A DNA stretch of 64,000 nt. It comes from Candidatus Gastranaerophilales bacterium. GTDB lineage: Bacteria; Cyanobacteriota; Vampirovibrionia; Gastranaerophilales; Gastranaerophilaceae. The translations under genes were made by a program, and so were the position numbers. The stretch covers positions 62,001-126,000 of the forward strand of contig CALVAX010000001.1 of assembly GCA_944325605.1 (NCBI GenBank), given 5' to 3'. This document shows positions 1 through 64,000 of this stretch, in pieces (the first letter of the stretch is position 1; the number at the start of each line of letters is the position of its first letter). The notes beneath the pieces were generated by a model. That model ran no database searches, was not told where the DNA came from, and saw only the letters and a list, made by a program, of their open reading frames with translations.

Positions 1-423
1 TTCTTGGGTTCCGTCAACAACTTCTAAAATTGGATAGCGAATTGATTTTTCGGCTTCTTTTATAAGTGCTTTTATTTGTTTATTTTTACTATTTGTGTAT
101 TCTTCCTGAATTTGTTGTTTCTTTTTTGAATAATATTTTTCAGCATTTTCTTTAAACCAATCCCTAAAAGGTTTAAATACATAATCATCTAAATCATTCG
201 ATATTCTATCTTTTCCTCCGCCTGATGGTAGAAACACGATTGTGTAGTAATTTGGATTATCAATTTTTTCAAACTCTTTATATTTAACCCTTTTGCAGGT
301 CATCATTTGCGCTATTTTTAATAATGTAATTGATGTGATAATACTTCTTTCTGTATTTTTAAATCGTTTTGAAAATACATTCAACGTTGCTTCTACTAAT
401 TTTTGATTTTTAATTTTTGTCAT
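1..423 (-). CDS. Partial P-loop replication-type protein of the integrated element (runs off left edge)
   Basis: The minus-strand frame is open from an ATG at 423 to the window edge (141 codons, no stop). It begins MTKIKNQKLVEATLNVFSK and about 65 residues in reads NYYTIVFLPSGGGKDR, a glycine-rich loop placed like the Walker A of DUF3987/helicase-like replication proteins of plasmids and phages. A Lys/Gln-rich helix follows. The start overlaps the end of the upstream excisionase-like gene by 14 nt, so the two are probably cotranslated. The open frame is seen; the replication role is an inference from one motif and its place beside an excisionase and integrase. Confidence 0.55.
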   Translation of the reverse strand, partial: MTKIKNQKLVEATLNVFSKRFKNTERSIITSITLLKIAQMMTCKRVKYKEFEKIDNPNYYTIVFLPSGGGKDRISNDLDDYVFKPFRDWFKENAEKYYSKKKQQIQEEYTNSKNKQIKALIKEAEKSIRYPILEVVDGTQE

Positions 424-667
424 GGTTTTCTTCTCCTTTTTTGTACTCTTTCAAATTTCTGATTGCTTCATTTCTTAAAGTTAATTCAAACAGCTCGGAA
501 TCAATAAGGTATTTACCACGTTTACCGCCAATTTTGATTGCCGGATAAATTCCTTGCCGGATTCCCATTCGGATTGAATACTCCGAAATCCCGAAATGTT
601 TAACCGCTTCCTGAATTGTTAACATTTGTTTTTGTGTAACATCTTTTATCTTTGTATTGTCTGGCAT
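410..667 (-). CDS. Excisionase-type / HTH_17 DNA-binding protein
   Basis: This is an 85-residue protein with a winged-helix HTH_17/MerR-like domain over roughly residues 16-60 (MLTIQEAVKHFGISEYSIR, then a basic wing GGKRGKYLID). Members near integrases are usually excisionases or control proteins that bend DNA at the attachment site. A clear ribosome site (AAAGGAGAGG) precedes the ATG. It is transcribed away from the XRE regulator at 857, with operator-like repeats between them, and overlaps the next gene downstream. Excisionase is the best guess; a general element regulator is the alternative. Confidence 0.7.
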   Translation of the reverse strand: MPDNTKIKDVTQKQMLTIQEAVKHFGISEYSIRMGIRQGIYPAIKIGGKRGKYLIDSELFELTLRNEAIRNLKEYKKGEENHDKN

Positions 668-706
668 ATCCTCTCCTTTCTTGTCCAGTTGCCAATCACA
701 TAATTG

Positions 707-727
707 ACACAGAAAATTTCCCTGTGT
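707..727. promoter_or_regulatory. Operator-like inverted repeat between divergent regulators
   Basis: ACACAG (707-712) and CTGTGT (722-727) form a perfect 6-bp inverted repeat with a 9-nt spacer. It lies inside a possible plus-strand promoter (TTGACA at 704-709, 17-nt spacer, TTTTAA at 727-732). A repressor bound there, such as the adjacent XRE protein, could block transcription. The repeat is seen; the binding protein is inferred. Confidence 0.4.
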
Positions 728-815
728 TTTAATTTCAATATGAGATATTTTTTATTCACAAGACCATTAATGCACGAAAAACCGCAAAACAACTGGCTAG
801 CACTATGCGAGATAA

Positions 816-844
816 TTGTGGATAAAAATTAAAATTATCCACAA
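816..844. promoter_or_regulatory. Pair of inverted perfect DnaA-box sequences
   Basis: TTGTGGATAA (816-825) and TTATCCACAA (835-844) form a perfect 10-bp inverted repeat with a 9-nt spacer, just before the ribosome site of the XRE gene at 857. Each arm contains the DnaA-box consensus TTATNCACA. It could be DnaA sites linked to replication of the element, a DnaA-controlled regulatory site, or simply the operator of the XRE repressor. Only the sequence match is certain. Confidence 0.45.
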
Positions 845-856
845 AAGGAGATAAAA

Positions 857-1570
857 ATGGAAAACTGCAAAACACTTCATGAAGATTTTTATACAAGATT
901 GGAAGATGCCTTTCTTGACAGTGGCTATAGTTATTTAGAACTTGAAAAAATTATAGGGATACCCGATTCAACATTAAATTCTTATGTAAACTATAAAAGA
1001 GCAGCAACTGTTGAAAATTTGCGAAAAATCTGTTTAAAATTAAAAGTTTCATCAGACTATCTATTATTATTGAGTCCTTGTAAGAATTTAGCGGAATATC
1101 CTATGGTTAATAAAACCGGCTTAAGTGAACGCTCTTTGCAAGCACTTGAATCTATGAAAAAACACAATCCAAAACAGATTGAGACATTGAATTTTCTTCT
1201 TAGTTCTGATATTTCAGGAATGCCGTTTGCAGGTTTTTTGTATTATCTCGGGGAATACTTAGATGTGTATAAAAAGAGCAAGTCAAACAATAAGCGAGAT
1301 TTAAAAGCTCGAAGAATCTATGCAACAAGACATAATCTTCCATATAAAGACGTTAAAAAGATGGATATTTACAAGGAAGAAGAATTTTTAGATATTTTGA
1401 ATTCCTTACCACCTGAAAAATTTCAAGATAAAATGGATGTTTCAATGTATAAAGCTCAAAGAGCATTACAAAGGCTTATGGATTTCTCAATAGGAGAAAT
1501 GCACAAAAAAGAAAATGAAAAACCTAAAATACGAAAACGACAAAGAAGAAAAAGCGAGGATAAGGAATAA
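857..1570 (+). CDS. XRE-family HTH regulator of the element
   Basis: This 237-residue protein has an N-terminal Cro/C1-type HTH at about residues 16-70 (GYSYLELEKIIGIPDSTLN). The long C-terminal part, rich in Lys and Arg, matches nothing I recognise and ends in a basic tail (RKRQRRKSEDKE). The ribosome site AAAGGAG is 8 nt before the ATG. Its stop codon shares a base with the integrase start (TAATG), so the two form an operon. By position it is likely the immunity/control repressor of the integrated element. Confidence 0.75.
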   Translation: MENCKTLHEDFYTRLEDAFLDSGYSYLELEKIIGIPDSTLNSYVNYKRAATVENLRKICLKLKVSSDYLLLLSPCKNLAEYPMVNKTGLSERSLQALESMKKHNPKQIETLNFLLSSDISGMPFAGFLYYLGEYLDVYKKSKSNNKRDLKARRIYATRHNLPYKDVKKMDIYKEEEFLDILNSLPPEKFQDKMDVSMYKAQRALQRLMDFSIGEMHKKENEKPKIRKRQRRKSEDKE

Positions 1571-2952
1571 TGGCAAGCATTGAGAAGCGAAAAGATGGAT
1601 CATACCGTGTTATTGTTTCCTGTGGTTATGATGTAAACGGCAAAAAGATTAGAAAATCTAAAACAATAAAACTTCCGCCAAATCTAACCGCACGACAAAA
1701 ACAAAAAGAACTTGAACGGCAGAAAATATTATTTGAACATGATGTTCAAAACAAAACTTATCTTGATGGTGAAAAATTAACTTTCGCAGAAATTTCAGAA
1801 CTATGGATTGAAAAATATGCAAAAATAAAATATGCACCAGCAACACTAAAACCCTGCTTAGCAAGACTTAAAGATCGAATAATACCAGAATTGGGACATC
1901 TTAAATTAAGCAAAATTCAAACTTATCACTTAGAAGAGTTTTATAACAAATTAAGAAATAACGGTTCTAGGCTTGAAGATTTTTATACTCCGACAATAAT
2001 AATGTCGGAGTTTTTGTCAAAATATACAAATAAGAATTTACAACAAATTACAGGAATAACTACTAAGACATGCAAAAGAATTAAAGAGGGACAAAAGACT
2101 AATATCAAAACTGCACAAAAAATCTGCAATTCTTTTGGTTTGGATTTTAATAAAATGTTCAAAATGACAAATGAAAAACCTTTGTCGGACAAAACAATAA
2201 AAAATCATCATACTGATATTAGTGCAATATTTTCTTTTGCAGAAAGATGGGGATTGATTCATTCAAATCCAGCTAAAAAAGTTGATTTAGGGAAGATTTC
2301 TAAAAAACAGGTTAAATATTATGATGATATACAAACTGCAAAACTTTTTAAAGCATTAGAAAATGAGCCATTTACATATCGTACGATTATTTTTCTTGCT
2401 TTAGATGTAGGCCTAAGATCAGGAGAACTATGTGGATTAAAATGGGAGGACATAAATTTTGATACAGGTGTACTATCTATTAATAAACAGCGACAATATG
2501 TAAGTACATATGGGATAATGGAAAGGCAACCGAAAACCGAAAATGGAATCCGAACAGTTACATTATCTTCTCAAATGATTACAATGTTAAAACAATATAA
2601 ACAAAAACAAGCAGAAGATAAATTGAGGCTCGGCTCTGCATGGAAAAATGGAGAATACTTATTTAAGCACGATGATGGACAGGATTTACACCCTACAAGA
2701 CCTTACAAGTGGTTTATGGACTTTTTAAAACGGCATAATTTACCAAAGATCACTTTTCACGAACTCCGACATACAAATGCGAGTTTGCTGATTGCGAACG
2801 GAGTGGACGCGGTAACATTAAGCAAAAGACTCGGGCATGCGGATAAAACTGTAACATTAAATACATACTCTCACGCAATTCAAAGCAAAGAAACGCAAGT
2901 CGCAACTACAATGGACAATTTGTATTCAAAATTAAAGAAAAAATGTCTTTGA
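1570..2952 (+). CDS. int: Tyrosine-family site-specific integrase with an inserted HTH segment
   Basis: This 460-residue tyrosine recombinase starts with an AP2-like arm-binding region (MASIEKRKDGSYRVIVSCGY). A core-binding domain starts near residue 77 and the catalytic domain near 250. The catalytic residues are visible: Arg in GLRSGELCGL, His and Arg in HELRHTNASLL, His in LGHADKTVTL and Tyr in NTYSHA. Unusually, residues of about 133-205 within the core-binding domain form an extra HTH-like unit (NLQQITGITTKTCKRIKEG, then KTAQKICNSFGLDF). It is translationally coupled to the XRE gene. The nearest attachment site candidate is the tRNA-Ser at 7373-7460. Confidence 0.93.
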   Translation: MASIEKRKDGSYRVIVSCGYDVNGKKIRKSKTIKLPPNLTARQKQKELERQKILFEHDVQNKTYLDGEKLTFAEISELWIEKYAKIKYAPATLKPCLARLKDRIIPELGHLKLSKIQTYHLEEFYNKLRNNGSRLEDFYTPTIIMSEFLSKYTNKNLQQITGITTKTCKRIKEGQKTNIKTAQKICNSFGLDFNKMFKMTNEKPLSDKTIKNHHTDISAIFSFAERWGLIHSNPAKKVDLGKISKKQVKYYDDIQTAKLFKALENEPFTYRTIIFLALDVGLRSGELCGLKWEDINFDTGVLSINKQRQYVSTYGIMERQPKTENGIRTVTLSSQMITMLKQYKQKQAEDKLRLGSAWKNGEYLFKHDDGQDLHPTRPYKWFMDFLKRHNLPKITFHELRHTNASLLIANGVDAVTLSKRLGHADKTVTLNTYSHAIQSKETQVATTMDNLYSKLKKKCL

Positions 2953-2954
2953 AG

Positions 2955-3671
2955 TCAAAGAAGATATTTTTTGAGATAACGACACCATTCAGTAGCTAAG
3001 AAATTATCAATAGCCCTTTCCAAGTCAGAAAAATGCCTTTCTTGCACCAAAAATAAATAATCTCTAACTGAATACCTTGAGGCCCTCAAATAAAACATCT
3101 TTGCATTTTTAGTTTCTTCCATATCCTTAAATCGATAAAACCTTTTTAAATATTCACTTTCAGGCCTTCTATCCCTATGGTTGTAAATAATTACCGTTGC
3201 CCCTTTTGTATAATAATCAGCAGCTTCCCGATAAGTTGTATATTTGTTTCCGTTTTTTGATGTCGGTTTTGTGCTTTTCACTTCAAGCCCATTATCAGGA
3301 TCTAAAAAAATTACATCTTGCGTATGTAATTTTTTTAAGGCTTCCGAATGCCACTTATCGCGATTTTTGGCATCAAGTATTTTGTTCCAAAACAAAGCAT
3401 TTTCAAAAAGTTTCGCTCTTTCAAGCCTTGCAACTGTTCTGTTATTACTCAATCCGATTTTCTGTAATGCACAATGCAAATCACTATCAGGAGTATCGCA
3501 ATCACATTCCAAAAATTTTGTGTGCTTACCGTCAGTGAAGGTTTTTGAGTGTTCCGGTTCATCCGGTGTTAGATACCAGTTTAAACCTATACTGAAACCT
3601 GCTTGTTCAAGCCCCCTCAAAACACCTAACTTTGTATAATCTCCCACATCACCCGCATATTGATTTTTCAT
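2955..3671 (-). CDS. Conserved protein of the MKNQYxGDxxDYxKxGxLR type, function unknown
   Basis: This is a 238-residue soluble protein. The start at 3671 is chosen because AGGA lies just upstream; an ATG two codons earlier has no better site. The N-terminus MKNQYAGDVGDYTKLGVLR and the internal blocks VIFLDPDNGLEVKS and IIYNHRDRRPESEYLKRF recall a widespread bacterial family of unknown function that I know from accessory regions. Conserved Asp, His and Arg residues would suit a nucleic-acid enzyme, but I cannot name one. It converges on the integrase with a 2-nt gap and sits among mobile-element genes. Confidence 0.65.
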   Translation of the reverse strand: MKNQYAGDVGDYTKLGVLRGLEQAGFSIGLNWYLTPDEPEHSKTFTDGKHTKFLECDCDTPDSDLHCALQKIGLSNNRTVARLERAKLFENALFWNKILDAKNRDKWHSEALKKLHTQDVIFLDPDNGLEVKSTKPTSKNGNKYTTYREAADYYTKGATVIIYNHRDRRPESEYLKRFYRFKDMEETKNAKMFYLRASRYSVRDYLFLVQERHFSDLERAIDNFLATEWCRYLKKYLL

Positions 3672-3684
3672 TATCATTCCTATT

Positions 3685-4329
3685 TTATTTAGTAGTAAAG
3701 ACTACCTCTAAACCATCACAATAGCCAAAAAGTTGCTTTTTAGGATACGCTTGTTTGCAAGCATTTGTAAGTTCACTGCTTTTATTTTTTGCATCCAGTT
3801 CTATCTTGTTAAGTTCAGTATCAATGTCGTTCTTGAAGGTCGTAATCTGATTAGTATAATTTTCTATATCTTGTTGTATCTTTTTATGTTTATCTTCAAG
3901 GGTTTTACAAGGACTTGTTTTTCTTTTGGAAGAATTTGGTTGTTTCGCAAGGCATTTATTTAAGGCATAAGTATCATCAGCTACAACCAAACCTGAACTT
4001 GTTTTAAAATATGTCGTTTTACCATATAAATGACCGCAAACACCATTCATCATGTTGTTTATATCAGAATCTTGTTCTTTTTGATAACATTGTTGGAGTT
4101 GAGATGTAATTTGGTCTTTTTCTTTCTCTAATTTTTTGATAGATTCTTTGTTTTTCGCCACTTTAGCATCATATGTTTTATAAACTTCATCAATCTTGAT
4201 ACCAATTTCTTCAATATATTTGTTTAATTGGTTTACATAATCTGCTCTAGTTAATTTTTCATTTTCAGCAAAAGCAAGAGAACTTAAAGTACATAATAAT
4301 ATTCCAACTATTATTAATTTTTTATGCAT
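3685..4329 (-). CDS. Secreted coiled-coil protein, unknown function
   Basis: This 214-residue protein has a clear signal peptide (MHKKLIIVGILLCTLSSLAFA, cleavage near residue 21). Two Lys/Glu-rich coiled-coil stretches (about 30-80 and 130-190) flank a Cys-containing middle. Several Cys suggest disulfides outside the membrane. The ATG at 4329 has AAAGG 7 nt upstream; an earlier TTG at 4335 is less likely. It lies 13 nt upstream of the MKNQY-family gene on the same strand, so they may be cotranscribed. Known coiled-coil cargo of elements includes entry-exclusion and adhesion proteins, but no domain shows which. Confidence 0.65.
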   Translation of the reverse strand: MHKKLIIVGILLCTLSSLAFAENEKLTRADYVNQLNKYIEEIGIKIDEVYKTYDAKVAKNKESIKKLEKEKDQITSQLQQCYQKEQDSDINNMMNGVCGHLYGKTTYFKTSSGLVVADDTYALNKCLAKQPNSSKRKTSPCKTLEDKHKKIQQDIENYTNQITTFKNDIDTELNKIELDAKNKSSELTNACKQAYPKKQLFGYCDGLEVVFTTK

Positions 4330-4400
4330 ATACAAAACCTTTCTTGAATTTTTAATTTCATATATAATAGCAAAATTTGATTAATTTTATACAGTAGTAT

Positions 4401-4417
4401 AGTAATATTATATTACT
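4401..4417. promoter_or_regulatory. Palindromic operator candidate between 4329 (-) and 4503 (+)
   Basis: AGTAATAT-T-ATATTACT is a perfect 17-bp palindrome in the divergent intergenic region. It is flanked by a wider imperfect repeat (ATAGCAAA near 4367 and TTTGCTAT near 4440). It is a plausible operator for the XRE protein encoded just downstream. AT-rich sequence makes chance palindromes more likely. Confidence 0.35.
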
Positions 4418-4502
4418 CAATAGGATAAATCAAGTTAAAATTTGCTATTGAACTCGATTAAAATTACTACTTGCTTTTCCGATAATAAAAGGAGGTAGTA
4501 AA

Positions 4503-4817
4503 ATGAGTACAATTAAGAAATTATTAGGACAAAGGATTAAAGAAGTTCGTAAATCAAAAGGCATAACGCAGGAACAATTAGCGGAGTGCGTTGGTATTGG
4601 AACGTCAAATATCAGTTATATTGAAACTGGGAAATTTGCACCTACTATTGAAAATTTTGAAAAAATTGTAAAGGCTTTAGACGTCGAACCACACGAATTA
4701 TATACATTTGCACACTTAAAACCCACTACCGAAATAAAAGAAGAACTCTTTACCGCCTTAGAAAATAATGAAGAATTGCTCAAATTGATTTACAAGTTTT
4801 ATTTAACAGTTAAATAA
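4503..4817 (+). CDS. Small XRE-family transcriptional regulator
   Basis: This 104-residue protein has a classic HTH_3 domain at about residues 6-62 (LGQRIKEVRKSKGITQEQL, then GTSNISYIETGKFAPTIENF) and a short C-terminal helix that may dimerise. A strong ribosome site (AAAGGAGG) precedes the ATG. It lies 100 nt upstream of the AAA_13 ATPase on the same strand. XRE regulators next to defence nucleases often repress them; that link here is inferred from position. Confidence 0.85.
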   Translation: MSTIKKLLGQRIKEVRKSKGITQEQLAECVGIGTSNISYIETGKFAPTIENFEKIVKALDVEPHELYTFAHLKPTTEIKEELFTALENNEELLKLIYKFYLTVK

Positions 4818-4918
4818 AATTATTTTTTGTAAATAAAAAAGAACATGTTAAATGTGAAATTTGGAATATTTGGCTATTTTATTATATACAAATTTTTATT
4901 ATTTACTATAATATAAAT

Positions 4919-7252
4919 ATGGAAAAGTGTTTGTTAAAAAAAATAGAAAAGATTAATAATTTTGGAAGTTTTAAAAAGTTTACTGCTGGGGATCAATTAA
5001 ACGAATTTCAACAGTACAATCTAATTTGGGGTCTAAATGGAACTGGTAAGACTACATTGTCAAGATTCTTTGAATGCTTAAATCTTGGATTTGTACCAGA
5101 TGAGTATGATTCAAAGGATTATAATAATGATTTTTCAGTAAAAATTATTGATGAAGATATGCAATATCATACTTTAAATACATTTAAAGATAATTTTTAT
5201 ATCGGAAAAATTAAAATATTTAATAATCATTTTGTAGAAACTAATTTATCTCTAGATAGTAGTACCGCAAAAACAAAAGCTATAACTTATACTATAGGTG
5301 AGACTAATAAAGATTTAAAAACAAAAATTGTTAATTTAGAAAAAGAATTAGAGTCCTATTACATAGAACAAAAGGGTAAAAAAATTAGAAAAATCGATTT
5401 TGATATTGAAAATGCAGAAAATAGTATAAATAACGAATGTACCAATATTGCTGCAGAAATCAGGGCAGATTTATGCATATCTAATTCCCAGAGTTATAAA
5501 AGAGATCATTTTTTTGTTGATTTCAGTGGTGAACGGGTAGTTGGGAAACCCGAAATAACTAAAATACAAAAAGAAGAAGCTCGAAAAAAATATACTCAAC
5601 CAAGTAAGGAAAAACTTGCAATCGATTTTGATGAACTAATATCAGAAAATGAAATAAGTACCATTAATAATTTATTAAATCAAACTGTTACTCGTAAACA
5701 AAATTGTAACGATGAACTTATTAATTGGTTAGCAGAGGGATTAAAACATAAAATAAATACCAAATGTCCATTCTGTCACCAAGATACTGATAACATTTGG
5801 AACCTTCGTTATAATGAAATACAAGAATTACTAAAAAAAGATGATTCTTATCTTAAGTTAGAAAACGACATACTCAAAATGATTGATACTTTAAATCAAA
5901 GAGTACAGGTGGCAAATACCAACAAAATATTTAATCTTAGAATTACAGATTTTATCAATGAAATAGATGATGAAAACCTTAACAACTATAAAGCAAGTTT
6001 TAAAAAATATATAGAAAGTGTTAATAGTATAATTAATGTACTAAGAAGCAAACAAAACAATAAAGATTTAACACCGGATATTTCTGATTTTATATCTCAA
6101 ATAAAAGATTTCAATAATATAAAATCTGCATTTGCTCAAATAATAATCAACAATAATAAATCTATTGAAACATTTGAAAAAGACAAATCTCAAGCGATGA
6201 AAACAGTTATAAAATATTATATAGCTGAAAATTTTGATAATTTAAATTCTCAAATTAGTAATATTGATAGTTTAAATGAACAAAAAGAACCAATTATAGA
6301 AAAAATTAATAATATTAAGTCTGAAATAGATAAATTAAAAGCTGAATTATCAAATCAAAAATTACCAATAGCAGAAATTGAAAAATATATAAATATCGTA
6401 TTTGGTTATAAAAAATTTCAATTTGAATTTGAAGATTCAACTAAATCATACATAATAAAAAGAGATGGCGATAAAATAGCCAAAAATTTAAGTGAAGGGG
6501 AAAAAACGGTAATAGCATTTGCCTATTTTTTAGCAACCTTAAAATCAAAAAATTTTGATTTCTCAAAATCCATTATCGTTATTGATGACCCTGTTAGTAG
6601 TTTAGATCAGCAATACTTATTTAATTTACTCAATTTATTAATGAATAAATTTGATAGTCCTAAAACTTTTTCACAATTATTTATCTTAACTCATAATTTT
6701 TATTTCTTCAAAAAAATAAGAGCCATTTTATTTAATAAAAACAAAGATTATAATAATAATTTAAAAGCAAAATCTATACAAAAAGAAGAACCTTATAATG
6801 AATCTTTACTATATGAAATATTCCAAATACAAAAAAATGATACTTCATATATAAATAATGCTGACAAATATCTTAAGAACTTTGATTCCGAATATTCTTA
6901 TACAATAAGTTATTTAAGAAATGCATTAAAACTACCAGAAGAAGATTTAAAACAAATTCCTTTAGGTAACTCAATCAGAAAAATATTAGAGATTTTTCTA
7001 GCATTTAGATGTCCTAGCCAAAAAACAATTTTTACAAGATACAATAACGTAATTAAAGGCTGGGATGAAATAGATAAAAATAAATTTAAATATCTACAAG
7101 ACATAGCAAATGCAACGAGCCATACTGAAGGTTGTGAAGACTTAGAAGCTTTGGAAGAATTTAAATTATTTATTGGAAAGAATGAAATAAATCAACTATT
7201 TGAATTTATTGAAAAAGTTGATGAACCTCATTATAAACAATTACCAAAATAA
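4919..7252 (+). CDS. AAA_13-family ATPase with zinc hook, RloC/PrrC-like
   Basis: This 777-residue ABC/SMC-like ATPase has Walker A GLNGTGKTT at residues 38-46 and long coiled coils around a Rad50-type zinc hook (CPFC, Cys283 and Cys286). The ABC signature NLSEGEK is near 521 and Walker B IIVIDDPVSSLD near 553, with the D-loop and H-loop (LTHNFYFF) after it. The last 150 residues carry a helical region with Arg and a terminal His (NATSH), in the place of the HEPN-like anticodon-nuclease domain of RloC/PrrC. RloC is known to cut tRNA in response to DNA damage or phage. The nuclease call is an inference; the ATPase and hook are seen. A TATAAT box ends 6 nt before the ATG and there is no ribosome site. 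Confidence 0.8.
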   Translation: MEKCLLKKIEKINNFGSFKKFTAGDQLNEFQQYNLIWGLNGTGKTTLSRFFECLNLGFVPDEYDSKDYNNDFSVKIIDEDMQYHTLNTFKDNFYIGKIKIFNNHFVETNLSLDSSTAKTKAITYTIGETNKDLKTKIVNLEKELESYYIEQKGKKIRKIDFDIENAENSINNECTNIAAEIRADLCISNSQSYKRDHFFVDFSGERVVGKPEITKIQKEEARKKYTQPSKEKLAIDFDELISENEISTINNLLNQTVTRKQNCNDELINWLAEGLKHKINTKCPFCHQDTDNIWNLRYNEIQELLKKDDSYLKLENDILKMIDTLNQRVQVANTNKIFNLRITDFINEIDDENLNNYKASFKKYIESVNSIINVLRSKQNNKDLTPDISDFISQIKDFNNIKSAFAQIIINNNKSIETFEKDKSQAMKTVIKYYIAENFDNLNSQISNIDSLNEQKEPIIEKINNIKSEIDKLKAELSNQKLPIAEIEKYINIVFGYKKFQFEFEDSTKSYIIKRDGDKIAKNLSEGEKTVIAFAYFLATLKSKNFDFSKSIIVIDDPVSSLDQQYLFNLLNLLMNKFDSPKTFSQLFILTHNFYFFKKIRAILFNKNKDYNNNLKAKSIQKEEPYNESLLYEIFQIQKNDTSYINNADKYLKNFDSEYSYTISYLRNALKLPEEDLKQIPLGNSIRKILEIFLAFRCPSQKTIFTRYNNVIKGWDEIDKNKFKYLQDIANATSHTEGCEDLEALEEFKLFIGKNEINQLFEFIEKVDEPHYKQLPK

Positions 7253-7267
7253 TTTCATAATATTTTC

Positions 7268-7286
7268 AGTCCCCACGTAGTCCCCA
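7268..7286. repeat. Direct repeat AGTCCCCA x2 at the element's right end
   Basis: AGTCCCCA occurs at 7268-7275 and again at 7279-7286, an 11-nt period, between the last cargo gene and the tRNA-Ser. Short direct repeats next to an attachment site are typical arm-type integrase sites. This role is inferred from position. Confidence 0.35.
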
Positions 7287-7342
7287 AGAGGGATATTTTG
7301 TGTATATTTACGGGAATGTTTATATGCCCAAAACCCACTAAA

Positions 7343-7366
7343 AAAGCCACCTTTAAAGGTGGCTTT
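7343..7366. terminator. Bidirectional intrinsic terminator
   Basis: AAAGCCACC and GGTGGCTTT form a strong hairpin. On the minus strand it is followed by a T-run (GGCTTTTTTAG), so it ends the tRNA-Ser transcript; on the plus strand it can end the ATPase transcript (GGCTTTTAAAAT). Confidence 0.8.
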
Positions 7367-7372
7367 TAAAAT

Positions 7373-7460
7373 AGGAGGAGGTGGGATTCGAACCCACGGT
7401 ACGCTCATCACGTACGACGGTTTTCAAGACCGCTCCGATCAACCGCTCTGGCACTCCTCC
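7373..7460 (-). tRNA. tRNA-Ser (anticodon TGA)
   Basis: On the minus strand the acceptor GGAGGAG (7454-7460) pairs with CTCCTCC (7374-7380). The anticodon arm GGTC-TTGAAAA-CC gives anticodon TGA, the long variable arm is typical of class II serine tRNAs, and the T-arm is GTGGGTTCGAATCCCAC. Its 3' end faces the integrated element at 1-7370, the usual arrangement for tyrosine-integrase insertion into a tRNA 3' end. Confidence 0.95.
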
Positions 7461-7657
7461 ATAAGGTTTCATCAGATGTAATTTAATTCTATCCGCTCAA
7501 ACTTTTTTGTCAACATTTTTGTCCCCTTTAACTTTCTATTCGCCTGTTTTACTAAAAACAAAAAAATTTTAACATTCGTCCAATCATTTCATTTGTCTGC
7601 CAGATTCCGCAATCATCCCGTATAATCTATTGAAAAATTTATTTTTTGCCACAAAAA

Positions 7658-7722
7658 AAAGCTATGTACTTGAGGTGCATAGCTGTTGATTAGGGATATG
7701 TGTATCTTAGTCTCTAAGGAGT
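7658..7722 (-). ncRNA. Candidate small RNA with an anti-Shine-Dalgarno loop
   Basis: On the minus strand an extended -10 box (TGCTATATT, 7728-7736) precedes about 65 nt ending in a perfect intrinsic terminator. Its stem is AGCTATG/CATAGCT, its loop CACCTCAAGTA and its tail TTTTTTTT. The loop is complementary (GCACCTCA to TGAGGTGC, 8 bp) to the ribosome site of the gene at 7883. No protein gene on this strand needs this terminator, so an independent RNA is likely. Expression and target are inferred. Confidence 0.45.
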
Positions 7723-7882
7723 ATGGTTTTAATATAGCAGAGCACCTCTGAAATTAAATCATTCATATTTATGATGTTTCATTGACAAACTATGTAAAAT
7801 AATGTAAATTTTTACTAATGAAGTAGCATGAAGTTTTCTTTTTGTGGTTAAACATGAATAAAAACAATAATTGTGAGGTGCT

Positions 7883-8275
7883 ATGCAAATTTCTTTTAAT
7901 ACTTATAAACCTTTTGTATATCAAAATAAAGTAAATAATAATCAACAAAAACATAACACACAGCCGCATTTTACATCCGGCTACGGCGCAGATGACTGGG
8001 GTTTTGTAGACACGTCCGAGCTTGAAAATTGCAGCGAAACCGAAAGATGGATAAACATTGGAAAAGCCATTAAACAAATGACTTATGACGCATATATAGA
8101 AGCTCACGGCGGAAGGAACAAACAAAAAGAACTTCTCTACTCTCCGGAAGAATGCGAAAAAGCAAGAGAATCTTTTTACGAAGGCACTCCGCTTGAAGGC
8201 GTAGACACTTCCAACAGAGTTCCGAAAGACGACCCTTATAAATTTGTTTTTGACCCGTATGATTATGATGACTAA
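7883..8275 (+). CDS. Small acidic protein, unknown function
   Basis: This 130-residue soluble protein begins with an Asn/Gln-rich stretch (MQISFNTYKPFVYQNK) and ends in an Asp/Tyr-rich tail (DPYKFVFDPYDYDD). I recognise no domain. The start has ribosome site GAGGTG 3 nt upstream, and a possible promoter (TTGACA 7782-7787, 17 nt, TAAATT) lies before it. Similar N-termini recur in this window (for example 14592), which suggests a lineage-specific style. A small RNA candidate on the other strand could pair with its ribosome site. Confidence 0.65.
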   Translation: MQISFNTYKPFVYQNKVNNNQQKHNTQPHFTSGYGADDWGFVDTSELENCSETERWINIGKAIKQMTYDAYIEAHGGRNKQKELLYSPEECEKARESFYEGTPLEGVDTSNRVPKDDPYKFVFDPYDYDD

Positions 8276-8355
8276 GTATTTTATCGCTTATCCGGCGGAA
8301 GATATGTATTTTTCATGGTATAATTTTATCAATGACAAATACAAAGGGATAAGAA

Positions 8356-9777
8356 ATGTTTGACAGTTTAAGCGAAAAATTACAAAACATTATACGCGGC
8401 ACAAGAGGCAAGGAACTTACGCAGGAAAATATGCATGATGCCCTCAGGGAAATTCGTCGTGCTCTTCTTGATGCCGATGTAAACTTAAGAGTTGTTAAAT
8501 CCTTTATCTCAAAAATTCGTGATAAAGCAGAAGGTGAAAATGTTATACAAGGGGTTGATCCTTCGCAGCAGCTTGTAAAAATCGTACACGATGAACTTAT
8601 TGAACTTCTCGGCAAAGAAAAAAATCCGCTCATTTTAAATGAAAATCCGTCGCTGATTATGATGCTGGGGCTTCAGGGTTCAGGGAAAACAACATCAAGT
8701 GCAAAACTGGCCGTAAAACTGAAGAAAGAAGGCAAAAAACCGCTTCTTGTTGCCTGTGATGTTTACAGACCTGCCGCAATCTCGCAGCTTCAGACTCTAG
8801 GGAAAGAAATAGAAGTTGAGGTTTTCACAATTCCTGAGTCAAAAGATGTTAAAGACATAGTTGACAAGGCTATAGAACACGCAAAAGCCAACGGTTATAA
8901 CGTTCTTATCCTTGATACGGCAGGAAGGCTGCAGATTGATACGGACATGATGGCAGAGCTTCTTCTGATAGACAGAATTTTCCACCCGTCGGAAAAACTT
9001 CTTGTAATAGACGCAATGACAGGTCAGGAGGCAGTAAATGTTGCTGAAAACTTTGACGCACAAATCGGGCTTACCGGACTTGTATTGACAAAACTTGACG
9101 GTGACAGCAGAGGCGGTGCCGCATTAAGCGTTGCTTACTGCACAGGCAAACCGATAAAACTTACGGGAACCGGCGAAAAGCTTCATGCACTGGAAGATTT
9201 TTATCCGGAGAGAATGGCTACAAGAATTCTCGGTATGGGCGATATCGTAACCCTTGTTGAAAGAGCGCAGGAAGTCTTTGACGAAAAACAGGCAAAAGAA
9301 CTTGAAGCGAAAATGGCTAAAGCCGAATTTTCGTTCAATGATTTTTTGAACATGCAAAAACAGATGAAAATGTTCGGTTCGGTCGGCAATCTTCTCGGAA
9401 TGATTCCGGGGCTGAACATAAGTAAAGACGACAGAGATTTAATTTCCCATGAAGGCGAAAAACAATTCAAAAGGATTGAAGTTTTTATACAGAGTATGAC
9501 GCCGGAAGAACGCAACAAACCCGATCTTCTGGACACCAGCCGCAAAAAGAGAATTGCAAAAGGCTGCGGAATGGAGCTTGCAGAAATCAACACTTACGTA
9601 AAACAATTTGAACAAATGCGTATGATGATGAAAGGTTTGCACGATATGAAAGGCATGTTCGGCAAAATGGGGATGCCTAATATGAAAACTCCGGGAGGCA
9701 TGCCGGGCGGATTGAATCCTAAAATGGGCAAACACGCAATGAACAAAGCCTTAAAAATGATGCGCAAGTTCAAATAA
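8356..9777 (+). CDS. ffh: Signal recognition particle protein Ffh
   Basis: This 473-residue SRP54 GTPase binds signal sequences of nascent membrane proteins together with 4.5S RNA and docks with FtsY. The helical N domain is residues 1-90. The G domain has P-loop GLQGSGKTT (about residue 104), DTAGRL and TKLDGD, and the Met-rich M domain ends MMKGLHDMKGMFGKMG and MNKALKMMRKFK. The length is normal for the family. The ribosome site AAAGGGAT precedes the ATG, with a TATAAT about 40 nt upstream. No SRP RNA gene was noticed nearby. Confidence 0.97.
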   Translation: MFDSLSEKLQNIIRGTRGKELTQENMHDALREIRRALLDADVNLRVVKSFISKIRDKAEGENVIQGVDPSQQLVKIVHDELIELLGKEKNPLILNENPSLIMMLGLQGSGKTTSSAKLAVKLKKEGKKPLLVACDVYRPAAISQLQTLGKEIEVEVFTIPESKDVKDIVDKAIEHAKANGYNVLILDTAGRLQIDTDMMAELLLIDRIFHPSEKLLVIDAMTGQEAVNVAENFDAQIGLTGLVLTKLDGDSRGGAALSVAYCTGKPIKLTGTGEKLHALEDFYPERMATRILGMGDIVTLVERAQEVFDEKQAKELEAKMAKAEFSFNDFLNMQKQMKMFGSVGNLLGMIPGLNISKDDRDLISHEGEKQFKRIEVFIQSMTPEERNKPDLLDTSRKKRIAKGCGMELAEINTYVKQFEQMRMMMKGLHDMKGMFGKMGMPNMKTPGGMPGGLNPKMGKHAMNKALKMMRKFK

Positions 9778-9897
9778 TTGTTACAACACCTCGTAAGAAA
9801 TTGTATGTGATATGGCCAAAGGCCAGGGTTAAAACCAATAACGGAGAACATGAACCGAAACAACCCGCCGACCATAACGGAGTAAGCAATCATTGTT

Positions 9898-9966
9898 CCG
9901 TTTCAAAACATCAGAGCAAGTGCTGTTTGAGTGCAAAGCACGAGTTCACTTGCTTAATTGAAACGG
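9898..9966. repeat. Long imperfect palindrome (nested inverted repeats)
   Basis: CCGTTTCAA (9898-9906) pairs with TTGAAACGG (9958-9966), and nested inside GCAAGTG (9916-9922) pairs with CACTTGC (9947-9953). The 331-nt space between ffh and metG has no gene. This cruciform-like repeat and the adjacent GTAC palindrome look like remains of small repeat elements rather than a terminator, since no T-run follows. Confidence 0.5.
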
Positions 9967-10010
9967 TTACAAATGATTAGCGAGCGCAGTGCAGGTCGGG
10001 AGCTTCTTTG

Positions 10011-10038
10011 GTACTTTCTTGTCGGCACAAGAAAGTAC
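10011..10038. repeat. GTAC-type palindromic repeat, copy 1
   Basis: GTACTTTCTTGT (10011-10022) and ACAAGAAAGTAC (10027-10038) are perfect 12-bp inverted arms. The same unit with similar left flank (GATTAG..GAGCTTCTTTG) recurs at 41527-41556, so it is a dispersed repeat family. Confidence 0.7.
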
Positions 10039-10108
10039 AGATTAAAAAGCATATCCGATCCGCATTACAAAACAGATTTTCACCCACATCTGAATTTCAA
10101 TATTTTCA

Positions 10109-11692
10109 TTACTTTTTACTTTTATCAGCAAGCTCGCTGTCCATTCTCAAGAATACAGGCTTGATATCCTCTTTGGAAATCAATTTGCCGGTTTTAAGGT
10201 TTTTGGTACCGAGTTTGTCAAGGTTGACGGATTTTAGATCAAAAGACAGCTGAGAAGCCATTCTTTGCGCAATATTCGGACAGTACGGATAAATCAAAGC
10301 CGAAACAACGCACATAATTTCAAGAACAGTTGTCAAAACCTGACCGCACTCAGTCATTTTTTCTTCTTTAGCAAGTGTCCACGGCGCATTGTCCGTTACA
10401 TATTTGTTCGTCATATCGACGAGCTGTGTAATCTCATTGCCTGCTTCAGCGATTTCAAACCTGTCAAAGTGGCTTTTTACAAGGTCGATTTTATTTTTAG
10501 CAGTCTGCAAAAGGCTTCTGGAGCCTGACACAACCTCATTTTCCATAACATCAAATTCAGGCTTAATTTCGCCGTCAAAGTATTTAACAAGCATTGAAAG
10601 CGTGCGGTTTAAAAGGTTGCCCATAGAGTTGGCAAGATGAGCGTTCACTTTTTCTTTAAAATCATCATCCGAGTAGTTGCCGTCTTTTCCGCATGGCGCA
10701 GAAACAGCCATGTAATAGCGGAAAGGATCCGGAATATCCAGCTCAAAATTCTTTAATACATCGGTCGGTGCAATAACATTTCCGAGAGATTTTGACATTT
10801 TGCTCTCGTCAATCGTAATCCAGCCGTGTGCAAAAATATGCTTCGGAAGCGGAATATCAAGCGCCATAAGAAATGCAGGCCAGTAAATGCTGTGGAATTT
10901 CAGAATATCTTTTCCGATAACCTGAACATCTGCAGGCCAGTATTTTTTGAATTTTTCAGAAGGATTTTCGGTATCATACCCGAGAGCCGTAATATAGTTT
11001 GAAAGCGCATCAATCCAGACATAAATTGTCTGATCTGAATCGCCGAGAACATCAATTGCCCATTGAACATTGTCCCTTGAGCGTGAAACCGAGATGTCCT
11101 GAATATCCTCAAGCTGGTTCAAAACTTCATTTGCTCTGAACTGCGGGATAATAAAATCAGGATGTTCTTTAATATATTTGATAAGTGCATCTTTGTATTT
11201 TGTAAGTCTGAAGAAATAGTTTTCTTCACTGACAATTTCGGGTTTTTTAAGGTGGTTCGGACAAAGCCCGTCTTCTGTCAAATCTTTTTCGCTCAAAAAG
11301 CTTTCGCATCCGGAACAGTACAAACCTTCATATTTATGCTTGTAAATGTCCCCCTGCTCAAGGAGTTTGTTAAATATTTTCTGAACAATAGCCTCATGAT
11401 CATCATCCGTTGTTCGTATAAACCTTGTGTAATCAATATCAAGGGCTTTCCACGCATCTTTAAAAGATTGAGCATTGATATCGCAGAGTTCTTTCGGTGT
11501 AATTCCTTTACCTGCAGCGGTTTTTTGAATTTTAATACCGTGTTCGTCTGTTCCGGTCAGGAAAAACACATCCTCACATCTTTGAGAATAGTGTCTTGCA
11601 ATAATATCCGTCAAAATCTTTTCATATGCATGTCCTATGTGCGGAGCACCGTTCACATAGTCTATTGCCGTTGTTAAATAAAACTTTTCCAT
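10109..11692 (-). CDS. metG: Methionyl-tRNA synthetase
   Basis: This 527-residue class I synthetase charges tRNA-Met with methionine in the cytoplasm. The HIGH motif is in APHIGHAYEKIL near residue 16, the knuckle is CSGCESF with CPNH about 15 residues on, and KMSKSLGNV is near residue 295. It ends after the anticodon-binding helical domain and lacks the C-terminal tRNA-binding (EMAP-like) domain of longer forms, as many bacterial MetG do. The ribosome site is weak. It stands alone, converging on ffh. Confidence 0.96.
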   Translation of the reverse strand: MEKFYLTTAIDYVNGAPHIGHAYEKILTDIIARHYSQRCEDVFFLTGTDEHGIKIQKTAAGKGITPKELCDINAQSFKDAWKALDIDYTRFIRTTDDDHEAIVQKIFNKLLEQGDIYKHKYEGLYCSGCESFLSEKDLTEDGLCPNHLKKPEIVSEENYFFRLTKYKDALIKYIKEHPDFIIPQFRANEVLNQLEDIQDISVSRSRDNVQWAIDVLGDSDQTIYVWIDALSNYITALGYDTENPSEKFKKYWPADVQVIGKDILKFHSIYWPAFLMALDIPLPKHIFAHGWITIDESKMSKSLGNVIAPTDVLKNFELDIPDPFRYYMAVSAPCGKDGNYSDDDFKEKVNAHLANSMGNLLNRTLSMLVKYFDGEIKPEFDVMENEVVSGSRSLLQTAKNKIDLVKSHFDRFEIAEAGNEITQLVDMTNKYVTDNAPWTLAKEEKMTECGQVLTTVLEIMCVVSALIYPYCPNIAQRMASQLSFDLKSVNLDKLGTKNLKTGKLISKEDIKPVFLRMDSELADKSKK

Positions 11693-11880
11693 ATAATAGA
11701 ATTCCCTCTTTTACTCTTAATTTCTTTAAAAAAATTGTAGCATAAAAAACAGATAGGGTATCCTTGATTTCAAAGTAAAAGATAGATGATTTAATATAAA
11801 TTAATAAAACAATATTAGCAGGCAATTTTTTTAAGCAAAAATACTTTATATAAATAAGGTTATGAAATTCAGGTAGAATT

Positions 11881-12237
11881 ATGCTAAATTCAAATTGGGT
11901 TACAAGTGTAGATATGCTGGCAGACGCCGGAATTATAGATTTTGATGCTGCTGCATACATAACAGGCACACCGGCAAGATTTGTCGGAAGGCCGAATTGT
12001 CCGATTTACAATATTCCTCCTCTTGCAATCCAGCCGCCGGCTCAAGACGAATACAAAAGAAAAAGACCTGAATCTATTGTAAAAACACCTTTCTGGAAAA
12101 AGGCCTTGCTCGGTGCACTTGCTTTAACAGGAACAATCTGGGGAATCTCTAAAATCCGTAAAACACCGGCCTTTATAAAATCTATCGGAACTAAAATAAG
12201 CGGTTTCTTTACAAATCTGTTTAAAAAGAAACCATAA
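11881..12237 (+). CDS. Small membrane-anchored protein, unknown function
   Basis: This 118-residue protein has a soluble N-terminus (MLNSNWVTSVDMLADAGIID), a Pro-rich middle (NIPPLAIQPPAQDEYKRKRPE), one membrane helix (KKALLGALALTGTIWGISKI, about residues 75-93) and a basic tail (FFTNLFKKKP). No known domain is recognised. The Lys-rich ends flanking the helix suggest a cytoplasmic N-terminus near the membrane. It is divergent from metG, with only a weak ribosome site. Confidence 0.55.
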   Translation: MLNSNWVTSVDMLADAGIIDFDAAAYITGTPARFVGRPNCPIYNIPPLAIQPPAQDEYKRKRPESIVKTPFWKKALLGALALTGTIWGISKIRKTPAFIKSIGTKISGFFTNLFKKKP

Positions 12238-12271
12238 AATTCTGGACAAGTTTTCAAATCCGTAGTACAGT

Positions 12272-12291
12272 AATATACATAACAGTATATT
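12272..12291. promoter_or_regulatory. Operator-like inverted repeat upstream of the HxlR gene
   Basis: AATATAC (12272-12278) and GTATATT (12285-12291) are perfect 7-bp arms with a 6-nt spacer, 27 nt before the HxlR start. HxlR proteins bind as dimers to such sites, so autoregulation is plausible but inferred. Confidence 0.35.
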
Positions 12292-12317
12292 TTTGTAACT
12301 AAAGGAAAACCAGCATT

Positions 12318-12683
12318 ATGCTTTTGAAAGACCTGCCTAAATGTCCGGTAGAAACTACTTTAAAAATGATTGGCAAGAAGTGGAAAATAATAATATTGAG
12401 AGAACTTCTCTCAGGCACAATGCGCTTTGGAGAACTTAAAAAGGCAGTCAGCGGCATCTCGCAAAAAGTTCTAACGGCAAATTTAAGACAGATGGAAGAA
12501 GACGGACTTGTTACACGCAAATTTTTCAATGAAGTTCCGCCAAGAGTTGACTACACTCTGACTGACGTCGGATACAGCCTTGCCTCGGTGCTGGACGCAA
12601 TGGCTGACTGGGGAGAAGGCTACCGACAATTCTTAAAACTGCTTGAAAAACAAAATAAAAAAGCGTCAGCACTAAAAGATTGA
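12318..12683 (+). CDS. HxlR-family winged-helix transcriptional regulator
   Basis: This 121-residue protein has the HxlR/DUF24 signature: a Cys near the N-terminus (PKCPVETTLKMIGKKWKIII), then RELLSGTMRFGELKKAVSG and the wing GLVTRKFFNEVPPRVDYTL. Family members sense electrophiles, oxidants or metabolites, often through that N-terminal Cys (KCPVE here). The ribosome site AAAGG is upstream. It is followed after 63 nt by a DtxR-type regulator on the same strand. Confidence 0.92.
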   Translation: MLLKDLPKCPVETTLKMIGKKWKIIILRELLSGTMRFGELKKAVSGISQKVLTANLRQMEEDGLVTRKFFNEVPPRVDYTLTDVGYSLASVLDAMADWGEGYRQFLKLLEKQNKKASALKD

Positions 12684-12746
12684 TTAAATTTTTAAAATAT
12701 TCTATAATAAAGTTTCATTTTAGGTCTAAATCAGAAAGGCGGAAAT

Positions 12747-13178
12747 ATGACAGAAAAACTTTCCAGAAGCCAGGAAGATTATCTGGAAGAAATTTACAAT
12801 CAGGTTGTAAAAAACGGCTACGCAAAAGTTACTGAAATTTCAAACTCACTGAACGTCAAAAAAGCTTCTGTCACCGGCGCCCTGAACACTTTATCCGCCA
12901 AAAAACTGATAAATTACGAACCATATTCAAAAATTACACTTACAAAAACCGGTGAGGATTTTGCAAGAACAATTCACGAAAAACACGAAAACCTGAGGGA
13001 ATTTTTTGAGAATGTTCTCGGGCTTTCTAAAGACGAAGCCTCTGAAAATGCCTGCCGGATGGAACATATTGTAAGCGAAAACTTTTTCACAAACTTTGTT
13101 AAATTTTCTGATTTCATAAGGGATTACAGCAAACAAAATCCTGATTTTATAAGACAATACAAGAAAATGATTAAATAA
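12747..13178 (+). CDS. DtxR/MntR-family metal-dependent repressor
   Basis: This 143-residue protein has an N-terminal winged helix (LSRSQEDYLEEIYNQV, then VTEISNSLNVKKASVTGAL) and the DtxR metal-binding/dimerisation domain with metal-ligand-like residues (EHIVSENFF, Cys in ENACRMEHI). It lacks the C-terminal SH3-like domain, as MntR does. Such proteins sense Mn(II) or Fe(II) and repress metal uptake genes. The next gene downstream has a DtxR-like palindrome in its promoter and a His-rich segment, which suggests a shared metal theme. The ribosome site AAAGGCGG is good. Confidence 0.88.
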   Translation: MTEKLSRSQEDYLEEIYNQVVKNGYAKVTEISNSLNVKKASVTGALNTLSAKKLINYEPYSKITLTKTGEDFARTIHEKHENLREFFENVLGLSKDEASENACRMEHIVSENFFTNFVKFSDFIRDYSKQNPDFIRQYKKMIK

Positions 13179-13202
13179 TCGCAGGTTAGAAAAAGAGGGG
13201 CT

Positions 13203-13354
13203 TATATAGCAAATTCCACAAATATTATAAGAAAGCACGTCATTCTGAAGGAGCGAAGCGACTGAAGAATCCACTTGCGTTTTTTATTGAGATTCTTCGG
13301 CTAAAGCCTCAGGATGACATAGTTTTGAAAAGTTTTAGTGTAAATTTCTATATA
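13203..13354. mobile_element. MITE-like repeat, copy 1 (152 bp)
   Basis: It begins TATATAGCAAATTCC (13203-13217) and ends with a degenerate inverse (TAAATTTCTATATA, 13341-13354). Inside is an imperfect palindrome of the form GTCATTCTGA...TCAGGATGAC with GATTCTTCGG. It encodes no protein. A better preserved copy is at 52387-52560, with partial copies near 41000 and 41600. Confidence 0.6.
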
Positions 13355-13373
13355 TGTTCCTCAAAAAGAGGGG

Positions 13374-13425
13374 TTGACAGGAAAATTTGTTTATAATATT
13401 GTTAGTCTTGCCTAACAATATTATA
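13374..13425 (+). promoter_or_regulatory. Promoter overlapped by a 14-bp perfect palindromic operator
   Basis: The -35 TTGACA (13374-13379) is followed after 17 nt by TATTGT (13397-13402). The -10 lies within the perfect inverted repeat TATAATATTGTTAG (13392-13405) and CTAACAATATTATA (13412-13425), spacer 6 nt. The inner part TTAG...CTAA resembles DtxR-type boxes. The DtxR-like gene is 200 bp upstream, so it is the likely ligand of this site; that is inference. Confidence 0.65.
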
Positions 13426-13435
13426 AAATATACTT

Positions 13436-14509
13436 ATGAAACTCCAAACTATCGCAAAATACATTGACCAGCCCGCAGTTATCTCTAAACTGCACTCACT
13501 AATGCCTGCAGCACTTACCCTGACAGGCGCAGGCGTGTGGGGATATGAAACCTTTCATCATCCTCACCGTCATACCGGCAGCAGGCGCAGCAACACCAAC
13601 CACCATCACAGCAAAACGCAAAACGCCCTCAAAAATGCCATCACAATCGCAAGTGCGGCAGGTTCTGCTTATATTGGCGCAAAAGGCTTAAAAATCGGCG
13701 GAAAAAGAATATTTAAAGGCTTAATTGACAGTCCGAATCCAAAAGAAGTTCTCAAAAAACAATCAAATACCATCGACAAATTCTTATCCGCCAAACTAAC
13801 AGATGACAAAACTCTGATAAAAACACTGGAAAATTTCAAAGACCGGCCTTTTACGCTCAAAGCAATCGAAACTCTTACCCAGCGCCTGCCTAAGGATAAA
13901 ACATCAAAACAGTTTTTGTCGGAAATTCTTCCGGAACCGGAAAATCTGAACTCAAAAGAAATTTTTCAGGAGATTAAGCGTCTTTCGCTTATCGGGCTTA
14001 TACCGGTCATAGGCGGGGTTGCAGGAGGAATCGGTGCTGATATAATGACCGGCACGCAAAGCAGGAAAAAGACAGCAAACAAAGTAAAAGAAGGGGTATA
14101 CCAGTATCTTGCAAACATATTTCTATGTAATGCCGGTGCCGGAGCGGCACTTTTTGCAGGCGAACAGCTTGCCAAAGCCAAATTGATAAATCCTCTGACA
14201 CCTCTTAAAAAACTCGGTGTAATCTTTGGGGGGATTACGGCCGCAGGAATTATCGGCGGAAGCATAATTGCAAACTACATATCGAAAAAATGCGTAGACC
14301 CGCTTTTCGGCAAGAAATACAGCAAAAATGAAGGGATTTACAGCGAGAGGAAACCCGAACCGCTTGACATTGCGCTTCATGCAGATGACATCGCAACAGC
14401 CGGGATTCTCTCAGGCTTCAAATGGATAGAACCGGCATTGCCGGTTATGTATTTCATCTCGGGATATCGAGCCGGTATCGGGTATCGTAATAATTCTAAA
14501 GATAAATAG
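13436..14509 (+). CDS. His-rich membrane protein, probably metal-linked
   Basis: This 357-residue protein has a His cluster at about residues 35-60 (ETFHHPHRHTG, then NTNHHHSKTQ) typical of metal-binding loops. Glycine-rich hydrophobic helices are near 64-84, 180-205, 225-245 and 260-285 (LIPVIGGVAGGIGADIM, IFGGITAAGIIGGSIIANYI). I do not recognise the family. No ribosome site is visible; the ATG is about 10 nt after a palindromic operator. With the DtxR regulator upstream, a role in metal uptake, storage or export is a fair guess. Confidence 0.6.
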   Translation: MKLQTIAKYIDQPAVISKLHSLMPAALTLTGAGVWGYETFHHPHRHTGSRRSNTNHHHSKTQNALKNAITIASAAGSAYIGAKGLKIGGKRIFKGLIDSPNPKEVLKKQSNTIDKFLSAKLTDDKTLIKTLENFKDRPFTLKAIETLTQRLPKDKTSKQFLSEILPEPENLNSKEIFQEIKRLSLIGLIPVIGGVAGGIGADIMTGTQSRKKTANKVKEGVYQYLANIFLCNAGAGAALFAGEQLAKAKLINPLTPLKKLGVIFGGITAAGIIGGSIIANYISKKCVDPLFGKKYSKNEGIYSERKPEPLDIALHADDIATAGILSGFKWIEPALPVMYFISGYRAGIGYRNNSKDK

Positions 14510-14591
14510 CAAAAAATATATTTTTGATGTTTAATATTTTCGTACCCCGAAAGTGCAGACTAATCTGCCAAAATTGACTAAGGAGAAGAAA

Positions 14592-15269
14592 ATGCAGATA
14601 CAATCAATCAATACAAATACCCCGAACTTTCAGGCAAACCGCTTAAGAACAGCAGTAAGACTTGCAAAAGCAGCAAATCAGCCAAATACTTCCATAGATA
14701 TCTATTCAATCAACAGCTCTGACAGCGAGTTTATTAACAAACTGCTCATGAAAATTGACCTTAAGAATAGGAAAGACAGCCACGGATTGAAAGAAAAAGA
14801 AAACGTAAACGATACAATCCGCAATGTTATGAATAAAGCACTAAAACTTAATGAAAACTCCTCAGACGGTGTATATATAGCAGTCAAAAACGGCAAACAC
14901 ATTACAGGATTACTCGACTACACAAACGGCGGTATTCCATTGTTAAAGAATCTCGTTGTGTGGCGCGGAAATAAAGAAAACGACAGCCGTATGAATTTGT
15001 TTATGCAATTTTTAAAAGGCATCGGCAAAAAAAGCAAAACTGATGTTGTAACTTATGCCGAAACCGGAACAAAAGGCAGCGAATGGCTGTTAGAACAAGG
15101 ATTTACGATACCTAACCAGAACCGGTTTGCAAGACAAAGATTTGTTATGACAAAGAAAGATGTCAGAACAAATCTCAACAAATTTGAAAATTACATTGAA
15201 AACAACTCTGAAACTACACTCACAGACAAAGTTCAAAAAGATGTCAGATTGACCAATCTTGATTTATAG
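14592..15269 (+). CDS. Protein of unknown function, possible GNAT-like fold
   Basis: This is a 225-residue soluble protein. The start at 14592 is preferred over one 39 nt upstream because AGGAG sits 6 nt before it and the product then begins MQIQSINTNTPNFQANRL, like other small proteins here. The middle (YIAVKNGKHITGLLDYTNG, LLKNLVVWRGNKENDSR) and the end of the fold (EWLLEQGFTIPNQNRF) recall acetyltransferase beta-strand patterns, including the late 'EQGF' turn. I see no clear acetyl-CoA loop, so the enzyme call is tentative. The gene lies 32 nt before the nitrilase-family gene. Confidence 0.55.
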   Translation: MQIQSINTNTPNFQANRLRTAVRLAKAANQPNTSIDIYSINSSDSEFINKLLMKIDLKNRKDSHGLKEKENVNDTIRNVMNKALKLNENSSDGVYIAVKNGKHITGLLDYTNGGIPLLKNLVVWRGNKENDSRMNLFMQFLKGIGKKSKTDVVTYAETGTKGSEWLLEQGFTIPNQNRFARQRFVMTKKDVRTNLNKFENYIENNSETTLTDKVQKDVRLTNLDL

Positions 15270-15301
15270 ATTAATATCTACATAACAAGGAGGCTTAACC
15301 A

Positions 15302-16111
15302 ATGGCTGGAATTTTAAATATTCAGATGAATCCAGTTTCAGGCGACAAAGAAAAAAATCTTGAAACAGCAAAATATTATATCGAAAAATATTCTGATAAA
15401 AAGCCGGATCTGGTTGTGCTTCCTGAATTTTTCAGCACCGGCGTGGATCATAATTCAATGGTTAACAGACCTGAAGATAAGAACGGCGGAATTGTTGTTA
15501 AATATCTGTCTGACATTGCTCAAAAATTCAACACAAACATTGTCTGCGGAAGTGTAATTGAAAAAGAAAACGACAAATTATATAACACAGCATTCGTTGT
15601 TGACAGAACAGGGAAAATCGTCGGAAAATACCGGAAAATTCACCTGTTTCAATTTTTCGGAGGAAACGAGAACAGCTACACAACACCAGGAAACCTTCCG
15701 CCGCTTGTTGTTGAACTTGATTTTGCAAAGGTCGGAGTCAGCGTATGTTTTGATATAAAATACCCTATGCTTTATAAAACTCTGATAAAAATGGGGGCTG
15801 AAATTATTGTTTCGCCGAGCGCATGGATAAAATTAAAATCACTTTCAACAAAAGAAAAAGAAAATGCCGCACTCTGCTGGAAAAGCTTAAACATTACACG
15901 GGCCGCAGAAAATCTGGTTTATTTTGTTACATCAAACCTTGCCGGAAACATAAATTCCTCACTTTATTCCGTGGGCAATTCCATGATTACAAACCCGCTC
16001 GGAGTTGTTGAATCAATGCAGGGGAATGAAGAAAACGCAGACTTTAGAGAAATCGACCTGAAACTTGTCAGAGAACTCAAACAAACCGTTCCGGTTGCTT
16101 TTATTGATTAA
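15302..16111 (+). CDS. Carbon-nitrogen hydrolase (nitrilase superfamily)
   Basis: This 269-residue amidase-type enzyme hydrolyses non-peptide C-N bonds. The catalytic triad is visible: Glu in LVVLPEFFSTG (about residue 42), Lys in KYRKIHLFQFF (about 112) and Cys in VGVSVCFDIKYP (about 146). The length fits single-domain family members such as omega-amidase or N-carbamoylputrescine amidase; the substrate cannot be told from the sequence. A strong ribosome site (AAGGAGG) precedes it. Its stop overlaps the convergent PH-domain gene by 4 nt. Confidence 0.88.
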   Translation: MAGILNIQMNPVSGDKEKNLETAKYYIEKYSDKKPDLVVLPEFFSTGVDHNSMVNRPEDKNGGIVVKYLSDIAQKFNTNIVCGSVIEKENDKLYNTAFVVDRTGKIVGKYRKIHLFQFFGGNENSYTTPGNLPPLVVELDFAKVGVSVCFDIKYPMLYKTLIKMGAEIIVSPSAWIKLKSLSTKEKENAALCWKSLNITRAAENLVYFVTSNLAGNINSSLYSVGNSMITNPLGVVESMQGNEENADFREIDLKLVRELKQTVPVAFID

Positions 16112-16806
16112 TCCGCCTGTATGGCATCATCTTGTTTAAAATATTCTTCAATATAGGCTTTTGGATTGCGCAGAATAAACTCGACATCTTCAGGCTCCTG
16201 AATGTATCTGTAAACAATTTCTTTATCGGAGTTTTCTTTTTCAATAATCAAATGTCCGTAGTTTGCAAACCGCCCGAGAAAACTTCTTCTGATTCTGACT
16301 AAGTGAATTTTTCCGAAAGGAACACAGATATCTTCAACATTAAATACGCCCTGTCTGATATGGAGGCTCTGGGTTGTAATAACGCTTCTGTCCGAAAAAT
16401 ATCTTAAAACAGGATAAACAATCGGCAGCAAAACAATTAGAGCTATTATAAACCCCAACAAACTCGGGATATTTACGTAAAAAATCCAGAAATACGCAAT
16501 GAATATCGGAGAAAATACACATGGCCAGAAAAGAGCCATATAATGTTTTTTAATCTCATAAACAACAATTTCTTCGTCTTCATTCACCGGCGGCAAAACA
16601 TCTTTTTTCGGAACAGACTCTGCTTCTGTATTAATATTAACTTCTCTGAAATCTCCAAAAATTTGTCTTTCAACAGGAGTATTTTCATTATAAACAGCGG
16701 CAGGCTCACGATAAATATCAACTCTGTCATCCCGCAGATCATATCCGCAAAACTTACAAAAATTATCGCCATCATTAACTTTTTTCCCGCAGTTTGGACA
16801 GAACAT
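16108..16806 (-). CDS. Zinc-ribbon and bacterial PH-domain membrane protein
   Basis: This is a 232-residue protein. The start at 16806 has AAAGGATT upstream and gives MFCPNCGKKVNDGDNF, a double-CxxC zinc ribbon (CPNC, CKFC). After a linker come two membrane helices (about residues 90-130: ALFWPCVFSPIFIAYFWIF, LLGFIIALIVLLPIVYPVL) and a bPH_2 (YdbT-like) domain with ITTQSLHIRQGVFN and VPFGKIHLVRIRRSFLG. The zinc-ribbon plus PH layout is known in uncharacterised membrane proteins. It overlaps the nitrilase gene tail to tail. Confidence 0.85.
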   Translation of the reverse strand: MFCPNCGKKVNDGDNFCKFCGYDLRDDRVDIYREPAAVYNENTPVERQIFGDFREVNINTEAESVPKKDVLPPVNEDEEIVVYEIKKHYMALFWPCVFSPIFIAYFWIFYVNIPSLLGFIIALIVLLPIVYPVLRYFSDRSVITTQSLHIRQGVFNVEDICVPFGKIHLVRIRRSFLGRFANYGHLIIEKENSDKEIVYRYIQEPEDVEFILRNPKAYIEEYFKQDDAIQAD

Positions 16807-16884
16807 ATTTATAATCCTTTTTTTCAAAATTATTTTATCATATAATATAACTACGGTCAATCAGGACAGCAAAAAGGCAGAAAT

Positions 16885-17808
16885 ATGACAACGCAAGCTT
16901 TAACAAAAGAAAATTTAATGGATTTATATAACAGGGATTTAGATGAACTCCTTGCAATTTCGAAAAAATATATGAAAAACGGAATTGAATTCTGCTCACT
17001 GGTGAATGCAAGAAACGGAAAATGTTCACAGAATTGTAAATACTGTGCCCAGAGTTCGCATTACAACACGGATATAGAAAGCTATCCGCTGATTTCGCCG
17101 GAGGAAGTCAAAAAAGCGGTTCTTGAAGCAAAAAGAAATCACGTGAGCCGTTTTGCCGTTGTGACATCCGGCAAATCTCCGGACGAAAGTGATGTTGACG
17201 GAATTATTGATTTGATAAAAGAAATAAACAAAGTGGACGGGATAAAAAGCTGCGCCTCTATCGGAATTCTGACGGAAGAACAGGCCAAAAAACTTGCAGA
17301 CAGTGGTCTTGTACGTTTTCACCACAACATCAACACAAGCAGATCTTACTATGGCGAAGTCTGCACAACTCACAGCTGGCAGGACAGGCTGAACACCTGC
17401 AAACTTGTCAAAAAATACGGTATGGAACTTTGCTGCGGAGTTATCCTTGGCATGGGCGAAAGCGTTGAACAAAGAGTTGAAATGGCGATGGAATTGAGCG
17501 AAATTCATCCCGAGTCCATCCCGATTAATATTTTGATGCCTATAAAAAACACTCCGTTTGAAAATTATTTTGACAAAATTGACGAAGAAAATATACTCAG
17601 AACTCTTGCCGTATTTAAAATTGCAAACCCTGATTCTATTTTACGTTTTTGCGGAGGAAGAATGAGATTGAGTGAAGGAAATCAGATAAAAGCTTTACAA
17701 TCTTGTGTTGAGGGGATTTTAACCGGAAATTACCTTACTACAACAGGAAAATCACCGGAAGAAGATTTAAAACTTGCAGATAATTTAAATAAAAAAATTA
17801 TTAAATAA
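16885..17808 (+). CDS. bioB: Biotin synthase
   Basis: This 307-residue radical SAM enzyme inserts sulfur into dethiobiotin in the last step of biotin synthesis. The [4Fe-4S] motif CSQNCKYCAQSS (CxxxCxxC) is at about residue 47. Conserved blocks GLVRFHHNINTSRSYYGEV, LCCGVILGMGES and RFCGGRMRL follow, the last holding the Arg ligand of the [2Fe-2S] cluster. The length is normal. No other bio gene is in the window. The ribosome site AAAGGCAG precedes the ATG and a terminator follows at 17842. Confidence 0.97.
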   Translation: MTTQALTKENLMDLYNRDLDELLAISKKYMKNGIEFCSLVNARNGKCSQNCKYCAQSSHYNTDIESYPLISPEEVKKAVLEAKRNHVSRFAVVTSGKSPDESDVDGIIDLIKEINKVDGIKSCASIGILTEEQAKKLADSGLVRFHHNINTSRSYYGEVCTTHSWQDRLNTCKLVKKYGMELCCGVILGMGESVEQRVEMAMELSEIHPESIPINILMPIKNTPFENYFDKIDEENILRTLAVFKIANPDSILRFCGGRMRLSEGNQIKALQSCVEGILTGNYLTTTGKSPEEDLKLADNLNKKIIK

Positions 17809-17841
17809 TATTTGTTTTAGACTTTCGGGTAATATCTTTTT

Positions 17842-17886
17842 AAATACGTCTTTAATAAAATAAAGATGTATTTTGTATTTTTTTAC
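17842..17886 (+). terminator. Intrinsic terminator after bioB
   Basis: AAATACGTCTTTA (17842-17854) pairs with TAAAGATGTATTT (17861-17873, one G-U pair), followed by TTGTATTTTTTT. It separates bioB from the small LuxR-type gene. Confidence 0.7.
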
Positions 17887-17913
17887 TATTTAAGTTTAAA
17901 CACGGGAACGATA

Positions 17914-18078
17914 ATGAAGATCTTAAAAACAAAAAATACCCTTAACAGTCAGGAAATCATGGTATGTAAACTGTTAAAAGAGAACTATGAACTTGAAAAA
18001 ATAGCTGAGATTATGCAGGTAAGTCTGCACACAGTAAAATCACATATTAGCAAAATAAAGAGGATGAATTTAAATTAA
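17914..18078 (+). CDS. Stand-alone LuxR/GerE-type HTH protein
   Basis: This 54-residue protein is almost only a LuxR-type DNA-binding domain (NSQEIMVCKLLKENYELEKI, then MQVSLHTVKSHISKIKRMN). The start at 17914 is chosen over 17866 because the extra N-terminus would be a hydrophobic read-in from the terminator tail and GGGAACG lies upstream of this ATG. There is no receiver or ligand-binding domain. Two more such single-domain proteins are at 28300 and 34318. DNA binding is near certain; targets are unknown. Confidence 0.75.
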   Translation: MKILKTKNTLNSQEIMVCKLLKENYELEKIAEIMQVSLHTVKSHISKIKRMNLN

Positions 18079-18113
18079 AATTATGATATAATTCCGAAAA
18101 AACGGAGAATATT

Positions 18114-18590
18114 ATGTACAGAATAGGTTTGGGATATGACATACACACCCTGCAGGAAGGCAGAGAGCTGATAATCGGCGGGGTGAAAATTACGCATGAA
18201 AAAGGTTTGATGGGACATTCAGACGCAGACGTACTAATTCATGCAATAATTGATGCGCTTCTTGGTGCACTTGCGCTTAGTGATATCGGAACCCTTTTCC
18301 CTGACACTGACAACAAATACAAAGACGCAGACAGCACAATTTTATTAAAGCATGTGTACGGAAAAATTATTGAAAGAGGTTACAAAATCGTGAACATAGA
18401 CAGCAATATTATTGCGCAGGAACCCAAAATGATGCCCTATATCCCTAAAATGCGCGAGACTCTGGATAAAGTCCTTAAAATCGGACAGGAAAATATCAGT
18501 ATTAAGGCTAAAACCAACGAAAAAATGGACGCAGTCGGCCAAAAACTTGCAATCGAAGCACACGCCGTCGTTTTATTGAAAAAAGATTAA
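18114..18590 (+). CDS. ispF: 2-C-methyl-D-erythritol 2,4-cyclodiphosphate synthase
   Basis: This 158-residue trimeric zinc enzyme of the non-mevalonate isoprenoid pathway turns CDP-ME-2-phosphate into MEcPP. The family motifs GLGYDIHTL (metal Asp and His), GHSDADVLIHAIIDALLGA and IGTLFPDTD are present, and the C-terminus KTNEKMDAVGQKLAIEAHA is typical. The ribosome site CGGAG precedes the ATG. The next gene starts 10 nt downstream on the same strand, so they are likely cotranscribed. Confidence 0.97.
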   Translation: MYRIGLGYDIHTLQEGRELIIGGVKITHEKGLMGHSDADVLIHAIIDALLGALALSDIGTLFPDTDNKYKDADSTILLKHVYGKIIERGYKIVNIDSNIIAQEPKMMPYIPKMRETLDKVLKIGQENISIKAKTNEKMDAVGQKLAIEAHAVVLLKKD

Positions 18591-18600
18591 GAGGTTAAAG

Positions 18601-18963
18601 ATGAAAAAGATTTTTATTATATTTGTGAGTTTAATTCTTTTCGGACTTCCGGCTCTTGCATTTGAATACAGTGCGCAGGAAAAAAAGGTATTTTACGACA
18701 ATTTTCTGAAAGGAATGTTCTGGGCAATGGAGCAAAGTCTTTTGCTAAACAATATTCCAAAGTCAAAGGTCACAACTTACGTTAATGCCATGAAAAAACG
18801 TGTTAACAGACAAAATCTTGAAAATCAAACTTGGGCTTGTGTTTCAAAATACACACAAAAACAGATGTCATCAATGTCTGACGAAATTTCAAAAGAATGT
18901 TTCAGTAAATGGGCAGATGATTATTACACAAAAAATCAAGATTTAATGAAACTTTTAAAATAA
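18601..18963 (+). CDS. Small secreted protein, unknown function
   Basis: This 120-residue protein has a signal peptide (MKKIFIIFVSLILFGLPALA, cleavage before FEYSAQ) and a helical mature part with two Cys (NQTWACVSKYTQ, EISKECFSKWA) that could form a disulfide. No known domain. It has ribosome site AAGAGG and follows ispF by 10 nt, probably in the same transcript, though no functional link to isoprenoids is evident. Confidence 0.65.
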   Translation: MKKIFIIFVSLILFGLPALAFEYSAQEKKVFYDNFLKGMFWAMEQSLLLNNIPKSKVTTYVNAMKKRVNRQNLENQTWACVSKYTQKQMSSMSDEISKECFSKWADDYYTKNQDLMKLLK

Positions 18964-18977
18964 TTTCTTCTATCGGC

Positions 18978-19790
18978 TTAGGCTTTATCCGCGCATTCCA
19001 GACAGAAATGCTCAACTGCTGTCGCCCAGCCGTCGTTGTCGACAGTATCGGTCACATAATCCGCACATTCTCTTAATGCAGGGGTGGAATTTCCCATGGC
19101 AATCTTAATTCCGCCGGCTTTCAAAAGTTCAATATCGTTGTCCTGATCGCCGATTGCCAGAATTTCTTCCTGCTTGATACCCCAGAGGTTCTGAAGAAAT
19201 TTAACGGCATTACCTTTTGTTGCCTCTTTATTTGCAATCTCGCAAAAATACGGGGTGGATTTTACTGTGTATAAATCAGGAAACATTTTCCCTAAATCCC
19301 GAACCCAGCCGGTTACTCTGTCTGCGTCATTAAAGTCAATTGCCAGAATTTTATTAACATTTTGAATTTTCAATTTGTCAAACTTGCAGATATGATAGTC
19401 AATAAATCTTGCATCTGTGTACTTGCGGATAGTTTCGGAATCCTGTTCTACGTACAAAACATCATCCATATAAAGATTTATATGAATATCATTTTCATGA
19501 GCCCAATCAATAATTTCCTGTGCTCTTTCAGAGTCCATATCTTTTCTGTACAGAACTTTATCGGACTTGTAAAATTCTTTAATCATTCCGCCCTGATAAG
19601 AAACAATAGGTTCTTTTATTCCCAGTTCTTTTGCTATACCGATTGCGGCACAGTGCATTCTGCCTGTCACAAGAACAACTTTTATGCCGTTGTCCTGAAG
19701 CTTTTTTATTGCATCTTTCACATAAGGGCTGTATTCATAACTCCATTTTAAAAGAGTTCCGTCAACATCTGTTGCAACCATCTTAATCAT
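18978..19790 (-). CDS. Cof-type HAD-superfamily phosphatase
   Basis: This 270-residue cytoplasmic haloacid dehalogenase-type hydrolase has motif I DVDGTLLKWS at residues 8-17 (nucleophile Asp), motif II VLVTGRMH, a Lys in motif III (NKEATKGNAVKFL) and motif IV AIGDQDNDIELL. The inserted cap between motifs II and III is type C2B, as in Cof/YbjI sugar-phosphate phosphatases. The substrate is unknown. It overlaps the upstream Nudix gene by one base (TAATG), so the two are an operon. Confidence 0.93.
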   Translation of the reverse strand: MIKMVATDVDGTLLKWSYEYSPYVKDAIKKLQDNGIKVVLVTGRMHCAAIGIAKELGIKEPIVSYQGGMIKEFYKSDKVLYRKDMDSERAQEIIDWAHENDIHINLYMDDVLYVEQDSETIRKYTDARFIDYHICKFDKLKIQNVNKILAIDFNDADRVTGWVRDLGKMFPDLYTVKSTPYFCEIANKEATKGNAVKFLQNLWGIKQEEILAIGDQDNDIELLKAGGIKIAMGNSTPALRECADYVTDTVDNDGWATAVEHFCLECADKA

Positions 19791-20323
19791 TATTCAAGCC
19801 CTCTCATAACAGCACAAATCGTCTTTGCGTCCGTAATTTCATTATTTTTTATCATCTTTTTTATTTCATCAATTGTGTATTCATATTCTATCAAAATTTC
19901 GCCTTCATCAGGGCATTCTCCGACAAATTCAAGATCTTCCGCCTTATAAAGGTATAATTTTTCATCACTGTACCCCGGAGATGTAAAAACATACCCTAAA
20001 TCCTGCCACTTTTCAGCGACATATCCTGTTTCCTCTTTCAACTCACGTTTTGCAGCCTCAAAGGGGTCTTCGCCTTTTTCCAGTTTTCCTGCCGGAAGCT
20101 CTAAAAGAGCGTGTTTGAGAGGATATCTGAATTGTTTGACCATAAGAACTTTTTCAACGCCGTCTTTTTTGCATAAAGCAAAAATCACAACACCGCCGGA
20201 GTGCTCGACAACTTCCCTGAAAGAAGTTTTTCCAGTTGAAAGCTCCACCTCATCTTTAAAAACGGTTATAATCTTTCCGTCATAAACAACATCGCTTGTT
20301 AAAGTTTTTTCAATCAAATCCAT
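19790..20323 (-). CDS. Nudix hydrolase, ADP-ribose pyrophosphatase type
   Basis: This 177-residue protein has a complete Nudix box GKLEKGEDPFEAAKRELKEE followed by TGY (about residues 92-114) and the ADP-ribose pyrophosphatase-like lead VEHSGGVVIFALCKKDG and VKQFRYP. It would cleave a nucleoside diphosphate linked to another group, ADP-ribose being the usual substrate of this subgroup. Ribosome site GAGGAT is upstream. It is first in an operon with the HAD phosphatase, a pairing that fits nucleotide or sugar-phosphate housecleaning. Confidence 0.92.
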   Translation of the reverse strand: MDLIEKTLTSDVVYDGKIITVFKDEVELSTGKTSFREVVEHSGGVVIFALCKKDGVEKVLMVKQFRYPLKHALLELPAGKLEKGEDPFEAAKRELKEETGYVAEKWQDLGYVFTSPGYSDEKLYLYKAEDLEFVGECPDEGEILIEYEYTIDEIKKMIKNNEITDAKTICAVMRGLE

Positions 20324-20379
20324 ACTAATCCTCTTTATAATAAAAGTTTAGCATAAAAAGAAAAAAGTTTTTAACAGGA

Positions 20380-20408
20380 TTGATTATTAATGATATTTCC
20401 GTTATAAT
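20380..20408 (+). promoter_or_regulatory. Sense promoter of hydrophobic-peptide module A
   Basis: TTGATT (20380-20385) and TATAAT (20403-20408) with an ideal 17-nt spacer; transcription should begin near 20415, leaving a leader of about 70 nt before the small ORF. Confidence 0.75.
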
Positions 20409-20430
20409 AAATTCAAGGGTAAGTTCCAAA

Positions 20431-20480
20431 CACCTCCCCTGTCACATACAGTTTACGAAGAAAACGACAGAAAGGAGGTG
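20431..20480 (+). promoter_or_regulatory. Leader hairpin that can hide the Shine-Dalgarno of module A
   Basis: CACCTCCCCTGTC (20431-20443) is complementary to GACAG (20466-20470) and GGAGGTG (20474-20480), with an AAA bulge. The ribosome site would be buried in the full-length RNA. Further out, GTTCC (20423-20427) can pair with GGAAC right after the stop (20561-20565), a 5'-3' clasp as in known type I toxin mRNAs. Confidence 0.6.
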
Positions 20481-20485
20481 GTACA

Positions 20486-20560
20486 ATGAATAGAAAAATA
20501 ATTAAAAGCGCTCTAGTGGTGCTAGATGCGCTCTTAAAATTAGTTATTATCTATTTATAG
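20486..20560 (+). CDS. 24-residue hydrophobic peptide, module A (type I toxin-like)
   Basis: ATG at 20486 has a very strong ribosome site (AGAAAGGAGGTG, ending 5 nt before). The peptide starts with a basic stretch MNRKIIK and continues as one hydrophobic helix (ALVVLDALLKLVIIYL). Size and design match membrane-acting type I toxins such as Ibs or Fst, but the sequence matches none I know. The coding region contains the inverted repeat GCGCTCTAG (20508-20516) / CTAGATGCGC (20522-20531), which read on the opposite strand is a terminator. Related copies lie at 23728, 24065 and 36566. Confidence 0.7.
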   Translation: MNRKIIKSALVVLDALLKLVIIYL

Positions 20561-20610
20561 GGAACGAAGAACGGGTTGGATGTAAACGGCATTCCAATCC
20601 GTTTCCCTAT
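20500..20610 (-). ncRNA. Predicted antisense (antitoxin-like) RNA of module A
   Basis: On the minus strand TTGACA (20639-20644), a 16-nt spacer and TATAAT (20617-20622) make a near-consensus promoter starting RNA near 20610. It would run through the sense terminator and most of the ORF, ending at the hairpin GCGC..GCGC followed by TTTTAATTATTTTT near 20500. Length is about 110 nt and it is fully complementary to the sense 3' part. Promoter and terminator are seen; the RNA itself is predicted. Confidence 0.65.
20561..20606 (+). terminator. Sense terminator of module A
   Basis: ACGGGTTGGATG (20571-20582) pairs with CATTCCAATCCGT (20590-20602, one bulge and one G-U), clamped by outer GGGAA/TTCCC. 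The following sequence TATATTCTCATT is only moderately T-rich. Confidence 0.55.
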
Positions 20611-20772
20611 ATTCTCATTATAAACCATTTTTTCGCTTTGTCAATCCTAACTGATTATTAATAATATTTCTGATATATTTTCGTTGATTTTACAATATTT
20701 TACAAAACGTCAATTCTTGCAGAGCTTAATACTTTATATAAATATAAAGGGGAATTATCAAAAGGGGAAAAT

Positions 20773-21888
20773 ATGGGAAAAATCGGACTGGCAATTGACT
20801 TAATCGAACGTACGGTTAAATTTGCAAGAACCTGCGGAAAAGAAAGTATTCTGGCGACAAAACCGCAAAACCTTGCACATATTAATTTTTCATCATTAAA
20901 AACTTTAAAGCCGCTGAATGCCGACGTTTGCACATTCACAAAAGATCCGACTCTGACACCTGAGCTTCTGGATGATTTGCTGAAGGTCAAAGGCACGCAA
21001 ACCGAACAGGTAATGCAGATTAAAGACAGATTTCTCAGTGCTATGGGGTACAAACCGGAACTTGTAAAGAAAAGCAATTTTCAAGGAAACACTATCGACC
21101 TGTCTGTTGATTTTTTTAACGGAACAATCTCTGCCGGAAGTAAAGAATTTAAACTTACCCAGCTTATTCCGGAGGTCAGACACGAACTTGACCATCTGGA
21201 TAAGGCCGCAAAAATTGTCAAATCAGAAGGGGTTGAGGCTTTTGAATCCGCTTTGAATGAAGGTCTTGCAAAAGCCAATCTCCATGCCCGAATACCATTT
21301 GACAGAGATTTCTGGCTTAAATTTAGCGAAGACGCAAATATTAGAGGTTTTGATTCTAAAAAATATCTTGATGCTGTCAGAAACTACCCGTATGACGCAA
21401 CTATGGGAACCGGAGTCACATCTACTTATAACTTCTATAATAAATGGCATGCATACAGCCTGAATGAACTTGAAAAGTCTGCCTATACATATCAGAAGAA
21501 ACTTTTGAGATATTATGGCGAAGATGATACTGTTTTGCCTGACAATTTTGGCGAAAATTTCAGAAAAATTAAAGATATTATGGACAAATATATAGCTGAA
21601 AACAAAATTAAACCTATTGAACATTTCAGCGAACCGGGAACATTTGACTTATTGTCTGATATTTCCATCGGAATAAGCGACCCTCAAGGCAGAAAGGCAC
21701 TGAAATATTTTCAGGATATCCAAAGCGGAAAAATTGAAAGGGATAAAACAAAGGCTTTAGAAATGGCTGCGATACTTAAAGATATCGCGGCAAAATCAAC
21801 TGGTAAGGATCAAAAAGCATATTTTGACAGAATTTATGACTGGCTTAGGGAAGGCAAATTTACCATTCACGACTTTGATTTCAGTTAA
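20773..21888 (+). CDS. Protein with HELDH zincin-like motif, unknown function
   Basis: This 371-residue soluble protein has near residue 138 the segment LIPEVRHELDHLDKAAKIV, an HExxH pattern in a helix, which in zincin metallopeptidases holds the two His ligands and the catalytic Glu. A possible third ligand region is ESALNEGLAK or YSLNELEKSAY (NExE-like, 90 residues later). No signal peptide. The C-terminal 100 residues are Lys-rich and helical. The ribosome site AAAGGGGA is good. Peptidase activity is a hypothesis from one motif. Confidence 0.6.
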   Translation: MGKIGLAIDLIERTVKFARTCGKESILATKPQNLAHINFSSLKTLKPLNADVCTFTKDPTLTPELLDDLLKVKGTQTEQVMQIKDRFLSAMGYKPELVKKSNFQGNTIDLSVDFFNGTISAGSKEFKLTQLIPEVRHELDHLDKAAKIVKSEGVEAFESALNEGLAKANLHARIPFDRDFWLKFSEDANIRGFDSKKYLDAVRNYPYDATMGTGVTSTYNFYNKWHAYSLNELEKSAYTYQKKLLRYYGEDDTVLPDNFGENFRKIKDIMDKYIAENKIKPIEHFSEPGTFDLLSDISIGISDPQGRKALKYFQDIQSGKIERDKTKALEMAAILKDIAAKSTGKDQKAYFDRIYDWLREGKFTIHDFDFS

Positions 21889-21904
21889 GGCGCCAAAAAC
21901 AATT

Positions 21905-23077
21905 TTATAACGCTCTGATGATGGATTTGATGTTTTCGTCCGTAATCTTCAACAGGGCAACCTGCCTTGAGGTATCGTCAAGCTCGTTATGTGCTTTCAG
22001 GACTTCAGCGGTTTTCAGAATAATTGTTTGATTATTACATTTCAAAAGTTCTCTGACGGCATACATATCTTCAGCAAAATCAAGCGCAGTATACACAAAA
22101 GGACTGTCCTCCCTCAATTCCTGATTAACAAAGCAGAGAAGTTCTTTTTTGTTGATATGGCTTAAAAGTTTTCTGATATCAAGAACCTCTTTTTTGGTGT
22201 CTTTGTCCTCGTCGTAAAGATATTCATCATTTTCTGTCAGAGTTTCAAATTTATCGTTGGCATTCAAAAGGACAATTGCAGTTTTGCTGTCGTCAGCATG
22301 CACCATAAGCCGTTCAAAAAGTTCATACAACTCATAATCAAATACGGATGAAAGCGGAATAATTTCGCCAAGCCCGTTGATTATGTTGTTCAAAACCAGA
22401 AGCCCGTTTTCAAGACTGCCCTCAAGAATTGTGAAAATATCAGTCAAATAAGGGATTTCAGCGGCGATATTCTCAGACATTGTAGAATTTTTCATCGCCC
22501 CGATAATCGGATACAAAGCCTCAGGATTTCCGTAAGAAGTCAGAAATTTGACAGCTTTCAGCTGTTCAAACTCGTCATCCGATTTAAGATTAGCCATCGC
22601 ATTGCTGTATGAAATTTCATCCTTCATAGCCCCGAGAGCCGCAGCACAATTGGAGTTTAAGAACTCGTCATCAGTTTCGGAATTTTTTCTCAAAAGCTCC
22701 AGCGCAAGCGGATCCTGAATATATGTGAAAAATTTGGCGCAATAAGTTTTTTCATCATTTGTTCCGGTTTCAAAAATTTCAAGCATCATATCAGTCAAAT
22801 CTTCATCCGCAAACTTGACAAGTGTTGAAATAATAACATCTTCGTATGACGGCGAATAATATTTCAAAAAGGAGAGAAGATTTTTATAATTCGTTTCATT
22901 CAGGGCGTTTCCAATCCTGTCAGAAACATTTTGCTTGACAAAATCGAAAAGGAAATCGTCTTTGTCAACAAGTGCCTTAAACATTTCCACATCGGCGGTG
23001 TTAACAAGATGACAGGCCGCCGCTTCATACTCCTGTTTATTTTTGCCCGTAAGTTGTTTGATTAAGTCATCGACCAT
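21905..23077 (-). CDS. HEAT-repeat-like helical protein
   Basis: This 390-residue acidic cytoplasmic protein is built of paired amphipathic helices resembling HEAT/PBS-lyase-type repeats (LASLELLRKNSETDDEFLNS-like, NSNCAAALGAMKDEISYSN, EQLKAVKFLTSYGNPEALY). Such solenoids are protein-binding scaffolds; no enzyme motif is visible. The promoter looks leaderless: TATAAT (23085-23090 on the minus strand) with ATGACA 16 nt upstream, and the ATG only 7 nt after the box with no ribosome site. Confidence 0.65.
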   Translation of the reverse strand: MVDDLIKQLTGKNKQEYEAAACHLVNTADVEMFKALVDKDDFLFDFVKQNVSDRIGNALNETNYKNLLSFLKYYSPSYEDVIISTLVKFADEDLTDMMLEIFETGTNDEKTYCAKFFTYIQDPLALELLRKNSETDDEFLNSNCAAALGAMKDEISYSNAMANLKSDDEFEQLKAVKFLTSYGNPEALYPIIGAMKNSTMSENIAAEIPYLTDIFTILEGSLENGLLVLNNIINGLGEIIPLSSVFDYELYELFERLMVHADDSKTAIVLLNANDKFETLTENDEYLYDEDKDTKKEVLDIRKLLSHINKKELLCFVNQELREDSPFVYTALDFAEDMYAVRELLKCNNQTIILKTAEVLKAHNELDDTSRQVALLKITDENIKSIIRAL

Positions 23078-23154
23078 AAAATAGATTATACCACAGAAAA
23101 AAATTTTGTCATTCCCGAATATTGGTGTAATATATAAATACAGGTATTAAATTA

Positions 23155-23556
23155 ATGAATATTACGTTTAAACAGTTTCCAGCCTTCGGCGGTCAGATTC
23201 TTAACAACGACAACACAAAATATGTCCTGAATATCAGAGAAAAACTTTCCGGTATCCAGCGAAACGGGATTGCATTAAATGAGGATTGTATCTGCAAATT
23301 TCCGCCGGATACCACTCCTGTTTTGCAGACTAAAGATAAAAGATATAAAATCAGCATAAGCAGTGAAGGCAACAATTTGCTTATTTTAGAAGAGGCAAAC
23401 CGAGAAATTATAAAAAAAATTATTATCACTCCTGAAAATGACGTATTAGAATACAACAATACAATAGACGATATTATCGACATAAAACAGAATTTTGCTG
23501 AAGCTGACATGATAAATCAATTTACAACCAGAGTTTTGAGAGTATTTTTAAAATAA
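23155..23556 (+). CDS. Small protein, unknown function
   Basis: This 133-residue soluble protein alternates beta-like segments (MNITFKQFPAFGGQIL, KYVLNIREKLSGIQRNGI, KDKRYKISISSEGNNLLIL) and ends in a helix (FTTRVLRVFLK). No family is recognised. It is transcribed away from the HEAT-repeat gene and followed by peptide modules B and C. Confidence 0.55.
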   Translation: MNITFKQFPAFGGQILNNDNTKYVLNIREKLSGIQRNGIALNEDCICKFPPDTTPVLQTKDKRYKISISSEGNNLLILEEANREIIKKIIITPENDVLEYNNTIDDIIDIKQNFAEADMINQFTTRVLRVFLK

Positions 23557-23606
23557 TTTCTATTGACTAAACCCGCCCGTGAAATTTAATAATATTTCCG
23601 AAATAT

Positions 23607-23635
23607 TTGACCTTGAGATTAAATTTCTGTATAAT
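23607..23635 (+). promoter_or_regulatory. Sense promoter of module B
   Basis: TTGACC (23607-23612), 17-nt spacer, TATAAT (23630-23635); start near 23642. The leader then holds AAGCCCTG (23649-23656), perfectly complementary to CAGGGCTT just after the stop codon (23800-23807), and CTTTTCC (23668-23674), which can pair with GGAAAGG of the ribosome site (23710-23716, one G-U). Confidence 0.75.
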
Positions 23636-23727
23636 AACACCGTAGGGCAAGCCCTGATTCACATTAACTTTTCCGGAAAGCGCAAACTATAAATTTGTCA
23701 AACTTTTCAGGAAAGGAGGTGATAAGA

Positions 23728-23799
23728 GTGACTTTCGCGATAAGCGAAAAAGCGCTAATAATAATATTACTTATTATATTAGCGCTTAAACTACTCTAA
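23728..23799 (+). CDS. 23-residue hydrophobic peptide, module B (type I toxin-like)
   Basis: GTG at 23728 lies 8 nt after an exceptionally long ribosome site (GAAAGGAGGTGAT matches the whole usual 16S 3' end). The product has a short polar start (MTFAISEK), then a Leu/Ile/Ala helix (ALIIILLIILALKLL). The coding region carries an 11-bp perfect inverted repeat AAGCGCTAATA (23750-23760) / TATTAGCGCTT (23777-23787). It shares leader, terminator and antisense promoter almost unchanged with copies C and D although the first half of the peptide differs. Confidence 0.7.
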   Translation: MTFAISEKALIIILLIILALKLL

Positions 23800-23840
23800 C
23801 AGGGCTTTAAAAGGGGCAAGGTGGGACTTGCTCCGCCCTT
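23745..23840 (-). ncRNA. Predicted antisense RNA of module B
   Basis: The minus-strand promoter is TTGAAA (23869-23874), 16-nt spacer, TATAAT (23847-23852). RNA from about 23840 would cover the sense terminator and two thirds of the ORF. It would end at the hairpin AAGCGCTAATA/TATTAGCGCTT followed by TTTTT near 23746, about 95 nt in all. Confidence 0.65.
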
Positions 23841-23846
23841 ATTTTT
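23813..23846 (+). terminator. Sense terminator of module B
   Basis: GGGGCAAG (23813-23820) pairs with CTTGCTCC (23827-23834, one G-U), followed by GCCCTTATTTTT. Confidence 0.7.
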
Positions 23847-23943
23847 ATTATAACTTATTTTTCTTAAATTTCAACCCCGACGGATGCGCAGAAATTTCTC
23901 TAATTGTTATCTCCGGTTTACTTTAATAATATTTCCGAAATAT

Positions 23944-23972
23944 TTGACCTTGAGATTAAATTTCTGTATAAT
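23944..23972 (+). promoter_or_regulatory. Sense promoter of module C
   Basis: TTGACC (23944-23949), 17-nt spacer, TATAAT (23967-23972). Sequence from the promoter to the ribosome site is nearly identical to module B 337 bp upstream, so B and C arose by tandem duplication. The clasp AAGCCCTG (23986-23993) / CAGGGCTT (24131-24138) is conserved. Confidence 0.75.
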
Positions 23973-24064
23973 AACACCGTAGGGCAAGCCCTGACTCACA
24001 TTAACTTTTCCGGAAAGCGCAAACTATAAATTTGTCAAACTTTTCAGGAAAGGAGGTGATAACG

Positions 24065-24130
24065 TTGGTCATAAATCAAATAGAGCTAGCACTTATCCTT
24101 GTGATAATACTAGCTCTAAAATCCAACTGA
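24065..24130 (+). CDS. 21-residue hydrophobic peptide, module C (type I toxin-like)
   Basis: The TTG start at 24065 is assigned because it lies 8 nt after GGAGG, the same spacing as the GTG of module B, and no other start fits. The peptide begins MVINQIE, continues LALILVIILALK and ends SN. It is close to the peptide of module D (36566) and shares the LxLxxIILALK core with B. An inverted repeat, TAGAGCTAG (24081-24089) / CTAGCTCTA (24110-24118), lies inside the ORF. Confidence 0.68.
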   Translation: MVINQIELALILVIILALKSN

Positions 24131-24172
24131 CAGGGCTTTAAAAGGGGCAAGGTGGAACTTGCTCCGCCCTTA
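24073..24172 (-). ncRNA. Predicted antisense RNA of module C
   Basis: The minus-strand promoter is TTGAAA (24201-24206), 16-nt spacer, TATAAT (24179-24184), with start near 24172. It would end after hairpin TAGAGCTAG/CTAGCTCTA followed by TTTGATTTATG near 24073. The sense terminator (24144-24165) lies inside it. Confidence 0.62.
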
Positions 24173-24178
24173 TTTTTT
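24144..24178 (+). terminator. Sense terminator of module C
   Basis: GGGGCAAG (24144-24151) pairs with CTTGCTCC (24158-24165), followed by GCCCTTATTTTTT. Confidence 0.7.
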
Positions 24179-24270
24179 ATTATAACTTATTTTTCTTAAA
24201 TTTCAACCCCGCCGGAGATGCGCAGAAACGTCATATATTTCTATTATCAACGCAGCCTTATACCGACAAA

Positions 24271-24624
24271 CTACATACCTTTTTCAATTAATCCGCTTAT
24301 GTTGTCAAGAGCAATGTTTATTTTGTTTATGTGCGAAGTTACCTGCCGCATGTTTTTGAGGAAATTTTTCAGGTCATTTCTATCCTGACGTGAGTATTTA
24401 TCGAAAATTTCAGGAGAATATTTGATAAACAGCGCGACTTCAGCCGCAAGCTGAAACATAAGAACAGACACAACATACTGCGGACCGAAATCTGTAAAAA
24501 TCCTCTTCTGAACATAACTGAAAGATCTTAATTTAAGATAATTTACGTCAAAAAACCGTTTGTATCTTTTTTTAATTTCTTCGTAGGCGGTTCCTGTAAT
24601 ACTTTCTGTCATAAATTTCTCCAA
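24271..24624 (-). CDS. Small helical protein (four-helix-bundle-like), unknown function
   Basis: This 117-residue protein has amphipathic helices (AYEEIKKRYKRFFDVNYLK, QYVSVLMFQLAAEVALFIK, LKNFLKNMRQVTSHINKIN). It starts MTESITGT if the first Met set (MEKF) is skipped; ribosome site TTGGAG precedes the first ATG at 24624, which I keep. No family recognised. It is divergent from the small XRE gene at 24694, with two palindromes between them. Confidence 0.55.
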   Translation of the reverse strand: MEKFMTESITGTAYEEIKKRYKRFFDVNYLKLRSFSYVQKRIFTDFGPQYVVSVLMFQLAAEVALFIKYSPEIFDKYSRQDRNDLKNFLKNMRQVTSHINKINIALDNISGLIEKGM

Positions 24625-24642
24625 AATAATTTATTTAATTTT

Positions 24643-24701
24643 CATTGAGAAATCTCAATGATTTTATATTTATTGTATTGCATAATAACAATAATGCAAT
24701 A
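24643..24701. promoter_or_regulatory. Two palindromes between divergent genes, one over the XRE start codon
   Basis: CATTGAGA-AA-TCTCAATG (24643-24660) is a perfect 8-bp palindrome. TATTGCAT (24676-24683) and ATGCAATA (24694-24701) form a second perfect repeat whose right arm contains the XRE start codon. Binding by the XRE product would block its own leaderless start; this is inferred. Confidence 0.5.
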
Positions 24702-24909
24702 TGATAACCTTGGAAAATTTATAAAACTTAAAAGAGAAAAAGCAGGTTTATCTTTAAATAAACTTGCAAATACTGCAGGGATTGATCCTGCAATTCTTTC
24801 AAGAATTGAAAACCAGAAACAGGGGATTAAAATTAACATTATTAAAGATATTGCATCTGTCTTTGAGCAGACACCGGCTGAGTTTTTACTTGAATTTGAA
24901 AAGATATAA
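24694..24909 (+). CDS. Minimal XRE-family regulator
   Basis: This 71-residue protein is just an HTH_3 domain (LGKFIKLKREKAGLSLNKL, then GIDPAILSRIENQKQGIKIN) with a short tail. The start at 24694 is chosen because the frame upstream gives an unlikely hydrophobic lead. CATAAT ends 7 nt before this ATG and no ribosome site is seen, so the mRNA may be leaderless. The right half of a palindrome includes the start, which fits autoregulation. Confidence 0.8.
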   Translation: MQYDNLGKFIKLKREKAGLSLNKLANTAGIDPAILSRIENQKQGIKINIIKDIASVFEQTPAEFLLEFEKI

Positions 24910-25064
24910 AACTGATTAAAAGCAAGGTTCCAATTCAACATTCAACGAAATACAACAGCTGGCAGGCCGGATTTGCCAATCCGCCAACAAACAGACAAGC
25001 CTGGTTGAACTTTAACCCTGCTGAAAACTTGTCCTTATATACAAACAGAACCGTAAAACTCTGT

Positions 25065-25658
25065 CTAGTCTAAATAGAACACCGTAATAACTTTGTGTCC
25101 TTCTTCTGCGTACTGAACAGCATTGTGAAGGGTTTTGCTGGTGTGGGAAAGGAAGCAGATAAGCTGGTTGCAGTCGTCGATAATTTCCCTGTTGCATACA
25201 CGTGAAGCGTCAGCAAGTGTCATCATCGCGCGGTCTGCGTGCTCAATGATGTTTGGCACACCGATAAGCTGATCCTGAACGTCGCTCGGCTGCTGGCCGA
25301 TTGTCTGCGGAAGAATAACTTTAAGTTTATCAGGATTAGCTTTCATTGCCCCGCGGATTGCTGCGGCGTTTGTACCGGAGGAACCGCCTGATGTGATAAT
25401 TGTATTTCCCTGACGGACAAGCGCTGTTGCAAGGGTTTCAATCATCTGCTGGTGTGTAATCGGAAGGTTGCGGCTGCCGATAATTGCGATTTTTTTGGCA
25501 GACTGTCTTATTGTTGCAAGCTCCTGAGCCAGTTCGTCAACAGTGTTCGGCGAATCAACGTTTACTGTATCCATATCATCTATCGGAACCATAATTGACG
25601 GTTTTTCATCATTACCTTTTTCGCCTGCGTCCAATAAAATTTCTTCTACATCTGCCAT
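25065..25658 (-). CDS. DprA/SLOG-type Rossmann protein
   Basis: This 197-residue protein has an N-terminal acidic extension (residues 1-55) followed by an SLOG domain: KKIAIIGSRNLPITHQQMIE, TIITSGGSSGTNAAAIRGA, LKVILPQTIGQQPSD. GSR and the Gly-rich SGGSSG match DprA/Smf and related nucleotide-binding proteins. It is shorter than true DprA (about 300 residues) and lacks the C-terminal winged helix. DprA loads RecA on incoming DNA; other SLOG proteins sense nucleotides. Its position upstream of a divergent helicase gene suggests DNA metabolism, but the role is uncertain. Confidence 0.75.
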   Translation of the reverse strand: MADVEEILLDAGEKGNDEKPSIMVPIDDMDTVNVDSPNTVDELAQELATIRQSAKKIAIIGSRNLPITHQQMIETLATALVRQGNTIITSGGSSGTNAAAIRGAMKANPDKLKVILPQTIGQQPSDVQDQLIGVPNIIEHADRAMMTLADASRVCNREIIDDCNQLICFLSHTSKTLHNAVQYAEEGHKVITVFYLD

Positions 25659-25753
25659 TTTTCCTACTTTCTGAGATAAATCACAATTGCAATAAATATT
25701 TTTTTCAAGTATGCTGATTATAACACAAAAATTTAATTTTGGGAATAGGGAGA

Positions 25754-28303
25754 ATGGAAAATCTACTTGAAAATCTTAACAAGGAGCAGAAAGAAGCTGT
25801 TCAAACAGTAAAAGGCCCGCTATTGATACTGGCAGGCGCCGGCAGCGGAAAGACAAAAGTTTTAACAACAAGGATTGCATATCTTGTGCGTCAGGGCGTG
25901 CGTCCGAAGGACATTTTAGCCGTAACATTTACCAACAAAGCCGCAAAAGAAATGAAAGAACGTCTTGGAAATATCTTAGGCGAAAATACCGTAAAGTTTA
26001 TGTGGGTCGGAACTTTCCACGGAATCTGCGGGCGGATTTTAAGGGAAAACATCGACAACTACAACTTCCAGTCAGGCAAAAAGCTGGATAAGAATTTCTC
26101 TATCTATGACGAAACCGACAGCGTTGCGGTGATTAAGCAGGCTATCAAAAAACTCAACCTTGATGATAAAGTTTATGCGCCAAAGCTTGTAAAAACCGTT
26201 ATTTCAAACGCTAAAAACAAAATGCAGGACGCATATACATTTGCGACATTTGCAAGAGATTTCAAATCCCAGAAGATTGCATCAATTTACGAGGAATATG
26301 AAAACACCCTCAATAACAACAACGCAATCGACTTTGACGATATGCTTATGCTGACCGTGAAACTTCTTGAACAAAACGCACAGGTTAGAGAATATTACTT
26401 CAACAGGTTTAAGCATATTCTTGTCGACGAGTATCAGGACACAAACCTTGCGCAGTACAGGCTGGTCAAAATGCTTTATACAAACAACCTGACAGAAGTT
26501 CCGGCAGAAAGGTCTTTGTGCGTTGTAGGCGATGTAGACCAGTCTATTTACAGCTGGAGAGGCGCGGATTATACGATTATTCTGAACTTCCAGAAGGATT
26601 TTAAAAACACAAAAGTAATTAAACTTGAACAAAATTACCGCTCGACCGCAAATATTCTGAATGTTGCAAACGCGATTATTGAAAATAATACAGAGCGGGT
26701 GGACAAAGTTCTATATTCAAACAAAGGCGAAGGCGAAAAAATAGACTATTATGAGGCGCAGGACGAAGCGGACGAAGCAAACTTCATCGTAAGCCGTATC
26801 AAACAGGATTCCGGCGGCGACTACAACCGCTTTGCAATTCTTTACCGCACAAACTCACAATCCCGTGCACTTGAAGAAGCCTGCATGGCAGCGTCGGTTC
26901 CGTATAGAATTTACGGAGGCTTAAAATTCTACGACCGCAAAGAAATTAAAGACATAATTGCATATTTAAAACTAATCTACAACACGGACGACAGCCAGAG
27001 CTTCCGCCGTATCGTGAATGTTCCGAAGCGTGCAATCGGCGACACAACAGTTAAAAACCTGCAGGATTACGCGGACAAATTCGACATTTCACTTTTTGCG
27101 GCAGCAGAAAGGATTGATGAAAACAACGAAATTCCGCCAAGAACCCGCTCTAAAATCAAAGATTTTGCACAGTTGATTTTGAAATTCAAAGATGTTCAAA
27201 AAAATTATTCTTTGCAGGAATTTGTGACGCTCGTAATCGAAAAAACAGGCTATCTTGCAGAACTTCAGGCGCAAAACACCCCGGAAAGCGAAGCGGATAT
27301 CGAAAACCTGCAGGAACTTGTAAATGTAGCGGGTGAATTTGTGCCTGAGGACAGCGACAATATCTTAGGCGAATTTCTCCAGCAGGTAGCCCTTGTATCG
27401 GACACTGACAACCTTGACAACATCGCAAACAACGTTACCCTGATGACTTTACACTCAGCAAAAGGTCTTGAGTTTCCGGTAGTATTTCTTGCCGGCTGTG
27501 ACGAAGGGGTTTTCCCGCACCAGAGAACGTTTAATGTGCCTTCTGAAATGGAAGAAGAAAGAAGATTGATGTATGTAGGCGTCACCCGCGCAGAAGAAAA
27601 ACTCTACCTGACTTCCGCCAAACGCCGCCAGATGTGGGGGGAATACAAATATTACAACCCTTCAAGATTTATTGAAGAAATTCCGCGCCAGCTTCTGGAA
27701 ACAACCTCATTTGAAGGCTCCACAAGCGGCTCATCGACTTTCCAGAATGCCGTCACAAAAGCAAAAACCGGAAAATCCGACTACAATTACGCAGCAGCGC
27801 AGGCTGACAGCTACGGTTACGTCAAACCCTCAAGCGGATTTGGCAAAGGTTTCGTCGCCCCGACAAAAGGGCTTGCCTCAGGAGGCAAAACAACATCCTC
27901 AAATACATCACAAACCCAAAAGCAATCTTACGGAAACTACAGGCAGCCGCAAAGAACACCATCCCGCACAATTTTAGTCAAAAACAAAGTCAACAAGGAA
28001 CGTGATGAGGAAAAGGTTAAGGAATTCTTTAAAGACAACGCTATAAAACGAATGCTTGAAGAACGCAACAAACAGGCAGTCGAACAGCAGAAAAAAGAAC
28101 AGGAAAAAATAGAAAAAGAACAGAGCACGCCGGTTGTTGAATATGTTTTCAATGAAGGAGAACGGGTTTTCCACGAAAAACTCGGAATCGGGCATATCAA
28201 AGAAGTTATTCAGGTGGGTGAAAGCATGATGTACACGATTGACTTCGGTAAGCAGGGAGTCAAAGCCATGGATGCGGCGTACGCTAAGTTGAAGAAGTTT
28301 TAA
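25754..28303 (+). CDS. pcrA: UvrD/PcrA-type superfamily 1A DNA helicase
   Basis: This is an 849-residue 3'-5' DNA helicase of repair and replication. Motif I is AGAGSGKTKVL near residue 29, motif II VDEYQDTN, motif III SWRGADY, motif IV LEQNYRST, motif V TLHSAKGLEFPVV and motif VI YVGVTRAEEKLYL. A low-complexity Ser/Lys/Gln linker (about 640-740) leads to a Tudor-like C-terminal RNA-polymerase-binding fold (NEGERVFHEKLGIGHIKEV). The ATG at 25754 (MENLLENLNKEQKEA) matches family starts; a TTG at 25739 in frame has no ribosome site. Confidence 0.95.
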   Translation: MENLLENLNKEQKEAVQTVKGPLLILAGAGSGKTKVLTTRIAYLVRQGVRPKDILAVTFTNKAAKEMKERLGNILGENTVKFMWVGTFHGICGRILRENIDNYNFQSGKKLDKNFSIYDETDSVAVIKQAIKKLNLDDKVYAPKLVKTVISNAKNKMQDAYTFATFARDFKSQKIASIYEEYENTLNNNNAIDFDDMLMLTVKLLEQNAQVREYYFNRFKHILVDEYQDTNLAQYRLVKMLYTNNLTEVPAERSLCVVGDVDQSIYSWRGADYTIILNFQKDFKNTKVIKLEQNYRSTANILNVANAIIENNTERVDKVLYSNKGEGEKIDYYEAQDEADEANFIVSRIKQDSGGDYNRFAILYRTNSQSRALEEACMAASVPYRIYGGLKFYDRKEIKDIIAYLKLIYNTDDSQSFRRIVNVPKRAIGDTTVKNLQDYADKFDISLFAAAERIDENNEIPPRTRSKIKDFAQLILKFKDVQKNYSLQEFVTLVIEKTGYLAELQAQNTPESEADIENLQELVNVAGEFVPEDSDNILGEFLQQVALVSDTDNLDNIANNVTLMTLHSAKGLEFPVVFLAGCDEGVFPHQRTFNVPSEMEEERRLMYVGVTRAEEKLYLTSAKRRQMWGEYKYYNPSRFIEEIPRQLLETTSFEGSTSGSSTFQNAVTKAKTGKSDYNYAAAQADSYGYVKPSSGFGKGFVAPTKGLASGGKTTSSNTSQTQKQSYGNYRQPQRTPSRTILVKNKVNKERDEEKVKEFFKDNAIKRMLEERNKQAVEQQKKEQEKIEKEQSTPVVEYVFNEGERVFHEKLGIGHIKEVIQVGESMMYTIDFGKQGVKAMDAAYAKLKKF

Positions 28304-28491
28304 ATTATATTCAATATTACTGCCTTAACTGCAGCTTCCGTTTTGTTTTTAGCGGATAATTTTTTTATGCAGTTCTGCAGTTGTTTATGAACTTTAAATT
28401 TCGAAATATAAAGGATTTCGCTGATTTCTTTCTGCGTTTTACCTTCAGATAAAAATTTTAATATTTGTATTTGTTGTTCACTTAGTAACAT
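28300..28491 (-). CDS. Stand-alone LuxR/GerE-type HTH protein
   Basis: This 63-residue protein is a GerE-type HTH (LLSEQQIQILKFLSEGKTQK, then SEILYISKFKVHKQLQNCI) plus a short helix. The ribosome site AAGGAAA precedes the ATG. It overlaps the end of the helicase gene by 4 nt on the opposite strand. Like 17914 and 34318 it has no sensor domain. Confidence 0.78.
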   Translation of the reverse strand: MLLSEQQIQILKFLSEGKTQKEISEILYISKFKVHKQLQNCIKKLSAKNKTEAAVKAVILNII

Positions 28492-28553
28492 ATTTTCCTT
28501 TTTAATATAGTTCTACGAAATAATACCACTATATAGAATTATATTTTACTTAA

Positions 28554-28577
28554 TTGATATTATTATGTCAATATCAA
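28554..28577. promoter_or_regulatory. Operator-like inverted repeat upstream of the XRE gene at 28593
   Basis: TTGATATT (28554-28561) and AATATCAA (28570-28577) are perfect 8-bp arms, 8-nt spacer, ending 15 nt before the ATG. A TATACT box (28584-28589) follows. Likely autoregulatory site; inferred. Confidence 0.45.
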
Positions 28578-28592
28578 CAAAGTTATACTAAT

Positions 28593-28823
28593 ATGAACAT
28601 CAACGAACAAATCGCAAACAGAATATTCCAGCTCAGGAAAGAAAAATCTCTCACTGCAGAAAAACTTGCCTGGACTGCCGATTTGTCCAAAAGTTGTGTA
28701 AGTTATGCCGAAAAAGGCCAGAAGGATATAAAAATTTCTACAATAAATTCTATTTGTAATGCTCTTGATATTACGTTATCGGAATTTTTCAGCGTTTTTA
28801 AAACCAAAATAGACAGTGATTAA
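28593..28823 (+). CDS. Minimal XRE-family regulator
   Basis: This 76-residue protein is an HTH_3 domain (IANRIFQLRKEKSLTAEKL, then DLSKSCVSYAEKGQKDIKI) with a short C-terminal helix. The ATG at 28593 is preferred over 28554, whose extra residues would be encoded by the palindrome itself. No ribosome site is visible. It converges on the broken pilin gene, overlapping its end by 4 nt. Confidence 0.78.
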   Translation: MNINEQIANRIFQLRKEKSLTAEKLAWTADLSKSCVSYAEKGQKDIKISTINSICNALDITLSEFFSVFKTKIDSD

Positions 28824-29318
28824 TACGAAATTTTGTCCTCTCTGAGGACTTTTGCAGCACAGTCTATTCCGGTATAATCATAAGAAGCATCTGCTGATTG
28901 TGTACACCTTGCAGAATCATTATCGCGTCCTGCAGGCAAAACAGTGTTATGCTCAACATCCAGCAAAAATGAAAAAATGTCACGGCCGAACTGATTAGGA
29001 TTTTTTTCGCCGTTTACATCAACAAAAAACACCAGAACAGGCCCTTTAATATCAACTCCAAATTCACTTTTTGGACTGGAAAAGACGTCAAAAGTCACTG
29101 TCATCCCGTCTTCGAGCCTAATTGCAACAGAGTTTATGCCCAAAATTCCACTACTAGAATACCATCTAAACTTGTTTCCCTTTAAATCTGTCACCTCATT
29201 TACCCAGCAGCCGGTTTCTCTCTTTAATCAACGCAGGCAGGGTCATGGCCGCCACAATACCTATTATACCGATAGTTATTAATACTTCCGCTAAAGTAAA
29301 CGCCAATTTTTTAAACAT
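28820..29318 (-). pseudogene. Broken type IV pilin / pseudopilin-like gene
   Basis: A 40-codon ORF (29196-29318, ribosome site AGGAG) encodes a class III prepilin signal and helix, FTLAEVLITIGIIGIVAAM, and then stops (TGA at 29196-29198). One base later a GTG (29192-29194) opens a second frame of 124 codons to 28820. It encodes a pilin-like C-terminal part (RWYSSSGILGINSVAIRLED, LVFFVDVNGEKNPNQFGRD) with two Cys near the end. The two halves are in different frames and the usual middle of about 80 residues is missing, so this is most likely an internal deletion with frameshift. Coupled translation of two pieces cannot be excluded. Confidence 0.65.
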
Positions 29319-29362
29319 TTAATCGAACTCCTGAATATAATTATCTAAGATATATTTATGGA

Positions 29363-29596
29363 ATGAAAAATGAATATATTTTACAAAAAGACAATGTAAG
29401 AAATGTAGTTAAGCTCCTGACTGCTTTTGAAGGCAAAACCCTCACACGGCTCAAGGTCGATATTAATCACAAGTTTAGCAAGTCGGATTCTCTGGAAAAC
29501 CTTACAAATAAACTAAGAAACGGCACCGTCAGAGTAAACGAACTGCTGGAAATTTTTGATGTTCTGGGATATGAAATGCTTGTCAGAAAAAAATAA
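29363..29596 (+). CDS. Small HTH-like protein
   Basis: This 77-residue basic protein has a pattern that fits a small repressor-type HTH (LTAFEGKTLTRLKVDINHKF, SDSLENLTNKLRNGTVRVNE) ending LLEIFDVLGYEMLVRKK, close to LLM-type phage/antitoxin repressors. TATATT (29351-29356) ends 6 nt before the ATG with no ribosome site, so the message may be leaderless. DNA binding is inferred. Confidence 0.55.
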   Translation: MKNEYILQKDNVRNVVKLLTAFEGKTLTRLKVDINHKFSKSDSLENLTNKLRNGTVRVNELLEIFDVLGYEMLVRKK

Positions 29597-29628
29597 ACTG
29601 CAATAATTTAATGTTTATGCCGGCGCTC

Positions 29629-30207
29629 TTAGCCGCTGACATCATTTTGCAGAAGAAAATCAAAAATCCCTTCATTATACCTGCTATCAACGGCACTGAA
29701 AGGCAAAACCGTTCCGCCAAGCTCTTTTTCAACTTTTTTTATCACATTCAAAGTCTTGCTCTTCGGCACGTAATCCATTTTGGTTAAAACCGTTATTACT
29801 GGCAGATTGTAAGCTTTCACCCACTCCCGCATCTGAAAATCGTTCTTCTGGATGTCATGGCGTGCGTCGATTAGTTGAATCAGGGATTTAATCTGCCCTC
29901 TTTTCAACAAATATTCTTCCAGATACTTCTGCCATCTGTTCTGCGCTTCTTTAGAAACTTTCGCATAGCCGTAGCCAGGCAAATCTGCTATCGTAAATTT
30001 ATCAGAAAAATTGAAAAAATTTATAAGACGGGTTTTGCCGGGAGTGTTTGAGGTTTTGGCAAGCTTCTTCTGGTTTGCAAGACCGTTTATAAAAGAGCTT
30101 TTCCCGACGTTTGACCGCCCCAAAAGCGGATACTCCGGCAGACTAAAATCAGGACACTGACTCAGCTTTTCGGCACTTATTATAAATTTAGCCTGTAAAA
30201 ATTTCAT
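29629..30207 (-). CDS. engB: Ribosome biogenesis GTPase EngB/YsxC
   Basis: This 192-residue GTPase acts in assembly of the large ribosomal subunit. G1 is GRSNVGKSSFING, G2 lies in NTPGKTRLINFF, G3 is DLPGYGYAKVS, G4 TKMDYVPKS and G5 FSAVDSR. The length is typical. The ribosome site CAGGAG precedes the ATG. Upstream on the same strand is a small hypothetical gene 29 nt away. Confidence 0.96.
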   Translation of the reverse strand: MKFLQAKFIISAEKLSQCPDFSLPEYPLLGRSNVGKSSFINGLANQKKLAKTSNTPGKTRLINFFNFSDKFTIADLPGYGYAKVSKEAQNRWQKYLEEYLLKRGQIKSLIQLIDARHDIQKNDFQMREWVKAYNLPVITVLTKMDYVPKSKTLNVIKKVEKELGGTVLPFSAVDSRYNEGIFDFLLQNDVSG

Positions 30208-30235
30208 ATATTCTCCTGATTATGTCTGAATACCG

Positions 30236-30499
30236 TTACTTTGCAGAAAGGGCTTTTTCCTGCTGCTCTTTCAGACGCCGTTTAAATAAGACCGTCTGAA
30301 AAAGATTGTACATTTTTTCGTTGTTCACAACAGTAATCTGGGTTTTATCATCCAGAAAATCAACGTTTACGGCCTTCTGGTTAAAAATATTTGTTTCCAG
30401 ATGTACAATCTGAAACAAACCTACTTTTAATATACTCAAAGGTTCACGCAAAAATATTTCAAATGTCTTTCTGATGTCAAATTTATTATTTTTCTGCAT
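30236..30499 (-). CDS. Small basic protein, unknown function
   Basis: This 87-residue protein, MQKNNKFDIRKTFEIFLREP through VLFKRRLKEQQEKALSAK, has a Lys/Arg/Gln-rich C-terminal helix and a beta-like middle (NVDFLDDKTQITVVNNEKMY). No family recognised. It lies 29 nt upstream of engB on the same strand and may be cotranscribed with it. Confidence 0.55.
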   Translation of the reverse strand: MQKNNKFDIRKTFEIFLREPLSILKVGLFQIVHLETNIFNQKAVNVDFLDDKTQITVVNNEKMYNLFQTVLFKRRLKEQQEKALSAK

Positions 30500-30606
30500 A
30501 GCTATTCCAGCTTAGTTCTTAAATCCGGTTAAATATCCCTAAAAATTTCTTTTATTTATTGTTTTAATCGGGTTTCGCAATATCACGAAACCCGACTTTA
30601 AATTTA

Positions 30607-32415
30607 TTACATTTTTGTTTGATATTTGCTTATACGCTTCATTATGTCTTCTCTGTCCGTTGCATTCGGGGTATAAGCAAGATACTGGTTGTAGTATTTG
30701 ATTGCGCCCTGATAGTTGCCTTCAGCTTCGTAAGACATTGCTTTAAGCTTTGCAATCGGGCCGCTGTTGTGATAGAAGTCGATTGCTCTGTTGCAGTATT
30801 CAATTGCTGATGCGTAATTCTTTTCTTTATATTGTCTTTGTGCAACGTCAAAGAATTCGTTTGATTTTGTTTCACAAAGATCAATGTATGCAAGGCTGTT
30901 TTTTGCAATTACGTTGTCCGGATCCTGCATAAGTGCTTTCTTCAAAGCCAGACGCGCAGTTCTGAACTGTTTGTTATGAACAAGAATTTCAGCAAGATAC
31001 AACTGATCGTCTACTTCATCCGCAAAGTTGATTGCATTTTCAAAAGTATAAACCGCATCTTTTTCTCTGCCTAAAGTCAGGTAAGCTTCACCCTTGATTA
31101 CACTGTCCATCAAGCTGTTTGAGGCTGCCTGAACTATGTAATTCAAGCTTTCTTTAGACATCGGAAGCTGGTGAGTCAATCTTGCAAGTTTAATTTTTGC
31201 TAGGTGAAGCTCCAAATCATCCGGAGTTCTTTCGATAGCTTTGTTAATATAATCGTAAGCAAGATAAAGTTCTTTATTAGTTGTCATGCTGTCGCTGTCG
31301 GCACGGTCTTTAGACATTTCATAATAAGTATTTGCAAGACCAATAATTGCACGGTCGCCGTATTTGCTGTCATCAAGCAATCTTGTATAATAATCAAGAG
31401 CCTGTTCGTATTTTCTTGTATGCAATGACATGTCAGCGACTCTCATAATACCGTCAACATAATTCGGGTTGATAGTCAAAACGGTCTTAAGCTGTTCCAT
31501 TGCAAATTCTTCATCGGCGCGTCTTTCGTAAATATTAGCCAGATTTACATAAGGACGTGAGTTTTCAGGTTTTACGGCAATTGCTTTTTTGAATGAGTTG
31601 ATAGCCGCAGCCTGGTTACCTTGAATCAAGTAGCATTCACCCTGTAATGTCAAAGCAGGTGAAGACATCGGGTGCATGTGAATTGAGTGGTTAAGCCAGG
31701 TCAAAGCTTTATTAAAATCACGCTGGCGGACAGCAACCTGACCTAAATGATACATTGTTGTCGGGTTATGCGAATTAAGTTTTAGAGATTTGTTAAAATA
31801 TTGTTCAGCTTCAGTAAGATTTCCTTCAATAAGTTCAAGGTTGCCTATGTTGTCATAAGCCGTAGCATATTGCGGGTTTAGCTGCAAAGCAACATTGAAA
31901 AGATCTCTGGCATCTTTTCTGTTGCCGAGTCTTAAAGTTGCAACACCCATAGCGTTGTATGCCTGATAGTAATTGCTGTCTGCATTAACTGCAGCTACAA
32001 ATTCTTTTATTGCACTTTCTATCAAGTTTCTTGTATCTCTGATATAAGTAACATCAGAAGAAGTTGTTCTCATCAAGTAAACAATACCCTGAGCATAATG
32101 AAGCTGTGCATTTTTAGGGTATTTAGGAAGCAGTCTGTCGAGTTCTTCCTGAGCCGGTGCAAGTTTGTGCTGTTTAGCTCTTGAAATACATCTTAAGGCC
32201 AGAAGTTCAATATCATCGGGCTTTTTATTTAAAAGTTCCCTGATTTTCTGGTCTGCTTCTTCATAGTGATTGTATTCTATCAGTTTTTCTATATTTGCGT
32301 AACTTTTCTGGGCTTTTGTGACTTGCGCCTGTAATTCCTGAGCAGCGAAAACATTGGATGCACATAGGATATTTGCGAAAATCATTGAAGCAATTAATAC
32401 TTTTTTACAATTCAT
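30607..32415 (-). CDS. Exported tetratricopeptide-repeat protein
   Basis: This 602-residue protein has a signal peptide (MNCKKVLIASMIFANILCAS, then NVFAAQELQ) and a solenoid of about a dozen TPR units, such as NYYQAYNAMGVATLRLGNR, YATAYDNIGNLELIEGNL, AEQYFNKSLKLNSHNPTTMY and NQAAAINSFKKAIAVKPEN. TPRs bind other proteins, so this is probably a periplasmic or surface scaffold. The ribosome site CAGGAG precedes the ATG. It is transcribed away from the Xer recombinase gene. Confidence 0.9.
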   Translation of the reverse strand: MNCKKVLIASMIFANILCASNVFAAQELQAQVTKAQKSYANIEKLIEYNHYEEADQKIRELLNKKPDDIELLALRCISRAKQHKLAPAQEELDRLLPKYPKNAQLHYAQGIVYLMRTTSSDVTYIRDTRNLIESAIKEFVAAVNADSNYYQAYNAMGVATLRLGNRKDARDLFNVALQLNPQYATAYDNIGNLELIEGNLTEAEQYFNKSLKLNSHNPTTMYHLGQVAVRQRDFNKALTWLNHSIHMHPMSSPALTLQGECYLIQGNQAAAINSFKKAIAVKPENSRPYVNLANIYERRADEEFAMEQLKTVLTINPNYVDGIMRVADMSLHTRKYEQALDYYTRLLDDSKYGDRAIIGLANTYYEMSKDRADSDSMTTNKELYLAYDYINKAIERTPDDLELHLAKIKLARLTHQLPMSKESLNYIVQAASNSLMDSVIKGEAYLTLGREKDAVYTFENAINFADEVDDQLYLAEILVHNKQFRTARLALKKALMQDPDNVIAKNSLAYIDLCETKSNEFFDVAQRQYKEKNYASAIEYCNRAIDFYHNSGPIAKLKAMSYEAEGNYQGAIKYYNQYLAYTPNATDREDIMKRISKYQTKM

Positions 32416-32517
32416 CTTTTCTCCTGCTTTACAAATTTGTTTAAAAATAAAACTTTAACTATTCTAAAACTTTCAATGTTATTGTATAATATCTTTTATA
32501 AAAAAGCAATAAGGCAA

Positions 32518-33435
32518 ATGATGGGTTTAAATTCAAGTTCAAAACAAGATTTGGAAGACTTCAGATCGTACATAATTGTCGAAAAAAATTTTTCTAAACA
32601 TACTGCAAAGGCTTATTGTACGGACATTTTAGATTTTTTACTCTGGATGGGCGAGGAGTCATGCGAAGATGTGAACTTTTCTAAAGTTAGGGAATATTTA
32701 CATTTCATACAAAAGTTTAACTACAAAAAAAATACTATTGCACGAAAAATCGCCTCAATCAGAACTTTTTATAAATATCTTTACAGAGAAAGAAAAGTCG
32801 ACTCAAATCCTGCAATGAATTTGACTTCCCCAAAACGCCCGAAATCACTGCCGAAATTCTTAACACCTGATGAGGTGGAAGAAATTTTGAATAATGTCAA
32901 AATGGATACCCCTCCAGGATTCAGAAACCGTGCCATTTTAGAGCTTCTATGGGCAACAGGAATGCGTGTTTCTGAACTCAGCGGGCTTAACTTCGGCGAT
33001 TTGAACCTTGAACATAACGAAATCAGAGTTTTCGGAAAAGGCGCAAAAGAACGAATTATCCTTGTGACAGACCGGGCAAAATCCTATCTTCAAAGATATA
33101 TTGAGTCTGCAAGAGCACTTATTCCAAAAGGATTTCCGCTGGAAGAACCCGCCGAAAGCTCCCCTGTTTTCATCAACAACACAGGCTACAGACTCCAGAC
33201 CAAAACCATCCGGAATGTAATCAATGACACAGTTGAAAAAATTGCTCTGCCCAAAAAAGTTACCCCTCACGTATTCCGGCACAGTTTCGCAACCCATTTA
33301 ATCGAAAACGGAGCCGATTTAAGGGTTGTACAGGAACTTTTGGGGCATGCCAGCATATCGAACACCCAAATTTATACACACGTTTCAACACAGCACCTGA
33401 AAGAAGTATATAACGAAGCACACCCCAGAGCATAA
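32518..33435 (+). CDS. xerC: XerC/XerD-type tyrosine recombinase
   Basis: This 305-residue recombinase resolves chromosome dimers at dif. The N-terminal SAM-like domain (LEDFRSYIIVEKNFSKHTAK) precedes the catalytic domain with Arg in ATGMRVSELSGL, Lys in FGKGAKERII, HxxR in HVFRHSFATHL, His in LGHASISNTQIY and Tyr in IYTHVS. The start at 32518 (AATAAGG upstream) gives the family length; the open frame extends 81 nt further up. XerC versus XerD cannot be settled without the partner and dif site. Confidence 0.92.
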   Translation: MMGLNSSSKQDLEDFRSYIIVEKNFSKHTAKAYCTDILDFLLWMGEESCEDVNFSKVREYLHFIQKFNYKKNTIARKIASIRTFYKYLYRERKVDSNPAMNLTSPKRPKSLPKFLTPDEVEEILNNVKMDTPPGFRNRAILELLWATGMRVSELSGLNFGDLNLEHNEIRVFGKGAKERIILVTDRAKSYLQRYIESARALIPKGFPLEEPAESSPVFINNTGYRLQTKTIRNVINDTVEKIALPKKVTPHVFRHSFATHLIENGADLRVVQELLGHASISNTQIYTHVSTQHLKEVYNEAHPRA

Positions 33436-33441
33436 AATAAA

Positions 33442-33463
33442 AGACGCTTAGTTATAAGCGTCT
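33442..33463. terminator. Bidirectional terminator between xerC and the gene at 33566
   Basis: AGACGCTT (33442-33449) pairs with AAGCGTCT (33456-33463). On the minus strand it is followed by TTTTATTTTA, on the plus strand by AAAATTTG. Confidence 0.7.
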
Positions 33464-33565
33464 AAAATTTGTGTGAGTAAATGTAGATTTATAAGTTTTT
33501 GCAGTAAAAATGCTTACGATATTTAATTCAAAAGACTTATTTTATCTTTGAATTTTCAAATATTT

Positions 33566-33937
33566 TTATACTGTATGAAATTCATCCAGTGCTTCAAGCA
33601 TATTAAATGTACTTACAGCAGAAGTACCAACACGGCCGGTCACACCAGGTCTGTTTAACTCTTTTTGCAATGCAGCCATTTCTTTGCCTGAAAGACCTTT
33701 TGTGAAAGCTTTGTCAATAGCAAAATCTGTTGACAATGTAAGTGCTTTTCCGTATGCTGAACCCGCATTCTGAGTCAAAAGGTCAAAGCCGACTTCCTTA
33801 TTGTCATGTCTTACTAAATCTATAGTTTCGCTTGATCCGGCTTCTGCTTTTTTTACTTCGCCATTTAGAATGTTGTTCGGCTGGTTAATACCGCCTTTTT
33901 TAAATTGTCCGAAATCTCCGTTAATACCGTAAGTCAT
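33566..33937 (-). CDS. Small soluble protein, unknown function
   Basis: This 123-residue protein, MTYGINGDFGQFKKGGINQP at the start and SAVSTFNMLEALDEFHTV at the end, has Gly/Asn-rich N-terminal and helical C-terminal halves. There is no signal peptide and no recognised family. A strong ribosome site (AAAGGAG) precedes the ATG. The N-terminal style resembles other lineage-specific proteins here. Confidence 0.6.
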   Translation of the reverse strand: MTYGINGDFGQFKKGGINQPNNILNGEVKKAEAGSSETIDLVRHDNKEVGFDLLTQNAGSAYGKALTLSTDFAIDKAFTKGLSGKEMAALQKELNRPGVTGRVGTSAVSTFNMLEALDEFHTV

Positions 33938-34033
33938 CTTAAATCTCCTTTTCTTTTTCTTTTTCTTAATTACTCACATACATCTAATCGGTACATGTTT
34001 TAATAATCTTTAGTGTTTAATCAAGATTTTTTA

Positions 34034-34169
34034 CATTTGTTTACAATCATATATTTTGATTCCTATTAATACTCTTAATCATCTCTTGTATATATAAAGT
34101 ATTTTTTGATATACAAATTGCGTCTTAAGTATATATTTTTCACATTTTTGTAACATTTGTTTACAAATG
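34034..34169. repeat. Repeated CATTTGTTTACAA sites upstream of a LuxR-type gene
   Basis: The 380-nt gap before 34318 holds CATTTGTTTACAA at 34034-34046 and again at 34154-34166, where it extends to the palindrome CATTTGT-TT-ACAAATG (34154-34169). The copies are 120 bp apart. No gene or terminator is evident elsewhere in the gap. Regulator binding is inferred. Confidence 0.4.
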
Positions 34170-34317
34170 ACCTCGGAAAATCGGCTGAATTATCATTATA
34201 GCCAGTACTTTCGACAAAATTAGACTTGTGACTAATATGATTTTGATTATGTTTTGGTAGTATAAACTTATCTGTTTTTAATCATTGAGAGAATAAAAAT
34301 TTACGGGGAACGATGCT

Positions 34318-34521
34318 ATGGAAAAGATTTATCTAACAAATAGACAAAAAGAAGTATTGAGGTATGTTATAGATGGGGACAGCAACCCGGAAATTGCAAA
34401 AAAATTATCCATATCTTTATCCACAGTAAAAGCACATGTCAGTGCAATAATTGACAAATTTCACGTTGAAAGCCGGATTGATGTTACACGGGAGGCGATG
34501 AAAAGAGGTTTTGATATTTAA
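34318..34521 (+). CDS. Stand-alone LuxR/GerE-type HTH protein
   Basis: This 67-residue protein is a full GerE-type domain (LTNRQKEVLRYVIDGDSNPE, then KLSISLSTVKAHVSAIIDKF) with the usual C-terminal helix (DVTREAMKRG). No sensor or receiver domain is present. GGGGAACGATGCT precedes the ATG, similar to the GGGAACG before the related gene at 17914. It has a long 380-nt upstream region with two palindromic sites. Confidence 0.8.
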   Translation: MEKIYLTNRQKEVLRYVIDGDSNPEIAKKLSISLSTVKAHVSAIIDKFHVESRIDVTREAMKRGFDI

Positions 34522-34562
34522 TCTATATTGATTTATCTTAAGGCAAGGGGCTGGTATTGATA

Positions 34563-36365
34563 TTAGTCCTCGTCAAGGCTGAGAACTGCCATAAAGGCTT
34601 CCTGCGGAACTTCAACACGCCCGACGGATTTCATACGTTTTTTACCTTTCTTTTGTTTTTCCAAAAGTTTGCGTTTACGGGAAATGTCTCCGCCGTAGCA
34701 TTTGTCCAGAACGTTTTTGCGCATAGCCTTAATGTTTGTTCTGGCGATTACTCTTCCGCCGACTGCGGCCTGTATCGGAACTTCAAAAAGCTGGCGGGGG
34801 ATAATATCTTTCAATTTTGCGGTTAATTTCTGACCTATATAATAAGCGCTGTCCTCGTGACAGATGACGGAAAGTGCGTCAACTACTTCGCCCGCAAGAA
34901 GAATATCAAGTTTTACGAGTTTTGAACGTTTGTAGTCGCAGAATTCGTAATCCATGCTTGCATAACCTTTTGAGCGGGATTTAAGCTGGTCATAGAAGTC
35001 TGTGATAACTTCACTCAAAGGGATCTGATACTCAAGACTTGCACGGACTTTGTCAATATAGTGCATATTTACAAAAATTCCCCGTTTAGTCTGCGAAAGC
35101 TCCATCAGGGTTCCGACATAATCGTTTGGAGTGATAATCTGTACTCTGACATAGGGTTCTTCGATATAATCCCTGTACTGTGCAGGCGGAAGATTTGCAG
35201 GGTTGTCAATTTCAACCATCTCGCCATTGGTTTTGTAAACATGGTAGACAACAGAAGGGGCAGTAGTCACAAGCGCAAGGTTATATTCTCTTTCAAGCCT
35301 TTCCTGCGCAATTTCCATATGAAGCATTCCTAAAAACCCGCATCTGAAGCCAAACCCCAGAGCACTTGATGTTTCCGGCTCAAAAGTAATACTGCTGTCG
35401 TTAAGTTTTAGTTTTTCCAGAGCCTCTTTAAGGTCGTGATAATCGTCATTATCCACCGGATACATCCCGGAAAATACCATAGGCAGTGCTTCTTTATACC
35501 CCGGAAGCGGTTCTTTGGCCGGATTTTCAACGGTTGTAATCGTATCTCCGACAAATCTGGTTAATTCCTTGATTGACCCTGCAAAATATCCGACGTCCCC
35601 GCAGACAAGTTCATTCACCTGAACTCTTGAAGGTGTTAGATACCCCAGTTCTACAATTTCGTATTCTTTGCCTGATGCCATAAATTTAACTTTGTCACCG
35701 AGGCGCATTTTGCCGTCAATAATCTTAAAGAAACAAAGTGTTCCGAGATACTGGTCATAAGCGCTGTCAAAAACAAGCGCCCGCAGGGGTTTTTCTGTTG
35801 TATCCGCCGGCGGAGGAATTAAATCAACAACAGCTTCAAGAACATCTTCAATCCCGATACCGGCTTTTGCGCTTACAGGAATCGCATAAGAAGCGTCAAT
35901 CCCGAGGACTTCTTCGATTTCAGCCTTAACCCGCTCGACATCTGATGACGGAAGGTCGATTTTATTAATGACAGGAATAATTTCAAGGTTTTGCTCAATA
36001 GCAAGATAAACATTCGCAAGAGTCTGCGCTTCAACCCCCTGAGTTGCGTCTACAATAAGCAAAGCACCCTCACAGGCCGCAAGCGAACGTGACACTTCAT
36101 AAGAAAAGTCAACGTGTCCGGGGGTGTCAATCAGGTTAAGAATATATTCTTTGCCGTCTTTTGCTTTGTAATTCATACGGGCAGCGTTAAGCTTGATGGT
36201 AATCCCTCTTTCACGCTCAATGTCCATGCTGTCAAGAATTTGATCCTGCATATCCCGCTGGGCGACCGTACCTGTTGCTTCAAGCAGTCTGTCGGCAAGT
36301 GTTGATTTTCCGTGGTCTATGTGGGCAATAATACAAAAATTGCGCACGTTATCTCTGTATTTCAT
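34563..36365 (-). CDS. lepA: Elongation factor 4 (back-translocating GTPase LepA)
   Basis: This 600-residue ribosomal GTPase has G1 [20 protein letters not shown]2 [11 protein letters not shown]3 DTPGHVDF, G4 NKIDLP and the LepA-specific C-terminal domain ([20 protein letters not shown]). The start at 36365 gives the normal family length; the frame is open 123 nt further, into module D. TTGCAG, a 16-nt spacer and TATAAT (36372-36377, minus strand) end 6 nt before the ATG, with no ribosome site, so the message is probably leaderless. Confidence 0.96.
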
Positions 36366-36445
36366 AATTTTATTATATTGAGAAAATCCCGAACTGCAAG
36401 AGCGGCAGTTAAAACCTGAAAAATTAAAAATATTTCCTTTTAATC

Positions 36446-36474
36446 TTGACCCGAAACAATTGTTTTCATATAAT
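36446..36474 (+). promoter_or_regulatory. Sense promoter of module D
   Basis: TTGACC (36446-36451), 17-nt spacer, TATAAT (36469-36474); start near 36481. The promoter is divergent from lepA. The leader matches B and C; its clasp AAGCCCT (36487-36493) pairs with GGGGCTT (36633-36639), keeping pairing through a G-U change. Confidence 0.75.
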
Positions 36475-36565
36475 AAGGCTAAGGGCAAGCCCTAATTCAC
36501 ATTAACTTTTCCGGAAAGCGCAAACTATAAATTTGTCAAACTTTTCAGGAAAGGGGGTGATAAAG

Positions 36566-36631
36566 TTGGTTATAAATCAAATAGAGCTAGTTATTATCCT
36601 TGCGATAATACTAGCCCTAAAAACCAAATAA
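36566..36631 (+). CDS. 21-residue hydrophobic peptide, module D (type I toxin-like)
   Basis: TTG at 36566 lies 8 nt after GGGGG of the ribosome site (AAAGGGGGTGAT), the spacing of modules B and C. The peptide begins MVINQIE, has the core LVIILAIILALK and ends TK. It differs from the module C peptide at a few conservative positions, so the hydrophobic protein, not only the RNA, appears to be kept. The ORF holds TAGAGCTAG (36582-36590) / CTAGCCCTA (36611-36619), one mismatch. Confidence 0.68.
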   Translation: MVINQIELVIILAIILALKTK

Positions 36632-36671
36632 CGGGGCTTTTAATGAGAGGACGGCAATCCTCTCGCCCTTA
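36573..36671 (-). ncRNA. Predicted antisense RNA of module D
   Basis: The minus-strand promoter is TTGAAA (36700-36705), 16-nt spacer, TATAAT (36678-36683), with start near 36671. The hairpin inside the ORF followed by TTTGATTTATA would end it near 36573. It is complementary to the sense 3' region. Confidence 0.62.
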
Positions 36672-36677
36672 TTTTTT
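36645..36677 (+). terminator. Sense terminator of module D
   Basis: GAGAGGA (36645-36651) pairs with TCCTCTC (36658-36664), followed by GCCCTTATTTTTT. The hairpin sequence is unrelated to B and C, so structure rather than sequence is kept. Confidence 0.75.
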
Positions 36678-36778
36678 ATTATAACCTATTTTTCTAAAAT
36701 TTCAACCCGCATAGAACCAAAGCCGGAACGGCGAAGCCGTTCCGGTCTGGTATTTAATCTGTCTGTCTGTTCTGTTTT

Positions 36779-37690
36779 TTATTTTTTGAATTCCTTCATT
36801 AATCTGACAAACTCTAAATCGTCTTTAAGCCCCGCAATAGAGCTTTCGCCTAACGTTAACTCCTGAGAACTTTTTATATTTTTTATATAATCGTCGGTAT
36901 TTTTAATATCCGGCTTTATTTTTAATATCCGGCTGTTAGGCTGAAAACCATATTTACCCATTTCTTTCCTGATTTCTTTTAATTCCGCAAAATCTTCTGT
37001 TGAAATCTTTTTCAATTTTGCAAGCGCCACATCTTTGCCGGCAGCTCCTTTTTTAAACACATCCGGGTCGAATGTTTTTGCTTTAGGCCCCTTTGGAGCA
37101 CCTGAAAGTGCTTCTCCTGCCTCACGCCAATTTCTTTGTATATTATTTGCATGACCTGCAATTCCTCTGTAAAGTCCACGTCTGACGTTGTCTTCGGTTT
37201 TACCGGTGTAGCGGCTTATCAAACCTACAGCTTCTTCTTCATTCAATTCTGCTGCAACTCTGAAAGCTTTGCCTGAATCTGCTTCGACTGACGTAATTCC
37301 TTTTCTGCGGGAAACGGCAGCACCCAGATCATCCACATCAAGCTGTTTGCCGAAATCTCCAAAACCGTTAGTGCGGAGGATATTTCCGTTTTCGCCGACA
37401 TTCAGACGGTATTTGATAATGCTTTCTGTCGTTCCGGGGTTTTGAAGTGAAACAGCACCGTTTGCAACCACTTCTTTGCCGTCACGAAGTCTGAATGCCG
37501 CAATGTTATAGTTTGATTTTGCTTTGTAAGCCACATCCAATTGCGGATCTGCCATTCTGCCAATGACCTGTGCCACTTTCTCGTCTTTTGCGAGCATTTT
37601 TAACTGTTTTCCGCCGAGCGACAAGGCGCCTTTGCTGCCTTCAAGTTTTGAAATCATACCTATAACTTTAGATATTGATAAATAATTCAT
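36779..37690 (-). CDS. Protein of unknown function
   Basis: This is a 303-residue soluble protein. The start at 37690 (MNYLSISKVIGMISKLEGS) has AAGGAG 8 nt upstream; the frame is open 189 nt further but without a ribosome site. Two alpha/beta-like halves are visible (LRDGKEVVANGAVSLQNPG; LKKISTEDFAELKEIRKEMG). No motif I recognise. It follows module D in the opposite orientation, separated by a short GC-rich hairpin. Confidence 0.6.
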   Translation of the reverse strand: MNYLSISKVIGMISKLEGSKGALSLGGKQLKMLAKDEKVAQVIGRMADPQLDVAYKAKSNYNIAAFRLRDGKEVVANGAVSLQNPGTTESIIKYRLNVGENGNILRTNGFGDFGKQLDVDDLGAAVSRRKGITSVEADSGKAFRVAAELNEEEAVGLISRYTGKTEDNVRRGLYRGIAGHANNIQRNWREAGEALSGAPKGPKAKTFDPDVFKKGAAGKDVALAKLKKISTEDFAELKEIRKEMGKYGFQPNSRILKIKPDIKNTDDYIKNIKSSQELTLGESSIAGLKDDLEFVRLMKEFKK

Positions 37691-37880
37691 AGTTTTTACT
37701 CCTTTTTGTTTTTTCTTAATTTTTCCCTGACATAGCTGTTGAAATCCCGCACAAGCCGGAATAAGGCTGCAACTGCCGTTTTCCGGAGTGCTTAATCCAA
37801 TTTTCTTTTTTGTAATTGAAATTTCCCTTACTCTTTTATTAAAACAAAAAGGCGAAAAGTATTGCCACGCCCGCATCACA

Positions 37881-37901
37881 TCATATCATATCATATCATA
37901 T
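37881..37901. repeat. Short tandem repeat (TCATA)n
   Basis: TCATA is repeated four times plus one base, 190 nt upstream of the start at 37690. Such repeats can vary in length by slipped replication; no promoter spacing link is evident. Confidence 0.7.
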
Positions 37902-37989
37902 AGCAGATTATATAAGGGTTTCGGACATTTTGAAACTCACATTTACATTTTGTTACAATTCTTTTGCTTGAGCCGTCATATCAGGCTTA

Positions 37990-38457
37990 TCATTTTGAAC
38001 ATATCTGCTGTTTTTCCAGCTCCAGCAGCTTTTTCTTAATCTCCAGACCGCCAGCATATCCGGTTAAACTTCCGTTTTTGCCGATTACTCTGTGGCAAGG
38101 AATTATTATTGGAATTTTATTTTTGTTATTCGCCATCCCGACTGCTCTTGAGGCTTTCGGGTTGCCTGCAGACCGCGCTATATCAAGATAAGATACTGTT
38201 TTGCCATACGGGATTTTCATCAGGGCATGCCAGACAGATTTCTGAAAATCCGTGCCTTCAAGCTTGAGCGGAATATCAAAAGTTTTGCGGTTTCCTTCAA
38301 AATATTCTGTCAGTTGTCTGTAAGTTTCTTTTATGACAGGAGTTTCAAGCCTCTTGCCGGAAAGTTCAAAAAAAGAAAGCTTTGTCAAAAAATCGTCCTC
38401 CGCTTCTATATAAAGCTTCCCGACAGGCGTGTCATAATCATAAAAAGTTCTCATCAA
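37990..38457 (-). CDS. ogt: Methylated-DNA--protein-cysteine methyltransferase
   Basis: This 155-residue suicide repair protein moves alkyl groups from O6-methylguanine to its active Cys in IIIPCHRVIGKNGSLTGYAGG (about residue 123). The N-terminal RNase H-like domain (YDYDTPVGKLYIEAEDD) and the HTH with KIPYGKTVSYLDIARSAGNP are present. Length is typical of Ogt. The ribosome site AAGGAGG precedes the ATG. Confidence 0.96.
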   Translation of the reverse strand: MMRTFYDYDTPVGKLYIEAEDDFLTKLSFFELSGKRLETPVIKETYRQLTEYFEGNRKTFDIPLKLEGTDFQKSVWHALMKIPYGKTVSYLDIARSAGNPKASRAVGMANNKNKIPIIIPCHRVIGKNGSLTGYAGGLEIKKKLLELEKQQICSK

Positions 38458-38502
38458 AAAAGCCTCCTTCTTTATTATATAAGAAAAAGGCTTTTTTAAA
38501 TT

Positions 38503-39228
38503 TTAATATGCAAGATAATCAATTACAGCTTTTGCAAAATTTTTGGCCGACTGAAAGTTCTGCGCTGTAATGAGATTTCCGTCAGTAATCACGTTTACGG
38601 CACCGGGTTTGTCCTCTATAAAACTTGCACCTTCATCAAGAAGTGCATCCTGAAGAAAGAAAGGTGTCAGTTTATCTTTTTTGTAAAATCTTTCTTCTTC
38701 ATTTGTAAAAGAAGTAAGTTTTCTTCCGCTCACAAAAGGAATTCCGTTTTCTTTTGCGGGTAAAAGCCCTGCAGGCCCGTGGCAAATTGCGGCAATAAGC
38801 TTGCCGTCACGGTTAAACCTGTTTATCACGTCCCCCAGAACTTCGCTTTTTGCAAGGTCAAACATAGGGCCGTGCCCTCCAGGTAAAACAATTGCATCAA
38901 AACTGTCTGAATCAATTGTATCCAGAGCCTCCGTGTCATTAAGCGCTTTTCTGGCATCATCCCAGATTATATCTTCAAACAGGTTCTCGCTCTCCGGGTC
39001 AACCGGCGCAATTTCACCGGTCAAAGTCGCTACAGCAACCTCAAACCCGTTTTTCTTAAACTCGTTATATGGAACGGCAAACTCCTCAAACCATACACCT
39101 GTCTTTGTATGGTCTTTATCATTAAACTCACACGCATTTGTCACAACCATAAGAATTCTTGACGGCTTTTGCGGTGCAGTTTCCGCAATCATCTCTTCTT
39201 CTATTGTTATTTTTTCTTCGTCAATCAT
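38503..39228 (-). CDS. DJ-1/PfpI-family protein
   Basis: This 241-residue protein of the class I glutamine amidotransferase-like superfamily has the nucleophile elbow LIAAICHGPAGLL (Cys near residue 136, followed by His) and DAIVLPGGHGPMFDLAKS. The long variant with NACEFNDKDHTKTGVWFEEF near the start resembles Hsp31/YhbO-type glyoxalase III or deglycase proteins. The ribosome site GGAGG is strong. It lies 46 nt upstream of ogt on the same strand; both may respond to chemical damage. Confidence 0.9.
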   Translation of the reverse strand: MIDEEKITIEEEMIAETAPQKPSRILMVVTNACEFNDKDHTKTGVWFEEFAVPYNEFKKNGFEVAVATLTGEIAPVDPESENLFEDIIWDDARKALNDTEALDTIDSDSFDAIVLPGGHGPMFDLAKSEVLGDVINRFNRDGKLIAAICHGPAGLLPAKENGIPFVSGRKLTSFTNEEERFYKKDKLTPFFLQDALLDEGASFIEDKPGAVNVITDGNLITAQNFQSAKNFAKAVIDYLAY

Positions 39229-39409
39229 AAAACCTCCGTTTTTTAATATTTTTTCGTAAAATCAGATTTTACAAATTGCCGCGGCAGGCAATCTTTACAA
39301 TTCTTTTGTTTAATGCCCCTTAAAAATTTTTATGATATTATAATTTGTACAAAATGAACTTTTTTATGTACTTAGTCGTTCTATCATTGTAGGAAACAGG
39401 AGAAAAATA

Positions 39410-39892
39410 ATGAAAAAAATATTATCTATAGTTTTTTTATTCGGATTGTTTTTGACAACAGGCTTGCAGGCTTTTGCAGATGATGCAGCAGACGCCAAGG
39501 CTTTTTTTGAAAATTATGTAAAAGCCGCAAACAGTTACAGCCCGACAATTGAAAAAATGTATTCTCCAAACGCCAAAATCATCAGACAGGTTGTAAAACC
39601 TGACGGCGGACTTGTTGATGTAACAACCGACACCGCAACTTATATGAAACAGATGAAACTAGGGCAGGCAGGCGCTAAACTCAGAAATTACAAAAACAAC
39701 TACACTGATATAACAGTCACCAAATCAGGAAACGGCTACAAAGTAAGTTCACTCCGCCAGCCATCAGGCGAAACTTACAAACTTAAAACATACATGATTC
39801 TAACCAAACAACCGGACGGCAAATGGCTGATTACAGAAGAAATGATGCAGACCAAACAGCAAATTTTCCTTAAATATGCAAACAAAAAATAA
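39410..39892 (+). CDS. Secreted NTF2-like protein
   Basis: This 160-residue protein has a signal peptide (MKKILSIVFLFGLFLTTGLQ, then AFADDAAD) and a mature part fitting a SnoaL/NTF2-like cone fold: DAKAFFENYVKAANSYSPTI, then MYSPNAKIIR and late strands ending TYMILTKQPDGKWLITEEM. Such domains bind small ligands or serve as dimerisation units; no catalytic set is clear. Ribosome site CAGGAG. It is 32 nt upstream of aroC on the same strand. Confidence 0.7.
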   Translation: MKKILSIVFLFGLFLTTGLQAFADDAADAKAFFENYVKAANSYSPTIEKMYSPNAKIIRQVVKPDGGLVDVTTDTATYMKQMKLGQAGAKLRNYKNNYTDITVTKSGNGYKVSSLRQPSGETYKLKTYMILTKQPDGKWLITEEMMQTKQQIFLKYANKK

Positions 39893-39924
39893 TTTCCCTC
39901 AATGCAGGAAGGACAAAAAGAATT

Positions 39925-40989
39925 ATGTATGAAAAATTCAGATTTCTAACAGGCGGCGAGAGCCACGGCAAATGCTTAACCGCAATAATAGAAGGATTAC
40001 CGTCTGGGTTTGAAATAAGCCCTGACTTTATAAACGCCGAACTCAAGCGCCGACAGGAAGGCTACGGCAGAGGCGGGAGGATGAAAATTGAATCAGATAC
40101 CGTCGAAATAACTTCCGGCGTAAGGTTCGGCAAAACAACAGGCGCGCCTGTAACCCTTGTGATTTATAACAAAGATTTCGAAAACTGGGAAAAAATCATG
40201 AGCATCCGCCCTGAAGATGAAACCGGCGAAAAAGCTTTCACAAAATACCGCCCCGGGCACGCTGATTTTTCAGGATCTGTAAAATATAATCACAAAGATT
40301 TGAGAAACATTCTCGAGCGCTCAAGCGCCAGAAAAACAGCAATTGAAACAGCAGTCGGCGCTGTCGCAAAGCAAATTCTTGAAAAATTCAATATCAGAGG
40401 ATATTCAAGAATTCTGCAAATCGGAACGGAAAAAGATAAAGAAAAATTTCACGCAGAAATCGACAAAGCACGCGAAGAAGGCGACTCTCTCGGCGGAAAA
40501 TTCGTCGTAATTTATGAGAACATGCCTGTCGGCTTAGGCTCATTTGTACACTGGGACAGAATGCTTGACGGGCGGATTGCGCAGGCGGTAATGAGCATTC
40601 CGGCTGTAAAAACCGTTTCTGTCGGCAATCATCATTCATACAAACTCCGCGGAAGCGAATTTCATGACGAAATGTTCCTCGAAAACGGCAAAATCGTACG
40701 CGAAACCAACAACGCAGGCGGGATTGAAGGCGGAATGACAAACGGTGAAAACTTACAGATTTTTGCCTCAATGAAACCGATTCCTACAATGAGAAAACCT
40801 CTCAGAACCGTCGATGCCGCCTCTATGGAAGAAACCGAGGCTCATTTTGAACGCTCTGACACCTGTGCGGTTGAAGCATGCGCAGTCATCGCGGAAGCAA
40901 GGATTGCCTGTGTGCTTTTAAATGAAATTCTTCTCAAATACGGCGGAGACAACTTTGACGAAATTATGAGAAATTTTTCAAATAACTAA
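39925..40989 (+). CDS. aroC: Chorismate synthase
   Basis: This 354-residue FMN-dependent enzyme turns EPSP into chorismate, the last shikimate step. Signatures: GESHGKCLTAIIEGLPSGF at the N-terminus, RRQEGYGRGGRMKIE, RPGHADFSGSVKYNHKD with RSSARKTAIETAVGA, and the closing MEETEAHFERSDTCAVEACA. The length is normal. aroK and aroB lie 770 bp downstream beyond a repeat-rich stretch. Confidence 0.97.
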   Translation: MYEKFRFLTGGESHGKCLTAIIEGLPSGFEISPDFINAELKRRQEGYGRGGRMKIESDTVEITSGVRFGKTTGAPVTLVIYNKDFENWEKIMSIRPEDETGEKAFTKYRPGHADFSGSVKYNHKDLRNILERSSARKTAIETAVGAVAKQILEKFNIRGYSRILQIGTEKDKEKFHAEIDKAREEGDSLGGKFVVIYENMPVGLGSFVHWDRMLDGRIAQAVMSIPAVKTVSVGNHHSYKLRGSEFHDEMFLENGKIVRETNNAGGIEGGMTNGENLQIFASMKPIPTMRKPLRTVDAASMEETEAHFERSDTCAVEACAVIAEARIACVLLNEILLKYGGDNFDEIMRNFSNN

Positions 40990-40996
40990 TAAAAAC

Positions 40997-41275
40997 GGGA
41001 TTTATACAGCAAATTTTCACTAAAGATTTTCAAAACTGCGTCATGCTGAGCCGCAGAATCTGCCTGATAGACTATGTAATCCTGAGGCTTTAGCAAAAGG
41101 AGCTCAATCAGCAACAATATTTTGTCATTCTGAGTTTGCGGATTTTCGGTAGGGTGAAGCGAAGCGGAACCCGTAAACTCCGCCCGCCCCCAGAATAATC
41201 CAAGATAGTTTCAGTATCTCCACTGGATTCTGAAATAAATTCAGAATGACAGTAAAGGACAAAATATTATTGTTG
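40997..41275. repeat. Dispersed palindromic repeats between aroC and aroK
   Basis: There is no gene in 40990-41759. From 40997 a degenerate copy of the TATATAGCAAATTCC-type repeat runs to about 41085. A second unit is bounded by CAACAATATTTTGTC (41111) and GACAAAATATTATTGTTG (to 41275), with inner GTCATTCTGA/TCAGAATGAC arms. A related unit recurs at 45080-45360. None contains a believable ORF. Confidence 0.6.
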
Positions 41276-41426
41276 AATAAAAAATCCGTAATTACGGTAT
41301 AATTCCTAACTTTTAGCATCTCTTAGCGAAACATTAACATGGCGAGCACTGTCTGAGCGTAGCGAGTTTGCGAGCCTCGGATTGAGCTTTAGAGATGCTT
41401 TTTGGTCAGCGTGTTTTCTTTTCTTG

Positions 41427-41470
41427 GTACATTCTTTTCTTTTGCATCGCAACAAAAGAAAAGAATGTAC
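41427..41470. repeat. Perfect 18-bp inverted repeat (GTAC family)
   Basis: GTACATTCTTTTCTTTTG (41427-41444) and its exact inverse (41453-41470) with an 8-nt loop form a long hairpin. The GTAC ends and TTCTT core relate it to the repeats at 10011 and 41527. Confidence 0.75.
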
Positions 41471-41526
41471 ATAATAAAAAAATATATTTGATTAGTGAGT
41501 GAAGCTCCGGTCAGGAGCTTCTTTGC

Positions 41527-41556
41527 GGTACTTTCTTGTCGGTACAAGAAAGTACC
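41527..41556. repeat. GTAC-type palindromic repeat, copy 2
   Basis: GGTACTTTCTTGT (41527-41539) and ACAAGAAAGTACC (41544-41556) are perfect 13-bp arms. The left flank GAGCTTCTTTG is shared with copy 1 at 10011. A right-half remnant of the MITE-like family follows to about 41663 (CTCAGAATGACG, then TTGTTATATA). Confidence 0.7.
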
Positions 41557-41759
41557 CTAGTGATAACATATTAAATTGTAAGAGGACTAAGTATCTTAAT
41601 AAATTAGATTCTTCGCTTTGCTCAGAATGACGGGGGTTTATAGTATCTATAAATTTGTTATATAATTTCTAAAAAGCAGGCAAAACATCCGCATTTTAAG
41701 GTGTTAAAAAAGTTTACGCCGGAACAACACGAAATCTTTGTTTAATGTACAATAATTTT

Positions 41760-42275
41760 ATGAAGAATAATATCACGCTGATTGGAATGATGGGGTGCGG
41801 CAAAACAACCACAGCGCAGATTCTTGCTAAAGTTCTGCCGGGCTACACTCTTGTCGACATTGATTCTGAAATCGAAAAAAGCACAGGCAAAAAAATCTCC
41901 GAAATTTTCCTGAAATACGGCGAACAGCATTTCAGAGAGCTTGAAAGTATTAAAATCAGGCAGTTTCTGCAAAATAATAACCAGATAATCTCTGCCGGCG
42001 GAGGGGCTTTTGAAAATCCCGAAAACCGCAGAAGATTTCTCGAAAATTCAAAAGTCTTTTTCCTGAAAGCTTCTCCTTCGACGATTTATGAGCGGATTAA
42101 GGCCGAAAACCACCGCCCTCTTTTAAGAAAGAACTTTTCTATTGAAAAAATTGCAGGTATCCTTACACTCAGAGAAGCCAACTACAAAAAAGCAAACTAC
42201 ATCATAGACACCGATAAAAAAAGTCCTGCCGCAGTCGCCGGAGAAATTATGGGAGTAATCAATGCAAACTCTTAA
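41760..42275 (+). CDS. aroK: Shikimate kinase
   Basis: This 171-residue enzyme phosphorylates shikimate with ATP. Walker A is GMMGCGKTTTAQIL, the shikimate-binding Asp is in LVDIDSEIEKSTGKKISEIF, GEQHFRELE follows, SAGGGAF is the Gly-rich substrate loop, and the lid Arg is in NHRPLLRK. The start at 41760 is chosen because TACAAT ends 6 nt before it (leaderless-like); an ATG at 41745 is the alternative. Its end overlaps aroB by 14 nt, so the two are translationally coupled. Confidence 0.95.
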   Translation: MKNNITLIGMMGCGKTTTAQILAKVLPGYTLVDIDSEIEKSTGKKISEIFLKYGEQHFRELESIKIRQFLQNNNQIISAGGGAFENPENRRRFLENSKVFFLKASPSTIYERIKAENHRPLLRKNFSIEKIAGILTLREANYKKANYIIDTDKKSPAAVAGEIMGVINANS

Positions 42276-43338
42276 CATGAAAATTAATTCATCAGAAAAA
42301 TCTTATCCGATAATAATTAAGAACAACGATATTCCGGAACTTTACGGGGAAATTCTTGACATAACCGGCAAAAACAAATGCCTCGCCGTCATCAGCCAGA
42401 AAGTTTTTCGACTTTACGGCAACTTTCTAAACCTTCCAAAAGACAAAATTTTCATCCTCAAAGACGGCGAAAAAGAAAAAAACTTCAAAACTTACCAGAA
42501 AATTCTTGAAAAAGCCCTGAAATTAAAACTGACCCGCAATGATTTTATAATTGCGGTAGGAGGCGGAGTTTGCGGGGATATCGCTGGATTTGCCGCCGCT
42601 ACTTACATGAGAGGAATTCATCTTATACAGGTTCCGACAACCTTACTTGCCTGCGTTGACAGTTCGGTCGGAGGCAAAACCGGTATTGATACAACTTACG
42701 GCAAAAATCTTGTAGGAAGTTTCTACCAGCCTGACGCTGTTTTAATCAACACCAACTTTCTGAAAACCCTTGACGACAGACAATTCAAAACAGGACTCGG
42801 TGAAGTTATTAAATATGCTTTTATTGAAAAATCCTGCAAGTGCGATGAGGATTTCAACTTAATCAATTTCCTTACAATCAATTCCGATAAAATCATTAAC
42901 CGGGACACTAAAACATTAGAAGATCTTATTAAATTTTGTGTTTCCCTTAAAATTTCAGTCGTAGAAAAAGACGAAAAAGAAGGTAATTTACGAAAAATTC
43001 TCAACTTCGGCCACACATACGCTCACGCAATAGAAAAGCTTACACATTACAAAAAATATACTCACGGTGAAGCTGTCGTAAAAGGGATTGAATTTGTTTT
43101 CCAAATGGCTTATAAAATGGGTATTATTCTTGAAAGCTACAAGTTTGTGGCTGATGACCTCATAAAAAAATACAAATTCAAAGCAATTCCGGATTTTAAC
43201 ATAAACAAAGTTATATCCGCAATGAAACTTGATAAAAAAGCACAATCCGACGGAATTGTATTTATTCTTCCCTCAGATTGCGCATCGGTCAAAGAATACA
43301 AAATGGTTGATAACGAAATTTTAAAATATTCCGGCTGA
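42262..43338 (+). CDS. aroB: 3-dehydroquinate synthase
   Basis: This 358-residue NAD- and metal-dependent enzyme closes the shikimate ring from DAHP. Signatures: LKDGEKEKNFKTYQKILE, IAVGGGVCGDIAGFAAATYMRG, PTTLLACVDSSVGGKTGID, and metal-ligand His residues in LNFGHTYAHAIE and YTHGEAVVKGI. The length is normal. GGGAG lies before the ATG inside the end of aroK. With aroK and aroC it gives three of seven shikimate steps in this region. Confidence 0.96.
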   Translation: MQTLNMKINSSEKSYPIIIKNNDIPELYGEILDITGKNKCLAVISQKVFRLYGNFLNLPKDKIFILKDGEKEKNFKTYQKILEKALKLKLTRNDFIIAVGGGVCGDIAGFAAATYMRGIHLIQVPTTLLACVDSSVGGKTGIDTTYGKNLVGSFYQPDAVLINTNFLKTLDDRQFKTGLGEVIKYAFIEKSCKCDEDFNLINFLTINSDKIINRDTKTLEDLIKFCVSLKISVVEKDEKEGNLRKILNFGHTYAHAIEKLTHYKKYTHGEAVVKGIEFVFQMAYKMGIILESYKFVADDLIKKYKFKAIPDFNINKVISAMKLDKKAQSDGIVFILPSDCASVKEYKMVDNEILKYSG

Positions 43339-43506
43339 AACTGTTTTTTAGCGCAAGTTATGATATAATAAATATGTACTTGAAAGGTCATTATCCTGAA
43401 CAATTCTCAAAACCATGCAACAAATTTCGGGAAAAAACATCTTAATAAATACAGGTTGTGCAACAGGTAATGAAATTGAGAGTAATTTGGAGGAAAAAGT
43501 TAAAGA

Positions 43507-44727
43507 ATGAGAAACATTATGAAAAAAAGCTTTATATTTATGGGTCTTTTTGTAATCCTTTTCGGCTGGATTATAAGGGATAACGTATTTGCATACACGC
43601 CTGTTGAACTGTATGACAACGTGTGGCGTTTGATTAATACCAAATACGTAGACCAGACCAACAATGCCCAGAACTGGAACAAATGGCGCCATAAATATGA
43701 CAGATACATCCGCACAAATGAGGATGCTTATGTTGCCATAAACACTATGGTCGCAAGCTTAAATGATCCTTATACAAAATTTTTAGACCCGAAAGAATTT
43801 GCAGAAGAAACAAGTTCAATCAAAGGTTCCCTGAAAGGCATCGGTATTCAAATCGGGGTTAAAGACGGCAAGTTAATGGTAATTGCGCCGATTGAAGATA
43901 CTCCGGCTGAAAAAGCAGGCTTAAAAGCTGACGACGAAATCCTTGAAATCGACGGAGTTTCCACAAAAGGAATTACGGTCGACAAAGCCGCCGACAAAAT
44001 CCGCGGCAAAGAAGGCACTCAGGTAACTCTGCTTATCAAACGCAAAGACACCGAACCAAAATCATACACAATTACCCGTGCGGAAATTGAAGTAAAATCA
44101 ATTTCACAAAAAACTCCGCTTGAAATGAAAGTTCCGGATGATATTTCATACATCAGACTGAGTTCTTTCATCAGCCGTAACGCAGCGGCAGAATTCAAAG
44201 CAATTCTTGACCAGAGCCAGAATAAAAAAGGCTTTATCATCGACCTTCGTTCAAATCCAGGCGGACTTCTTTCAAACGCAATTTATATTTCAGATATGTT
44301 CCTTGACGGCGGCACAATAGTTTCTACAGTAGACCGCGACGGCTACAAAGAAACCTCCCGTGCAACCAGAGGAGTTCTTACAACAAAACCGGTTGTTGTA
44401 CTTATCAACAAAGGTTCGGCATCCGCAAGCGAAATCTTCTCCGGCGCAATGAAGGACAACCGCAGAGCCGTAATCATCGGTGAACAATCTTTCGGCAAAG
44501 GCCTTGTTCAGGAGATTAACAAGCTTCCGTATGAGGCAGGTATCAACATCACAATCCAAAAATACCTCACTCCGAACGGAACAGATATCAACAAAAAAGG
44601 CATAACTCCTGACATCGTCGTAGAACTGAAAGAAGAAGATATTAAAAACAAAAACGATGTTCAGCTTAAAAAAGCAATCGAAGTGTTGAACCAGATGACA
44701 TTAGGCCACGATCTGGCAATCCAATAA
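43507..44727 (+). CDS. ctpA: Carboxy-terminal processing protease (S41 family)
   Basis: This 406-residue exported serine protease has an uncleaved anchor or signal (KSFIFMGLFVILFGWIIRDN), then a PDZ domain (SLKGIGIQIGVKDGKLMVIA, TPAEKAGLKADDEILEIDGV). The S41 catalytic core holds Ser in NKGSASASEIFSGAMKDN and Lys in GEQSFGKGLVQ. It trims or degrades periplasmic proteins from their C-termini. The ribosome site GGAGG is 13 nt before the first ATG; MKKSF at 43519 is a possible alternate start. Confidence 0.94.
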   Translation: MRNIMKKSFIFMGLFVILFGWIIRDNVFAYTPVELYDNVWRLINTKYVDQTNNAQNWNKWRHKYDRYIRTNEDAYVAINTMVASLNDPYTKFLDPKEFAEETSSIKGSLKGIGIQIGVKDGKLMVIAPIEDTPAEKAGLKADDEILEIDGVSTKGITVDKAADKIRGKEGTQVTLLIKRKDTEPKSYTITRAEIEVKSISQKTPLEMKVPDDISYIRLSSFISRNAAAEFKAILDQSQNKKGFIIDLRSNPGGLLSNAIYISDMFLDGGTIVSTVDRDGYKETSRATRGVLTTKPVVVLINKGSASASEIFSGAMKDNRRAVIIGEQSFGKGLVQEINKLPYEAGINITIQKYLTPNGTDINKKGITPDIVVELKEEDIKNKNDVQLKKAIEVLNQMTLGHDLAIQ

Positions 44728-44759
44728 AAAATCAAATCTAAATTTGTAATATTTATTAA

Positions 44760-44788
44760 AAACCGGACGGGGAAACACTGTCCGGTTT
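44760..44788 (+). terminator. Terminator-like hairpin after ctpA
   Basis: AAACCGGAC (44760-44768) pairs with GTCCGGTTT (44780-44788), followed by CTGTCTG; the T-tract is weak. Confidence 0.55.
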
Positions 44789-44799
44789 CTGTCTGATTA

Positions 44800-45570
44800 C
44801 CGGACATTTTTCTTGCGGTAAATTATAATTTCCCACAACATACGGACTCATTGCCTTGACCGTTTCGTCCTTTATTCGTAAAAATATTTTGTCCTCCGGA
44901 CGGGGGCACTTTTGGTGGCAAAAGTGCCTCAAAACCAGCCACACGCTTCGTTCGCTAATAATTTGCAAAGGCTTGGCATTTAGGCGGGTAAACTCACTTC
45001 GCTCAAACAATACCCGCCTTTGATATTTGCCTCGCCGGCAATTATTGCTCACTCAGCTATCGTGGCATTTGGTTCAACTACAATATTTTGTCATGCTGAG
45101 TTTGCGGATTTTCGGTAGGGTGAAGCAAAGCGGAACCCGTAAGGTGCGGGTCGGACGTTACTCCGCCCGCACCCCGAATAATCCAAGATAGTTTCAGACA
45201 CCCAACGTCATCCTGAGGCGCACGAGCAGAGGGTGAAAGGCGTTAGCCGTACCCGTTTACTGCGAGTGCGAAAAGCCGAAGGATCTTCTGGAAACGCAAG
45301 AAGATTCTTCGGTCGTTTCACTCCCTCAGAATGACATGACGGACAAAATGGGGCGATTTCTTATCGCCTTTTTCTGAAACAAACCCTTCAACCTTTCACC
45401 CATTCCACTATTCAACTCTCCTCACGCTTCACTTTATCGTTCGCCCTAGCGCCTTAGCACCTTAGTATCTTTTTCTGAAACAAACCCTTCAACTGTTCAA
45501 CCATTCACCCGTTCAACATTTCAACTTTCTTCACCCTTCACCCTTCACTCCTCACTCTTCACACAATTAA
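44800..45570. repeat. Gene-free repeat graveyard
   Basis: No credible gene lies in this 800-nt stretch. It holds GGCACTTTTG-GTGG-CAAAAGTGCC (near 44907-44930) and a long copy of the TCATTCTGAG-type repeat (45080-45360) with GGCGGGTA-rich inserts. A 25-bp direct repeat is at 45368-45392 and 45469-45493, and a pyrimidine-rich tract of TTCACCC/TTCAAC units runs to about 45565. Short ORFs here are by-products of the repeats. Confidence 0.6.
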
Positions 45571-45578
45571 CACAAAAA

Positions 45579-45604
45579 CGCCGTTTTCTTAATTGAAAAC
45601 GGCG
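45579..45604 (-). terminator. Terminator of the gene at 45627
   Basis: CGCCGTTTTC (45579-45588) and GAAAACGGCG (45595-45604) form a hairpin that on the minus strand is followed by TTTTTGTG. Confidence 0.75.
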
Positions 45605-45626
45605 CCGTTTATCTTTTTCATACTAA

Positions 45627-45980
45627 CTAAACAAGATTGTCATTCTTTTTGTTAAACATACTCTTCTTGCCAAAGAATCCGCCAAAAAATCCGGTGATAT
45701 TAAAATCTTCATCAAGTTTGGTTTCAGCAAGCTCTGTCTGGCTGTTAGCAAGCTGCATTTTACCTTCATCCTCATAAATAATACCGTTTTTTTCAACGCT
45801 GACAAGTTTTACCTGTTCATCAACCGGCACAAATTTTGTATCTTTAACAAAGATACTTGCTTTTCTTTCGATTGCTGCAAAATCGATATCTGCCAGAGCA
45901 AACTCGGGCAAATCTGTTGACATATCCGCAGGTTTTGCACCTGGAATATTTTTTGAGTTATCGATGGGGTCAAACGACAT
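45627..45980 (-). CDS. Small acidic protein, unknown function
   Basis: This 117-residue soluble protein, MSFDPIDNSKNIPGAKPADM with VDEQVKLVSVEKNGIIYEDE in the middle, ends GGFFGKKSMFNKKNDNLV, a Gly/Phe-rich and basic tail. No signal peptide or known domain. Ribosome site AGGAAGGA precedes the ATG and a clear terminator follows. Confidence 0.6.
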   Translation of the reverse strand: MSFDPIDNSKNIPGAKPADMSTDLPEFALADIDFAAIERKASIFVKDTKFVPVDEQVKLVSVEKNGIIYEDEGKMQLANSQTELAETKLDEDFNITGFFGGFFGKKSMFNKKNDNLV

Positions 45981-46211
45981 TTCAAAAATCCTTCCTGATA
46001 CTATATACTTACTATCTTATATACCCAATTACGGCAGGTTTTACATTAAACTTAAATTTAATTTCCAACTTTTTTAATTCTAAAAGTCTAAAACCTTTGT
46101 GCCATAAGGGTATAAGTATTATAACACGGATGTAAACTTTTGTAAAGCAGATGCAAAAAATTGCTCTTGCTCCTGTTCATGCTATTATTTAATTACAAAC
46201 GGGGAGAAAAT

Positions 46212-48569
46212 ATGCATAAAGAGTGGATAATAAAAGACTGTGACACAACCTGCACTTCATTAATCGGCAGACTGCTTGCAACACGCGGAATTACGAACGA
46301 AAAAGATGCTGAAGAATTTTTAAATCCACTTCAAACAAAGCTTTCTGACCCTTATGTATTCACGGATATGCAAAAAGCTGTTGACAGATTAGCAGCAGCG
46401 ATTGAAAATCAGGAAAAAATCGTTATCTGGGGCGACTTTGACGCAGACGGAGTTACATCAACTTCGCTTTTATACAGAACACTTTCACACCTCGGCGCAG
46501 ACGTGAATTATTTTATCCCTGACAGAGAAAAACAGGGGCACGGACTTGACACAAAAGCGCTGGTCAAACTGATGACAACAGTTAAGCCTAAAGTCATTAT
46601 TACGGTCGACTGCGGGATAAGCGATGTTGAGGCGGTAAATTTTATAAACAGCTTCAAGATAGACATAATCATTACAGACCACCACGAAGCGCCTGAGGAA
46701 CTCCCGAAAGCTTATGCGATAATAAATCCAAAAGCGCCAAATGCATTAAATGAAAATCTTTCCGCAAAAGAAATTGAAAGTCTGACATCTCTTGCAGGTG
46801 TCGGGGTTGCGTTTAAAGTTTCGCAGGCGCTGCTGAACAGATTTGAAAAATCAGAATTTATAATGGATATTCTTCCCTACGCAGCAGTCGGAACGGTTGC
46901 AGACATTGTGCCGCTCATCGGAGAAAACAGGCATATTGTTCTTAAAGGCCTTGATTTGATTTCTAAAGGCAGACATCAGGGGCTTAAGAGGCTTCTTGAA
47001 AGTGCAGGCTATAATCCGGCAAACGGGGTGACATCAGAACAGATAGCCTTCGGGGTTGCGCCGAGAATTAACGCATCCGGACGGCTTGATACTGTCGAGG
47101 CGGCACTTAAGGTTATGCTCTCCGACAATCCGCAGGAAATCGAGATGGCCGTAATCAGCCTTAACGAATTCAACAAAATCCGCCAGACCCTCTGTCAGGA
47201 AACCTTTATGCAGGCAGACGAAATGGTTAAAAGAGAAGGGAACAAGAACCCTGCGATTATTCTGTTTAATCCGGAGTGGAAAGTCGGAATTATCGGGATT
47301 GTCGCCTCAAAACTTGTTGAAAAGTATTACAAACCCGCGTTTTTGATGACGTATTACGAAGAAGCAAAACAAATTCGCTGCTCTGCAAGAAGTATTGAAG
47401 GGGTTCACCTTTATGATGCCATAAATTCAATCGGAGATATTCTTGACGGTTTCGGCGGGCACGCAATGGCTGCAGGACTTTCATTTTCGCCAGAAAAAAC
47501 CCCGTTTAAACTTGTTAAAGAAAATCTCAACCGCATAATTAGAGAAATGACCAGCGGAAAAAATCTTAAACCGTTTATTAATATAGATTTAGAGGTTACG
47601 CCCGACGACATTACGGTGGATCTGGTCGAAGAAATTTCAAAGCTAGAACCTTTCGGCGCATCAAACCCGAGTCCGATTTTTGCTATGAGAAATCTCTGCG
47701 TGAAAGAAAAACGGCTTATGGGTGAAAACAAAGACCACCTGAGGCTTACTATACTTTCCGGAAACAGAGAACTCAATTGCATACGCTGGAGCGAGGGAGA
47801 TATTTCGCTTGCAAAAGGCGACCCGCTTGATGTGGCTTTTCATCCGCAGATTAACGAATATCAAGGGAATACTACAGTCCAGCTTATTGTTGATGACATC
47901 CATTCTCCTTATTTAAAAGACGAAACAGAAGAACAAGAACAGACAAAGTTCAAAATCTACGACCACCGCAAAAAAACGGATATTCTTCCGCAGGTAAACG
48001 ATTACGTCAAAACCTCAAAGCAGAATATTCTTGTCTTTGCCGAAAGCAAGGCTGTTCGGGACAAGCTTAAACCTTATGAGGCTTTAACTGAAAGGTGCGT
48101 TTCAAGGGAAAATCTTCACCAGTGCGATGCGGTTATGTTTTTTGATTATCCGGCAGACAGGGAAACTCTTGAAAAAATTATGTCTGAAACATCTCCAAGA
48201 TGCGTTCATTTGATGAATTACGAAATCAAATACTTTGACGATCAGGAATTCTTAAAGACGTTTGCGGGTATGCTGAAATTTGCCTCAAACAACACGGGCG
48301 GCAGGGTTGAACTTCTCCGCTGCGCAAGCCATCTTGGCAAGTCAGTTAAGCTTATTGAAATGATGTTTGATTTGTTTGCAGAGGCGGGATTTATTGAAAT
48401 TCTTGAGAAAGCCAACGATCACTATACTATTAAATTTAACGGAATTACAAATCCTGACAGCATTTTGCATAATTCCAAATTTGCACTTGTAATGGATATG
48501 GCAGAGGAATGTTCACTGTTTCAAAAGTCGCTTCTGGAAGATGATGTCGAAGAATTGGCGCTTGTTTAG
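46212..48569 (+). CDS. recJ: Single-stranded-DNA exonuclease RecJ
   Basis: This is a 785-residue DHH-family 5'-3' exonuclease of recombination and mismatch repair. Metal-binding motifs: WGDFDADGVTSTSLLY, HGLD, TVDCGISDVE and IITDHHEAPEELP. The DHHA1 domain (GGHAMAAGLSF) and an OB-like RecJ domain follow, with a C-terminal extension of about 220 residues beyond the E. coli length. The start at 46212 has GGGGAG upstream; 51 nt of open frame upstream is ignored. Confidence 0.94.
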   Translation: MHKEWIIKDCDTTCTSLIGRLLATRGITNEKDAEEFLNPLQTKLSDPYVFTDMQKAVDRLAAAIENQEKIVIWGDFDADGVTSTSLLYRTLSHLGADVNYFIPDREKQGHGLDTKALVKLMTTVKPKVIITVDCGISDVEAVNFINSFKIDIIITDHHEAPEELPKAYAIINPKAPNALNENLSAKEIESLTSLAGVGVAFKVSQALLNRFEKSEFIMDILPYAAVGTVADIVPLIGENRHIVLKGLDLISKGRHQGLKRLLESAGYNPANGVTSEQIAFGVAPRINASGRLDTVEAALKVMLSDNPQEIEMAVISLNEFNKIRQTLCQETFMQADEMVKREGNKNPAIILFNPEWKVGIIGIVASKLVEKYYKPAFLMTYYEEAKQIRCSARSIEGVHLYDAINSIGDILDGFGGHAMAAGLSFSPEKTPFKLVKENLNRIIREMTSGKNLKPFINIDLEVTPDDITVDLVEEISKLEPFGASNPSPIFAMRNLCVKEKRLMGENKDHLRLTILSGNRELNCIRWSEGDISLAKGDPLDVAFHPQINEYQGNTTVQLIVDDIHSPYLKDETEEQEQTKFKIYDHRKKTDILPQVNDYVKTSKQNILVFAESKAVRDKLKPYEALTERCVSRENLHQCDAVMFFDYPADRETLEKIMSETSPRCVHLMNYEIKYFDDQEFLKTFAGMLKFASNNTGGRVELLRCASHLGKSVKLIEMMFDLFAEAGFIEILEKANDHYTIKFNGITNPDSILHNSKFALVMDMAEECSLFQKSLLEDDVEELALV

Positions 48570-48829
48570 CCATCCTGAACTTTAACAGCAGTTTTTAACG
48601 GTGTATTTTGGCGTGTCATGCGTCCGCCAAGGATTATGCCGGTATGGATGAAAGCAAGTGCGCCTGCAAGATATCCGAGGTATTTATGTGATTTAACTTT
48701 CTTGTTAGCCGCACTCACCACGCTCAATGTTCCAAGCCCCAATGCCCCGTAACCTGTAACCGAAACAGGATTCATCTTTATTTTTGGTTTTGTACCGGCA
48801 TTATTTATGCCTACCCGCTGAACAGACAT
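48566..48829 (-). CDS. Small membrane protein, unknown function
   Basis: This 87-residue protein has a basic N-terminus (MSVQRVGINNAGTKPKIKMN) and two hydrophobic helices (VTGYGALGLGTLSVVSAA; YLGYLAGALAFIHTGIILGG). Ribosome site AGGAGG. It lies 12 nt downstream of the pit gene on the same strand and overlaps the end of recJ by 4 nt. A link to phosphate uptake is possible only by position. Confidence 0.6.
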   Translation of the reverse strand: MSVQRVGINNAGTKPKIKMNPVSVTGYGALGLGTLSVVSAANKKVKSHKYLGYLAGALAFIHTGIILGGRMTRQNTPLKTAVKVQDG

Positions 48830-48841
48830 TTTTCCTCCTGT

Positions 48842-49858
48842 TTAGAAAATTTTATAAATCAGATAATAAATTGCCGCTGACAATATCATACACGCTGGAA
48901 TTGTCAAAACCCACGCAGTTACAATATTTCCGACGATTTTCCACTTAACCGCATGCGCATGCAGGGTTGAACCCACACCCATAATTGCAGTTGAAATAAC
49001 ATGCGTTGTGCTGAGAGGAATACCAAAGTGTGAAGCGGTTAAAATCAACCCTGCAGCCGAAGTTTCAGCCGCAAAACCATGGATTGGTTTAAGTTTAATA
49101 ATCTTATGCCCCATAGTTTTGATGATTTTCCAGCCGCCGTTCATTGTACCGGCCGCCATAGTCAAAGCACAGGCAATTATTACGTAAATCGGAATTTCAA
49201 AATCACCTGAAGGACTTTTGTGGAGAACTCCGCCGGCCATTAATGCAAGAGTAATTATACCCATTGTCTTTTGTGCATCGTTTGAACCGTGGCTCAATGC
49301 CATCAAACCTGATGACAAAAGCTGAAGTTTTCTGAATTTTTTATTAACAGTATCAGGGTGCGCTCTTGTAATAAGAATTACCCATGCAAGAAGCAGCATC
49401 AGCATAAAACCGGCGCAAAATCCTAAAACAGGAGAGGTAAACATCGGGATAATTACTTTATCCATCAAAGTTTTGATATGCACCGCACTCACCCCTGCTT
49501 TAACGATTGTCGCTCCCAGAAGTCCGCCTATCAGTGCGTGTGAAGAACTTGACGGAAGCCCGAGCCACCAGGTAAACAAATTCCACAAAACAGCCGCAAA
49601 AAGTGCACAAAAAATTACGGTTAATGTAACCATTTCTCCGTTTACAATTCCGGCTCCGATTGTCTTTGCAACGTGCGTGCCTGTCAAAGCTCCGACAAAT
49701 TCAAGGCTTGCGCCGAACAACACCGCCTGCTTTGGCGATAATACTTTTGTTGAAACTACCGTTGCAATCGCATTTGCACAGTCATGAAAACCGTTTATAA
49801 ATTCAAAAGCCAGTGCCGCAAGTATTACCGCTATTAAAATCAAAATCGTTATTGACAT
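48842..49858 (-). CDS. pit: Low-affinity inorganic phosphate transporter (Pit)
   Basis: This 338-residue inner-membrane symporter has ten or so helices and the family's duplicated motif: FINGFHDCANAIATVVSTKV near residue 25 and ALSHGSNDAQKTMGIITLAL near 190. Serine-rich loops LGLPSSSSHALIG and GIPLSTTHVIS are also present. It imports phosphate as a metal-phosphate complex driven by the proton gradient. It follows the DUF47 gene by 7 nt, a known partner arrangement. Confidence 0.95.
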   Translation of the reverse strand: MSITILILIAVILAALAFEFINGFHDCANAIATVVSTKVLSPKQAVLFGASLEFVGALTGTHVAKTIGAGIVNGEMVTLTVIFCALFAAVLWNLFTWWLGLPSSSSHALIGGLLGATIVKAGVSAVHIKTLMDKVIIPMFTSPVLGFCAGFMLMLLLAWVILITRAHPDTVNKKFRKLQLLSSGLMALSHGSNDAQKTMGIITLALMAGGVLHKSPSGDFEIPIYVIIACALTMAAGTMNGGWKIIKTMGHKIIKLKPIHGFAAETSAAGLILTASHFGIPLSTTHVISTAIMGVGSTLHAHAVKWKIVGNIVTAWVLTIPACMILSAAIYYLIYKIF

Positions 49859-49865
49859 AATTTTC

Positions 49866-50507
49866 CTATGACTGCTTCAAAACTACGTTCAAAATTGTAT
49901 CTGTAACATAAAAACACGCATCAAAGGCATTTTCTATTTCTTTATAAATATCCCTTAGTTTAATAACCTCAAGAGCCTCATATCTGCCTGAGAAAAGGTT
50001 TCTCATCGCACGTCTGTGAATTTCATCACCCTGAGATTCAATTTCTTTCATTTCTATATTCAGCTTGGTTATCTTTTCAACATCGGATACTTTTTTGAAC
50101 TTTTTGATAATCTCACCGAGCTTTTCTGTCGCCTGAACCAGAGTTAAAGCCTGTTCTTTCATTTCTTCGGTGTAAGTGTTTAATCTGTACACTTCAAGAT
50201 TTAAACAGGCTTTTGCAATTTTTTTATTAATTTTGTTCAGCTGAACGGCAATAATCTGGATATCTTCTCTTTCAATAGGGGTTATAAAGCTTTTATTCAA
50301 CTGCTTTAAAATCGCTCTGTACGAAAGTTTGCCTTTCTTTTTGTATTTCAAAGCTTTTTCTTTATATTCATCCGTCAAGCTGTTATGCATAATTTCATCA
50401 TACAGCCTTGCTGTTTTCTGGCAAATTTCCGCACTGTCCTGAAAGTATGTAAAAAACATCTTGTCCTCAGGCGGAAGAATATATGACATTAAATTAAATT
50501 TTGGCAT
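49866..50507 (-). CDS. PhoU-like DUF47 protein, Pit partner
   Basis: This 213-residue helical protein begins MPKFNLMSYILPPEDKMFF and has two three-helix PhoU-like repeats with acidic metal-site patterns (EMKEIESQGDEIHRRAMRNL; LRDIYKEIENAFDACFYVTD). DUF47 proteins are encoded next to pit and control its activity. The start at 50507 has AGGGAG upstream. It is first in the pit operon. Confidence 0.92.
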   Translation of the reverse strand: MPKFNLMSYILPPEDKMFFTYFQDSAEICQKTARLYDEIMHNSLTDEYKEKALKYKKKGKLSYRAILKQLNKSFITPIEREDIQIIAVQLNKINKKIAKACLNLEVYRLNTYTEEMKEQALTLVQATEKLGEIIKKFKKVSDVEKITKLNIEMKEIESQGDEIHRRAMRNLFSGRYEALEVIKLRDIYKEIENAFDACFYVTDTILNVVLKQS

Positions 50508-50604
50508 GTTTTTTCTCCCTATATTCATACAAAGCATACCTTAAGCACACTTTTTTAAAAAGCTTTTTTTACAAATCTTTAATTTTGATATCCGAAAGGC
50601 TGAA

Positions 50605-50934
50605 TTATACTGAAAGAGTGCCGTTTTCCAATGCTTTTTTAAGATCGTCAATATTAATTTTTCTTGCTTTTTCATTCAAAAATTTTTCTATATTCTGTTT
50701 CAAATCAAAAAAGTTAATGCTGCCGATAAAATCTACAAATCTGTCTGCGTGTTCATCTGTCAGAATAAAATATGTTTTCTTTTCTCCGGGTTTTTTGTCC
50801 GAAAACACAAAACTGTCCGGCAAAGCTTCTTCTACAGCTTTTTTAAGGGCTTTTGCTTCTTTATGTTTACATTTGAATTTTGCAAAACCTTCAAAATTTT
50901 GCTTGTCGCACGGGGTATTTACATTTAAAATCAT
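50605..50934 (-). CDS. Small protein, unknown function
   Basis: This 109-residue protein, MILNVNTPCDKQNFEGFAKF with later LTDEHADRFVDFIGSINFF, ends in a charged helix. The start at 50934 has TTGGAG upstream; the frame continues 24 nt higher. Its tandem beta-alpha pattern is seen without a family name. It lies about 100 nt upstream of the DUF47 gene. Confidence 0.55.
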   Translation of the reverse strand: MILNVNTPCDKQNFEGFAKFKCKHKEAKALKKAVEEALPDSFVFSDKKPGEKKTYFILTDEHADRFVDFIGSINFFDLKQNIEKFLNEKARKINIDDLKKALENGTLSV

Positions 50935-51027
50935 TATTTCTCCAATTTTTTTGTACATAAGGGTAAAAAACCGTAAATAATAAATTTTGCGCAGGCTGTA
51001 AATTTTGTTATGTATCTTTACAAAAAC

Positions 51028-51606
51028 TTAAAGCCAATTCGGGTGATATTGTATTGTGATTATATTAGTTGATTTAAGTCTGACATGCCCGCCTTTTATA
51101 AAGTTTGTAAAAGATCCGGTCGGCGGCAAAATCGTTAATGCCCACTTAAGAGGATAGACCAGAAGACTCATATCAAATCCATACTTTTCATAATTACTTG
51201 TCAATTTTGACCACGGAATCCCTTCAATATTAAAATCTCCGAATACAACGCTCGCCGGAATTCCGTTCATTCCGTTTGTAATTATAGTTTCAACCCTTGC
51301 TGTTGCAAGAGTCCCGCGCTTTATGACAACTTCGCCCTTATATTTTACGTCCCGAACCACCCTGAATTTTACTAACTGGCCTTCCTGAAGATATTTTTCG
51401 TTCTTAATATCTTCCAGCACAGACAATCTTATGTCGACAACATCTGTGTCCTCATAATTATAATTTATATGAGTTTCCGGCTTTTGAACATTTTCCGCTG
51501 ACAGTGTTTCTTTTACAAGTTCATCTTCTACAAGCGCAAAAGAGGCATTTGCCCAAAATGCTGTTATTAAAAATGCTTGCAGAAAAAATTTTACAAATTT
51601 ATTCAT
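51028..51606 (-). CDS. Secreted beta-rich protein, unknown function
   Basis: This 192-residue protein has a signal peptide (MNKFVKFFLQAFLITAFWAN, then ASFALVEDE). Its middle part VKFRVVRDVKYKGEVVIKRG reads like a small beta-barrel (a LysM-free, SH3-like pattern), followed by a loop and LLVYPLKWALTILPPTG. Its start overlaps the end of the M48-like gene by 8 nt, so the two are cotranslated and probably work together in the envelope. Confidence 0.65.
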   Translation of the reverse strand: MNKFVKFFLQAFLITAFWANASFALVEDELVKETLSAENVQKPETHINYNYEDTDVVDIRLSVLEDIKNEKYLQEGQLVKFRVVRDVKYKGEVVIKRGTLATARVETIITNGMNGIPASVVFGDFNIEGIPWSKLTSNYEKYGFDMSLLVYPLKWALTILPPTGSFTNFIKGGHVRLKSTNIITIQYHPNWL

Positions 51607-52291
51607 ACTTAACTTTTCCTTTTAAATGATTCTTGATTTTTTCATGAAGCATTCTTCTGTTTTCAACGGAGGTCAGAAGAAAATTCTGATAGTGGACATT
51701 CTCTAAATATGTATTATTGACAAGAAAATACGGGTATTTCATATAAATATATTCGTAAATCATTGCAAGACGTTTTGATGTGAGGTTTTTATTTGAAATC
51801 ATATCAAACCTTCTCTGGGGAGAAGTTTTCTGGATATAAGTGATAAGTCCGAGCGGGTTGTAGCCTGCTTTCACCATATAATCCACCGCTGTTTTGTCGG
51901 CAACAATTTCAAACTTTTTCGGAGCTGCCTTAATCTGCAAAGCCCTTAAGCTTCCGTTAAAAATTCCGTCATAAGTTCTTACCGCAATTGCAATATCTCT
52001 GGCAAGAACAGCAGCAAGTTCGTCATCACTGTCCACAAATTTGTATTTGCCGGAATAAACAACCACCTGACGGCGGGTCAAATCTTTATCCACTTCTAAA
52101 AGTCCGCTTTTTTCAGCCTCGCTGTATGCAAAGACAACCCTCTTTTCTATCTTATTAGAATTTAAAAGCTTGCTGCCGCAATCGTCAATTCTGCTCTGAA
52201 TTGTCTGTTGTTCAATCAATTTTGCTTCATCAGCAGCGAATGCCGGCAGTATAAGTAATATCAACGCACAAATTAGTATAAACTTTTTCAT
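51599..52291 (-). CDS. Degenerate M48-type peptidase homologue, exported
   Basis: This 230-residue protein has a signal peptide (MKKFILICALILLILPAFAA). The segment DDELAAVLARDIAIAVRTYD occupies the place of the M48 active-site helix (normally ELAxVLAHExxH), but the His-Glu pair is Arg-Asp and the second His is Ala. Downstream, IVADKTAVDYMVKAGYNPLG matches the M48 ExxxAD...AGYxP block. So the fold is probably kept and zinc catalysis lost. Ribosome site GGAG. It is coupled to the secreted protein gene at 51606. Confidence 0.7.
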   Translation of the reverse strand: MKKFILICALILLILPAFAADEAKLIEQQTIQSRIDDCGSKLLNSNKIEKRVVFAYSEAEKSGLLEVDKDLTRRQVVVYSGKYKFVDSDDELAAVLARDIAIAVRTYDGIFNGSLRALQIKAAPKKFEIVADKTAVDYMVKAGYNPLGLITYIQKTSPQRRFDMISNKNLTSKRLAMIYEYIYMKYPYFLVNNTYLENVHYQNFLLTSVENRRMLHEKIKNHLKGKVKYE

Positions 52292-52386
52292 CCAAAATTC
52301 TCCAAATTCTTAATTCTTCGACTCTGCCGAATGAATATAATGTTATCATGCCGGCACAAGTTTTTCAATCGAAAATATCAGGGATG

Positions 52387-52560
52387 TATATAGCAAATTC
52401 CGCCAAAAATTCTCAAAACATCGTCATACTAAGCACTCTGCCGAACAAAACGATTAAATATCGTTTTGTGAGAGGCCGAAGTATCTAAATAAAAAAGATT
52501 CTTCTGACTTTAGTCCTCAGAATGACGGACTTTTATAGTATCTGTGGAATTTGCTATATA
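52387..52560. mobile_element. MITE-like repeat, best copy (174 bp)
   Basis: Perfect 15-bp terminal inverted repeats TATATAGCAAATTCC (52387-52401) and GGAATTTGCTATATA (52546-52560) enclose GATTCTTC and CAGAATGACG units and the hairpin AACGATTAAATATCGTT. No ORF. It shares ends and inner parts with 13203-13354. No clear target-site duplication beyond possible TA. Confidence 0.75.
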
Positions 52561-52638
52561 AGTCCCAAATATCCTTTAAATATGATGAGTATATTGTGAA
52601 GTTTTTGAGGTTAATTAATGATATTTGTCCCGATTAAG

Positions 52639-53454
52639 TTAATCCTCAGCCATTTGGTGAAAAAATACCCGCATTCCATCATGATAGCCGCTGCCGGATT
52701 TATCAAAAACATTTTGAAAATCTTTGCTCATAGAAAAACCATAACAATTTTTTAAATTCATAGGACAACATAAAGTATCAAAATTCCCTACTACCAAATA
52801 TGAATTCTTGTCTGTTTTTTGCGAAAGTTTTTGTGCAAATTCATCTGATGTTTTCCACAGATACGGCCAGCAATTTCTACAGAAAATCAGGTTATTTTTG
52901 TCAGGCATTTTTTCTACATATGTATTTAAATCTTCTGTTATGAAAACAACTTTATCTTGTAATACCGGTCTTGTTTTAAATTTTGTCAAAAGTTCCCGGG
53001 TTTCAGAACCCCCCATTGGTTCGGACAAAAAACTCCGGTTAGTACGCTCAAAAAATTTATTAAGTTTGTTTCCTGTATATTTGTTTATTCTTAATTCGTC
53101 ATCAGCTGACAAATTCATAAACCCTTTTCTTGCATTTCGGGTAATTGTTTTATCAAAATCTACAGCAATAATTGGGAAAAATTTTTTAGCGCCTTCTTCT
53201 CCGAGTTTTGAAATCAATAACATTGCAATGCTATAGGCTTCCGAACCGTCTGACGAGGCGAGAGAAAACACATTTATTTTCTGAGTATTCCGGTATTTTT
53301 CGATTATATGATTAAAAAAACTATTCCATTGAATGTCTTTGCGGAAAAAACAGGTAGATGCTTCATAACAATCGCCCATAAGATAGCCTGGCTTAATAAC
53401 TTTCCTGTATGAAGTTTTAAAGTTTATTGTACTTTGTTGATTATCAATTCTCAT
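52639..53454 (-). CDS. CheR-type SAM-dependent methyltransferase
   Basis: This 271-residue protein matches the CheR catalytic domain block by block: EASTCFFRKDIQWNSFFNHI (CheR: TxFFRD), INVFSLASSDGSEAYSIAML (SAM loop, CheR: CSxGEEPYSLA), IIAVDFDKTITRNARKGFM and NLIFCRNCWPYL (CheR: CRNVLIYF). Known CheR enzymes methylate glutamates of chemoreceptors. No chemotaxis or flagellar gene is nearby and the N-terminal helical domain is reduced, so the substrate may differ. The start has no clear ribosome site. Confidence 0.82.
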   Translation of the reverse strand: MRIDNQQSTINFKTSYRKVIKPGYLMGDCYEASTCFFRKDIQWNSFFNHIIEKYRNTQKINVFSLASSDGSEAYSIAMLLISKLGEEGAKKFFPIIAVDFDKTITRNARKGFMNLSADDELRINKYTGNKLNKFFERTNRSFLSEPMGGSETRELLTKFKTRPVLQDKVVFITEDLNTYVEKMPDKNNLIFCRNCWPYLWKTSDEFAQKLSQKTDKNSYLVVGNFDTLCCPMNLKNCYGFSMSKDFQNVFDKSGSGYHDGMRVFFHQMAED

Positions 53455-53678
53455 AATTTTATAAAAATCGTAAAAACTTTTTTGCTATATATTGCAGTGA
53501 ATGTAATTAATTTGATTATTTAACAAATCTCTAAAAATAACAAGACATAAAATGACAAGCAATAAAATTAAATAAAAAAGATATAACAAAAAATCAATAA
53601 TACTGGCAAATAAAGTTTATAGTTTATATAATTATATTGCTTTGTATTATATCAAGCTTCAAAGGAAAAATAATCACA

Positions 53679-54164
53679 ATGAATAAAATTGACTCTTTTA
53701 AGTTTCCTCATTTATTAATATGCAATGCGATTGCAAGTAAAAGAGAACCAAACCCCTTTCTGTTATTTGACAGTCTTAAAAAGGCATCGTATGATTCATT
53801 TGAAAAAGGTGAAATAATACATCAATCAAATAATCTGGCAAAATCTTTGTTTGATAGATGCAAACCGGTTGCCGGCTTGCTGTATGCTTTTATTGCTCAA
53901 TCCACAAACATTAGGCAGGCTGCAGATAATGCAGCAATGATTCTACTTTCTAACAGAGAGATGAATCCTTTTTATGCGTATAAAATATCCAAATGTCTCA
54001 AAAATTTTTATAATAAATCAATGGAAACCAAAGATTTAGCTCAAATGATGGGAGCGTATGAAAAGCAATATATTAACAAAAGTCTTAAAGCATTAAATAA
54101 CCCAAAATATAGTGATAAGTATTTATCTTACTATTTAAATCGAGATTTAATGCGCAAAAGCTAA
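53679..54164 (+). CDS. Helical protein, unknown function
   Basis: This is a 161-residue soluble protein. The start at 53679 (MNKIDSFKFPHLLICNAIAS) has AAAGGAA upstream and is preferred to 53637. Mostly helical (FLLFDSLKKASYDSFEKGEI, LAQMMGAYEKQYINKSLKAL), no motif recognised. It is divergent from the CheR-like gene, with a very AT-rich gap between. Confidence 0.55.
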   Translation: MNKIDSFKFPHLLICNAIASKREPNPFLLFDSLKKASYDSFEKGEIIHQSNNLAKSLFDRCKPVAGLLYAFIAQSTNIRQAADNAAMILLSNREMNPFYAYKISKCLKNFYNKSMETKDLAQMMGAYEKQYINKSLKALNNPKYSDKYLSYYLNRDLMRKS

Positions 54165-54378
54165 CTGCAACCTTACCGCGTTAATGAGTTGCCGTTTTGG
54201 TTTTCAGCCCAACTGTTGTAAAAGAACATATGGTTTGATTTTTTTGCAAAAATAATTTGAATTAATGAGCAAATTTTTTCAATTTTCCTATTACTTTTTC
54301 TTAAGTAGTAGGTTTTGGTAATCTTTGATTACAGAAACATTTTTGTTGCGGAAAATTAAAATTTACCACAACCTACAG

Positions 54379-54551
54379 ACTCTCGACCTCACGGACTGTG
54401 CCGAAGTGAAAGGATTAAGTATCGTTTCACGAGAGGGAGCCGTGCGCTCAAAGAGAATCGGGCGAAAACCTGAGTCCGGCGCGATTTGGATTTGAAAAAT
54501 CGCGTGCGGCGAGTTACCCGTGAAGCAACAAAAAATAGCAAGGGAGAGATT
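54379..54551. repeat. Scrambled fragments of the tRNA-Met gene
   Basis: Three pieces of the intact tRNA-Met (55761-55834) are found here out of register: ACTCTCGACCTCACGG (54379-54394), GAGCCGTGCGCTC (54437-54449) and TAGCAAGGGAGAGATT (54536-54551). They are separated by unrelated sequence and in a different order, so no cloverleaf can form. They look like the remains of recombination or insertion at the tRNA. The rest of the 54165-54920 gap shows no gene. Confidence 0.65.
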
Positions 54552-54920
54552 GTCTTGGATTTGCTCCACGCTCCCAGAGTTTCGCATTTATGCCTTCCGG
54601 CATAGTATGCTCAATCTGTTTGTAAAAAGACACATGGTTTGATTCAAATTTACAGATAATTTGATCTTTGCCAACTTCAAATTTTTGTAATAAATAAATA
54701 AAAATAAATATAAAACCTCATGTCTTTAAAGTTTTGTAAATTTTTTAATAATGATAGCAAAAAAAAAAAAATTTCCAATTTTTATATTTTCATACAATAT
54801 AGCGTAGGTGATATTAATAAATATTAATAGAAAATAATTACCCACAAAGACAACTGAATTTTAACAGACTAAAATCTATAAAATTTTACTATAGCATACA
54901 AATTATAAAAGGAGTATTTA

Positions 54921-55259
54921 ATGAACACAAATTATTCAAACAACTATCGTCAATCATTCGGCAGTTTCAACTTTTCTAAAGATGCAAAAGAATTATTACA
55001 GTTGCGTATTAAGACAAGTGCAAAATTAGCAAAATTTGAAAAAATATGTAATAACGAGGATACAGGTGCAAGAGCTTCTAGAAACATTAATGTCAAGACC
55101 GTTCCTAATTACCCAGAAGGACCAATAATGGTAGCAAGCTATAAAGATACAATCTTGTATGAAAAATATTTCGATACACCGTCTTTCTTAGAGAAGGCAA
55201 CAAAACTTGCTGATGCAATAGATAATCCTATAACTAAAGTAATTGATAGATTAGCATAA
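54921..55259 (+). CDS. Small protein, unknown function
   Basis: This 112-residue soluble protein, MNTNYSNNYRQSFGSFNFSK with a following basic helix (KELLQLRIKTSAKLAKFEKI), has a C-terminal helix (FLEKATKLADAIDNPITKVI). Ribosome site AAAGGAG. The Asn/Tyr/Phe-rich N-terminus is like those of 7883 and 14592. No domain recognised. Confidence 0.6.
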   Translation: MNTNYSNNYRQSFGSFNFSKDAKELLQLRIKTSAKLAKFEKICNNEDTGARASRNINVKTVPNYPEGPIMVASYKDTILYEKYFDTPSFLEKATKLADAIDNPITKVIDRLA

Positions 55260-55379
55260 AGTAATTTGCAGATATAAACTGCAAAAACAATAATTTAAAG
55301 CTCTGTTATATTCTTACGAGTAAAAAGTAACGTATGGTGTGTTGTTTTGACACACCATCTACTATTAAAAATAATTTCC

Positions 55380-55720
55380 GCCCTCATTTTAAAATTTTCT
55401 AAAAATTTATGGAAATCGGACATTACCGAAATAATTATTTTATCCGTACACTTCAAAATTGGTGCGTAATTCAGCTATATTAAGAAAAATCAATCTATCC
55501 GTACAGTCCGAAAAAAGTCCATTTCGGCAGTTTGATTTTTTGGGTAAACTTAATTTTCCGACCTGAAAACGCCCACACAAAGCCTACTTTACCAAAATAA
55601 TCTATCTAACCGTACAAATCAACCTGGACAAAAAACTACACTGTTCGCTATCCGGACTCGTTTCACTCTGTCCGTACGCAAATCCGCTCGAACTCTAATA
55701 GAGTTCTCATCAATACCCCT
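55380..55720. other. Gene-free stretch with recurring TCCGTACA motifs
   Basis: Between 55260 and 55760 no gene is visible. Variants of ATCTATCCGTACA occur near 55440, 55496 and 55605, each after an A-rich AAAAT(A)AT stretch, and TCCGTACG occurs near 55670. Spacing is irregular (about 55-110 bp), so this is not a CRISPR array. Confidence 0.35.
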
Positions 55721-55760
55721 GTATAATAAAAAAGAGATAGAATAATCTATCTCTTTTTAT

Positions 55761-55834
55761 TAGCAAGGGAGAGATTCGAACTCTCGACCTCACGGGTATG
55801 AGCCGTGCGCTCTCACCAACTGAGCTACCTTGCC
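55761..55834 (-). tRNA. tRNA-Met (anticodon CAT), elongator type
   Basis: On the minus strand the acceptor GGCAAGG (55828-55834) pairs with CCTTGCT. The D-arm is AGCTCAGTTGGTGAGAGC, anticodon arm CACGG-CTCATAC-CCGTG, T-arm GAGAGTTCGAATCTCTC, and the discriminator is A. The anticodon stem lacks the three G-C pairs of initiator tRNA, so elongator Met (or Ile2 with modified C34) is meant. Confidence 0.93.
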
Positions 55835-55947
55835 ATTTATTTTTAAACTTATTCAACTGACAGATTTTATTTTTGCATAAAGGATTTTTATTTTCAAGTA
55901 TTTTATTATATAATTCTGGAGTAATAAATTGAAAACCGTTTAATGTT

Positions 55948-57336
55948 ATGATTAAAGATTTAACAAAAGGCTCTGCCCTAAAACTTATACTGCTGTTTTC
56001 AATTCCGCTTTTAATCGGGAACATATTTCAACAGCTTTACAATCTTGCGGATATCGTAATCGTCGGAAGAACCCTCGGGGTCAAGGCTCTTGCTTCTGTC
56101 GGGGCAGTAGCACCGTTGTTTTTTCTGATTTTGTTTGCGGTTGCCGGTATGACCAACGGATTTGCGGTTATCACAGGGCAAAAGTTCGGCGCAGGAGATA
56201 TTTGCGGGGTAAGACGCTCGGTTGCCGTTTCCACAATTCTAAGCACTATTTTTACGGTGTTTTTCTCAATATTGTGCGCTGTTCTGATGAAACCGATTTT
56301 ATTTATGATGAATGTGCCTCAGGAAATTTTTAATGATGCCTACTGGTACATTCAGATTTGTGTGGGCGGGCTGTTTACGGCGAATTTTTACAACCTGCTT
56401 GCAAGCGTTTTGAGGGCTTTAGGCGACAGCAAAACCCCTTTGTATTTTCTGATTGTGGCATCGGTTTTGAATGTCCTGCTTGCACTTTTATTTATTCTGG
56501 AATTTCATATGGGAGTTCCTGGGTCTGCAGTTGCTGTAATTATTTCACAGGTATTTTCGGTTATTTTGTGTTTATTGTATATAAAAAAACGTTTTCCCAT
56601 TCTTCATCTTCAAAAATCTGACTGGATATTTAAGAAAGAAAACTTTAAAAAAGACTTTGACTTTATAATGGAACATTTAAATGTCGGCTTGCCGATGGCG
56701 CTGCAGTTTTCGGTTCTCGGGATAAGCGTTTTGATAATCCAGAGTGTCTGCAACACTTTTGGAGCGGACGTAATTGCGGCATTCACCGCCGCCTTGAGAA
56801 TAGAACAAATCGCAACAATGCCGATGATTTCATTCGGGGTTGCGGTTTCGGCTTTTGCTGCACAGAATTACGGAGCCGGAAATATTAACAGGGTCAGATA
56901 CGGAGTTGTCAAAACCTCCATGATTAATCTTGTTTTAAGTGTCTTAATGGCGCTTGTGATGAGGTACTGGGGCACTGATATCGTCGGAATTTTCATTGGC
57001 AACGACAAAACGTCCGTTATCAAAATTGCGCATGATTATCTTTTGATAAGCACTATATTTTACTTTTTCCTTGCGCAGATATTTGTGTTCAGGAACGCGC
57101 TTCAAGGAATGGGAAAACCTATAATTCCTTTGATATCCTCTTTTGCGGAACTTATGATAAGATCTTTTGCGGCAGTTTATCTTGCTGTAAAATTCAGTTA
57201 TTTCGGAGTATTTTACGCAGGCCCGATTGCCTGGGTTACAGCATCAGCCGTTGTGTCCATCGGTTACTTTATTAATATCAAAAAACTTATGTTTGCTGAA
57301 AAATTTAACCTGTCAAAAAAGTCACTTGAAGAATAA
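55948..57336 (+). CDS. MATE-family multidrug/organic cation efflux protein
   Basis: This 462-residue inner-membrane antiporter has twelve helices. Its start MIKDLTKGSALKLILLFSIP leads into the MATE motif LLIGNIFQQLYNLADIVIVG, and a second half repeats the pattern (GLPMALQFSVLGISVLIIQS). It exports cationic compounds using Na+ or H+. The closest known subgroup by the N-terminal motif is the NorM/DinF-like set of Firmicutes. No ribosome site is visible. It lies 51 nt before eno. Confidence 0.92.
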   Translation: MIKDLTKGSALKLILLFSIPLLIGNIFQQLYNLADIVIVGRTLGVKALASVGAVAPLFFLILFAVAGMTNGFAVITGQKFGAGDICGVRRSVAVSTILSTIFTVFFSILCAVLMKPILFMMNVPQEIFNDAYWYIQICVGGLFTANFYNLLASVLRALGDSKTPLYFLIVASVLNVLLALLFILEFHMGVPGSAVAVIISQVFSVILCLLYIKKRFPILHLQKSDWIFKKENFKKDFDFIMEHLNVGLPMALQFSVLGISVLIIQSVCNTFGADVIAAFTAALRIEQIATMPMISFGVAVSAFAAQNYGAGNINRVRYGVVKTSMINLVLSVLMALVMRYWGTDIVGIFIGNDKTSVIKIAHDYLLISTIFYFFLAQIFVFRNALQGMGKPIIPLISSFAELMIRSFAAVYLAVKFSYFGVFYAGPIAWVTASAVVSIGYFINIKKLMFAEKFNLSKKSLEE

Positions 57337-57375
57337 AGAATTTTATGTCAAAATAGCGGCAGGTCAAAAGTGTAA

Positions 57376-58674
<1,299 letters not shown>

Positions 58675-58690
58675 TCGTTTTAATAATATT

Positions 58691-58725
58691 AAAAAAGCGG
58701 AAACCTGAAAAGGCTCCGCTTTTTT
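58691..58725 (+). terminator. Intrinsic terminator after eno
   Basis: AAAAAAGCGGA (58691-58701) pairs with TCCGCTTTTTT (58715-58725), followed by ATTTTG. Confidence 0.85.
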
Positions 58726-58836
58726 ATTTTGTATTTATAATATTTAACAAATTTTTACTTTTAAAATAAATATTGTAGGATTATAATTGAAATGTAAAAA
58801 GAACAATATTTTGGGAAACAGGGGACATTTTAATTT

Positions 58837-59457
58837 ATGGACGGTTACAGTTTTGAACTAATTACAGGGCCTATGAGCTGCGGAAAAACAGAAGAACTTT
58901 TGAGGCGTGTCAGAAGATGCATTATTGCCAAAAAGAAGGTTAAAGTCATCTCACCGGATGTCGATACCCGCTCAAAAGGCGATTATATAGAATCCCGCAA
59001 CGGCTTATGGCTTGATGCTGTGAAGGTTAAGCACTCCATCCAGATTTTGAGCCTCGTTAAACCGGACGATGAAGTTGTTGCAATTGATGAATTACAATTT
59101 TTTGACAGCAACATCACTAAAGTTATCACAAAACTGATGGAAGAAGGCAAAAAGGTTATCGGAACCGGCTTAGAGCTTGATTTTAAGGCTGAACCGTTCG
59201 GCCAAATGCCTCAATTGATGTGCATTGCAACAACTGTCGACAAGCTTCACGCAGTATGTATGAAATGCGGATGTGAACATGCAACCCGTACCCAAAGACT
59301 CATCGACGGCAAACCGGCAGATAAAAATTCACCGCTCATTATGATAGGCGGCGATGAAACCTACGAAGCAAGATGCATTAAGTGTTATGAACTTCCGGAC
59401 AATCATCACGAAAAACACAGAACCGACTTAAAAGTCCTGCCTTTCAGCCATAGATAA
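58837..59457 (+). CDS. tdk: Thymidine kinase
   Basis: This is a 206-residue type II thymidine kinase of the salvage pathway. The P-loop is GPMSCGKTEELLRRVRR (residues 8-24), Walker B is AIDELQFFD, the Arg/lasso region is GTGLELDFKAEPFGQM, and the zinc site uses CMKCGCE and CIKCYE. The length is typical. It has its own upstream region of about 110 nt after the eno terminator. Confidence 0.95.
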   Translation: MDGYSFELITGPMSCGKTEELLRRVRRCIIAKKKVKVISPDVDTRSKGDYIESRNGLWLDAVKVKHSIQILSLVKPDDEVVAIDELQFFDSNITKVITKLMEEGKKVIGTGLELDFKAEPFGQMPQLMCIATTVDKLHAVCMKCGCEHATRTQRLIDGKPADKNSPLIMIGGDETYEARCIKCYELPDNHHEKHRTDLKVLPFSHR

Positions 59458-59543
59458 AATCAATTTTTTAATTTAAACCTCCTCATTTTGAAACTGGTTT
59501 AAACAAATGATGATTTTTTCTTTAAAAACATTATAATTGTTGT

Positions 59544-60182
59544 ATGAAAAAGTCTTTGATTTTACTGTTTGTGTTGATATTTTCAGCGAATTCAGCCTTT
59601 GCCCTGTTCGGTAAGGATAATACCATTGACACTGAAGGAAAAGGGTATCTTGGCACGCTTCCAAACCTTACAAAAGAACATGAGCCAAACGAACCCTCTG
59701 AAGGCGCTCCCGTTTTTGATAAAACAAAACAATTCCACAGTGTTAATGAATTAAGACCAATACCCAGAGATGACACCTCTTTTGTTAATATAATTCTGAA
59801 ACCGGACAAAACAAGCCAGTATATAACAGACTTGAACGAATTTATACTTATGCTTGAAAAAATTTACGACTCTATTGAAAATCGTGAAGATGTCCAAAAA
59901 TTTGCGGCCAAAGTTTACTTCTTTAATAAAAATGCCGACTATTTCAGAGATAAATATGCAAACAAGCCGGAAAGTTTTTTCATCAGTTATCAAAAACTTC
60001 TGGAATTGAGCCTGCGGGCAAAAACAGTTTCAAACCTCAGGACTGAAGCCGAAAAGTACAAACCGTATCTGGCATACTCCGGCAACGGCAAAATCTACAA
60101 TTCCGCAAATATTGACCAGCAGCTTGATTATCTCAAAAAAGAAATAGAATCCGTTATTGTCGTTCTGAAAGAAGCTGAATAA
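59544..60182 (+). CDS. Secreted protein, unknown function
   Basis: This 212-residue protein has a signal peptide (MKKSLILLFVLIFSANSAFA), then a Pro/Glu-rich linker (NLTKEHEPNEPSEGAPVFDK) and a helical domain (LNEFILMLEKIYDSIENRED to LDYLKKEIESVIVVLKEA). No family recognised. TATAAT (59532-59537) ends 6 nt before the ATG and no ribosome site is present, so it looks leaderless. Confidence 0.65.
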   Translation: MKKSLILLFVLIFSANSAFALFGKDNTIDTEGKGYLGTLPNLTKEHEPNEPSEGAPVFDKTKQFHSVNELRPIPRDDTSFVNIILKPDKTSQYITDLNEFILMLEKIYDSIENREDVQKFAAKVYFFNKNADYFRDKYANKPESFFISYQKLLELSLRAKTVSNLRTEAEKYKPYLAYSGNGKIYNSANIDQQLDYLKKEIESVIVVLKEAE

Positions 60183-60269
60183 ATCCCGGATTTATGCACA
60201 AATTTGCATATAAGCCTCATAAAGAATAAATTGCAATTATGCAAATACCATCACCAAATACCTGAATTG

Positions 60270-60665
60270 TTATTTATTTTTCACTATTTTAAATTCGTAA
60301 AAGAAAGGTTTACCATTCATTATGTTGGAGCAAACATTCTTAAGCTTATCTTTGTCCTGCGTTTTTATTTTCAGTACATCCTGACCGTTCATAAGATGCA
60401 TATTAAGTTCATATATACCTTTTGTCTTTTGGGTTGCCGGAGTAACTGTTTCCAGACTGCACTGCATAAGTTCGTCGCTGTTAAAGTTTTTTGTATAAAA
60501 GGCATTGCCAAAGCCATTTTTAACAACATAAAAACATCTGCCGTTGCCGCCTTCAAATGAGATATTTGTAAATACCTGACTCATTTTAAATCCTGCAAAT
60601 CCAACAAGTGTCACAAGAATTATCACAACAACCGATATTGATATTATTAAAGACTTCTTTTTCAT
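60270..60665 (-). CDS. Membrane-anchored small protein, unknown function
   Basis: This 131-residue protein, MKKKSLIISISVVVIILVTL with the first helix to about residue 25, has an outer domain with three Cys (GGNGRCFYVVKNGFGNAFYT, LMQCSLETV, LKNVCSNIMNG). Its ATG shares a base with the stop of the solute-binding gene (TAATG), so the two are coupled and may work together. Confidence 0.65.
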   Translation of the reverse strand: MKKKSLIISISVVVIILVTLVGFAGFKMSQVFTNISFEGGNGRCFYVVKNGFGNAFYTKNFNSDELMQCSLETVTPATQKTKGIYELNMHLMNGQDVLKIKTQDKDKLKNVCSNIMNGKPFFYEFKIVKNK

Positions 60666-61444
60666 TATCGTACACCCCATTTCTGCTGTAGTTTAATAAG
60701 CTTTCCTGACTGAGCATAATCCTGAAGGAAAAAGTCCACAAATTCTCTTAGTTTCTGGGACTCTTTACCTTTACGAAAAGCAATGGCATAAGGTTCAACC
60801 GAATACCTGCCCGGCAAAAGCTTAAGAGATTTGTCATCATACACGTAGGGCAACAGTACGGAGTCATCGGCTATTATTGCCTGTGCCTCACCAGCTTTGA
60901 GCGCTGCAACTGCCCTGTCATAATTTTTATACCCGATTACCGTTGCATTAGGCAATGCTCTTCTTACGCTGTTTTCTCCGGTTGAGCCGTAAACTATTAT
61001 TACTCTTTTATTGTCTAATTCTTTTAATGAAGCGATTTTACTCCAATGGGGCACCATAACTGCCTGTCCTGCTTCATAATACGGAACCGAAAAATCCATA
61101 ATTTTTTTACGGTTTTCGGTTATTGACATTGCGGCAATAAGCATATCCACCTTACCGGCATTAAGCACTGAAATACGGTTTTGCGCTGTCACAGGAACAT
61201 ATTCAACCGCATTGTCATACTTGTTCAGCAAAGCTTTTGCGATATAAGAACCTAAATCAACATCCAAACCGTAATTGTAACCGTCTTTACCAATAAACCC
61301 GAAAGGTTTTGCATCAACTCTGACCCCGATTATAAGTTTCTTTCTATCCACTACTGCCTGAAATGTACTGTCATATTTTTTCTTTCCGCATCCGCAGAGA
61401 ACAAGCATCATTAGCAATATTGTACAGAGAATCTTCTTATACAT
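60665..61444 (-). CDS. Family 3 extracellular solute-binding lipoprotein
   Basis: This is a 259-residue periplasmic amino-acid-binding type protein. The start at 61444 gives lipoprotein signal MYKKILCTILLMMLVLCGCG with the lipid Cys in LCGC. SBP_bac_3 motifs: LIIGVRVDAKPFGFIGKDG, YGLDVDLGSYIAKALL, DMLIAAMSITENRKKIMDFS and AIAFRKGKESQKLREFVDFF. No permease or ATPase gene is in the window, so it may serve a distant ABC transporter. AAGGGCGG lies upstream. Confidence 0.92.
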   Translation of the reverse strand: MYKKILCTILLMMLVLCGCGKKKYDSTFQAVVDRKKLIIGVRVDAKPFGFIGKDGYNYGLDVDLGSYIAKALLNKYDNAVEYVPVTAQNRISVLNAGKVDMLIAAMSITENRKKIMDFSVPYYEAGQAVMVPHWSKIASLKELDNKRVIIVYGSTGENSVRRALPNATVIGYKNYDRAVAALKAGEAQAIIADDSVLLPYVYDDKSLKLLPGRYSVEPYAIAFRKGKESQKLREFVDFFLQDYAQSGKLIKLQQKWGVR

Positions 61445-61517
61445 AAGCCGCCCTTCTTTTATAAAAATAATAATGGACTTGCAATAAAAAGTCAACAATA
61501 ACTACATAAAAAGAAAA

Positions 61518-61537
61518 GCCCCTTTTTACCAAGGGGC
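61518..61537 (-). terminator. Intrinsic terminator after rpoD
   Basis: GCCCCTT (61518-61524) pairs with AAGGGGC (61531-61537); on the minus strand TTTTCTTTTT follows. Confidence 0.85.
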
Positions 61538-61549
61538 CATACACTATGA

Positions 61550-62650
61550 CTATGATTCTACATATTCTCTTAAGCGTTTGCTTCTGTTTGGATGACGAAG
61601 CTTTCTAAGCGCTTTTGCTTCAATCTGTCTGATGCGCTCACGGGTAACGCCAAAAAGTTGTCCGACTTCTTCAAGCGTTCTTTGTCTGCCGTCGTCCATA
61701 CCGAAACGCAGTCTTAAAACATCACGTTCTCTTGGAGAAAGAGTGCAGAGAACTTCTGCAAGGTCTTCTCTCAAAAGTTCTGATGCAACTGTTTTAATCG
61801 GTGCATCCGCTTCTTTATCTTCAATAAAATCACCAAGGCGGCTGTCCTCTTCTTTTCCTATCGGAGTTTCAAGGGAAAGCGGTTCTTGAGCGATTTTTAT
61901 AATCTCACGAAGTTTCGGAATTGAAACATTCATTTCAATTGCAAGTTCATCTTCGGTTGGTTTTCTTGAAAGTTCCTGAGCCAGACGGCGGGTAACTTTC
62001 TTAAGTTTGTTAATGGTCTCGACCATATGAACAGGAATACGGATTGTTCTTGCCTGATCTGCGATTGCTCTTGTAATTGCCTGTCTTATCCACCATGTTG
62101 CATAAGTTGAGAATTTGAACCCTCTTTCATGGTCAAACTTTTCAGCAGCACGAATAAGACCGAGGTTGCCTTCCTGAATAAGGTCTAAGAAAAGCATTCC
62201 GCGGCCGACGTATTTTTTTGCAATTGAAACAACAAGACGCAAGTTTGCCTGAACAAGTTTTCTTTTTGCGATTGCACCCGGGGTGCCGCCTTCAAGAATT
62301 TTTCTTGCAAGTTCAATTTCTTCATTTGCGGAAAGAAGTTTTATTCTTCCGATTTCTCTTAGGTACAATCTTACAGGGTCATCAACAGCTATGCCTTTCG
62401 GAAGTTCAAAATCATTCGGATTTTCTTCTTCTGATGAATTCATCATATAGATATCATCAAGATTCATTTTGTTGTCAATTTTTGCTGTTACGATATCTTC
62501 AATGTTATCTGTACTTATATCCATGTTCATGTAATTTACGTCATCATTGGCATGGTCAAGTGAAGAATCCTCATCAATGTCCGGAATATTAAGATTATCA
62601 TCTTCTAAAATGCTGACAATTGAAGAGTTAGGTTGTCTTTTTTTAGTCAT
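61550..62650 (-). CDS. rpoD: Primary RNA polymerase sigma factor (sigma-70)
   Basis: This 366-residue sigma factor has an acidic N-terminus in place of region 1.1, then region 1.2 [20 protein letters not shown], and region 2 [20 protein letters not shown] and [20 protein letters not shown]. Region 3 is [19 protein letters not shown] and region 4 [20 protein letters not shown] with [22 protein letters not shown]. It is a full group 1 factor by region 4. It overlaps dnaG by 8 nt, the classic dnaG-rpoD macromolecular synthesis pair. Confidence 0.97.
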
Positions 62651-64000
62651 TAATTTTCTCCAAGTTTAACCTTTTATTTATTCTATCTCTAAGCTGCATT
62701 TGTATTTTCAGGGCTTCAGTGTCGTCATCAACAGCATTAATATATAATTTCCGTAAATTTTCTTTTTCCTTTTCCCTTTGACACTGGTAAATCTTATTTT
62801 TATTTTCCTCGATTACCGTTTGAAAGTCTTTGGGGTCTAAATTGGTGAAAGTTTCCGAAATCCCAGTCAAATCCGCCAGAACCTGCTGTATCTCCGGGTT
62901 TTCGCAGTATTCCGTATATAACTTTTCAATCAATTCTTTTACATTATTTACGCTACATATTAATTTGTCAATTGTAGATTTTACATTTATTAACGTTTCG
63001 TCCGTAAATGCAGTGTCACCTATCATTTCGTCTATTTGAGCAAATGAAAAATGACTGTCAGGTACAAAAAAAACACTCAATAAATTTTTTTGCGCTTTTT
63101 CCAAAACTGTTACATTTTTTGTTACAATTTTAGTAATATTTTGACTGCCTGAATCTTCTTTCAAATTCATAGAGGCCTTTCTGCGCCGAACCTCCTGCGC
63201 CAGAGCCTTTTCATCAACATCAAGGGCTGTTGCCACCATTTTTACATATTCTGTTCTGATAATATCGTTGTTTATTTCCTGCAAAATCGGTGTTATTTCT
63301 TTTACAAACCTTGTTTTTTCAAGGGGTGTTTTAATTTCTTTTTTATGTTTCAGGATACTGTTTAGTTGAAAATCAATCAATAAAGGCGCATTGTTGACAA
63401 TCTGCTTAAAGCTGTCGGCTCCGATTGTGCGGATGAATTCATCAGGATCCTTGCCTTCCGGCGGGCAGATAACACGGATTTCGCAGGCATATTTGTCGTC
63501 GGAAGTTGAGATATAGCTTTCGTCAAACTGTTTTATATTTCCGAGTCCGGCAAAGGCTTCTTTTATAATCTCGGCTCCTCTGCCGGTCGCTTTTTGACCT
63601 GCACTGTCCGTATCAAATGAAAGGTAAATCCTTCTTGACTTTGTGTAACGGGAAAGAAGTTTGACATGGTCAGGCGTTAATGCCGTTCCGCAGGCAGCAA
63701 CAGCATTTTCAATCCCGTGAGCCTGTGCCGAAATTACGTCAAAATATCCTTCCATTAAAATAACGCCGTCTTCTTCTTTTATCGCGTCGCGCGCTGTATA
63801 AAGCCCGTACAAAACCTTGCTTTTATTATAAATCATAGAGTCTGATGAATTCAAATACTTTGGCTGGGCATCTTTTTCCATTGTTCTGGCTCCGAATGCC
63901 ACATAATCCCCCGTCTCATTTTGAATAGGAATAATAATACGATTACGGAAACGGTCAATAAATTTGCCTTCTTCTTTGGCGGGAATTATTATCCCTGCTT
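62643..64000 (-). CDS. dnaG: DNA primase, partial (5' end beyond right edge)
   Basis: The frame is open to the window edge. It begins within the catalytic core ([20 protein letters not shown], then VAFGAR) and continues through the TOPRIM domain: [32 protein letters not shown] and [17 protein letters not shown]. The C-terminal helicase-binding domain is long and diverged. The zinc-binding N-terminus lies outside. It makes RNA primers at the replication fork. It overlaps rpoD downstream by 8 nt. Confidence 0.95.

Follow-up and report, generated by a model that had tools for sequence, protein, structure and literature searches.

An apparent antisense RNA ending within a tiny membrane-peptide gene marks candidate type I toxin-antitoxin modules of the Gastranaerophilales

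Results

Module A and its relatives in the window

The window, by which we mean the whole 64-kb stretch of DNA analysed here, contains four small modules (A, B, C and D), each with an ORF for a short hydrophobic peptide downstream of a strong Shine-Dalgarno sequence. Module A extends from 20380 to 20644 and thus ends where a preliminary description (20500-20644) had placed its end, but begins well upstream of the start given there. On the plus strand, a sense promoter (TTGATT-N17-TATAAT, 20380-20408, a 10/12 match, with a putative start near 20415) precedes a leader that holds the 5' segment GTTCC (20423-20427), the anti-Shine-Dalgarno CACCTCC (20431-20437), one copy of a direct repeat (ACGAAGAA, 20455-20462) and the Shine-Dalgarno GGAGGTG (20474-20480). 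In the predicted fold CACCTCC pairs with and sequesters GGAGGTG, and the repeat copy lies in a hairpin loop. The ORF (MNRKIIKSALVVLDALLKLVIIYL, 20486-20560), encoding a putative membrane toxin, is followed by GGAAC (20561-20565), the partner of GTTCC in a helix that closes the 5' end onto the 3' UTR, by the second copy of ACGAAGAA (20564-20571) and, in the predicted fold, by a sense terminator hairpin (20560-20607) with a weak U tract.

On the minus strand, directly beyond the sense terminator, whose stem ends near 20607, lies the promoter described earlier (20617-20644), with TTGACA at 20639-20644, a 16-nt spacer and TATAAT at 20617-20622 exactly as claimed. An RNA starting near 20610, as we infer from the position of these boxes, would be ~110-120 nt long (20490-20610, both ends predicted) and would stop at an intrinsic terminator within the ORF (20490-20537), composed of a hairpin of -17.5 kcal/mol (20502-20537) and a U-rich tract (20501-20490); the complement of the 3' UTR repeat copy is predicted to be exposed in a bulge of this RNA. 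An automatic terminator scan reported none at module A, and probably missed this one on account of a 1-nt bulge in the stem, which that scan disallows. On sequence grounds, the opposite-strand promoter of module A appears to give rise to a short antisense transcript whose 3' end falls within the gene for a tiny membrane peptide.

Modules B, C and D, as had been noted, differ from module A across nearly the whole sequence; the layout is common to all four. Each has a TTGACC-N17-TATAAT sense promoter on the plus strand (23607-23635 in B, 23944-23972 in C, 36446-36474 in D), an ORF on the same strand with an antisense terminator inside (MTFAISEKALIIILLIILALKLL with a GTG start at 23728-23799; MVINQIELALILVIILALKSN with a TTG start at 24065-24130; MVINQIELVIILAIILALKTK with a TTG start at 36566-36631) and, on the minus strand, the antisense boxes TTGAAA-N16-TATAAT (23847-23874, 24179-24206 and 36678-36705). 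The terminator stem of module D contains A-C in the sense strand and G-U in the antisense strand.

The antisense promoter is near-consensus and fixed in place across the family

TTGACA-N16-TATAAT occurs once in the window with all 12 positions matched, namely as the antisense promoter of module A. When up to one mismatch is allowed there are 7 matches, compared to 0.80 ± 0.82 in shuffles, and modules A, B, C and D account for four of them, each with its antisense promoter; the sense promoters of B, C and D were found among the N17 promoter matches in the window.

RNAalifold returned no consensus structure from a mixed A-type alignment, probably because MAFFT misaligned the variable stems, and the first search model was therefore sequence-only. 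It was built from 12 A-type modules and cut before the antisense -10 box. Within the family to which the window belongs, model search located modules in 83 of 117 genomes and in 36 of 41 genera, and a few genomes from two other families of the order also carried them, so that such pairs number in the hundreds across the Gastranaerophilales; in a phylum-wide sample, all of the matches listed fell within the window's own family. The 2.1-Mb genome of the window itself carries about nine modules, two of them A-type (C1:82417 and C2:63331) and seven B-type. For a 777-aa protein encoded in the window, the closest named relatives come from Candidatus Gastranaerophilales, at 46% and 36% identity (CALUPV010000034.1 and CALVEH010000003.1). 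DNA pattern scans of genome contigs and viral contigs gave no exact match, a plasmid search gave no match, and Rfam gave zero families at the gathering score and only chance-level matches at a relaxed threshold.

Our analysis covered 96 diverged modules, the majority supplied by a single Candidatus Gastranaerophilales family and most of them found with the box-free model; related modules among them are non-independent, an effect of kinship that clustering and permutations lessen and do not remove. The set was filtered for a Shine-Dalgarno sequence and a hydrophobic ORF, whereas antisense features were not a filter. Scoring the best minus-strand promoter near the stop codon of each module, we counted 12 modules without a mismatch, 70 with one, 10 with two, 3 with three and a single one with four. 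A promoter with at most one mismatch was thus present in 82 of 96 modules, versus none of 93 adjacent 120-nt stretches and 0.16% of shuffles, and in 63 of the 74 modules that had not been used to seed or build the model. The edge of its -10 box mostly lies 41-72 nt beyond the stop codon. These counts establish the promoter as a sequence feature, and transcription from it is our inference.

The poorest promoter match belongs to a locus with a disrupted ORF, where the search region is displaced (L063, G033:C4:66464-66670). The ORF of this locus continues through the 3' UTR, its frame apparently lost, and no damage is apparent in its sense leader, repeat words or antisense promoter; judged from sequence, it is perhaps a decaying toxin whose antitoxin has been retained.

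The module A orthologues in G004, G006 and, at a contig end, G013 keep both boxes at 12/12 in the homologue alignment that had been proposed as a check. Together with the family-wide promoter count, they support the earlier suggestion that the antisense RNA is functional. The earlier description needs one correction: a near-consensus promoter at a fixed place is conserved, and the exact boxes are not the target of selection, since about half of the family has AATAAT, mostly with N17.

A covarying direct repeat and a 5'-3' helix

The leader of A-type modules contains a 6-9 nt word, which in most cases precedes the Shine-Dalgarno sequence by 10-16 nt, and a second copy of this word lies just past the stop codon. 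We counted 42 such words in all, including TACTAAG, GTGAAGAAA, CTGTAGGA, GCGACAA and TCTGAAACA. The two copies covary: the match within a module's own pair is 6.44 nt versus 4.91 ± 0.11 in permuted pairs (p < 1/5000), and an inverted-orientation control showed no excess, a null outcome on which we rejected a chance origin of the direct repeat. In predicted folds the leader copy is mostly unpaired (0.78, compared to a leader value of 0.52). The antisense RNA carries the complementary word ~42 nt into its sequence, where a bulge in the first hairpin leaves it likewise exposed (0.70 versus 0.39). Direct repeats are unable to pair with each other, and the simplest link between them is therefore an RNA that is complementary to one copy and recognises the other; judging by its sequence, the antisense RNA can be this link. 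The predicted antisense RNAs are 97-134 nt long across modules and lie nearly entirely inside the mRNA.

A second covariation joins the 5' end of the mRNA to the start of the 3' UTR. Both sides of this helix change between modules (AAGCCCTG/CAGGGCTT, AGCCCCT/AGGGGCT, AAACCCT/AGGGTTT and GTTCC/GGAAC), with a score of 13.4 for a module's own pair versus 11.3 ± 0.24 for permuted pairs (p < 1/5000) and a null control, so that permutation establishes the helix, like the repeat covariation, at the level of sequence. In modules B-D, which are B-type, a covarying direct repeat is not clear, and the more prominent feature is the 5'-3' helix. Family-wide, the predicted pairing probability of the Shine-Dalgarno sequence is 0.90, compared to 0.70 with a shuffled leader.

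Peptides, turnover and mobility of the modules

Nearly all of the 96 peptides are 21-32 aa long, with a median GRAVY of 1.6, hydrophobicity having also been a filter of the set. They matched no family in Pfam or NCBIfam, and very weak holin and TatA-like matches were seen (E 0.13-0.21).

ORFs change faster than their flanks. Compared with its orthologue in G006, module A is identical over the 52-nt 3' UTR and 93% identical over the promoter-leader stretch, versus 65% in the ORF (46% for the peptide); the antisense promoter stretch is 68% identical, with both boxes intact. Modules B and C are 54% identical in the ORF, 96% in the leader and 93% in the 3' UTR. Placed side by side, the two comparisons (L020 of G006 against window 20380-20660, and window 23644-23880 against 23981-24215) give 54-65% for ORFs and 93-100% for leader and 3' UTR. 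On this sequence evidence it looks as if ORF-plus-terminator cassettes were swapped between modules.

Orthologues of module A occupy the same place in G004 and G006, with a partial one at the contig end in G013. In four related species (G003, G005, G007 and G008) the same NUDIX gene is present without an upstream module; at the three readable empty sites it is followed directly by the 21905 gene, and in G008 the contig ends there. By such site comparisons, modules are gained and lost as units of ~280 bp. In G011, a B-type module (L180) lies upstream of the NUDIX gene, where the window genome has an A-type module.

The phage record PP511318.1 also contains a module, flanked by tail genes on one side and an endolysin gene on the other. 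It is 76% identical over 98% of an A-type module from the window genome and, by inspection, complete, with matching repeat words, an antisense promoter and an antisense terminator. The phage is Dulem virus 31, from lemur faeces, and the module lies at L182:3921-4300 (PP511318.1 around 17800-18180). The taxonomy line of the record reads Microviridae, which looks wrong because the genome is 35.8 kb long with baseplate and tail genes.

Tandem clusters with differing peptides are frequent, as in L049 of G009 (modules at 292, 1349 and 1725, with partly different repeat words) and in L006 (G000:C2:85428-85887). Elsewhere in the window, a 69-bp repeat occurs in two copies with 94% identity (41108-41176 and 45074-45142, GTCATTCTGAG...GGGTGAAGCGAAGCGGAACC), and a similar piece in L173 (G009) suggests an extragenic repeat dispersed within the genus.

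Is the peptide a toxin, with an antisense RNA as its antitoxin? We consider it improbable that the antisense RNA is real and the peptide a small membrane regulator or a holin-like peptide instead, although the toxicity is putative, the holin and TatA-like similarities, very weak as they are, point in that direction, and the phage-borne module has tail and endolysin genes as its neighbours. Better agreement is obtained between a type I toxin-antitoxin locus and the tight double lock on the message (a sequestered Shine-Dalgarno sequence and a closed 5'-3' helix) combined with a strong antisense promoter, the presence of several modules per genome that carry different addresses, the rapid turnover of the ORF under fixed regulatory flanks and the gain and loss of modules at a site.

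It is more doubtful still that the minus-strand promoter at module A merely serves the leftward genes (the NUDIX gene at 19790-20323 and the gene at 18978-19790) and that there is no antisense regulator. These genes do lie downstream on the minus strand, the nearest beginning ~290 nt from the putative start, but we rejected this explanation on three grounds: the empty sites, where the NUDIX gene manages without an upstream module, the intrinsic terminator that intervenes between promoter and NUDIX gene, and the place of the promoter relative to the ORF, which is constant across many loci and genera.

The antisense terminator is encoded within the ORF

Nearly every ORF contains a palindrome that, read on the minus strand, forms a hairpin followed by a T-rich stretch (for example AAAACCGTTATAATTACCGTTATAACGGTTTTTATTAT). 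All 96 modules have a terminator-like hairpin on the antisense strand, and in 88 of them it reaches at least 10 kcal/mol. Hairpins this strong numbered 24 on the sense strand and 2 in shuffled sequences, and 6 of 92 downstream flanks had one. Against synonymous recoding, the stem has a median z of 3.1 and ranks in the top 5% in 86 of 96 modules.

Wherever one strand forms a G-U wobble, its complement is left with an A-C mismatch. In the stems of 89 modules, the sense strand has 86 A-C versus 10 G-U, while the recoded control is at 1.13:1; when modules are clustered, 22 of 24 informative clusters favour the antisense strand and 2 are opposite. We also aligned 25 rows from the commonest class. 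Read on the antisense strand, 99.1% of the cells of this alignment are paired, with 24 G-U and no A-C, and the sense strand shows the reverse; double changes occurred in 9 of 13 pairs, and in far fewer when the alignment was slid or shuffled. The wobble test is strand-specific and the decisive one: the hairpin is selected as an antisense-strand RNA, and the same statistics establish the terminator as a sequence feature. Such wobble asymmetry offers a purely computational test for the functional RNA strand of a coding palindrome.

That the palindrome is instead a feature of the sense strand or the peptide is hardly credible and was rejected: hydrophobic repeats such as TVITVIITV could give palindromes from repeat-like codons, and the sense strand also folds, but synonymous recoding rarely reproduces the palindrome, wobble pairs are almost confined to the antisense strand, and in the subfamily with MDxFNIS peptides, where the hairpin has shifted to the stop codon, the T-stretch still follows on the antisense strand. 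As judged by sequence, the case for a functional antisense RNA draws more strength from the ORF-internal antisense terminator and from the covarying direct repeats than from the boxes, and it goes well past what a single promoter can offer.

Discussion

With considerable confidence, we propose that modules A, B, C and D are type I toxin-antitoxin loci under antisense control, in which the antisense RNA very likely silences the membrane-peptide gene. The plus strand would give rise to an mRNA of ~200 nt for the hydrophobic peptide. With a leader hairpin enclosing its Shine-Dalgarno sequence and the 3' UTR pairing with its 5' end, the fresh message would be poorly translated. The promoter beyond the sense terminator would yield an antisense RNA of ~110-120 nt, running across the 3' UTR and then over the greater part of the ORF, up to the intrinsic terminator encoded there. 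In A-type modules, the antisense RNA could bind the leader loop of its own message first because it carries the repeat complement in a bulge, and this contact would block the translation start; a long duplex over 3' UTR and ORF might then form, which RNase III could cut. When the supply of antitoxin falls, the message would be freed and the peptide would insert into the membrane. Because the repeat word differs between modules, it may act as an address that pairs each antitoxin with its own toxin.

Beyond the window, we lean towards regarding these loci as a type I superfamily not described before and present in hundreds of copies in the Gastranaerophilales, a reading that jointly comprises an address repeat, cassette exchange between fixed flanks and dual-coded ORFs, in which one strand would encode a membrane peptide and the other the terminator of that peptide's own antitoxin.

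Two hallmarks of type I systems are found here, namely a small hydrophobic peptide gene (96 peptides) and, on sequence evidence, an opposite-strand antisense RNA gene with its own promoter and terminator. By analogy, the modules would work like par/Fst of pAD1 yet stand outside that family. In par/Fst, RNA I and RNA II are made from convergent promoters, the direct repeats DRa and DRb target the antitoxin to the site where translation begins, the 5' end is sequestered, and a 5' stem holds the Shine-Dalgarno sequence (PMC7472228, PMC4147584); the two par RNAs share one common bidirectional terminator, and their overlap stays outside the coding region (PMC4147584). The modules resemble this member of the Fst/Ldr family in their convergent promoters, small hydrophobic peptide, sequestered 5' end and, in predicted folds, Shine-Dalgarno sequence within a 5' stem. 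A further likeness, seen in the A-type only and not clear in B-D, is the presence of direct repeats both close to the start of translation and within the antitoxin gene. Unlike par/Fst, the antitoxin has its own terminator inside the ORF, PxxxG is present in 0 of 96 peptides, and there is a single repeat word, again in the A-type only.

In txpA/RatA, bsrG/SR4 and bsrE/SR5 of B. subtilis, the antitoxin forms a duplex of 100-140 bp with the 3' portion of the toxin mRNA, and SR4 also reinforces the sequestration of the Shine-Dalgarno sequence, according to the passages of PMC6562991 drawn on here. The long 3' overlap of toxin mRNA and predicted antitoxin is similar in the modules, whereas those passages describe no direct-repeat address, and the peptides of the modules are non-homologous (by the lack of Pfam and NCBIfam matches) and come from a different phylum. 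Ibs/Sib of E. coli shares with the modules very short hydrophobic peptides and several paralogous modules whose antitoxins must distinguish siblings. Sib spans the entire ORF and the ribosome site (PMC4147584), whereas the predicted antisense RNA of the modules stops inside the ORF and would reach the leader only through the repeat.

The literature that we searched contains one candidate type I system from Cyanobacteria, MsoT1/MsoA1 of Microcystis, reported in 2025 (PMC12390103), and no paper that links type I systems to the Gastranaerophilales. As far as the consulted portion of that report goes, MsoT1 is larger than the peptides of the modules (~8.8 kDa when tagged) and has two predicted helices, and an embedded terminator or covarying repeat like those of the modules is not mentioned. 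Until this candidate, reports of type I systems were confined to Proteobacteria, Firmicutes and Tenericutes (PMC12390103). If our reading is true, the modules would add a large type I set in a gut lineage, and their 42 repeat words provide natural variation for measuring how the specificity of antitoxins evolves.
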